Below are positions 1 through 29,518 of a stretch of 29,518 nucleotides of DNA, in pieces; position 1 is the first letter of the stretch, and each line of letters begins with the position of its first letter. The notes beneath the pieces were generated by a model. The model saw only the letters and a program-made list of their open reading frames with translations, did no database searches and was not told the DNA's origin. Location of the stretch: positions 3,522-33,039 of IMG/VR virus record IMGVR_UViG_3300029309_000170; one strand, written 5' to 3'. A program made the position numbers and the translations under genes. This DNA is from a virus.

Positions 1-1269
1 ATTGGGATCCTCTCTTAAATATTCTGGGATTGATTTTAGTAATTGATCGGGATTAGCATTATCAAATGTGGAAGCGGATAATAATCTTCCTCCATAATTA
101 GAACTAGCTTCATTTATACTACCATACCAGGTTAATACTTCGGTACTTCCTGTTTTAGCTAATTCATATGGAAAAGTTGAATTTGTTTTGGGCCATGATA
201 GACTAGAACCACTATCATAATACATAAAATATTCAAATCTATCAAAATTTTTAATTATTTTTGATATTTTATCCTGTTCTATTTTTAAACTTAGGGATGA
301 ACCCGTTGTATTATTTAAAGTTGAAATAGATGCTGAAATAGATTCTATTAATCCTACTTTATAATGAAAATTTTCTATACGGGTTTGAGCAGAACTAAAA
401 TGAATAAATTCATTGAAATCTGTATAATCTACACTTATAGGAATAGATTTTTCTTCTAATAAGCTGTTAATTTGATTTTGGGAACTAGTAGGTGCACTAG
501 ATATAATATCATTATATGAAAAAGGTTGTGTTGAATTATTAACCTGTCCTTTTAAAGGTATATTAAAATTAGGGCCTGCTATTCTTTCAAAATCTTCAAA
601 TTCAACTACTTCTACAGGAAAGTCTACTTGAAAAGCTTCAGGTTCATTTACTGTAGTAACTATAAATAATTCTGATTTTATATTGAAGGTTTCGGGAAGA
701 GATTCATATAATTTAACTATTATTGTTGGATTTTTAGTATTTTCGTTATCTAATTTAATATTATTAGCTATAACTAAATTATTATCCCCAAAATTTAAAT
801 AAAAATCTATAAAATATTCCTGTTCTTCTCTAAATTGTATAAAAGAATTTGTTTCTATTTTTAGGTCAGCTCCTATTAGTTGATTAGAATCTAATCTTAT
901 TTCGGTCCTATCCGAAGATATTTCGGATATAAATAACTTTTCTTCATTATTTCCAATTATTGGATCTAAAAAATTATAATAAGCTACATATTTACCTTGT
1001 ACAAAATCTTGAGAAGTAAGATCATTTTCGGGATCAATTTTAAGTGTAGATATTAAAGTTGATCCTGCTTTTGTTTGTGATGTTTGATATCTTGTATAAT
1101 TAGGATTAGAATATAGTATATTTTGGTTTAAATCATAAATGTAAAATTCTATAAAATCATTTAATTTTAATGAAGTTTCTATCTCAACTTTAGAAATTAA
1201 ATTATTATCTTGAGATTCATAGGTTTGAAGCTCAAATGTAGTAGGATCTATTCTTGTAATATTAGCCAT
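1..1269 (-). CDS. Phage baseplate/tail structural protein (3' end beyond window)
   Basis: Reading frame open to the window edge, so the C-terminus is missing; at least 422 residues are visible. It starts MANITRIDPTTFEL and its stop-free frame overlaps the preceding gene by one base (TAATG). The visible part is rich in Ser, Thr, Asn and aromatic residues, without signal peptide or membrane segments. Near the window edge it reads SLSWPKTNSTFPYELAKTGS, then NPDQLLKSIPEYLREDPN; from memory this 'D.L...IP.YL..D' pattern occurs in large structural proteins of marine Bacteroidota phages. Position downstream of gp6, gp25 and hub genes in one operon supports a baseplate or tail role. The exact role is not recognised. 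Confidence 0.75.
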   Translation of the reverse strand, partial: MANITRIDPTTFELQTYESQDNNLISKVEIETSLKLNDFIEFYIYDLNQNILYSNPNYTRYQTSQTKAGSTLISTLKIDPENDLTSQDFVQGKYVAYYNFLDPIIGNNEEKLFISEISSDRTEIRLDSNQLIGADLKIETNSFIQFREEQEYFIDFYLNFGDNNLVIANNIKLDNENTKNPTIIVKLYESLPETFNIKSELFIVTTVNEPEAFQVDFPVEVVEFEDFERIAGPNFNIPLKGQVNNSTQPFSYNDIISSAPTSSQNQINSLLEEKSIPISVDYTDFNEFIHFSSAQTRIENFHYKVGLIESISASISTLNNTTGSSLSLKIEQDKISKIIKNFDRFEYFMYYDSGSSLSWPKTNSTFPYELAKTGSTEVLTWYGSINEASSNYGGRLLSASTFDNANPDQLLKSIPEYLREDPN

Positions 1270-2162
1270 TATAAAAATCCTCCTACTTCATCAAAGTTTT
1301 TATATTTATTATAATGTTTTTGCATTTGTTCCACCGTTTGTTCTATAATATAATAAACATTATCTCTTATTTTACTATCGTTTGGAATTGGGGTAACATC
1401 AAATAAATTTTTAACAGCTGATCTTAATTTATCCCACCTTGCAAATTTATAATCTAAATTTATGTCATAGGTTTTTAAAGCAGAATTTTCACTACTATGT
1501 ACAGTTTCTAGTAATACAGCAAAATAGGTTTTAAGAAAAACACCCGTGGCAAGTCGATATATACCAGCATCTTCGGGAAAATCATTTTTTCTTTCATCAT
1601 TTATATAATTAAAATTTTCTATCATCATTTTCCTACTTACTGGAAATGCTTTATATCCCTTACCTGGATTATCTTTTTTAAAATCATTAACATATTTTAC
1701 AATAGGTGGATCTTCTGGTGGTGGTGGTGGTGGTGGTAGGGTGTCCTGTACTGGTTCAGGAGTATTAACTATATCTACTACTGGGTTTTCTATGGGTACT
1801 TCTACTTCTTCTATTTCAGGAAGAGGTTGTGATACATCAGCTAAATCTTGTTGTGCCTGTAGTAATTCTTTTCTTAGAGTAGCTATTTCTTTTTGTAAAG
1901 CCTCTACTAATTCATCTTTATCTTCAAAACTAATATATTCACCACTTGTTTTAACTAAATATTCATGGGAATTATCAGGTCCTCTTTCATTTATCTGGTA
2001 AAATAATTCGGTGTACATATCAAAAAATTCTTGGACTGTAGGCTGCTCGTCTATTTGTTCTTGAATTGTTTTAACACCTAGTTCCTTAAAAGTAGTATCA
2101 ATAGTTTTTTGATAAATTCTTTTATTAAAAACTTCCTTATTTAATCTAACGTCCCTAGCCAT
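1269..2162 (-). CDS. Structural protein with coiled coil and polyproline linker
   Basis: 297 residues, family not recognised. Three parts can be seen: an N-terminal alpha-helical part whose residues about 80-110 (DKDELVEALQKEIATLRKEL and on) look like a coiled coil; an acidic, proline-rich linker ending in seven consecutive prolines (all CCA codons) followed by EDPP at about 143-153; and a C-terminal domain of about 140 residues rich in Phe, Tyr, Asn and Lys. Start and stop overlap both neighbours by one base, so it is translated with the tail genes and is probably a minor virion or assembly protein. A coiled coil joined to a globular domain by a flexible linker fits a tail connector or fibre-attachment protein, but this is inference. 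Confidence 0.75.
   Translation of the reverse strand: MARDVRLNKEVFNKRIYQKTIDTTFKELGVKTIQEQIDEQPTVQEFFDMYTELFYQINERGPDNSHEYLVKTSGEYISFEDKDELVEALQKEIATLRKELLQAQQDLADVSQPLPEIEEVEVPIENPVVDIVNTPEPVQDTLPPPPPPPEDPPIVKYVNDFKKDNPGKGYKAFPVSRKMMIENFNYINDERKNDFPEDAGIYRLATGVFLKTYFAVLLETVHSSENSALKTYDINLDYKFARWDKLRSAVKNLFDVTPIPNDSKIRDNVYYIIEQTVEQMQKHYNKYKNFDEVGGFL
1717..1737. repeat. (GGT)7 trinucleotide repeat
   Basis: Seven uninterrupted GGT units on the plus strand encode seven CCA proline codons in the minus-strand structural gene. Slippage here would change linker length by whole residues without breaking the frame. Confidence 0.9.
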
Positions 2163-3307
2163 TATATAGCATTAACTACTTTAAAATAAAAATTATCATC
2201 TAATACTAGTGTAGAACCATTTATGTTAGTTTTAACACATATTTTATAATATCTTTCCGGTTCTAGTCCATTCATATAAACATCAAAATAATTACCTTTA
2301 TCATCAGCACTTAACTGTGTAAATGTAGTGTCGTAATCTACAACATATTCGTTAGTATCCAAATCTTTTATAGCATAAAATGAAGCAGTTGGTAAATAAC
2401 GTGTTTGTACAAATAAAGAACCTGTTGAAAATGTTCTAGTTGGATATTTTGGTGCTACATTAAATCTAAATCTATTTACACTTTCAGGGGTAAAAAATCC
2501 TGGATTTTCTGCTAGGGAAGATATTATATTAGTTGTATCTACTATACTAGCTGTAGCGGATCCTGTTAGTATTGTTTGAAAATCTCTCCATTTAAATTCT
2601 AATTGTGGTGGATATATAGTATTAGTATCAACACTGTAAAATTGCATTACGGGTTGAATTTGTATACTGGTGTTAAATTCTACACTATCTTGCCATTTAG
2701 TAATAAAACCATTATTTACAAATGATCCACTATACCATTTTTCAACTACTACTTTAGCATTTACTTTTAAATCCTTTGTTGATCTAGTATCAAATGATTG
2801 TGTAACTACATATTGAGTAGCATCCGAACTACTATAGTACCATGCACCCCCACCAGCAGGGGCAAAATCTGCATCAAATGAACTTGTAACAAAATTATTA
2901 GTAGCATCTGTTCCACTAGAGGACCAAGCTATTGATCCCTTAAAAAAAGGTGAATTCCAACAACACCCATCTGTAGTTTGGGGTACATCTAAGTATGTTC
3001 CAGTACCATTATTCCAACTTTGAGCTAATGGATGTACTTCTAAATCTGTTGCTTCTACAATACCTTGTGCTGTCGCTATATATGCTCTAAAATCTACATC
3101 CCACTGAGCTCCATTAATCTTGTTATTAATAACATCTTCAATTTCTTCTTGTACAAATTCAGTTAAAAACCTAGCTACTTGGGGATTAGTGTCTACAGCT
3201 ATATTTAAATTAGATATGTCTGTTATAGGGTCTATCCCTGTATTCATATCGGGGTAAAATGAATATAGTGTAGCGTCTTTATGTGGGAATATTTTATATA
3301 TAGCCAT
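2162..3307 (-). CDS. DNRLRE-like virion protein (possible host-recognition or decoration)
   Basis: 381 residues. The N-terminus (AIYKIFPHKDATLYSFYPDM, then NTGID) and the later pattern LAQSWNNGTGTYLDVPQTTDGCCWNSP-like region at about 92-120 resemble DNRLRE-type domains, where a conserved 'DATLYS' opening is followed by 'W..GTGT...DG..W'. These beta-rich modules occur in surface and carbohydrate-active proteins and in some phage virion proteins. The rest is beta-rich and high in Ser, Thr, Tyr and Asn; no signal peptide. One-base overlap with the next gene and two-base gap to the 100-residue gene put it in the tail operon. Likely a tail or baseplate accessory protein, perhaps contacting host glycans; the family call is by eye and moderate. 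Confidence 0.7.
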   Translation of the reverse strand: MAIYKIFPHKDATLYSFYPDMNTGIDPITDISNLNIAVDTNPQVARFLTEFVQEEIEDVINNKINGAQWDVDFRAYIATAQGIVEATDLEVHPLAQSWNNGTGTYLDVPQTTDGCCWNSPFFKGSIAWSSSGTDATNNFVTSSFDADFAPAGGGAWYYSSSDATQYVVTQSFDTRSTKDLKVNAKVVVEKWYSGSFVNNGFITKWQDSVEFNTSIQIQPVMQFYSVDTNTIYPPQLEFKWRDFQTILTGSATASIVDTTNIISSLAENPGFFTPESVNRFRFNVAPKYPTRTFSTGSLFVQTRYLPTASFYAIKDLDTNEYVVDYDTTFTQLSADDKGNYFDVYMNGLEPERYYKICVKTNINGSTLVLDDNFYFKVVNAI

Positions 3308-3308
3308 T

Positions 3309-3611
3309 TTATAAGTTTTCTGGGTCTGTATTCATAATATCTAAATAAGTTTTTCCTCCTGGTATATCACTAGGAAGGTATCTATGTAATTGAATAACAC
3401 TGTTATTTTGAATATTAGAGGAAAATTCTGAATTTGGATCCATTTCTATTGCAGAAGTAAAACCAGGAGGAAAATTATAAGTATTTGTAGCTTTTATATT
3501 AATGTATGTTCCCCCTGGGATATTAGCAGAATTAGTTCTATTAGGTCCCCCTAATGGAATATTACTTTCTATATCTAAATTAGTGCTACGAAGTGAATCT
3601 TTTAAAGCCAT
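3309..3611 (-). CDS. Small structural-operon protein, unknown
   Basis: 100 residues, not recognised. No signal peptide, membrane segment or coiled coil. It is rich in Asn, Pro, Gly and Thr (for example IPLGGPNRTNSANIPGGTY) and has repeated 'IPGG' motifs (about residues 31-34 and 82-85), suggesting beta-turns in an extended or beta-structured protein. It lies 11 bases after the gp6-like gene and 1 base before the DNRLRE-like gene, so it is almost certainly translated with them and may be a small baseplate or tail-fibre connector. Confidence 0.7.
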   Translation of the reverse strand: MALKDSLRSTNLDIESNIPLGGPNRTNSANIPGGTYINIKATNTYNFPPGFTSAIEMDPNSEFSSNIQNNSVIQLHRYLPSDIPGGKTYLDIMNTDPENL

Positions 3612-3622
3612 AGTTTATATTT

Positions 3623-5470
3623 TTATAATGGTACTACTCTACCCTTAATATCATCATTAGGGTATTTTATTTCAAATATTGAAGGATCTAAACTTGGATA
3701 TATTACTTGGTTTTGGGTAGCTCCCTCTATATCGTAAGCATATTGGGAATATCCTTGTGTTATTCCTACTTTATTAGATATAGTAACATTTTTTACTGTT
3801 TGTATTCCAGATACCTGATCTAATCTAATAAATAAATCTCTTAATAAAATAGGTTCATTAAGTTGCCATTTATCTCTATCAAAATATTCTTGTAAAGATT
3901 CAATACAAGATAATATAACATCATTATTATTAAAATTAGGTAATACTACTATTTCAAAATCTATACCTATGTTTATAATATATGCATCTTTTATCTCGAT
4001 ACTGTCTCCTATCATTTTAAATTGTGATAGATATGTTCTTAAATTTTTCTTTAAGGTACTAGTAGCTGTAGAAAATTGGCCCAAACTATTTTGAGATAAA
4101 ATATACATACATAAAGTTTCAGCTGTAGATACTTGATTATCTAATGTTGGTTTTTCTATATAAACCTTAGATACTATACCAAAATCTGAGGGCATACTTA
4201 ATGCTCTAATCATATAATCATTTAAAGTAACTGTTCTTTGCTGAGATGCTATTTGCATTAAGGTATTTTGTCTTATAATTTCATCTGTATCTCCTGATTT
4301 TCCTCCATCAGCCGCTAGGGGATTATTTGAAACTATAGTTCCAAAAATATAGTTAGCTGTTGTACTATTTAAATTTGAATTATTAAAAGTAATATTTGAT
4401 TTATCAATAGAAGTTAAATCTCCACTAGGCACATTAGCTCCAACTCCTCCACCTGTTAAATATCTTACTGTTAAAGTAGTATTAGAAGGTGCTATACCAT
4501 AAGTGTTTGTAAATAAAAAGTTTGTAGGCGAATATGCTGTTGAAAGTTTATCTTGCTCAAATGGCAAACCTATGCCTACATTATTTGGGTTAGGTGTTAT
4601 TAATTCATCAGTATCAGCCGGATTACCCGCTCCAAATTGAATTTGTAGATTAGTTTCTGAGGTAAATCTTGTAGTAAAACGTCTTTGTACTTTTTTTAGT
4701 TGTAATAAATATGGTACTTCACCCGCATTTAATACATTATTAGGATCATTTGGGTTTGTATTTTTTATACTATTAAATACCATTTCTTGACCTAAATAAT
4801 CTACTTCACTATAGGTATTACCTTCTGAGTCTGTAATATCTAATATTCCTATTATATTAGAATCTAAAAGATTTATTGTTGGGAACTGTTCTGGAGCCCC
4901 AAATGTAAAAGAAGTAGATTTAATATTAGCTGATATTGCTTGTCTTTCTTTTTCTAATAGATAATATGTAGGTGTTGTACCTGCTACACTATATATTGAA
5001 ATGTTTGTAGGGTCTAAAGAACTTGAAACTGAAAAATCACACTGGTCTTGTATTAAAAATGAAAGAGTAGGTGATATGTTAGATGGTATTATTGTATTTG
5101 TTCCCACATTTATAGTATAACTAAAATCAGGATCACCATTAGCTAAAGCGGGAATTTGTTGAAATATTTTTATAGTAGCTTGAGCAGCACCAGTTGCCTT
5201 GGGTTTATAACCAAACATATAAGCTAACTCATATAAATTATTTGTTTGTTTAGCTAATGTAGTAAATGTTTCTGAAATTTGATTATCTAAATAAAATGAC
5301 ATTACATCACTTACATAAGCTGCTTGTTCCATAAACATCATACCTGGTGATGCAGGTGAAAAGTCATTAAAAGTATTTGGAAAATAAGTTTCAGAAAACT
5401 CTATTAATTTAGCTCTAATGTCCTGAAAATCCCTATTTGTGTATGATATGTTTCTATCTGGTGTAGCCAT
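3623..5470 (-). CDS. Baseplate wedge protein, T4 gp6-like (baseplate J family)
   Basis: 615 residues, close to the size of T4 gp6. The N-terminus has the typical opening of this family: YTNRDFQDIRAKLIEF followed by SPASPGMMFMEQAAYVSD at residues 38-55 and a helical stretch. The middle is beta-rich (for example RYLTGGGVGANVPSG), and the segment IIRQNTLMQIASQQRTVT resembles the conserved 'baseplate J' region (A..R.RAVT..DY). In T4, gp6 dimers form the continuous ring of the baseplate wedge with gp7 and gp53, driving the hexagon-to-star change at contraction. Its stop and start overlap the gp25-like gene by one base, the classical gp25-gp6 order. This gene is the strongest evidence for a contractile-tailed phage. 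Confidence 0.9.
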   Translation of the reverse strand: MATPDRNISYTNRDFQDIRAKLIEFSETYFPNTFNDFSPASPGMMFMEQAAYVSDVMSFYLDNQISETFTTLAKQTNNLYELAYMFGYKPKATGAAQATIKIFQQIPALANGDPDFSYTINVGTNTIIPSNISPTLSFLIQDQCDFSVSSSLDPTNISIYSVAGTTPTYYLLEKERQAISANIKSTSFTFGAPEQFPTINLLDSNIIGILDITDSEGNTYSEVDYLGQEMVFNSIKNTNPNDPNNVLNAGEVPYLLQLKKVQRRFTTRFTSETNLQIQFGAGNPADTDELITPNPNNVGIGLPFEQDKLSTAYSPTNFLFTNTYGIAPSNTTLTVRYLTGGGVGANVPSGDLTSIDKSNITFNNSNLNSTTANYIFGTIVSNNPLAADGGKSGDTDEIIRQNTLMQIASQQRTVTLNDYMIRALSMPSDFGIVSKVYIEKPTLDNQVSTAETLCMYILSQNSLGQFSTATSTLKKNLRTYLSQFKMIGDSIEIKDAYIINIGIDFEIVVLPNFNNNDVILSCIESLQEYFDRDKWQLNEPILLRDLFIRLDQVSGIQTVKNVTISNKVGITQGYSQYAYDIEGATQNQVIYPSLDPSIFEIKYPNDDIKGRVVPL

Positions 5471-5877
5471 TATATAAAGGATAATTCTAATGTATCATTA
5501 ATGTTAGTATTTTTTATACTGTAATCTAATGATACTATTATAGTATTTAAATCTTCTTGTTTTAAAACTTCTAAGTTTTGTATATTAATAGATGGAAAAA
5601 ATATACCTAATTGATCTTGAATGCCTTCTTGTAAAAATTCCAAATTATCATCTGATATTTGTTCAAAAATAAATGCTCTTAAACCTCCCCCAAAAGTTGG
5701 GTTTAATGGTCTTTCTCCCGGATTGGTTAAGAAAAAATTAATTAAATTATTTTTAATTGCTTCTTTTGTTGTATAATTAGGTCTAAAGCAACTGGGGGCA
5801 TTAAAAGGAATATCTACCCCTACAGCAACACTTTTATCAAAGTCAATTGGAAATATTTGTTGTGCATTAAAAGCCAT
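5470..5877 (-). CDS. Baseplate wedge protein, gp25-like
   Basis: 135 residues, the usual length for the gp25/IraD-like family. It shows the core motif NPGERPLNPTFGGGLR at residues 52-67, in which the 'PGER...P.FG.GL' signature is diagnostic, after an N-terminal stretch (FDKSVAVG...NLINFFL). In T4 and in contractile injection systems, gp25 sits at the inner baseplate where it joins gp6 wedges to the tail sheath and sets off sheath polymerisation. One-base overlaps with the genes on both sides show translational coupling with gp6. Confidence 0.92.
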   Translation of the reverse strand: MAFNAQQIFPIDFDKSVAVGVDIPFNAPSCFRPNYTTKEAIKNNLINFFLTNPGERPLNPTFGGGLRAFIFEQISDDNLEFLQEGIQDQLGIFFPSINIQNLEVLKQEDLNTIIVSLDYSIKNTNINDTLELSFI

Positions 5878-6251
5878 TATTTACTTGTCATTAATCCCAT
5901 TATTTGATTCATATTAACTTCTCCAGCGGGTAAGCTTCCATTAGGTGAAGTAGTGTCTATTGAACCTTTTGGGTCAAAGGGTTTATTCCCCCACCCTTTA
6001 GCATGTGTACTATCTAAGTTTATAGCAGTTTCACCTATAATATCCATATAAGCTTGTCTTTGTTCTTTTAAAGATTTTTTAGGTGTTTGTGTTACAGGTG
6101 CTGGTGTAGTTGATGTAATATTTTCTTGTACTGGTTGTGTGACTACAGCCTTAGGTGCTTTAACTGCTTCTAGTAAAACTTCCTTTAGCTCTTCTTGTAT
6201 AGCCTCTCTAACAGCTTCTTTTATTATTTTTTTAAGTGCTTCGGTTTTCAT
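5877..6251 (-). CDS. Small structural-operon protein with amphipathic N-terminal helix
   Basis: 124 residues, not recognised. The first about 30 residues (KTEALKKIIKEAVREAIQEE) form an uninterrupted charged, amphipathic helix. They are followed by an Ala/Thr/Pro/Val-rich linker and a C-terminal part (EQRQAYMDIIGETAINLDST) ending in MNQIMGLMTSK. Helix-linker-tail layout is common in small phage assembly or scaffold proteins. It begins after one of the few gaps in the operon (6252-6288) and its last base overlaps the gp25 start. No catalytic motif is visible. Confidence 0.7.
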   Translation of the reverse strand: MKTEALKKIIKEAVREAIQEELKEVLLEAVKAPKAVVTQPVQENITSTTPAPVTQTPKKSLKEQRQAYMDIIGETAINLDSTHAKGWGNKPFDPKGSIDTTSPNGSLPAGEVNMNQIMGLMTSK

Positions 6252-6288
6252 ATATTGTTTTTTATAAATATTAAATTAATTAAGGGGT

Positions 6289-7587
6289 TTAATAGCCTCC
6301 ACCTCCTCCACCACCACTTCCAATAGATCCTCCTGTACCTGTTGAAACTGGGGTAGATGTAGTTGAAGTAGTTGTGTTATTATTATCTTCGTTAAATACT
6401 GGAGGTCCTACACCATCAACAGTTAAATTATTAGATTGTATATAGTATACTAATTCATCTATTAATATTTGATCATTTGATGAAAATGAGGGCTCCCCCC
6501 TGAGCATAATTATACCTGAAGGGTTTCTAGCTATTGCCTGTCTTCTTTTTAATCCTCCTATTACAGCACTATCAACGGGTACTACACTCATTTCAAAACC
6601 ATTAACATTAGTAACTACAGGTGAAAGTTGTTGGGATTGTTCTTGGGTAGCTTCTAATAAATCTTGGGATAACTGTTCTTGAGGTAATTGTCCTTCTATA
6701 GCGCATCCTTGAACTAAACTATCTAATAGTTTTAAATAATCCAATATTATTTGAAGAATTTGAATTAAAATGGTTAGTACTATTAATGTAGCTGAGGATA
6801 TTAATTTATATTTTTTTAGTTCTTCTTCTATCCTATCTCTTACTTTTCCCACGGGTTTTGAAACATCAGGAGCTCCAAAACCAGCAATTGGAGCTAAGTT
6901 ATAAGCTGAACCTAAAGTTTTTACTACTATTTCTGCTATTGTAATAGTGGTATTTAAAGTTTCAACTCCAACTTTAACTGTTTTTAAAAATTTATAGATA
7001 TTATTTAATGTTTTTGTTAATTTGTTTTTCTTTTTTATTAAAGCATTTAATTCATCTAAATTAGCGGGACATGTAGCATTCATATCTCCAAATTTTTTAC
7101 CTAAAGCATCTTTAGCTTTAGATATCCCAAAAGCGGCTATTAAGGTTAAAACCTGGGGGAGTAAAACAGTTTTAATTTGTTTTACTAGATTATTCATGGC
7201 CTGTTGTTTAGCCATTTCAAAATCCATTTTTGATAATTGTAAGGATCTAATTTGATCTATAGAAAGAGGTAATTCTTGTGATATGGCCTCTTCTAAATCC
7301 AATTTAGAGGGTTTAAGTTTTATAATTCCTAATCCCCCATTATTTTTTAATCGTTTTTTAAGATTAAAAGGATTTATTATTTTTTGACCATAATCAGTAG
7401 CAAAAATATTAACTATAAATATTTGTCCTGGGGTATATTTTCCTATAAGAGTAAAATCACCATTTTCCTGAGATATAGTACTTTCTCCTAAGGCAGATGT
7501 TATTATAGCTTCTGATATGGGTTGATTATCGTTATCTACAATTTTACCTATTAAAACATAATCTACAGGGGGATTTACATCAGCCAT
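6289..7587 (-). CDS. Virion protein with carboxypeptidase-regulatory-like domain and hydrophobic helices
   Basis: 432 residues. Residues about 10-70 (VLIGKIVDNDNQPISEAIIT, then STISQENGDFTL) have the pattern of a carboxypeptidase regulatory-like/Ig-like beta-sandwich: 'G.V.D....P...A.V......T...G.F.L'. The middle is alpha-helical with hydrophobic stretches at about 141-156 (VLLPQVLTLIAAFGIS) and about 263-285 (SSATLIVLTILIQILQIILD) that look capable of entering a membrane. The C-terminus is a low-complexity Thr/Gly tail ending GGGGGGGY. No signal peptide. It sits between the hub and gp25 genes, the usual place for a hub or tape-related component. A membrane-penetrating tail protein is one possibility. 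Confidence 0.75.
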   Translation of the reverse strand: MADVNPPVDYVLIGKIVDNDNQPISEAIITSALGESTISQENGDFTLIGKYTPGQIFIVNIFATDYGQKIINPFNLKKRLKNNGGLGIIKLKPSKLDLEEAISQELPLSIDQIRSLQLSKMDFEMAKQQAMNNLVKQIKTVLLPQVLTLIAAFGISKAKDALGKKFGDMNATCPANLDELNALIKKKNKLTKTLNNIYKFLKTVKVGVETLNTTITIAEIVVKTLGSAYNLAPIAGFGAPDVSKPVGKVRDRIEEELKKYKLISSATLIVLTILIQILQIILDYLKLLDSLVQGCAIEGQLPQEQLSQDLLEATQEQSQQLSPVVTNVNGFEMSVVPVDSAVIGGLKRRQAIARNPSGIIMLRGEPSFSSNDQILIDELVYYIQSNNLTVDGVGPPVFNEDNNNTTTSTTSTPVSTGTGGSIGSGGGGGGGY

Positions 7588-8912
7588 TATAAAGTTTTAC
7601 TAATTTTAGATAAAATGGGACAATTATCGTTTTCATCTTTTGTAACTTGTTTTAATATTTGATCCAAAGATGTTTCTACACTACTTGCAACTATGGAAAG
7701 TTGGTTATCAGGAACTGCTCCTCCCCCGGGCCATGATTGTTGAAATTTTAATATTCCTACTAATTGTTTTAAATTAGTACATAAATTAAATAATTCTGCT
7801 CTTAAAGATTCTCCTTTTACTATAGGTTCAGTAGCTTCTTTACCTCCCAGTTTTATATGGGTTCCTACATTTACTACAAAATTAGCGGGTGTATCAAAAT
7901 TAAAACCCTTAACTGCCTCAAAACTAATAGTTCTTTTAGAACTTAACATTATGTGGTCGGATTTTGAATTAAAAAGTAAACGTCCTGAATTTATAATTAC
8001 TTGACTTCCCACATAAGCCCCAGGTGATATTGGAATTTCTTTTAAAGATGGTGTATATGAAAAATATCTTGTTCCATTAACTTCTACGGGATTAGTAATA
8101 ATGGGAATTTGTTGAGTTGAAGTCATATAAATCGAAGATAAATCACTATTTATATTTTCTATTATATTTACAAAACCTGGGATAGGTTGATTATTTTCAT
8201 CTACAAGATTAGAAGGTTGACCATTTCTTAAAATAGTTATAGGACTACCATTTTCTCCACTTTCAGACCAACTATTTAAAGAGGGAATTTGATTATTAAA
8301 TGGTTTTGTGGTACTTCCAAATCTAAGACTATTACCCCATCTACCCTGATGTAAAATATCTCCTACAAAAGGATAAAGGGGATGAATATTATCTTTTTCT
8401 ATAAATGTTTTCTGTGAGTCATTTCTATCACTATTAAACCTTATTCCAGTTCCATCATCATCTATACGTCTTATAGGTGAACCTGATGTAGTTATACTAT
8501 AATCTTTTTGTTGAGATGCTAAAGTATTAGGTAAAGTAGGATTTGGATAAGCATTATGATGATTACTATTCCATATACTAATTGTATTAATGTAATAATA
8601 AGATTCAGAGGATTGGTTACTTCCCATATTTTTATTGGGTAATGAAATAAGTAAAACTAATTCATTAATTAGGGGATAGGCCGACATTTGAGGATAAAAA
8701 GGTTTTGCAGCATTTTTATAAGTTGTACCTTGTTTATTATTTTCCTCCCAAAAAATAGTTCCAATCCCGTTAAATCCTCCATAATTATTCCATTCTTGAT
8801 GAGCACTATTTAGTATAATATCAGTAACTCGAGCAACAGTTATTTTGCTTTCTATAGAATTAGAAAGATTTATAACATTATTAGGATATATAAATTTATT
8901 TTTTTTTGGCAT
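7587..8912 (-). CDS. Baseplate hub/spike protein, gp5-like (without lysozyme domain)
   Basis: 441 residues. The N-terminal part contains ESKITVARVTDIILN followed by NYGGFNGIGTIFWEE, which matches the opening of gp5-type hub proteins of marine myoviruses (a 'GRV..I.L......G.IG.I.F' beta-barrel). Around residues 185-200, PFVGDILHQGRWGNSLRFGS continues the OB-fold-like pattern. At about 315-355 (GRLLFNSKSDHIMLSSKRTI) begins a repetitive beta pattern like the start of the triple-stranded spike helix. Unlike T4 gp5, no lysozyme domain with an E-D-T catalytic triad can be seen, so peptidoglycan cutting must come from elsewhere. One-base overlaps with both neighbours. Confidence 0.8.
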   Translation of the reverse strand: MPKKNKFIYPNNVINLSNSIESKITVARVTDIILNSAHQEWNNYGGFNGIGTIFWEENNKQGTTYKNAAKPFYPQMSAYPLINELVLLISLPNKNMGSNQSSESYYYINTISIWNSNHHNAYPNPTLPNTLASQQKDYSITTSGSPIRRIDDDGTGIRFNSDRNDSQKTFIEKDNIHPLYPFVGDILHQGRWGNSLRFGSTTKPFNNQIPSLNSWSESGENGSPITILRNGQPSNLVDENNQPIPGFVNIIENINSDLSSIYMTSTQQIPIITNPVEVNGTRYFSYTPSLKEIPISPGAYVGSQVIINSGRLLFNSKSDHIMLSSKRTISFEAVKGFNFDTPANFVVNVGTHIKLGGKEATEPIVKGESLRAELFNLCTNLKQLVGILKFQQSWPGGGAVPDNQLSIVASSVETSLDQILKQVTKDENDNCPILSKISKTL

Positions 8913-9262
8913 TAATCTTCTTTTTTAGGGGGTAATTGTAAATTTTGTATTTCTTTAAGTAATTGTTCTTTTTCCTCTTCAGATATACCAAATCCATTAT
9001 CTTCATTACCTTCATTCGCAAATATACGTTGAAAAATTGTAGCAACTTTTATAAGTGCTTCATCATTTTTAATACCTAATTCCATATATTCTTTTATAAG
9101 TGGCACAATCATTGTAGCATCACCTATATCGCTGATTAATGGCTTTAATTCATTAATTAATGCTGTGATTTGGGTTTCTTTTTTCTTTTGATTATCGTAG
9201 ATTTCTTTAAGTAAATCTGAATAAGATTTTTTACCAAATACTTTTTTATCTAAATGACTCAT
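8912..9262 (-). CDS. Conserved-type small helical protein, unknown
   Basis: 116 residues, not recognised. Mostly alpha-helical and charged (SYSDLLKEIYDNQKKKETQI and a C-terminal EEEKEQLLKEIQNL), without cysteine, signal peptide or membrane segment. It is the first gene of the structural operon after the 35-base gap that follows the sigma factor gene, and its last base overlaps the start of the hub gene. A role as a small baseplate or tail assembly factor follows from position only. Confidence 0.7.
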   Translation of the reverse strand: MSHLDKKVFGKKSYSDLLKEIYDNQKKKETQITALINELKPLISDIGDATMIVPLIKEYMELGIKNDEALIKVATIFQRIFANEGNEDNGFGISEEEKEQLLKEIQNLQLPPKKED

Positions 9263-9297
9263 AATTATACGTTTTATTCATGTATAAATATGATTAG

Positions 9298-10032
9298 TTA
9301 AGATCTTTCAAAATCTATATATCCTGTTTCTAAATAAAAAATATAATTTTCTTTAAATAAATCATACAATCTATTAGCTATTTTAGTTATTTTAGGTGTT
9401 TTTACTTCTAAACCATTTGTAGCCATAATTTCTCTTATATAGATATAAAGAGCTTTTTTATTAAATATTTCTAAATTTTCTCTTTTACGAAATAATTCTA
9501 ATATAGCATCAGCTACTTGGGCATCATTACCTTTAGGAAAGAATATATCAAATCTATTTTCAACATAACTAATATAATTATCTAAAAATATAGATAAATT
9601 ATCTTTTTCTTTTTCTTCACCTATATTATAAGAATAATTATCATCCTTATATAACTCATCTACAGGTGCTTTTTGAACTCGTTTTTTATAATTTTTTGTA
9701 TTATATACTATTAACCAATTTTTTGTTATAGTACCAAAATATGAATATGCTTTTGCTCCATTATCAGGATTAAATAAATGTAATTTAGAAAGTAAAAAAG
9801 TTATCACTTCATGTTGTAGGTGTTCTATTTGGTCTACTTCTGTGTAATAAAATTTAAAAGTATGAATTATATTTTCTGTTAGTTTAAAAAAAGCATAGTG
9901 AATTTCATCCCGGTATATCTTACTTCTAATTTCTGGATTTGGTTCATTATTATATCTAACAATAGCGTTTTCAGTGTCTTTAGTAAAGTAGTTTTTACTC
10001 TTAGGTCTTCTTTTTCTAGCCACGGTAATCAT
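9298..10032 (-). CDS. Late-transcription sigma factor, T4 gp55-like
   Basis: 244 residues. Residues 86-108 (LFNPDNGAKAYSYFGTITKN and WLI) match the sigma-70 region 2 remnant of T4 gp55, in which 'F....Y.NP.AYF.TI..NAFI' precedes a basic stretch, here YNTKNYKKRVQK. The preceding helix (LQHEVITFLLSKL) fits region 1.2/2. The N-terminus is basic (ARKRRPKSK). In T4, gp55 recruits host RNA polymerase to late promoters with the sliding clamp. The gene lies directly before the structural operon it would switch on. Its ATG overlaps the stop of the upstream gene (ATGA). No DNA-binding region 4 helix is evident, as in gp55. Confidence 0.68.
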   Translation of the reverse strand: MITVARKRRPKSKNYFTKDTENAIVRYNNEPNPEIRSKIYRDEIHYAFFKLTENIIHTFKFYYTEVDQIEHLQHEVITFLLSKLHLFNPDNGAKAYSYFGTITKNWLIVYNTKNYKKRVQKAPVDELYKDDNYSYNIGEEKEKDNLSIFLDNYISYVENRFDIFFPKGNDAQVADAILELFRKRENLEIFNKKALYIYIREIMATNGLEVKTPKITKIANRLYDLFKENYIFYLETGYIDFERS

Positions 10033-10313
10033 TTTATTTCTTTTAACTTGAAATCATTCAAGATATCCTGAATGTCTTGGATAGATTGGAAAAAATATCC
10101 AACCTCATCATCAGATTTAAATGTACCGGCCCGATCTATTTCTTTAAGTTTTTTATCAGATACATCTATTGTTTTAGATAATCTATCTAAGTAATTTAAA
10201 TATTCCGCTAAAATGTCCTCTTGTTTTTCGTTTTTACGCATTAAATTAAAAGTAGTAAATCCTAAGATTACTACTAATACCGATAAGATAGATATTATAA
10301 CTGTTAAAATCAT
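10029..10313 (-). CDS. Small membrane-anchored coiled-coil protein
   Basis: 94 residues. One N-terminal membrane segment (residues about 2-22, ILTVIISILSVLVVILGFTT) is followed by a long charged helix (EKQEDILAEYLNYLDRLSKT ... KKLKEID), ending in DDEVGYFFQSIQDIQDILND. The layout is that of a membrane-anchored coiled-coil protein facing one side of the inner membrane. It overlaps the HD-domain gene and the sigma gene by four bases each (ATGA), so it is co-translated with them. Role not recognised; similar small proteins accompany late-gene regulators in marine phages, from memory. Confidence 0.72.
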   Translation of the reverse strand: MILTVIISILSVLVVILGFTTFNLMRKNEKQEDILAEYLNYLDRLSKTIDVSDKKLKEIDRAGTFKSDDEVGYFFQSIQDIQDILNDFKLKEIK

Positions 10314-11062
10314 AAACTATCTAGCATATTTTTTAAACCTTCACTTTTCATTGAACCTAAAGTTTTTGTTTTTATGTCCATTTTTTTATTCTTAGGTTTA
10401 TTATTTATTGAATTTGTAAATTTAGGTAACCATTCTTTTTCGAATTCAATTCTTGCTGCCATTAAGTCTGCCTGATGAATTATAAATATCATAGAAGTTC
10501 GAGGTTTTAACTCCGGCATATAATTTTTTAAATAAGGCTCATTAGCTTGATCATATAAACCATCATGTAATTTAATAGCCATCCATTCATTTTCAGTAAG
10601 TTTAATGTCATGGTCAACTAGCAATTTAATGGATCTATCCGGAACTGACATATAGGTTAATTTTTTATTGTATTGATACATTTCACCTAAATTCTTTTTC
10701 CTCCATTCATCCTGAGATGGTAAATATGCTATTTCTTCACCATTACCCATTTTCCCTAAATCATGGTTCATAGCAGAAAATACAAGTTCTTCAATTGTAT
10801 AATTTTGTTCTGTACCAAATTCTTTCCATACTTCATTTATAGCTAAAGCACCGCTTACAACTCTATTAACATGGTCAATGTAACCACCTGGAAATGCATT
10901 GTGGTAAGCTGTTTTATGTGATGCTGGCATTAGTACAAGATCATCTTCGAATTTCTTATAAAATGCTAATAATTTTTCCTTTCTGGGAGATGATATATGT
11001 TCTTCAATGTTGGTTAAAAATATTTCCCAATTTGCCTGAATGTGTTCTGCTGATAAACTCAT
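10310..11062 (-). CDS. HD-domain phosphohydrolase
   Basis: 250 residues. It shows the metal-binding HD pattern: H64 in GGYIDHVNRVV, H100-D101 in SAMNHDLGKMG, followed by conserved histidines at about 151 (LVDHDIKL) and 166 (IKLHDG), and D199 in IIHQADLMAARIEFE. HD proteins hydrolyse phosphoester bonds in nucleotides, cyclic dinucleotides, ppGpp or RNA ends. The overall form recalls YhaM-like/3'-5' exoribonuclease HD modules without the OB domain. The substrate cannot be told from sequence; nucleotide-pool control or degradation of a host alarmone or anti-phage signal are both plausible. Four-base overlap with the downstream gene and one-base overlap with the upstream 56-residue gene. Confidence 0.85.
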   Translation of the reverse strand: MSLSAEHIQANWEIFLTNIEEHISSPRKEKLLAFYKKFEDDLVLMPASHKTAYHNAFPGGYIDHVNRVVSGALAINEVWKEFGTEQNYTIEELVFSAMNHDLGKMGNGEEIAYLPSQDEWRKKNLGEMYQYNKKLTYMSVPDRSIKLLVDHDIKLTENEWMAIKLHDGLYDQANEPYLKNYMPELKPRTSMIFIIHQADLMAARIEFEKEWLPKFTNSINNKPKNKKMDIKTKTLGSMKSEGLKNMLDSL

Positions 11063-11232
11063 TATGCTTCTCTTTCTACTATATCAACTAAATCTTGAAC
11101 TGTTTCTTCTATTGCTCTTTGAGCCTCATTTATTGATGTTCTATCTCCACCTCTATGAATTTGCATATCAAGTTTTTTTAATTGTCCCTGGAGTGTTCTA
11201 AGTCTATTTTGTACTAATTGTTTATTTCTCAT
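11062..11232 (-). CDS. 56-residue helical protein, unknown
   Basis: 56 residues starting MRNKQLVQNRLRTLQGQLKK and ending VDIVEREA. It is predicted to be entirely alpha-helical and charged, with a heptad-like pattern typical of a small coiled coil. Its stop overlaps the HD gene's ATG by one base (TAATG). It is the first gene after the promoter at 11321-11351 and its leader carries a perfect 8-bp hairpin. No function can be assigned. Confidence 0.65.
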   Translation of the reverse strand: MRNKQLVQNRLRTLQGQLKKLDMQIHRGGDRTSINEAQRAIEETVQDLVDIVEREA

Positions 11233-11251
11233 AACTTTAAATTAAATGTTA

Positions 11252-11278
11252 ATAGGGTATTCCTTATACCTACCCTAT
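11252..11278 (-). promoter_or_regulatory. Leader hairpin upstream of the 56-aa gene/HD/sigma operon
   Basis: A perfect inverted repeat, ATAGGGTA / TACCCTAT, 8 bp with an 11-base loop, lies in the untranslated leader about 20 bases upstream of the 56-residue gene and downstream of the promoter at 11321-11351. On the minus strand no T-run follows, so it does not look like an intrinsic terminator for this operon. It could protect the 5' end or serve as a protein-binding site. Confidence 0.5.
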
Positions 11279-11320
11279 CACCTTTTTTATATTATACGTT
11301 TTTTTCAAACCCCGTGATGG

Positions 11321-11351
11321 GAATATACGATATTAAGATTTCGACTCCAAA
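11321..11351 (-). promoter_or_regulatory. Bacteroidota-type promoter for the HD/sigma operon
   Basis: TTTGG (11351-11347), 19-base spacer ending in CG, then TATATTC (11327-11321), the same spacing as the other copies in this window. The -33 box lies inside the last codons of the upstream gene (NLESKS). It fits the Bacteroidota consensus TTTG - about 20 bases - TAnnTTT. Confidence 0.6.
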
Positions 11352-11776
11352 TTATCTTTAAGATACTTTTGAATTTTTACTAAAAAAGCACATTTTTCAT
11401 ACTCTTCTGCGTCTTCAAAAAAAGATATTGATAATTTTAATGCTGTATCTAAATAATCATCATGTTGGATTAATAAACTACCTTGCCATATTTCTTTATC
11501 TATTTCACAATCCTTAATAAAACTCCAGGCTCTATGGTGAGCTATGTATTCTCCTACTTCATCCATACCATCCATCCCAAAATCATCTTGGGGGGTTTTA
11601 AACATATTAATAAGCTTTTTTTGGAAAACATGTTGATTTAGAATAATTTTTTTATACATACCTACTTTAAATGTAGGTGTTTTTTCAAATTGTTCTATAT
11701 TAATAGTAGAGGGTGGCTCATCAGTGTATTTTTTATTGTCACCTCCAAATAGATTAAATATGTGGTTTAAGTCCAT
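11333..11776 (-). CDS. Conserved-type phage protein, unknown
   Basis: 147 residues from the chosen ATG (MDLNHIFNLFGG); an in-frame ATG 33 bases further upstream would give 158. The shorter start is preferred because a TTTG-N19-TATATTTA promoter (11785-11815) covers the longer N-terminus. The protein is soluble and acidic; motifs seen are EYIAHHRAWSFIKDCEI and YLDTALKLSISFFEDAEEYE, then KCAFLVKIQKYL, together suggesting an all-helical repeat-like fold. The family is not recognised. It is transcribed divergently from the lectin gene. Confidence 0.7.
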   Translation of the reverse strand: MDLNHIFNLFGGDNKKYTDEPPSTINIEQFEKTPTFKVGMYKKIILNQHVFQKKLINMFKTPQDDFGMDGMDEVGEYIAHHRAWSFIKDCEIDKEIWQGSLLIQHDDYLDTALKLSISFFEDAEEYEKCAFLVKIQKYLKDNLESKS

Positions 11777-11784
11777 GTCCGTAA

Positions 11785-11815
11785 TAAATATAGTACTATT
11801 ACAATACATGTCAAA
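11785..11815 (-). promoter_or_regulatory. Promoter candidate, divergent from lectin gene
   Basis: TTTG (11815-11812), 19 bases, TATATTTA (11792-11785). The spacer is one base shorter than in the common copies (TTTG-N20). The predicted start point lies only a few bases before the ATG at 11776, so the transcript would be almost leaderless. Confidence 0.45.
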
Positions 11816-11846
11816 TTAAATTAAAGAAAAAAACGTCATATGTGAC

Positions 11847-11877
11847 TTGGATATGACTAAAAGGTTACGTATATTTA
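11847..11877 (+). promoter_or_regulatory. Promoter of the lectin gene
   Basis: TTGG (11847-11850), 19-base spacer ending in ACG, TATATTTA (11870-11877). It has the same geometry and the same CG before the -7 box as the minus-strand promoters, but is the only copy found on the plus strand. Confidence 0.5.
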
Positions 11878-11906
11878 TAGATATGATGATAAATAAAACA
11901 TTGATT

Positions 11907-12542
11907 ATGGATACTTTATATAAATTATCATCGATTAAAATTATCCTGTTTTTATTTTTTACATTTATTGGATTAACACTAATAAGTCAAAATGAGACAA
12001 CTAAGTCTGAATTTTTAAGTTTTTACAGGTACAATCCAGAAAGATTGACTTGGGACGAACATAAAAAACGTGCTACTGAGATGGGTGGGGATCTTGCATG
12101 CATTACCAATACTGATGAGAATGAACAAGTAAGAAGAATTGCTGGTGGAGAGATCGTATGGATTGGAGGGATACGTAAAGGTTGTGGTAATGGGCCTGGA
12201 TCTGATTATTGGAAATGGTCCAATGGTAAAGAGTGGTCTTACACTAACTGGAGAGTAGGAGAACCCAACAACAGTCCAAGTAGTCATGACCCATACTCAG
12301 AATATGATGAAAACCGTGTGATGATGTGGGAGAATGGAGAATGGAATGATGCGTCCTCATTACATGAACTTTCCGCAATATATGAGATACCCTTGAATCG
12401 CTCTGTAGAGTATTATGATAATGATATCAAAGAAAATTTGGATTATACTAAAAGAAAAAGAAATTCATTTAGAATGATATTAGGTTCTATTCTTTCTACC
12501 GGAATCATTTTAATAATTAATTCTAGTCAAAGAGTAAAATAA
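11907..12542 (+). CDS. Membrane-anchored C-type lectin domain protein
   Basis: 211 residues from the chosen ATG; upstream in-frame ATG and TTG codons exist (11847-11885), but this start puts the hydrophobic signal (KIILFLFFTFIGLTLIS, cleavage near S27|Q28) in the right place. Residues about 40-162 form a C-type lectin fold: LTWDEHKKRATEMGGDLACI, WIGGIRKG, YWKWSNGKEWSYTNW, the EPN sugar-specificity motif (119-121), the WND calcium motif (146-148) and a closing IYEI. EPN usually goes with mannose-type sugars. A C-terminal membrane segment (about 188-205) follows a basic stretch. Only two cysteines (C65, C93) are present in the domain, so the canonical disulfide pair is absent. It is the only plus-strand gene, flanked by oppositely oriented genes, and has fewer A/T-ending codons than its neighbours. 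It is probably an acquired 'moron'. Confidence 0.85.
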   Translation: MDTLYKLSSIKIILFLFFTFIGLTLISQNETTKSEFLSFYRYNPERLTWDEHKKRATEMGGDLACITNTDENEQVRRIAGGEIVWIGGIRKGCGNGPGSDYWKWSNGKEWSYTNWRVGEPNNSPSSHDPYSEYDENRVMMWENGEWNDASSLHELSAIYEIPLNRSVEYYDNDIKENLDYTKRKRNSFRMILGSILSTGIILIINSSQRVK

Positions 12543-12562
12543 CTATATAGGTTTAAATATTA

Positions 12563-12706
12563 CTAATCTTTTAATTTAAATTCACTAGATAATTCCTCCA
12601 ATATAATTTGATATTCTACTTTATCTAATTTAGATAAGGATGCATACCATTTAGGAAAATCTCTACCTTTTAAAGATAACAACTCTTCTTTTAGGTCTCT
12701 CATCAT
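12563..12706 (-). CDS. 47-residue protein, unknown
   Basis: 47 residues starting MMRDLKEELLSLKGRDFPKW and ending SSEFKLKD. Soluble, charged and helical. It lies 25 bases after the T5orf172 gene and meets the plus-strand lectin gene tail to tail 20 bases further on. Coding is supported by an AT-rich frame free of stops and by position at the end of the operon; no function is recognised. Confidence 0.5.
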   Translation of the reverse strand: MMRDLKEELLSLKGRDFPKWYASLSKLDKVEYQIILEELSSEFKLKD

Positions 12707-12731
12707 ATTTTAATTTATACATACGTATATA

Positions 12732-13199
12732 CTATACATAGTGTTTTCCAAGTTTTTCAATTGCCTCTTGTGCTTCAACGAGTGGTATGTCAAAGAATTC
12801 ACGTTGTTGATTCACGCGGTAAGATGCTAATTCCGCGTGGACTTCTTGTTCTAGTTGCTCGCCATTGAAGCATTGAAATGCCCATTCTACTTTGTATGGT
12901 AAAGCTACTCCCGTAGAGGCACTAATTTGTTTTGCTCGTGTATGTGGATCATTTTTTGTGTAACCTATTTTAAGCATATTGGGTAAAGCAGGATTTGATA
13001 GTACATATACCCATTGATCAGCTTCACCGCGGTTAGCATATATGTCTTTACGTCTGGAGGTATAATATGTTATTTTATCCCACCCATCTTTATCTTCTGT
13101 TAGGGTATAGAATCGGATAGGAGAATTTATTAAATCTTCGTCTTGACTGAAATATTTTAAAGCTTGGCTAGGGGTTATTTTTTTGAGGCTTGTTTTCAT
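12732..13199 (-). CDS. T5orf172/MUG113 domain protein (GIY-YIG-like)
   Basis: 155 residues. Residues about 63-150 carry the T5orf172 (meiotically up-regulated gene 113) pattern: WVYVLSNPALPN, LKIGYTKNDPHTRAKQIS (76-93), a central VEWAF, LEQEVHAEL (117-124) and the closing REFFDIPL. The domain belongs to the GIY-YIG nuclease superfamily and is common in phage genomes; whether it cuts DNA is not established for most members. The N-terminal 60 residues are a separate, unrecognised segment. The ATG overlaps the stop of the upstream 91-residue gene by one base. Base composition is somewhat richer in G+C than its neighbours, hinting at separate acquisition. Confidence 0.85.
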   Translation of the reverse strand: MKTSLKKITPSQALKYFSQDEDLINSPIRFYTLTEDKDGWDKITYYTSRRKDIYANRGEADQWVYVLSNPALPNMLKIGYTKNDPHTRAKQISASTGVALPYKVEWAFQCFNGEQLEQEVHAELASYRVNQQREFFDIPLVEAQEAIEKLGKHYV

Positions 13200-13474
13200 T
13201 AAAAACGCATTTTTTGTGAGCGTGCATTACGTTCTATTAAAACTTCGCTTGAAACGATCTTACTATTAAAAGAAGGGATAACTTTTTTATTGGTTCCATA
13301 AGCATACAACGGGCCTTCATAATCTTCACCTTGTATTCTTCTTTTACCATCAAAGGATCTAAAATCAGTTGGGGTAACTCTATACCAATTGTTTAAGTTT
13401 GGTAAAAATACTTCTAAATTTTTGGATTCATTAAATAAGAATTCCATTTTTTCTGTATAACCTGTTTTTTCCAT
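13199..13474 (-). CDS. Small protein, unknown
   Basis: 91 residues, not recognised. Features: WYRVTPTDFRSFDGKRRIQG at about 31-50 and EGPLYAYGTNKKV, a compact beta-like core, ending basic (ERNARSQKMRF). No signal peptide or membrane segment. It shares a one-base stop/start overlap with the T5orf172 gene, so the two are probably translated together; from memory a similar pairing is seen in marine phages. Confidence 0.65.
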   Translation of the reverse strand: MEKTGYTEKMEFLFNESKNLEVFLPNLNNWYRVTPTDFRSFDGKRRIQGEDYEGPLYAYGTNKKVIPSFNSKIVSSEVLIERNARSQKMRF

Positions 13475-13475
13475 A

Positions 13476-14147
13476 TTATATTATTATAACTTTTAAATGA
13501 TCTGTAACGGTTTCTTTAGGAACAGGTTCGGGTCTACCCACATACCATACCCCACCATTAATATTAAATGTAGTTTCTATAAAAACATTAATAGTATCTC
13601 CTATCATTTCGTTATCTAAAAAGATATTTTGAGTAGGGGTATAATTATACATAGAATTTGTACCAACTAAGGTTGGAGCATATGGACAATCTGTACATAA
13701 ATTTGCTGGTATTTGGTATCCTGCAATATTAAAAGGTGGATGTAAACCTATTAAATCTTCTAGAGTATAAGTATAGTTTCCAAATGGTATAGGTGTTGTT
13801 AAAGTATTACTATTAAACCATCCTAGGTATGAATACATGGGTGTTTGAAATAAAATAGAATCAAATACAACCCAATAATCTGTATCAAAATTTGCCCCTA
13901 CCATTGGAACATCATTAATTACATAATATTCATCTAACTCTGATATTAATCCTTTAACTTGAAAATAACCTAATCCATTCCATGGAATTTCATAATATCC
14001 ATTTGAATTAGGAGTTATTAATTGGTTTTCATATACAACTGTATAATTAGTTTGACAATTACCATCACATAATGGTGGGTAATGATTTTCTTCTTGAGTA
14101 CATGAAAATGCACTTAAAATAGTAAATAATATAAATAGTTTTTTCAT
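13476..14147 (-). CDS. Phage-encoded lipoprotein
   Basis: 223 residues. N-terminal lipoprotein signal: MKKLFILFTILSAFSC, with lipobox A-F-S-C and Cys16 as the lipidated residue, followed by acidic/polar TQEEN. The mature part is rich in Tyr, Asn, Pro and Thr, with further cysteines at CDGNCQ and CTDCPY that could form disulfides, and looks beta-structured. It is expected at the periplasmic side of the inner membrane or on the outer membrane. It is the first gene after the promoter at 14164-14195 and the AAGGTTATG start motif. Phage lipoproteins with this layout can block superinfection by occupying a receptor; here that is only a possibility. Confidence 0.75.
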   Translation of the reverse strand: MKKLFILFTILSAFSCTQEENHYPPLCDGNCQTNYTVVYENQLITPNSNGYYEIPWNGLGYFQVKGLISELDEYYVINDVPMVGANFDTDYWVVFDSILFQTPMYSYLGWFNSNTLTTPIPFGNYTYTLEDLIGLHPPFNIAGYQIPANLCTDCPYAPTLVGTNSMYNYTPTQNIFLDNEMIGDTINVFIETTFNINGGVWYVGRPEPVPKETVTDHLKVIII

Positions 14148-14163
14148 AACCTTAATTTTGATG

Positions 14164-14195
14164 TAAATATACGAACCCTTTTTTGGGGAGCCAAA
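14164..14195 (-). promoter_or_regulatory. Promoter P1 (stereotyped TTTGG-N19-TATATTTA)
   Basis: TTTGG at 14195-14191, spacer CTCCCCAAAAAAGGGTTCG, TATATTTA at 14171-14164, 17 bases before the lipoprotein ATG, which is preceded by AATTAAGGTT. The spacer contains an imperfect CCC/GGG dyad. Confidence 0.75.
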
Positions 14196-14660
14196 TTTTT
14201 ATGTGGGGGAAGATAAAAAACATTATTATTCCAGTATAAATATATACTTTATCGACGATGAAGAATCCGTCGACGGAGAAGATTTTAAAATCCTTGGATT
14301 TTGGTCCTTTTGGGTTAAATGGGCTTTAATATATAGGATATAGGTATATACAACATCGATGGTAAAAAGGTGTACTTCTGCTATGAATACATTTACTTCT
14401 TTTTGTGCGATATCCACGCGTATATTGACATCAGCATACGTGGCTATCTACGCATTATATACGCCATATATATGCGGCATAATTAACGCATGCAGCATAT
14501 TATGTTATATAAATAAGTGTATAAGGGTAATATAATAAGTACGGACAACAATACCCCTACCTATACAAGGGGTACGTTGCGCCTTATTTATGCACGCAAT
14601 GCAGAGCTAGATATAACGAATATCCACGTTGTTACTCTGCACTGGGCCAGCTATTATATT
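14196..14660. other. Long non-coding stretch with hairpins, separating two early genes
   Basis: No convincing gene. 14235-14242 and 14508-14515 read TATAAATA on the plus strand (T4 late-promoter-like). The middle (about 14395-14505) is full of TA/CG alternations such as ACGCGTATATTG and partly palindromic GCCATATATATGCGGC. Three consecutive stem-loops follow: 14552-14574 (7 bp, TACCCCT/AGGGGTA), 14577-14599 (5 bp, TTGCG/CGCAA) and 14600-14641 (7 bp, TGCAGAG/CTCTGCA, with an inner AACG/CGTT stem). This is consistent with a structured RNA or a replication/packaging site. The base composition is unlike the flanking coding DNA. Confidence 0.5.
14552..14641. ncRNA. Candidate structured RNA: three tandem stem-loops
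   Basis: Three perfect stems of 7, 5 and 7 bp in 90 bases, listed in the surrounding non-coding entry. If transcribed from the plus-strand TATAAATA at 14508-14515, the RNA would begin just before the first stem. Orientation is undecided because the stems work on either strand. No clear T-run terminator follows, and no known RNA family is recognised. Confidence 0.35.
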
Positions 14661-15035
14661 TTATACTGAACAATTTTCAGTACCAATAAACCCAGGTAAT
14701 TTATTTAATGGATTCTCACACTCGGACTGCTTAATCTCAACAAATTTAACATCGGCATATCTAATTTTCCCAATTGCTTTTTTACCTAACATATCAAATG
14801 TATAAAGTGTAACACATGTAGGACCCCACTTATTAACATTCATTCCATACCATCCCTCACTTATTGAACCACAATGCTCTTCTCCTTCCATTTTAACAGT
14901 ATGGAATTTTTTAGGTATATCACCATATGAACCATCTTTTTTCTTACCATAATTAGTAATACCTTTAACTGTGAATTCACATCTACCTTCATTCATTAAT
15001 ATCTCTCTAACTTTACTTATATCTTTATTATTCAT
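14661..15035 (-). CDS. Early-region protein, unknown
   Basis: 124 residues, not recognised. Soluble, with five cysteines scattered through the chain (CEFTVKG, EEHCGS, PTCVTLYTF, SECENP, TENCSV), and a beta-rich core (HTVKMEGEEHCGSISEGWYG, CVTLYTFDMLGKKAIGKIRY). The ATG is set by the AAGGTTATG motif and lies about 29 bases after promoter P2. It appears to be transcribed alone, because the non-coding stretch follows. Confidence 0.7.
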   Translation of the reverse strand: MNNKDISKVREILMNEGRCEFTVKGITNYGKKKDGSYGDIPKKFHTVKMEGEEHCGSISEGWYGMNVNKWGPTCVTLYTFDMLGKKAIGKIRYADVKFVEIKQSECENPLNKLPGFIGTENCSV

Positions 15036-15063
15036 AACCTTGATTTTTAACTTAACTACATGG

Positions 15064-15095
15064 TAAATATACGAACCCTATCTGTGGTAGCCAAA
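15064..15095 (-). promoter_or_regulatory. Promoter P2
   Basis: TTTGG at 15095-15091, spacer CTACCACAGATAGGGTTCG, TATATTTA at 15071-15064. The leader continues with a GTTAAGTTAAAAATCAAGGTTATG-like sequence shared with P3, P4 and P9. Confidence 0.75.
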
Positions 15096-15170
15096 TTCCT
15101 CGCGCAAGAAAGCGTGAACAATGTATGGTTCATATATATTTTAAAAGTAAGTTGGAAAGGGTTTGGGATC

Positions 15171-15280
15171 GGTAAACAAGGGTTAACATTGGTTGCATCT
15201 TACCTCACATAACCCCCATATAGTTTATAACATACTATTATAAATATAATATTGTTTACCCCATATTAAGAATGTTTACC
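15171..15280. repeat. TGTTTACC repeats in non-coding DNA
   Basis: The octamer TGTTTACC occurs as GGTAAACA at 15171-15178 and directly at 15253-15260 and 15273-15280, the last two exactly 20 bases apart, about two helical turns. The 250-base gap holding them (15036-15288) has, besides promoter P2, no gene. Could be protein-binding sites (operator or origin iterons). Confidence 0.4.
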
Positions 15281-15288
15281 ACACTTAA

Positions 15289-15462
15289 TTAAATTTTTTC
15301 ACCAACTAAACTTAATAATGGTAACTCTTTTTCCTCCACCATCAAAACATCATAATATAACCTTCTTTTATTATACAAATAAGCCCTAGCTTCATCCAAA
15401 CTATTAAATTCCTCAGATTCCAATAACCCATCAGGTTGTCTTTTACTTAAAATATAATACAT
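15289..15462 (-). CDS. 57-residue protein, unknown
   Basis: 57 residues starting MYYILSKRQPDGLLESEEFN and ending LVGEKI. Reads like a small soluble alpha/beta protein: a first strand YYILSK, then a helix SLDEARAYLYNKRRLY and a second strand YDVLMVEE, a pattern common among tiny phage regulators. It is the last gene of the operon running from 17345, 3 bases after the 27-residue gene. Function unknown. Confidence 0.6.
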   Translation of the reverse strand: MYYILSKRQPDGLLESEEFNSLDEARAYLYNKRRLYYDVLMVEEKELPLLSLVGEKI

Positions 15463-15465
15463 AAC

Positions 15466-15549
15466 TTAATCATTTATAATAGAAGCCAAAGCTATTACTA
15501 ATAAGCTTCCAACTACTATTAACGTTAATAAACCAACTTCAATACTCAT
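15466..15549 (-). CDS. 27-residue membrane peptide
   Basis: 27 residues, MSIEVGLLTLIVVGSLLVIA followed by LASIIND: essentially one membrane segment. The ATG overlaps the stop of the preceding gene (ATGA), the usual coupling in this genome, which supports translation despite the small size. No function recognised. Confidence 0.45.
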   Translation of the reverse strand: MSIEVGLLTLIVVGSLLVIALASIIND

Positions 15550-15788
15550 CTTTTATCAGCCAATTCCACTTCCACCATATCATCAATCATACCCTCTATT
15601 CTATCCATCTGAATTTTCATATCATGCACCTCCTCTTCCAAATCAACAATATCATCTTCCATATCAAACCATTTATCTATCATCTTTATTTCCCTGTGTT
15701 TTAAAGCATTATTTTCAGTTATCAACCACACTGCCCCAGCAAATGTAAGTATAACTAATATCAACAGTATATTATTTGTTTTCATCAT
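15546..15788 (-). CDS. Membrane-anchored coiled-coil protein (spanin-like layout)
   Basis: 80 residues. One membrane segment near the N-terminus (about 6-23, NILLILVILTFAGAVWLI) and then a long acidic helix with heptad spacing (MIDKWFDMEDDIVDLEEEVH ... IQMDRIEGMIDDM). The N-terminal anchor with a periplasmic coiled coil is the form of an inner-membrane spanin, but no overlapping lipoprotein gene is found here, so the call is only structural. Two adjacent ATG codons can serve as the start. Confidence 0.65.
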   Translation of the reverse strand: MMKTNNILLILVILTFAGAVWLITENNALKHREIKMIDKWFDMEDDIVDLEEEVHDMKIQMDRIEGMIDDMVEVELADKR

Positions 15789-15930
15789 TATTTATTTTAT
15801 CATTATAATCATTTTCATTCCTAGCATCCATAAACCCATCAATAAATCCCTTCAACGCATTCCAACCAACACCCAAAAATAAAGATATTACAAACGCTGA
15901 AAGTAATATTTGTATTATTTTAAGTCCCAT
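15772..15930 (-). CDS. 52-residue membrane protein
   Basis: 52 residues starting MGLKIIQILLSAFVISLFLG, one membrane segment followed by a polar, Asn/Asp-rich tail (DGFMDARNENDYNDKINNDE). It overlaps the next gene by 17 bases and the 29-residue gene upstream by 16. Function unknown. Confidence 0.55.
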   Translation of the reverse strand: MGLKIIQILLSAFVISLFLGVGWNALKGFIDGFMDARNENDYNDKINNDENK

Positions 15931-16004
15931 ACACTAGATTTTTTACGTTTAATATTCTTAATACGTTTAAGTAAAGGTATATTTACATTATCCCAAAACT
16001 GCAT
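15915..16004 (-). CDS. 29-residue basic peptide (tentative)
   Basis: 29 residues, MQFWDNVNIPLLKRIKNIKR then KKSSVWDLK. Very basic and amphipathic. Supported only by its place in a gap between two genes and by the overlap with the next start; it may not be translated. Confidence 0.35.
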   Translation of the reverse strand: MQFWDNVNIPLLKRIKNIKRKKSSVWDLK

Positions 16005-16020
16005 CCACTTAACTTTAGTT

Positions 16021-16407
16021 TTAATCAAATTCATCTAAATATTCTTTTTTAACATATTTCAATTCCTCTTCTGTAAATGAATCTGGACTATCATTAACAA
16101 TATCCTCTACATGCTCATTAAAATACTCCTCAAATTGATCATCCATATAGATATCATCATACAAATACTCATCAATATAAACTGAATAATGCTCTTCCAA
16201 TACCTCCATTATTGTCTCTGCCAAGTCAGAATCATAATAATAAACATCCTCATTAATTGAAACATTCTGATCATCATGAGTAGCAACATACACTTCATAA
16301 CCATCGGCAGTAGATTCTGAATACACCTTAAAATCACCCTTATCAAACTCATCTACAATTTCCGTATTCAAATAATCCAACACTATTTTTCTATAATTCA
16401 ATTCCAT
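16021..16407 (-). CDS. Highly acidic protein (possible DNA mimic)
   Basis: 128 residues with 40 Asp+Glu and only 7 Lys+Arg, a net charge near -33. Acidic residues are spread along the chain and mixed with many Tyr and Phe (NEDVYYYDSDLAETIMEVLE, EHYSVYIDEYLYDDIYMDDQ), not clustered in a tail, so it looks like a folded helical acidic protein. No known motif. Phage proteins of this size and charge can be DNA mimics that inhibit restriction enzymes or other DNA-binding proteins; this remains inference. It is part of the operon of small genes from 17345. Confidence 0.7.
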   Translation of the reverse strand: MELNYRKIVLDYLNTEIVDEFDKGDFKVYSESTADGYEVYVATHDDQNVSINEDVYYYDSDLAETIMEVLEEHYSVYIDEYLYDDIYMDDQFEEYFNEHVEDIVNDSPDSFTEEELKYVKKEYLDEFD

Positions 16408-16431
16408 GTTCTGTATATACGTATTAATTAA

Positions 16432-16599
16432 TTAATATGTGTTAAAAGAGCTTCTCGAATTTCGCTTTTCTATATTTGATCGCCTTTGCTTTCTCCTATT
16501 TCGCTCATCTAATTTTGCTTTTCTTTCCTTAATATGGCTTAAATCATTCCTCCAAGCCGACATTGTATTAACTGTTTGTCTAATACTATTTTTACCCAT
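16432..16599 (-). CDS. 55-residue highly basic protein
   Basis: 55 residues, MGKNSIRQTVNTMSAWRNDL followed by an Arg/Lys-rich helix (KERKAKLDERNRRKQRRSNI) and ending RSSFNTY. Likely nucleic-acid binding. Its start overlaps the 45-residue gene by 8 bases, and the ATG follows AAGGTTA, like most starts here. It stands beside the very acidic 128-residue protein. Function unknown. Confidence 0.6.
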   Translation of the reverse strand: MGKNSIRQTVNTMSAWRNDLSHIKERKAKLDERNRRKQRRSNIEKRNSRSSFNTY

Positions 16600-16729
16600 T
16601 TAACCTTGATTTTAATTTTACAATACTATATAATATAAACATAGCTAATGCAATATAACCTATGTTTAATAAATGTGGGTGCGAATGTTCTCCACAAATC
16701 CCTAATGCATGATATATAAACTCTTTCAT
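16592..16729 (-). CDS. 45-residue membrane protein with CGEHSHPH motif
   Basis: 45 residues, MKEFIYHALGICGEHSHPHL then LNIGYIALAMFILYSIVKLK. A Cys/His-rich N-terminal motif (C-G-E-H-S-H-P-H, residues 12-19) that could bind a metal precedes one membrane segment (about 22-37). From memory, small phage proteins with a 'GICGEHSHP' motif recur in marine phages, but no function is known to me. Confidence 0.55.
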   Translation of the reverse strand: MKEFIYHALGICGEHSHPHLLNIGYIALAMFILYSIVKLKSRLNG

Positions 16730-16781
16730 TTCCGTTTTTTAATTTAATATAATAACCTTTTTATCACTCCTCACGTTTTTT

Positions 16782-16985
16782 TTAATCTATTTTTCTAATC
16801 ATATACCTGTCTACATCTCTATATTTGTATAAAGCAATATGATCTTTATCTTTAATACCAAATGAACCTCCTGACATTTTAGTAATAGTTCCTTCTTTAG
16901 TAATCATATCAATTCTAGACATAAATTTAACTTTATCACCTGTAGTAATTGTATTACCATTTGAATCTCTAATTATATCATCCAT
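16782..16985 (-). CDS. Small beta-barrel (KOW/SH3-like) protein
   Basis: 67 residues. The pattern GNTITTGDKVKFMSRIDMIT ... EGTITKMSGGSFGIKDKDHI is that of a small SH3/KOW-like barrel ('G..V......G.I........'), often used to bind nucleic acid or protein. No signal or membrane segment. Its start overlaps the stop of the 48-residue membrane gene (ATGGATGA), so it is coupled to it. Confidence 0.6.
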   Translation of the reverse strand: MDDIIRDSNGNTITTGDKVKFMSRIDMITKEGTITKMSGGSFGIKDKDHIALYKYRDVDRYMIRKID

Positions 16986-17124
16986 TTGAATAGTGTTTAT
17001 ATAAGCTAATTATTGCATACATAAATATTCCAAACATAATAATTGGTGGGTAAAGTATACATAAAGGTATTACTACTAAACCTACTATTATCCAAAGTAT
17101 AGCTATTTCTTCTTTAGTTTTCAT
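16978..17124 (-). CDS. 48-residue two-segment membrane protein
   Basis: 48 residues, MKTKEEIAILWIIVGLVVIP then LCILYPPIIMFGIFMYAIIS and LYKHYSNG. Two close membrane segments joined by a Pro-Pro turn make a hairpin. The ATG overlaps the stop of the upstream gene and its own stop overlaps the next start, so coding is well supported. Could be a small holin-like or host-membrane protein; unproven. Confidence 0.6.
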   Translation of the reverse strand: MKTKEEIAILWIIVGLVVIPLCILYPPIIMFGIFMYAIISLYKHYSNG

Positions 17125-17345
17125 CTTTCTAATATTACAAATTTACCAAAGGCATTATCAAACACTTCTAATAAATGCTCATAATCGCCCTGCATCATTT
17201 CATTTATAAGAGCAGAACCATTATCTTCCCACTCTAATTGCTTTGCAAATCGCTTTGCATAACCCATTAATGCAAATGCATTACCATCTGGACCTGTTAA
17301 ATCTATTACTATAGGGCCTGTATGTTCTTGTTTTTTTCTTATCAT
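17121..17345 (-). CDS. Conserved phage-type protein with DLTGPDGNAF motif
   Basis: 74 residues from the ATG next to the AAGGTT motif; a longer start 21 bases upstream is possible but would overlap that motif. The segment GPIVIDLTGPDGNAFALMGY (about 10-29) followed by AKQLEW and MMQGDYEHLLEVFDNAFGKF matches a small protein I recall as widespread in phages and some bacteria, of unknown function. Soluble. It is the first gene downstream of the weak terminator behind the RadA-like gene and probably relies on read-through from P3. Confidence 0.75.
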   Translation of the reverse strand: MIRKKQEHTGPIVIDLTGPDGNAFALMGYAKRFAKQLEWEDNGSALINEMMQGDYEHLLEVFDNAFGKFVILER

Positions 17346-17364
17346 AACCTTATTTTTGGCCCCC

Positions 17365-17381
17365 AAAAGCCCTCGCGGGCT
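17365..17381 (-). terminator. Weak intrinsic terminator after the RadA-like gene
   Basis: Minus strand: stem AGCCC/GGGCT with tetraloop GCGA (17381-17368), then TTTT (17368-17365). The stem is short (5 bp) and the T-run has only four bases, so partial termination is expected. Confidence 0.45.
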
Positions 17382-17421
17382 AGGAAATGGGGGTATTGGT
17401 TATGTTGTAGTTAAACCTTTA

Positions 17422-18228
17422 TTATGCATTTATTGCTTCTGTAAATAACCATCCAACGTGATTTTTCTGATTTAAACTAAAATGTAGTTTATCCATTTGA
17501 CCACCTCTTCGGTTTTTACTAAAAAATAATACTCTACTACCATCAGAGAATTTTAAATGACCCATTCCAGTAAGCATATGCTTGAATCTGTTTGAACCAG
17601 CAAATTCACCACTTTTAGTAACTTGTTGTATTATTAAAAATGTAGTATTCTTTTTAGCTATATTCTCAGCTTTATTATGCTTTTCAAGTAAATTTAATAC
17701 TTGACTCTCAGCATTCTTGAAAGTACCACCATGAAAATCTACAATGTTAGTACAAACTTCAGCCATACTATCTATTAGTACAACATCAAAACCTTGAGCT
17801 AATACACTCTTTAATACTATTATAGGATCTTTTTCAATATAATCACCCATAAATAAGATATCTAATTTACCAAATTTTGGGTATCTTTTAACATATCCAT
17901 ATAAATCAATACTTGTCATTTCACCTGAAATGAATAAACACTTTTGACCTTTTTTCTGAAGATCAGCTAATATATCTAACATAACTGTTGATTTACCAAC
18001 TCCTGGATCTCCAACAAAAGCAAAATTTGTACCTTTCATTAAACCACCTTCGCTTGAAAGTAATGAATCAATTTTTTTACCTGTTTTCATTGGCTTAAAT
18101 AAACCCTTATCAAACTTGATATCATTCATTTTTACCAACTGAGGCTTCCATTTACTAACTGTAGCATTACCTACAACTTGCTTTTTACTTGGACGACCTC
18201 TTTTAACTTTATTTTCTACTTTTAACAT
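17422..18228 (-). CDS. RecA-fold ATPase, RadA/Sms-like core
   Basis: 268 residues. Walker A GDPGVGKST at 73-81, Walker B DVVLIDS at 148-154, QQVTKSGEFAGSNRFKHM at 201-218 (the RadA 'HVTK.G..AGP....HM' motif) and SKNRRGG at 237-243 (the KNRFG motif, here with Arg in place of Phe). RadA/Sms has a zinc finger before and a Lon-like domain after this core; both are absent, leaving an N-terminal basic segment (KRGRPSKKQ). Phage members of this family work in recombination or as DnaB-like helicases; with no primase domain the former seems likelier. Driven by promoter P3, with AAAGGTTATG before the start. Confidence 0.85.
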   Translation of the reverse strand: MLKVENKVKRGRPSKKQVVGNATVSKWKPQLVKMNDIKFDKGLFKPMKTGKKIDSLLSSEGGLMKGTNFAFVGDPGVGKSTVMLDILADLQKKGQKCLFISGEMTSIDLYGYVKRYPKFGKLDILFMGDYIEKDPIIVLKSVLAQGFDVVLIDSMAEVCTNIVDFHGGTFKNAESQVLNLLEKHNKAENIAKKNTTFLIIQQVTKSGEFAGSNRFKHMLTGMGHLKFSDGSRVLFFSKNRRGGQMDKLHFSLNQKNHVGWLFTEAINA

Positions 18229-18266
18229 AACCTTTATTTTATATATTTTTTAACTTAACTACATGG

Positions 18267-18298
18267 TAAATATACGAACCATATCTGTGGTAACCAAA
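18267..18298 (-). promoter_or_regulatory. Promoter P3
   Basis: TTTGG at 18298-18294, spacer TTACCACAGATATGGTTCG, TATATTTA at 18274-18267. The spacer holds a perfect ACCA/TGGT dyad. Drives the RadA-like gene. Confidence 0.75.
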
Positions 18299-18306
18299 TA
18301 TCTCCG

Positions 18307-18549
18307 CTAGAAAGGTAACTCTTCTTCACATTTAGTACGTGATACTGGCTCACTAATATCATTTAGTGATCTAGTTTGTAAACTAGCAAATGGGCATTCA
18401 TTTATTTCAATTACTCTGGTATGATCACCATTTACTTTTCTTTTCATACCATGTGCTATTTTTCTAGCCATATAATCATTTTCTGCATACACATAAGTGT
18501 CTATTACTACTGCATATCTTTTTTTATTTCTACCTTTAAATCTACTCAT
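18307..18549 (-). CDS. Small protein with SSB-like acidic C-terminal tip
   Basis: 80 residues from the ATG one base after the upstream stop (a longer frame exists but overlaps that gene). Basic N-terminal half (SRFKGRNKKRYAVVIDTYVY), the segment AENDYMARKIAHGM, and a C-terminus that ends EEELPF. That tip resembles the DDDIPF tail through which SSB proteins recruit replication and repair partners. No OB-fold is obvious. It is the third gene of the P4 operon. The neighbouring RadA-like gene makes a DNA-replication role attractive but unproven. Confidence 0.65.
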   Translation of the reverse strand: MSRFKGRNKKRYAVVIDTYVYAENDYMARKIAHGMKRKVNGDHTRVIEINECPFASLQTRSLNDISEPVSRTKCEEELPF

Positions 18550-18550
18550 A

Positions 18551-18802
18551 TTACTTATTTTTAATATTGTACCAATAATTCCAACCTGTGTCTTCGTCTT
18601 CGATTTCTTGCTTTTCAACTTTATAACCTAATTTTTCAAATATAGCATAAAATTTATCTTCATAATATAATTCATTCCAGTAACCGAATCTGAACATAAT
18701 ATATTCTTCACCATCAAATTTATCATATCTTGCTTCAACCTGGAAATCCGATGATCCATAATAATCTTGGACTTCTAATAATGTTTCAAATTTTAATCTC
18801 AT
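18551..18802 (-). CDS. Small aromatic-rich protein, unknown
   Basis: 83 residues, very rich in Tyr, Phe and Trp, with acidic residues (DKFDGEEYIMFRFGYWNELY, then YEDKFYAIFEKLGYKVEKQE), no signal or membrane segment. The alternation suggests a beta-sheet followed by a helix (FYAIFEKLGYKVE). The AAGGTTATG motif precedes the start and the gene follows the two-TM gene by four bases. No function recognised. Confidence 0.65.
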   Translation of the reverse strand: MRLKFETLLEVQDYYGSSDFQVEARYDKFDGEEYIMFRFGYWNELYYEDKFYAIFEKLGYKVEKQEIEDEDTGWNYWYNIKNK

Positions 18803-18806
18803 AACC

Positions 18807-19028
18807 TTAATTTTCTAAATTTTTCGCTGTCCAAGCTGATAATATAAAACAAGCTATCCATCCTATAACCCATCCTACAGCTGGCCAAATACCTCCACCT
18901 TCATATACGAATTTAGTTGTTATAACTGCAACAAATAAAATTGCTATAGTAAGCATTACTACAAGCACTGATGCCATTTTATCTCCAAGTGGATCAAACC
19001 AATCATTATTATTTTTAAACTCTTTCAT
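18807..19028 (-). CDS. Two-segment membrane protein
   Basis: 73 residues: a polar N-terminus (KEFKNNNDWFDPLGDKM), membrane segments at about 19-38 (ASVLVVMLTIAILFVAVITT) and 47-65 (IWPAVGWVIGWIACFILSAW), short polar tail. First gene of the P4 operon, with AAAGGTTATG before the start. Membrane function unknown. Confidence 0.7.
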   Translation of the reverse strand: MKEFKNNNDWFDPLGDKMASVLVVMLTIAILFVAVITTKFVYEGGGIWPAVGWVIGWIACFILSAWTAKNLEN

Positions 19029-19062
19029 AACCTTTATTTTATTTTTTAACTTAACTACAATG

Positions 19063-19094
19063 TGAATATACGAACCCTTCTTCAGGTATCCAAA
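19063..19094 (-). promoter_or_regulatory. Promoter P4
   Basis: TTTGG at 19094-19090, spacer ATACCTGAAGAAGGGTTCG, TATATTCA at 19070-19063. The leader carries the shared TTAAGTTAAAAAATAAAATAAAGG-type sequence before the ATG. Confidence 0.75.
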
Positions 19095-19111
19095 TATTTG
19101 CGCAATTACTT

Positions 19112-19417
19112 TTAGATTAATTCAAATCCTTTTTTAGTAAGATAATTACGACTATCTGATCTAAAATCATCTCTAACTGTATAATATAAATGGATATTTA
19201 CATTTTCCTTAAATGAAATATCTTCTAATGCATCTACTAATAAAAATTTACCTTCATTAGTATGATCTTGTTGAGTAATATATTCTACAAAAAGTTCACC
19301 TTTATAATCATAAACATCATATGATTTAAATCTATAATCAAACCACTTTTTATCAAATTCTGAAATTGCGTTTTCTATTAAATCTATTTCTTCTACTAAA
19401 TATTCTGTTTTATACAT
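19112..19417 (-). CDS. Early-region protein, unknown
   Basis: 101 residues from the ATG behind AAGGTT; a longer frame reaches 28 residues upstream but would run across promoter P5, so it is rejected. Acidic, aromatic-rich: YLVEEIDLIENAISEFDKKW, DYKGELFVEYITQQDH, VNIHLYYTVRDDF, ending KKGFELI. Probably a small alpha/beta fold. The family is not recognised. Confidence 0.7.
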   Translation of the reverse strand: MYKTEYLVEEIDLIENAISEFDKKWFDYRFKSYDVYDYKGELFVEYITQQDHTNEGKFLLVDALEDISFKENVNIHLYYTVRDDFRSDSRNYLTKKGFELI

Positions 19418-19435
19418 AACCTTAATTTTACCCTG

Positions 19436-19467
19436 TAAATATACGAAAGGGCTTTCGCCCCTCCAAA
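19436..19467 (-). promoter_or_regulatory. Promoter P5 with GNRA-type hairpin spacer
   Basis: TTTGG at 19467-19463, spacer AGGGGCGAAAGCCCTTTCG, TATATTTA at 19443-19436. The spacer contains GGGC-GAAA-GCCC, a stem closed by a GNRA tetraloop. The -33 box follows the stop of the upstream gene (GCGTAAATATTTGG). Confidence 0.78.
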
Positions 19468-19470
19468 TAT

Positions 19471-19860
19471 TTACGCAATTGTTTTTTGCTTCTTTTTCCA
19501 AGCTGGAAATAATGCCGGATGGCCATATTGATTTTCTGTTAAATAAGCTACTTTATCTTCAAAATCAGCTTTAATCCATTCAGCTCTTGGAGTAATACCT
19601 TTAGCAAATAACTCGGCACAGAAATATTTATCTAATTCCTCTGCTTTGGTATGTGTTTCGTACATATAACTTTTTTCACCAGTTGTTCTCCAACTAAATG
19701 TATCAATTTCAACTTCATTCCATTCAGCTATCATATGGTCTGTCATTTGACCTCTTTCATTCTCTAATTTCTGAATTGAGATACCCACAATATCACCTAC
19801 TTTCAATCCATACTTTTCTAACTCATCTTTAACGATGTTTTTTATTTTTACTTTATTCAT
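19471..19860 (-). CDS. Early-region protein, unknown
   Basis: 129 residues, not recognised. N-terminal basic helix (NKVKIKNIVKDELEKYGLKV), then VGDIVGISIQKLENERGQMT, a Trp/Tyr-rich middle, and a C-terminal YLTENQYGHPALFPAWKKKQ. Soluble, no catalytic motif visible. Transcribed by P6 as a single gene: its stop codon is directly followed by P5, whose consensus even includes the stop. Confidence 0.7.
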   Translation of the reverse strand: MNKVKIKNIVKDELEKYGLKVGDIVGISIQKLENERGQMTDHMIAEWNEVEIDTFSWRTTGEKSYMYETHTKAEELDKYFCAELFAKGITPRAEWIKADFEDKVAYLTENQYGHPALFPAWKKKQKTIA

Positions 19861-19878
19861 AACCTTAATTTTACCTTA

Positions 19879-19910
19879 TAAATATACGAAAGGGCTTTCG
19901 CCCCTCCAAA
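19879..19910 (-). promoter_or_regulatory. Promoter P6 with GNRA-type hairpin spacer
   Basis: TTTGG at 19910-19906, spacer AGGGGCGAAAGCCCTTTCG identical to P5, TATATTTA at 19886-19879. Confidence 0.78.
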
Positions 19911-19913
19911 TAT

Positions 19914-20108
19914 TTATGCAATCATTTCTAAAATTTCTTCTTGTGTATAATTAACTATCCAACCATCCTGAAATCCATCTCTAACCGTTATTTTTCCTTC
20001 TGTTAAATCAGACATTTCTATACATTCATTTTCAGTTATGTAACCATAACCATAACCTTTTATTAATTCCATTATCTCTTTTCTTCTTTTTTCTGTAAAT
20101 TCAAACAT
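19914..20108 (-). CDS. 64-residue protein, unknown
   Basis: 64 residues: helix FTEKRRKEIMELIKGYGYGY, then ENECIEMSDLTEGKITVRDG and a closing DGWIVNYTQEEILEMIA. Looks like a small compact alpha/beta protein, acidic overall. Own promoter (P7) and AAGGTTATG start motif; the stop codon merges into promoter P6. Function unknown. Confidence 0.65.
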   Translation of the reverse strand: MFEFTEKRRKEIMELIKGYGYGYITENECIEMSDLTEGKITVRDGFQDGWIVNYTQEEILEMIA

Positions 20109-20129
20109 AACCTTAATTTTTTATTTGCC

Positions 20130-20161
20130 TAAATATACGAACCCTTTTTCAGGTAGCCAAA
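20130..20161 (-). promoter_or_regulatory. Promoter P7
   Basis: TTTGG at 20161-20157, spacer CTACCTGAAAAAGGGTTCG, TATATTTA at 20137-20130. The -33 box follows directly on the stop codon of the metalloprotein gene. Confidence 0.75.
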
Positions 20162-20164
20162 TAT

Positions 20165-20545
20165 TTACGCAAAAAGATGCCACTTTTCTTCTGCTCTTAA
20201 TGCTTCTAATTCAGCAGGATTATTTTTATAAGTATAACCTTGGTCATAATATTTCTTATCTAAATCCTTTGGCTGTAAATAATGAATATATTCATGTATT
20301 AATGCTCTAAGTAGTTCTTCTTTATCTGGAATATAATCTGAGTATAAAGATATTTTATTTATATCACTATCGTATCTACCACTTGGTTCATCTTCACCTT
20401 CTGCATCTTCATCTCCAGTTAAATCAACAAAAACATTTCTGTATACTACTATTTCAGGAATTGATTTTTTACCTTTACCAAAATATTTTACTATTTTAGG
20501 GTAAGCTTCATTTGCTATATCTAAAATTTCTTGTTTATCCATCAT
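20165..20545 (-). CDS. Small zincin-type metallopeptidase-like protein
   Basis: 126 residues. Zinc motif HEYIH at 84-88 within LLRALIHEYIHYLQ, followed by a helix with NPAELEALRAEEKW (109-122), where E112 or E114 could be the third zinc ligand, as in gluzincin-type minimal peptidases (M48/IrrE/SprT-like layouts). An acidic insert (GDEDAEGEDEPSG) lies before the core. With no signal peptide it would act in the cytoplasm; targets are unknown, and some small phage zincins may be inactive scaffolds. It follows the 43-residue membrane gene by nine bases under promoter P8. Two start codons in tandem (MM). Confidence 0.75.
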   Translation of the reverse strand: MMDKQEILDIANEAYPKIVKYFGKGKKSIPEIVVYRNVFVDLTGDEDAEGEDEPSGRYDSDINKISLYSDYIPDKEELLRALIHEYIHYLQPKDLDKKYYDQGYTYKNNPAELEALRAEEKWHLFA

Positions 20546-20554
20546 AGATAAATA

Positions 20555-20686
20555 TTAAGCAAAATATAGTAATACAAATTTACATGCCATTGCTGCTGCA
20601 AAAATCATTCCAGCAAGTATTGCTGTATCTAATATTGCTTTAAATTCTATTATATTACTATTGATGTATTTTATAACTTTTTTCAT
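20555..20686 (-). CDS. 43-residue membrane peptide
   Basis: 43 residues, MKKVIKYINSNIIEFKAILD then TAILAGMIFAAAMACKFVLL and YFA. One membrane segment at about 21-42 after an amphipathic, basic N-terminus. The start has the AAGGTTATG motif just after promoter P8, which strongly supports translation. Confidence 0.65.
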   Translation of the reverse strand: MKKVIKYINSNIIEFKAILDTAILAGMIFAAAMACKFVLLYFA

Positions 20687-20704
20687 AACCTTAATTTTAC
20701 CCTG

Positions 20705-20736
20705 TAAATATACGAAGGAGCTCTCGCTCCTCCAAA
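20705..20736 (-). promoter_or_regulatory. Promoter P8 with covarying hairpin spacer
   Basis: TTTGG at 20736-20732, spacer AGGAGCGAGAGCTCCTTCG, TATATTTA at 20712-20705. The spacer holds GGAGC-GAGA-GCTCC: other stem bases than in P5/P6, but pairing and the GNRA loop are kept. Confidence 0.78.
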
Positions 20737-20758
20737 TATTTACGCAATTTTCTTTAAA

Positions 20759-21565
20759 TTAGCTTGCAAACTCTAATGCAACATCAAATAGTTCTTTATT
20801 GATCTTTTGATCTTGTTTGAAGTTTTTGATTTGTCTGGCTTTTCTTAATTTACCAGCAACTTTATATTCGAAATCACCATCAATGATTTTTTCTTGTACT
20901 ACATTAAATACACTCCAAAGATCCTTACCTTTATCCTCATCTCTAGTAGGTGTAAGTAAATCTTTAAAATCAATTTTAATTCTTTTTAATTCATCATCGT
21001 TGAATCTAGTAGTAATTGCTTTTTTAGCAAACGCAATTGCTTGATTTTGACCAAGCTCAGTTGCCTGCATTTTATTCATTGATTCAACTGTTAAAGGTAA
21101 TTTTTCAACCATTTCTTTAATTTTAACTTGAAGCTCTTCAAATGAATAACCCATATGTCTCATCTTAACATCTTCAAATTGTGTGGTTGAAATAACTAAC
21201 CCATTTTCACAAATCATTCTAAATAACCCAGCGGTAAATGTAAATGCATTTTTACCATCATGACTATTTGTTAATAATACTTGTGGAAAAACTGTATCAC
21301 CACCTTTACCATCAATCTGAACATCTGGATTTCTAAATACTACTAAATGCTTTTGAAAACCTTTAGTGCTATTTTTTCTAGCTTTAACTTCTTTGGCATC
21401 AACAACATCCCAACCTAATGTTCTCATATCATTGATTACTTTACTAGTAGGAATGTGGGTATAATGCTTTGAAACTTCAGCACTTGCTTTTTTACTAAAT
21501 ACACATGGAGCTTTTTCTCTAATTTGAGCATCACTTAAAAATTCACTTTTTTCTAAATCTAACAT
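20759..21565 (-). CDS. DUF932 family phage/plasmid protein
   Basis: 268 residues. The central part matches the DUF932 pattern: VFPQVLLTNSHDGKNAFTFT and AGLFRMICENGLVISTTQFE, with upstream 'VVFRNP' and a helical C-terminal half. Members are common in phages and plasmids and have no agreed function; proposed links are with DNA recombination. Length is in the normal range. Driven by promoter P9 with AAAAGTTATG before the start; the promoter P8 element begins just after its stop. Confidence 0.8.
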   Translation of the reverse strand: MLDLEKSEFLSDAQIREKAPCVFSKKASAEVSKHYTHIPTSKVINDMRTLGWDVVDAKEVKARKNSTKGFQKHLVVFRNPDVQIDGKGGDTVFPQVLLTNSHDGKNAFTFTAGLFRMICENGLVISTTQFEDVKMRHMGYSFEELQVKIKEMVEKLPLTVESMNKMQATELGQNQAIAFAKKAITTRFNDDELKRIKIDFKDLLTPTRDEDKGKDLWSVFNVVQEKIIDGDFEYKVAGKLRKARQIKNFKQDQKINKELFDVALEFAS

Positions 21566-21602
21566 AACTTTTATTTATTTATTTTTTAACTTAATTACCC
21601 TG

Positions 21603-21634
21603 TAAATATACGAACCCTATCTTGGGGAGCCAAA
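21603..21634 (-). promoter_or_regulatory. Promoter P9
   Basis: TTTGG at 21634-21630, spacer CTCCCCAAGATAGGGTTCG, TATATTTA at 21610-21603, followed by the shared TTAAGTTAAAAAATAA-type leader. Confidence 0.75.
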
Positions 21635-21651
21635 TATCCTGCGCAGGAAAG

Positions 21652-21954
21652 TTAATTATTTTTTAATCTAGACAGTAATGCTTCTTCACTGCCAACTATA
21701 AACTGAGCTTTGTTAGCTGATATATCTTGGTTAATTAATGGTCTAATTTTGTCAACTGCCTTACACATATCTTCTGCTATAACAAATATTTCTTTTTCCT
21801 CACCCTGATCTAAGTAAACACATTCATATATAAAGTGGTCTTTTACTTTAGATGTACCCTTTAAATTTATTGAAAGCATTATAGTACAGGAACCCCTATT
21901 TAATAGTCCCTGTATTAAAGCCTGTTTTTCTTTTTTATATTTACTTTTTAACAT
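21652..21954 (-). CDS. Operon-end protein, unknown
   Basis: 100 residues: a basic N-terminal helix (LKSKYKKEKQALIQGLLNRG), a beta-rich middle (CTIMLSINLKGTSKVKDHFI, YECVYLDQGEEKEIFVIAED) and a helical end (CKAVDKIRPLINQDI, SEEALLSRLKNN). Soluble, not recognised. Last gene of the long chain running from promoter P11; promoter P9 begins 17 bases after its stop. Confidence 0.68.
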   Translation of the reverse strand: MLKSKYKKEKQALIQGLLNRGSCTIMLSINLKGTSKVKDHFIYECVYLDQGEEKEIFVIAEDMCKAVDKIRPLINQDISANKAQFIVGSEEALLSRLKNN

Positions 21955-21968
21955 TTTTTAGATAAATA

Positions 21969-22268
21969 TTAAGTAGAAGGGTAAAGTAATGCATTCATTT
22001 CCTCCGTCATTTTTTCCATTGCACTTAAATATTCTTTTAAAGTATATATTTTACCATTTTCACCTTGTGGTACATATCTTTCTCTTGATATACTTCTTAT
22101 TAGATGAGGTAATGAAGCATAATACCCTGCTGTAGATTGGGTTTCAGCTACTACTTTTAAGTAAGTATTAGTTGATTCATCTACATGAATTTCATAGGGT
22201 AATAAAGCCTTATCTTTTATTAAACAGTACCTACTTGTACTGCCTGTTGGTCTTCCTTTACTTGCCAT
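21969..22268 (-). CDS. Small protein with AT-hook-like N-terminus
   Basis: 99 residues. N-terminus SKGRPTGSTSRYCLIKDKAL contains K-G-R-P, the core of AT-hook-like minor-groove binding motifs; the body has beta-strand EIHVDESTNTYLKVVAETQS and helix LPHLIRSISRERY and ends in a helical EMNALLYPST. Function unknown; a DNA-associated role is only suggested by the motif. Confidence 0.65.
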   Translation of the reverse strand: MASKGRPTGSTSRYCLIKDKALLPYEIHVDESTNTYLKVVAETQSTAGYYASLPHLIRSISRERYVPQGENGKIYTLKEYLSAMEKMTEEMNALLYPST

Positions 22269-22287
22269 AACTTATTTATTTTTATTT

Positions 22288-22503
22288 TTATTTAACTTTT
22301 ATTGGTCTGTGATTAAAACGAGCATTATGGTACATTGCATTGTATACTCTTATTTTAGTTGGTTTATCACTATGACTGTGATGAGGTTGAACATGTGACT
22401 GTTTAGTATTTAAAATTTTATGTGGGTTTTTAGTCAAATTTTTTTCAACTCTACACGATAAACATAACAAAAGGAATAAAATAATACAAACTATCTTATT
22501 CAT
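22288..22503 (-). CDS. Small lipoprotein overlapping the glucosaminidase gene
   Basis: 71 residues from the ATG (an upstream TTG would add three). Lipoprotein signal MNKIVCIILFLLLCLSC with lipobox C-L-S-C, Cys17 lipidated, then a short basic mature part rich in His, Asn and Lys (VQPHHSHSDKPTKI), about 55 residues. The start overlaps the last codons of the endolysin-like gene by eight bases. A short lipoprotein coupled to an endolysin gene is the usual picture of an outer-membrane spanin, but the Pro-rich middle typical of Rz1 is not evident. Confidence 0.7.
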   Translation of the reverse strand: MNKIVCIILFLLLCLSCRVEKNLTKNPHKILNTKQSHVQPHHSHSDKPTKIRVYNAMYHNARFNHRPIKVK

Positions 22504-23068
22504 TTTTATCAAATTTATTTTTTAAGTTTTCTCTTTTAATTATTCTTTGCAATGCTTGAGGATAATAATTTGCCTCAGCATATTGTTTATTTAATAATAA
22601 ATATAATTTCTTTTCTGATTTACATTTATTAGCGTATGTTGAATACCATAAAGCATAATCTGTTAATGATTCTTTCCAATTATCATAATACGCGTGTCCA
22701 TGTTGAGTACCTTTAGCTAAGTTAAGCCTAACTCTAGCTTCTTTCATCCCAAATAGATTATTATTTTCTTTAAATATTTTAGATTCATAATTACCTGTTT
22801 CTAAAATAGCTTGGGCTAATACAATATGGGGGTATTTAAAATTTAATTTACTAATTTCTTCAATTAAATTTTCTTCACTAAATTTATTTTCTTCTTCTAT
22901 TAATAATAATTTTTCAGTAGCAGTAATATATTCTGTTTTTACTGGGGGTTGTGAAATACCTAATAAAGAAAATATTATTAAAAATAAAATTATAATCCTC
23001 ACTAATCCTCCTCTCACATTAAAACTTTTATATTTTAGCGTTTTTGAGTCAAAAGTGTATAGTTTCAT
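22496..23068 (-). CDS. Membrane-anchored glucosaminidase (endolysin candidate)
   Basis: 190 residues from the ATG of MKLYTFDSK; the frame continues 11 residues upstream but that part overlaps the previous gene. Short cytoplasmic stretch, a membrane segment (GGLVRIIILFLIIFSLLGIS, about 20-39), and a glucosaminidase fold: HIVLAQAILETGNYESKIFK (the catalytic Glu is likely in 'AILETG'), NNLFGMKEARVR, GHAYYDNWKESLTDYALWYS. This is the PF01832-type endo-beta-N-acetylglucosaminidase core that cuts glycan chains in peptidoglycan. The signal-anchor layout means it reaches the periplasm by Sec, without holin-made holes, as SAR endolysins do. Could also be used in entry; the context of small membrane proteins and a lipoprotein favours lysis. 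Confidence 0.85.
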   Translation of the reverse strand: MKLYTFDSKTLKYKSFNVRGGLVRIIILFLIIFSLLGISQPPVKTEYITATEKLLLIEEENKFSEENLIEEISKLNFKYPHIVLAQAILETGNYESKIFKENNNLFGMKEARVRLNLAKGTQHGHAYYDNWKESLTDYALWYSTYANKCKSEKKLYLLLNKQYAEANYYPQALQRIIKRENLKNKFDKNE

Positions 23069-23090
23069 ATATTTGTTTTGGTTAGTAATA

Positions 23091-23429
23091 TTAAATAACA
23101 AAGCTTAAGCTAATTGTAAATAAACCAACCCCAATTAATAAATTATGAGGATTTAAGGGTATTGAACCTTTTACTTGTTTAGAATTAAATTGGTGCTCTT
23201 TATGCATAGTAAGTTGATAAACTCCAATACTAGTAAAAGTTACACCTGATATAAATATTATAGGTTTATTATTAATATGTTTTTTTGCTATAAATTTATT
23301 TTTAGGTTTTTGGTTAAATGGTTCTAAATTTAAATTAATTTTAAATAAATTTATTTCCTGATTTAACATATTTTGACTACTAACTGTAGTAAAACTTATT
23401 AATAATAATATAAAAATTATTTTTTTCAT
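23091..23429 (-). CDS. Signal-peptide/two-TM membrane protein, unknown
   Basis: 112 residues: signal peptide MKKIIFILLLISFTTVSSQ, a basic periplasmic part (PFNQKPKNKFIAKKHINNKP), then hydrophobic stretches at about 56-75 (PIIFISGVTFTSIGVYQLTM) and 95-112 (LLIGVGLFTISLSFVI). The layout suggests a membrane-embedded protein on the periplasmic side. Four-base overlap (ATGA) with the upstream 39-residue gene. Not recognised. Confidence 0.68.
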   Translation of the reverse strand: MKKIIFILLLISFTTVSSQNMLNQEINLFKINLNLEPFNQKPKNKFIAKKHINNKPIIFISGVTFTSIGVYQLTMHKEHQFNSKQVKGSIPLNPHNLLIGVGLFTISLSFVI

Positions 23430-23545
23430 TTTATCATTTCAATTACTATAACTAAACTAACTGCTATTAATCCTACAGTAGCCATTACTATAGCCCAAAA
23501 ATTGGAACCATCATTCATTTTTTGTAAATCATATTTTTTTTCCAT
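23426..23545 (-). CDS. 39-residue membrane peptide
   Basis: 39 residues, MEKKYDLQKMNDGSNFWAIV then MATVGLIAVSLVIVIEMIK, a charged N-terminus and one membrane segment. The ATGA overlap with the following gene and the three-base gap from the cytochrome gene support that it is translated in the cytochrome operon. The function is unknown. Confidence 0.55.
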   Translation of the reverse strand: MEKKYDLQKMNDGSNFWAIVMATVGLIAVSLVIVIEMIK

Positions 23546-23548
23546 ATC

Positions 23549-24235
23549 TTATTTTTTAAATGATTTTTTAATTGTATCTTTAATATCATTTTCAAAAGTT
23601 TTCATTTTAATTTTAACTCTTTTATTTACTTCCTCTTCAATAAATCCGTCAAACTCTCTATTTAACTCATCAAATGATAAATCTATTTTTTTAAGTAAAT
23701 ATGTTTCTGTGGATTTACTTTTTTTATAAGCATTAATCATAGATTTTAAAACATATTGTAATATGCCTATTGTTACTAAAAGTATAAAGACAATTACACA
23801 TAATAAAACTATTTCTAATGCTCCTAAACCTTTTGATTGTACTACTACTGGTTGGTTGCTTGCTACAGGAGTTGGTTTGTTTGCTTCTGCTTCGGCTTTT
23901 TTATCATTATACTCAGCCAAATAAGTAACTATATTACTAATAGGTCCATCACCTAAATATTCATATGCAGCCATTGCCATACCATTATACTCTTTAAATA
24001 TTTCATTGGCATGTTTATCTCCAGAAGCTCTTAAATCATTATTGTTTTTGATCCAAGCTGTAGTCCATTCTTTGCCTTGATTTTTTACTACATTTTTTAA
24101 TGCAGGACCCACAACTCTTTTTTCCATGTTATGACAGGAAGCACAATTATTTCTAAATAACTGTTTACCCTCTTCATAGTCTTGTGCATTATAACCTATG
24201 GACAAAACTAAAAATAAAATTAATATTTTTTTCAT
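23549..24235 (-). CDS. Membrane-anchored cytochrome c
   Basis: 228 residues. Signal peptide MKKILILFLVLSIGYNA|Q; a class I cytochrome c domain with heme motif CASCH (31-35), VGPALKNV (42-49), the tryptophan-helix WTTAWIKNNNDLRASGD and a likely axial Met88 in NGMAMAAYEYLGD; a Pro/Val-rich linker; a membrane segment at about 139-163; and a cytoplasmic charged helix to the end. The order signal, heme, TM resembles the N-terminal monoheme part of the Bacteroidota alternative complex III subunit ActA, without its multi-heme part. The protein would carry electrons in the periplasm of the host. Cytochrome c genes are rare in phages. Operon with small membrane proteins on both sides; the ATG overlaps the previous stop. 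Confidence 0.88.
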   Translation of the reverse strand: MKKILILFLVLSIGYNAQDYEEGKQLFRNNCASCHNMEKRVVGPALKNVVKNQGKEWTTAWIKNNNDLRASGDKHANEIFKEYNGMAMAAYEYLGDGPISNIVTYLAEYNDKKAEAEANKPTPVASNQPVVVQSKGLGALEIVLLCVIVFILLVTIGILQYVLKSMINAYKKSKSTETYLLKKIDLSFDELNREFDGFIEEEVNKRVKIKMKTFENDIKDTIKKSFKK

Positions 24236-24366
24236 TTATTGCTACTTATTATCGAATAAATACCTAATAAAATTATTCCAATTATACCATATAAAAGCAT
24301 ATCCGGAATTTCAACTATGTAGTCAGGTCCTCTATATAGTTCAATCATAAAATCCTTACTACTCAT
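24232..24366 (-). CDS. 44-residue membrane protein next to cytochrome c
   Basis: 44 residues, MSSKDFMIELYRGPDYIVEI then PDMLLYGIIGIILLGIYSII and SSNK. A polar N-terminus and one membrane segment. Overlaps the cytochrome ATG by four bases and the upstream gene by eight. Tight coupling to the cytochrome suggests an accessory subunit, but no family is recognised. Confidence 0.6.
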   Translation of the reverse strand: MSSKDFMIELYRGPDYIVEIPDMLLYGIIGIILLGIYSIISSNK

Positions 24367-24535
24367 TAATAACTTTATTTTTCTTTTTGCTTATTTTAAA
24401 TATTCTTTTCTTTTTATGTTGAACTTTTCCTAGTTCTTTTTCCTGTATTTTATGTTGTGTGTTAATCATTTTAACTAAAAAATACATATAGGTCACAAAT
24501 ATAGCAAGTCCAACTCCAAATATTAATGCACTCAT
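24359..24535 (-). CDS. 58-residue membrane protein with basic tail
   Basis: 58 residues, MSALIFGVGLAIFVTYMYFL then a charged, lysine-rich tail (KVQHKKKRIFKISKKKNKVI). One membrane segment with the positive tail presumably cytoplasmic. Such single-segment, short basic-tailed proteins recall small subunits of heme-copper oxidases (CcoQ/CcoS type), only by form. ATGA overlap with the upstream gene. Confidence 0.6.
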   Translation of the reverse strand: MSALIFGVGLAIFVTYMYFLVKMINTQHKIQEKELGKVQHKKKRIFKISKKKNKVINE

Positions 24536-24870
24536 CTTTTCATTGTGTTAAAAAAATTTGCTAATCCTAAAATTGATGGTACCCAAATACCAACAAATAC
24601 TCCTTCATCTTTATAACCAGTAAACCATAATGTTACTGAAAATAAAAAACTAATAAAGGCTAAAATAATTGGATAGTATTTTTCTAATTGTTTCATAACT
24701 TTATTTTTTTGATATTCATATTTAACTGTTCTACCTTGATTTCCCATACCATCCATATCAACATTCTCATATGCTGATGGTGATGGTAAACCCGAATAAT
24801 GACAATAATTATCCCCAGGTTCATAAGACTCTATTGTCTCAAAATAATACTTTTTATCTTTCGCTTTCAT
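24532..24870 (-). CDS. Two-segment membrane protein in the cytochrome operon
   Basis: 112 residues. A polar N-terminal part of about 65 residues (YYFETIESYEPGDNYCHYSG, then NVDMDGMGNQGRTVKYEYQK) and two membrane segments at about 66-84 (YYPIILAFISFLFSVTLWFT) and 91-107 (VFVGIWVPSILGLANFF). No signal peptide, so the N-terminal part is probably cytoplasmic. Follows the 56-residue gene by three bases. Not recognised. Confidence 0.7.
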   Translation of the reverse strand: MKAKDKKYYFETIESYEPGDNYCHYSGLPSPSAYENVDMDGMGNQGRTVKYEYQKNKVMKQLEKYYPIILAFISFLFSVTLWFTGYKDEGVFVGIWVPSILGLANFFNTMKR

Positions 24871-24873
24871 TAA

Positions 24874-25044
24874 CTATATTTCTTTAATATCTAGTTTTCT
24901 ATGTAAATCCTCCCTACCTGGGTAAGCATTTTGGAATTTTCTAATTTTACTAAACGTTAAACTAGAAATAACTCTAGATACACCACTAACGGGCATTCCT
25001 AATTTATTATAATTTGTAATTGAAATTTTATAACTTTTTTTCAT
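24874..25044 (-). CDS. 56-residue protein, first gene of the cytochrome operon
   Basis: 56 residues, MKKSYKISITNYNKLGMPVS then GVSRVISSLTFSKIRKFQNA and YPGREDLHRKLDIKEI. Soluble and basic, a small alpha/beta protein. It starts 13 bases after promoter P11's -7 box and is followed at three bases by the two-TM gene, so it leads the cytochrome c/glucosaminidase chain. Function unknown. Confidence 0.62.
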   Translation of the reverse strand: MKKSYKISITNYNKLGMPVSGVSRVISSLTFSKIRKFQNAYPGREDLHRKLDIKEI

Positions 25045-25057
25045 AACTGGTTTGTTA

Positions 25058-25089
25058 TGAATATACGAAAAATAAGCGCATAACGCAAA
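25058..25089 (-). promoter_or_regulatory. Promoter P11 for the cytochrome c/glucosaminidase operon
   Basis: TTTGC at 25089-25085, 19-base spacer, TATATTCA at 25065-25058. Last base of the -33 pentamer differs from the other copies and the spacer has no clear dyad, but spacing and the CG before the -7 box are conserved. Confidence 0.65.
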
Positions 25090-25096
25090 TTATCTT

Positions 25097-25315
25097 TTAA
25101 TTACTTAGTGCTCTTACTTGGAGAACCGTATTAATCATTTCCAACTGATTATCGCATTCTAATAATGTAAGTAAATCAAAATCAGCATTAGATAAACCCT
25201 TTTGAACCTGTTTTTGTTTTTCAAGTTTAATTAAACTAAACGCATCTAAACGATTTAGCATATTAAGATATTTTTCTTGTTTTAAACTTAACTTCATTTC
25301 ATTACTTGTAACCAT
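25097..25315 (-). CDS. Small helical protein, unknown
   Basis: 72 residues (MVTSNEMKLSLKQEKYLNML); all-helical and charged, ending EMINTVLQVRALSN. An alternative ATG exists at residue 7. No signal or membrane segment. Own promoter P10. Its stop lies just before the -33 box of P11. Confidence 0.65.
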   Translation of the reverse strand: MVTSNEMKLSLKQEKYLNMLNRLDAFSLIKLEKQKQVQKGLSNADFDLLTLLECDNQLEMINTVLQVRALSN

Positions 25316-25333
25316 AACTTATATATTTATAGG

Positions 25334-25365
25334 GAAATATACGAAATAAATTCGTAATATCCAAA
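25334..25365 (-). promoter_or_regulatory. Promoter P10
   Basis: TTTGG at 25365-25361, spacer ATATTACGAATTTATTTCG, TATATTTC at 25341-25334. The spacer carries a CGAAT/ATTTCG-type imperfect dyad. It directly follows the T-run of the structured RNA. Confidence 0.7.
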
Positions 25366-25375
25366 TAGGTTTAAT

Positions 25376-25469
25376 AAAAAAAGGGAATAGATAACGCAGT
25401 TAAGAGCTTTAATCTTCAGCGGCTTTTCAAGGTCCTGCAATGGGTTAACGGCCCATTTTTTCTATTCCC
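25376..25469 (-). ncRNA. Structured RNA with terminator at the end of the envelope operon
   Basis: Minus strand: outer stem GGGAATAG/CTATTCCC (8 bp, 25469-25462 with 25390-25383), then TTTTTTT (25382-25376). Inside are a 5-bp hairpin ATGGG/CCCAT with 7-base loop (25456-25440), a GCAG/CTGC stem (25438-25435 with 25399-25396) and a further weaker helix. The final T-run makes it a terminator-like end for the T9SS-cargo/barrel/thioredoxin transcript. The 87-base length and T-arm-like hairpin recall a tRNA, but the geometry does not fit one. On the plus strand the inner hairpin followed by six T could terminate too. Confidence 0.55.
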
Positions 25470-25518
25470 CTGTTGTGCACACTTTTAATATGTCGTTATC
25501 ATATATCTCACTTATAAT

Positions 25519-25845
25519 TTAAAAAGATTCCATTACTGTTTCATCTACTAAATCTTGTACATCTTCTAATTTAGCTTCTATTTGCATCATAATGTTTGCT
25601 TGGTAACGTTTTACTTCTTCACCATGATTAAAAATAATAATTGTTGGTACTACTATTATTTTATGTTTTGATTGTGCTTCTGTATTTGTGGCTATATCTA
25701 CTTGGCTTACTTTACAATCTGTTAATTCATCTAGCCAATTTACTCCATTTGCAGCATTCCAGTTAGCATTGAATTGTACTACTTTAATTTGTGATATTGC
25801 ATTTAAAGATAAAAATAAAATAACTAATGTTAGTAAATTTTTCAT
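25519..25845 (-). CDS. Secreted thioredoxin-fold protein without CxxC
   Basis: 108 residues. Signal peptide MKNLLTLVILFLSLNAIS|Q, then a thioredoxin pattern: strand KVVQFNANW, the active-site position WNAAN (29-33) where thioredoxins have WCGPC, strand CKVSQVDIATN, and VVPTIIIFNHGEEV with the cis-Pro P67. Both catalytic cysteines are replaced; only one Cys (C44) remains in the mature part. It is predicted to be periplasmic. It cannot do disulfide exchange in the usual way, so a binding or chaperone role is likely. Six bases after the TM/coiled-coil gene, in the same transcript as the barrel and T9SS genes. Confidence 0.78.
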   Translation of the reverse strand: MKNLLTLVILFLSLNAISQIKVVQFNANWNAANGVNWLDELTDCKVSQVDIATNTEAQSKHKIIVVPTIIIFNHGEEVKRYQANIMMQIEAKLEDVQDLVDETVMESF

Positions 25846-25850
25846 ATTAT

Positions 25851-26144
25851 TTATCTTTTTTCAATTAACCTATCTAATTTTTCTTCAATACGTTTCATAT
25901 CTTCTTTTAACTCTCCAACATCTTTTTGTGTTGTCATAATAGTTTGGCGTATTAATTGGTCTTTCATATCAAATTCCATTCTTGTTACTTCCGGATCCGG
26001 GGGCGCTGGTAGTTTTTTTGCTTCAGCTATATCTGCTTGTAATACAAACCACATACTAATTACAGTTGCCATTGCAGCTCCTATCCCAACTAAGCTTTTT
26101 ATACTTACTCTAAAACCTGTGTCCTCATTTAACTCCTTTGCCAT
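25851..26144 (-). CDS. Membrane-anchored coiled-coil protein
   Basis: 97 residues from the ATG (a TTG two codons earlier is possible). A short cytoplasmic N-terminus, one membrane segment (VGIGAAMATVISMWFVLQAD, about 19-38), a Pro-rich stretch and a C-terminal coiled coil (TTQKDVGELKEDMKRIEEKL). It resembles phage inner-membrane spanin or XhlA-like hemolysin proteins in layout. Lies in the envelope operon between the barrel gene and the thioredoxin-fold gene. Role uncertain. Confidence 0.7.
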   Translation of the reverse strand: MAKELNEDTGFRVSIKSLVGIGAAMATVISMWFVLQADIAEAKKLPAPPDPEVTRMEFDMKDQLIRQTIMTTQKDVGELKEDMKRIEEKLDRLIEKR

Positions 26145-26154
26145 TACCAATTAT

Positions 26155-27237
26155 TTAGAAAATTACGTAGTTTAATCCAACACTAAAATCGTGCCATTGT
26201 CTATTCCAATATTTATTATATTTACCTTCCATAAATACACCAAGATGTTTATTAAATCTATATCCTAATATAAAACCTGCACCAAAATCAACCCATGTTT
26301 GTTGGTCTGTAAATTTATAATATGAATATTCTCCTGTTTCTAAATGAAAAGGCATTACACTTAACCATGAATGTAACCAAAAAGTTTTAGTATAATGGTA
26401 AAAATCATATCCTATTACTAAAGAATAATTCCATTGTTGGGGTATTTCCTGCTTTTTTTCTCTAACATAATCAGATAATACTTGTGGAATAATATTTTCT
26501 TCCCAAATTATACTATTAGTAGCTACTACTTCGCCTTCTGGGTTTAAGTAATTAGTTTCACCATTAGGTAAAAAATCTATATTATATCCCTCTTGTAGTG
26601 CTAATTCTGTATAATGTAAACTTCCATTTGGTAATATAAATTCTTGTAAGGGATTATAACCATATGGTTCGGATATTCTTTGAGCTATACCAGCATTTAG
26701 TGAAAATTTTCTTCCAAATTTATGTCTATATCTCTGGGATGCTTCAAAATATTTTATATCAGCAAAACCCTGTTGCATGTATTCTACTTTAACTATCCAT
26801 TTATCAGCTACATACCTTAAAAAATGTTGTTGATCAATAAATGTGTTGCCAAAACGTCTTTTATAATCGGCTTCAAATAAAAATTCAAACCCAGATACTT
26901 TACCTATTGTAGCTGCATCTGCATATGAATGTTCCTCACCATTATAAAATACAGCTTGTCTATTTTCATATCCAAATCTAGCTATTTTTCTAACTCCTAA
27001 TACTAGAGAATAATCAAATGGTGTTTCTTCGGTATTGGTTACTAATCTGCCAGTATTAACTGAATATCTATCTATATCAGCAATACTATTATTACCATTA
27101 AAAGCACCATAAAAAGTAGCAAATTTAATTGCTTTTTTAAATTTTTTATCAAAATCTTCAAATGGTTTCCATTCTTTTTTTTCTTGGGAAAAAAGTAATG
27201 TTGGAATTAAAAATAGTATATATATTATTCTTTTCAT
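26155..27237 (-). CDS. Predicted outer-membrane beta-barrel protein
   Basis: 360 residues. Signal peptide MKRIIYILFLIPTLLFS|Q, then alternating hydrophobic/polar strands full of Tyr, Phe and Trp (for example FDYSLVLGVRKIARFGYENR, WNYSLVIGYDFYHYTKTFWL, FMEGKYNKYWNRQWHDFSVG) and a terminal strand LNYVIF ending in Phe, the BAM recognition signal of outer-membrane barrels. Strand number looks like 12-16, by eye. No plug domain or TonB box seen. One-base overlap with the T9SS-cargo gene, so they are translated together. A phage-made outer-membrane protein could alter the host receptor, exclude other phages or act as a partner for the secreted protein. The family is not recognised. Confidence 0.75.
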   Translation of the reverse strand: MKRIIYILFLIPTLLFSQEKKEWKPFEDFDKKFKKAIKFATFYGAFNGNNSIADIDRYSVNTGRLVTNTEETPFDYSLVLGVRKIARFGYENRQAVFYNGEEHSYADAATIGKVSGFEFLFEADYKRRFGNTFIDQQHFLRYVADKWIVKVEYMQQGFADIKYFEASQRYRHKFGRKFSLNAGIAQRISEPYGYNPLQEFILPNGSLHYTELALQEGYNIDFLPNGETNYLNPEGEVVATNSIIWEENIIPQVLSDYVREKKQEIPQQWNYSLVIGYDFYHYTKTFWLHSWLSVMPFHLETGEYSYYKFTDQQTWVDFGAGFILGYRFNKHLGVFMEGKYNKYWNRQWHDFSVGLNYVIF

Positions 27238-29518
27238 TATTGTTTAATTACTTTTCTAATATAAGTTAATTCACCGACTTTTACTTTTATAAAATAAATT
27301 CCATTATTTAAATGGCTTATATTAATAACACTATCGCTAGTTTCATTAATAATTATCTGACCTGAGGTTGAATAAAGACTTACAAATACATTTTTAAATT
27401 TTGAACTTACTACATTTAATTCTCCAGATGTAGGATTTGGATAAATAGCAACTCCTCCATCAGAAATTAAATTTTCAATTCCAACCCAATTACTATTTTG
27501 ATCACAATAATCATAAGTATTTTGGCAACTAGCATCCCAACCTACACTACAACAATAGGGATCTATACTAATTACCCAGGCATAACATTGATCATTTAAC
27601 CAATAGGGATTACCTGGTCCTGTAATACAACCTGCATCATATAAACAAGCCGTTGAATCAGAAATATTAGCTAGTGGATCATAATTATATGCATTTGGGT
27701 CTGTACAACCTGGAATAGGTAAAATACAAGTTCCATTATCAGTATTAGCATTTGGATCATAATTTAAGGCAGTAGAATCTGTACAACCATAAATAATGGG
27801 CACACAAGAGCCATTATCAGTATTTGCAGTTGAATCATAATTAAAAGCGGTAGGATCAGTACAACCAAAAATATAAGGTATACAACTTCCATTGTCTGTA
27901 TTTGCAGTTGAATCATAATTAAACATAGTAGGATCAGTACAACCATAAATAAATGGTATACAACTACCTGCTAATTCCACATTTGCTAGGGGATCATAAT
28001 TAAATGATGTACTATCCATGCAACCAAAAATTGCTGGGGTATAACAATAATCTATGCTCCAATGATCAACTAAAAGATAATCAGCATTCCAAAATTCTAC
28101 ATATCCCTGATTATCACATTCTGGGTGGTAAAAACAAGAACCGTCATCTACATTAGCATCTGGATCATAAGAGTCTGGGTGTGCTAAAGAATCAGTACAA
28201 CCATAAATTTTAGGGATACATAAATCTCCACAACTAGGATATGCTACATATTTTTCATAAAAAGGATCTTCAAATGGTTGTAATGCACCTTGCCCATTAT
28301 TAGCAAATGGATTGGTTCCTTCAGATAACAATGTATCTCCATATGAATTAATTAATGTAAATGAATTATGCCAGGTTTGAAATTCAACAGCCTGAGGTGG
28401 TTGTTGAGGTCCTGCAACTTCAAAATAATAAACTTCAACTGGGTAGTTTGGTGATAATTGTATGTTGAAAGTTTGATTATAGGGTCCAGGTCCCATTGTA
28501 TATGTCCATAAGTTACTATTTTGGTGAACTCCTATATATGAGTTACCCCAACCATCTCCTGCATCATCCTCTATTACTAAAGTATAATCACATACAGAAG
28601 GGGTTTGCATCATTGTGGCAGATGGATTATAGTTGAATGCTGAAGTATCAGTACAACCAAATATATGAGGTGTTAAACAAGATCCATCATCAGTATTTGC
28701 TAATGGGTTAAATTCTTGGTATGCTGGATCTGTACATCCTAATATAGGAGTTATACCTCCACATGAATTTCCAAATAATGGTCCTGAATACCATACATTT
28801 CCAAAGTTCCCATTTGGTACCCCTGGTTGTAATGACCATATAGTATCACCATCACAATCATATATAACTACATTTCCATCAATATTTCCTCCAGATGTAG
28901 AACCACCTAAACCATCTCCCCATGTATCATTAATAATAAATTCAACTCCTAAAGTATCAATACAAACTGTATAAGTATAAGTTTGCCCTACGTCCTGAAA
29001 ATTATATTCTCCTACTGATGCTTGTGCTGGAAAACCTCCATCTGATAATGAAACTAAAGTCCAAGATGTTTCGCCTGGCCAATTATCTAATGTTATTTCA
29101 ATTGTTATTTCATGATCAATAGGATCACAATCTCCACTACTATTACAAGATCCATCATCTTCAGTTGCCCAAGGATTATAAGCTATTTGAGAAGGATCAG
29201 TACAACCATAAATGCATGGTGTTGGGGTAAATGCTATAGTATCGGATAAGGTACCATTAACAAATTCTAGTACTATAAAATGTTCTACTGACCAATTTGG
29301 GGGCATTTGCCCATTACCTGCGGGAGCTGCAAAATTATTATATCCATTTGAAGAAGGCCATAAACCAGGAAAAGTAATGTGATATCCTTCTTCATTACCA
29401 TAATGAACTTTTACTACATTGCAACCAGGAGATAAAGTATCAGTCCACCATTCAAATACTATTGCAGACTGGTTACCCCAGCACATTTGCCAAGCACTAT
29501 CTTGCAATATACCATTAC
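27237..29518 (-). CDS. Large GCTDP-repeat protein with T9SS sorting domain (5' end beyond window)
   Basis: The frame stays open to the window edge (codons continue past an internal TTG at 29507), so the N-terminus is missing; about 759 residues are visible. It carries many Cys-rich repeats of the type GCTDPTAFNYDSTANTDNGS-C, five of them in tandem near the C-terminus and others scattered earlier, plus beta-rich domains between them (for example IEDDAGDGWGNSYIG, TLDNWPGETSWTLVSLSDGG). The last about 80 residues form a type IX secretion sorting domain: VAIYPNPTSGELNVV, then LYSTSGQIIIN, and NNGIYFIKVKVGELTYIRKV-IKQ. Such proteins pass through the host T9SS and end on or outside the cell surface. 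Phage origin follows from the linked genes. Confidence 0.88.
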   Translation of the reverse strand, partial: NGILQDSAWQMCWGNQSAIVFEWWTDTLSPGCNVVKVHYGNEEGYHITFPGLWPSSNGYNNFAAPAGNGQMPPNWSVEHFIVLEFVNGTLSDTIAFTPTPCIYGCTDPSQIAYNPWATEDDGSCNSSGDCDPIDHEITIEITLDNWPGETSWTLVSLSDGGFPAQASVGEYNFQDVGQTYTYTVCIDTLGVEFIINDTWGDGLGGSTSGGNIDGNVVIYDCDGDTIWSLQPGVPNGNFGNVWYSGPLFGNSCGGITPILGCTDPAYQEFNPLANTDDGSCLTPHIFGCTDTSAFNYNPSATMMQTPSVCDYTLVIEDDAGDGWGNSYIGVHQNSNLWTYTMGPGPYNQTFNIQLSPNYPVEVYYFEVAGPQQPPQAVEFQTWHNSFTLINSYGDTLLSEGTNPFANNGQGALQPFEDPFYEKYVAYPSCGDLCIPKIYGCTDSLAHPDSYDPDANVDDGSCFYHPECDNQGYVEFWNADYLLVDHWSIDYCYTPAIFGCMDSTSFNYDPLANVELAGSCIPFIYGCTDPTMFNYDSTANTDNGSCIPYIFGCTDPTAFNYDSTANTDNGSCVPIIYGCTDSTALNYDPNANTDNGTCILPIPGCTDPNAYNYDPLANISDSTACLYDAGCITGPGNPYWLNDQCYAWVISIDPYCCSVGWDASCQNTYDYCDQNSNWVGIENLISDGGVAIYPNPTSGELNVVSSKFKNVFVSLYSTSGQIIINETSDSVINISHLNNGIYFIKVKVGELTYIRKVIKQ
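27633..28025. repeat. Tandem 78-bp repeats in the T9SS-cargo gene
   Basis: Five tandem units of 26 codons each (one has 27) encode GCTDP...NYD...A...DNGSC plus a five-residue linker. Unit starts on the minus strand are at about 28025, 27944, 27866, 27788 and 27710; the spacing is 81, 78, 78, 78 bases. The two units starting at 27944 and 27866 are nearly identical in protein sequence, suggesting recent duplication. Confidence 0.85.

Follow-up and report, generated by a model that had tools for sequence, protein, structure and literature searches.

Does a cytochrome c gene found on a viral contig belong to the phage, and if it does, to which part of a respiratory chain is its product related? 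The question is raised by a locus in the window (as we term the whole stretch of DNA analysed, 29,518 nucleotides), which comprises bases 3522-33039 of a virus record spanning 33,039 bases.

The cytochrome gene and its product

On the minus strand of the window, at 23549..24235, lies a gene for a protein of 228 amino acids, its ATG at 24235 and its stop ending at 23549. The product comprises a hydrophobic, Sec-type signal peptide (residues 1-18, MKKILILFLVLSIGYNAQ), a cytochrome c domain (residues 19-112) that holds C31-A-S-C-H35 and Met88, a linker (residues 113-137), a single predicted transmembrane helix (residues about 141-163; mean Kyte-Doolittle 2.7) and a tail (residues 164-228) of ~60-65 amino acids beyond the helix, with 17 K/R and 12 D/E, whose cytoplasmic location, like the anchoring itself, is predicted. 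The original prediction, that this reading frame encodes a membrane-anchored cytochrome c, held: signal peptide, CASCH motif, Met, transmembrane helix and tail are all present.

The 228-aa protein matches the Pfam family PF00034 (Cytochrom_C) at 43.5 bits (E 8e-11; gathering cut-off 21.3) and also exceeds the cut-off for Cytochrome_CBB3 (3e-8). In NCBIfam the matches, to assorted cytochromes, all stayed below the cut-off, and there is weak profile similarity to the SoxX, CcoP and c6 families. The CxxCH heme-attachment motif (codons 31-35, C-A-S-C-H; 24131..24145, minus strand) is invariant in the six phage proteins found, described below, and in all aligned ActA proteins. Of the two candidate methionines, M86 and M88, the second is the conserved one, being invariant in the six phage proteins and in 29 ActA. 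With its profile match, a CxxCH towards the N-terminal end of the domain and a distal Met, the protein is a class I cytochrome c; covalent heme attachment and coordination by the Met are inferred.

An AlphaFold2 model, made with an input alignment of phage and ActA domains (mean pLDDT 82.6), shows a cytochrome c domain that is helical throughout, then a long helix (138-183) in which the transmembrane segment lies, then a second one (188-227). Its best fold matches are cytochromes c, headed by that of Rhodothermus marinus, 3cp5 (E 5e-5, target TM-score 0.72), a soluble monoheme protein that shares the fold of the model but lacks transmembrane helix and tail. A viral predicted-structure library contained no match to the model at E 0.001.

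Kinship with the ActA arm

Among solved structures the top match by sequence was the N-terminal domain of Flavobacterium johnsoniae ActA (6btm_A, residues 52-192; 81 bits, E 8.7e-22), far ahead of the runner-up, 2l4d, at 47 bits. This match and the Pfam value of 8e-11 rule out a chance CxxCH. When 84,980 species genomes were scanned, the best 80 cellular relatives proved to be nearly all ActA N-domains. Most ActA loci among the 80 encode six CxxCH and two transmembrane helices and adjoin an ActB-sized reading frame of ~1020-1040 codons; most other loci are cut at contig ends, start-shifted (a product of the simple ORF call applied to the 80 loci) or carry two N-domains, and one exception, L026, is a soluble-type monoheme protein. 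A phylum-wide profile search of Bacteroidota was again headed by frames of ActA size, 420-490 aa. The phage domain is nearer by sequence to the ActA arm than to other cytochromes. Tandem N-terminal monoheme domains, two per ActA protein, were observed at L013, L049 and L059.

The part of ActA that is matched is a membrane-anchored mobile domain bearing the sixth heme, a proposed electron shuttle to cytochrome aa3 (PMC8552683); it was not resolved by cryo-EM and its role in alternative complex III (ACIII) is unsettled (PMC8552683). The phage protein shares with this arm (6btm chain A) a signal peptide, one CxxCH, a Met at the same column, a linker and one transmembrane helix, and a W/W/N/GD/E/N pattern is common to both; identity to aligned ActA arms is about 27-36%. 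It differs in ending after the first transmembrane helix, with its own tail of ~60 aa, and in lacking the second helix, the five-heme domain and an adjoining ActB. It is thus not a full ActA: it has one CxxCH where flavobacterial ActA has six, one transmembrane helix, and phage neighbours instead of actB. The domain order had been predicted to resemble the N-terminal part of ActA without the multi-heme part, and profile, structure, genome and tree searches all upheld this. Neither of two results that would have refuted it was obtained: ActA heads the matches, which are not confined to unrelated CxxCH proteins, and heme motif and Met ligand have not been lost in close relatives.

Stand-alone, anchored monoheme cytochromes of Bacteroidota (L105, L106, L107, L108) resemble the phage protein in having a signal, one cytochrome c domain and a C-terminal transmembrane helix; unlike it, they have a short cytoplasmic tail or none, and the tree places them apart from the phage clade. 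Such additional relatives of the ActA arm are carried by Bacteroidota genomes, one of which (G270) has two, L105 and L108, besides its own ActA.

In domain trees the six phage proteins are united in a single clade (support 99/87 and 96/88) with a long branch. The clade lies among ActA and stand-alone domains, at a position that varies with the rows kept. The long branch speaks against recent transfer from any sampled host. Descent from ActA and descent from a stand-alone anchored monoheme cytochrome are both compatible with the tree, and either is possible.

Recurrence and setting in phages

Scans of viral contigs revealed five further carriers of the cytochrome, at 38-89% identity. The closest, L001 (89%), has genes for T4-like clamp loader subunits and a dUTPase beside it; in L006-L008 (43-46%) the neighbours are gp32-like, UvsX-like and exonuclease genes, and in L009 (38%) genes for tail sheath, tube and baseplate hub. 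PHROG and Pfam matches confirmed the neighbours in L001, L006 and L009, and those in L007 and L008 are close homologues of the L006 set. Its presence beside phage genes on five more contigs makes the cytochrome a genuine recurrent phage gene, and the differing neighbours indicate that it changes position yet stays intact.

The ratio dN/dS for the window copy against L001 is 0.07 overall, 0.047 for the cytochrome domain and 0.05 for the tail, and L006-L008 pairs give 0.04-0.08: the cytochrome domain is under strong purifying selection. Each of the six phage proteins keeps the tail, and some of its residues, ST..YL.KK among them, are invariant; the codons for residues 167-228 (23552..23737, minus strand) have no counterpart seen in cellular relatives. 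Among the matches listed from 395 Bacteroidota genomes, none ran past position 183 or so of the phage profile, which has 227 positions; within the limits of that search the tail is therefore specific to phages. A search with the tail only returned just L006, a known carrier, from the viral contigs, and nothing from Pfam. Contamination by host DNA is ruled out by the phage neighbours within the contigs and by the phage-only tail.

The window itself encodes baseplate wedge proteins, which establish its phage nature; the large one shares 45% identity with its counterpart in the cultured Flavobacterium phage immuto, and gene order nearby resembles, as compared by eye, the order annotated in that phage. 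The hosts of its nearest cultured and sequenced relatives belong to Flavobacterium, a genus with ActA in its genomes. Immutovirus, the closest sequenced cultured phage, is without the cytochrome in a search that recovers the L009 copy as positive control; only six copies having been found and Immutovirus lacking the gene, phages of this type can do without the cytochrome. Its gene is of cellular type, flanked by phage genes that include PHROG hallmarks, recurrent and under selection, and on these counts qualifies as an auxiliary metabolic gene; an effect on host metabolism is inferred.

A collection of phage genomes (50,697 records) gave a single weak match, to another kind of cytochrome, in the huge phage LR756502 (L005, 5857-6306). 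This too is a phage-encoded monoheme cytochrome c, unannotated, but it is unlike that of the window: identity is 32% over 91 residues only, the signal is of lipoprotein type, and there is neither transmembrane anchor nor tail. The 642-kb genome (LR756502.1) thus holds a second, different phage cytochrome, with a ClpP-like protein, recognized by inspection, nearby.

In the window the gene stands in a run of small membrane-protein genes on the minus strand. Successive members encode a 112-aa membrane protein (24532..24870), the first of the overlapping run; a single-transmembrane protein of 58 aa (24359..24535) in the same overlapping operon; one of 44 aa (24232..24366), whose gene overlaps the cytochrome start by 4 bases (ATGA) and whose product is a possible partner; the cytochrome; and a single-transmembrane protein of 39 aa directly downstream (23426..23545). 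Beyond this run come another 112-aa protein and a membrane-anchored, endolysin-like glucosaminidase (22496..23101, minus strand; PF01832, 8.5e-17). The pair formed by the 44-aa gene and the cytochrome recurs in L001, with the 44-aa gene at 3081-3215. A search with the first 112-aa protein yielded relatives in four related phages without the cytochrome (L117-L120). One of them, L117, has the first two genes of the run, its homologue of the 58-aa protein being 58% identical, then a different 56-aa gene and an Fpg-like glycosylase gene in place of the pair, and the cytochrome was not found elsewhere on its 85-kb contig; the 44-aa/cytochrome pair accordingly looks like an accessory insertion. Proximity to the glucosaminidase is not kept in other phages, which makes that enzyme a local neighbour and not a conserved partner. 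An operon of small membrane proteins and a glucosaminidase had been predicted and is present, but the lysis context is particular to this contig; a lysis module as the general context can be rejected, the five other contigs having replication, recombination or tail genes beside the cytochrome.

Several other features of these regions were recorded. In L117 the small membrane proteins are preceded immediately by a NifU-like iron-sulfur scaffold domain (4760-4990; 2e-21), and the adjoining glycosylase, Fpg/Nei-like, lies at 5465-6334. The window also encodes a signal-peptide protein of thioredoxin fold without a CxxC active site (25519-25845, minus strand; PF00085, 5e-6); a C-type lectin-domain protein with signal or transmembrane segments (11847-12542), among the few long plus-strand genes; and a large secreted-type protein with GCTDP..NYDP repeats (27237-29507, minus strand) and a C-terminal Por_Secre_tail (2.3e-12), a type IX secretion sorting domain by which the product is apparently addressed to the host T9SS, an inference from sequence alone. 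A stem of 9-11 bp (GGGAATAGA/TCTATTCCC) closes the intergenic segment 25383-25470, inside which there is a further hairpin; an Rfam search found no match to the segment, and its fold z-score is about -1.8.

Proposed function and rival readings

The reading we prefer, with a probability of roughly 0.6, is that the phage protein is a free-standing, phage-adapted ActA shuttle arm serving as an electron carrier in the link between ACIII and oxidase; function and partner are inferred. The protein would be exported by Sec and matured by the host cytochrome c machinery, heme loading being likewise inferred, then tethered to the inner membrane by its one transmembrane helix on a flexible linker, with the helical tail in the cytoplasm. 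During infection it would take up electrons at ACIII, from the ActA hemes or from ActE, and hand them to the host terminal oxidase, either as extra shuttle capacity or in place of the host arm; in this way quinol would still be oxidized, and proton-motive force and the supply of ATP kept up, while the phage replicates. Soluble cytochrome c is reduced by ACIII (PMC5928083). That both heme ligands are strictly conserved speaks for a protein that is redox-active. In the absence of functional or redox data, the redox partners, the direction of electron flow, the benefit to the phage and the role of the tail are all inferred, as are the host ACIII and oxidase, there being no phage-host pair.

The tail, which has no recognized relative, could possibly serve another function. 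A bolder reading, which we regard only as a possibility, makes the phage protein a replacement arm in the ACIII-cytochrome aa3 supercomplex, with the tail and the 44-aa protein linking respiration to a partner, of phage or host, in the cytoplasm; if this were true, the phage would actively switch the route or rate of host respiration.

The main rival, which we consider unlikely, is a dominant-negative or diverting factor: the phage arm would compete with the host ActA arm for docking sites on ACIII or oxidase, and respiration would be slowed or redirected (for example to bd oxidase) or re-infection blocked, rather than respiration sustained. In its favour are the presence of a docking domain without the five-heme wire, the phage-only cytoplasmic tail, and the lethality of ActA or ActE over-expression in F. 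johnsoniae (PMC8552683), which shows that excess parts can harm. Against it, heme motif and Met are invariant and the domain is under strong purifying selection, whereas a pure blocker has no obvious need of a redox-active heme; moreover the toxicity was seen with complete ActA and is of unknown cause. The original prediction had offered both upkeep of respiration and diversion of electrons, and both remain proposals, the sustaining shuttle being favoured.

It is also improbable, though not excluded, that the carrier serves other partners, feeding a cbb3-type oxidase, a cytochrome c peroxidase or a nitrite/N-oxide reductase, or drawing on a donor other than ACIII. Class I cytochromes c are often promiscuous, the weak resemblance to SoxX, CcoP and c6 profiles would fit, and stand-alone cellular monoheme relatives with a transmembrane helix occur in Bacteroidota; the nearest sequence relatives, however, are ActA arms and not those families. 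Much less credible is a lysis or timing factor that senses or alters membrane energisation and so sets the time of lysis: it rests on the overlapping small transmembrane genes and the endolysin-like gene of the window, but in the five other contigs it is clamp-loader, gp32/UvsX or tail-sheath genes that adjoin, not lysis genes. Misassigned host DNA, or a captured fragment in decay, is all but excluded; the gene is clearly of cellular-family descent and the contigs are fragments, yet six viral contigs with adjoining phage genes, dN/dS of 0.04-0.08 and a common tail absent from hosts stand against it.

Viral genes for electron transport are a known kind, mostly from cyanophages. Plastocyanin (petE), PTOX, ferredoxin and NdhI are likewise phage-encoded small electron carriers or electron-transport parts, and cyanophage plastocyanin has been proposed to feed cytochrome c oxidase (PMC10452541); they differ from the phage cytochrome in using other cofactors, in not being tethered cytochromes c, and in belonging to phages of photosynthetic hosts. 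Respiratory-type heme proteins have also been reported in viral data, as SoxD, some copies of which lack heme motifs (PMC8190135), and as cbb3 oxidase in metagenome reads (PMC3474794), but these are of different families. No phage monoheme respiratory cytochrome c or ActA arm was reported in the open-access literature searched. The claim that this would be a new kind of auxiliary gene therefore held only in part: viral respiratory and electron-transport genes were already on record, and the phage ActA-arm cytochrome is probably a new variant of them.

If the preferred reading, that of a sustaining shuttle arm, is correct, viral control of electron flow would extend to aerobic respiration in phages of heterotrophic Bacteroidota. 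In the phage protein nature also offers a copy of the ActA arm detached from the rest of ActA, a ready-made probe for the role of that arm in a genetically tractable host.
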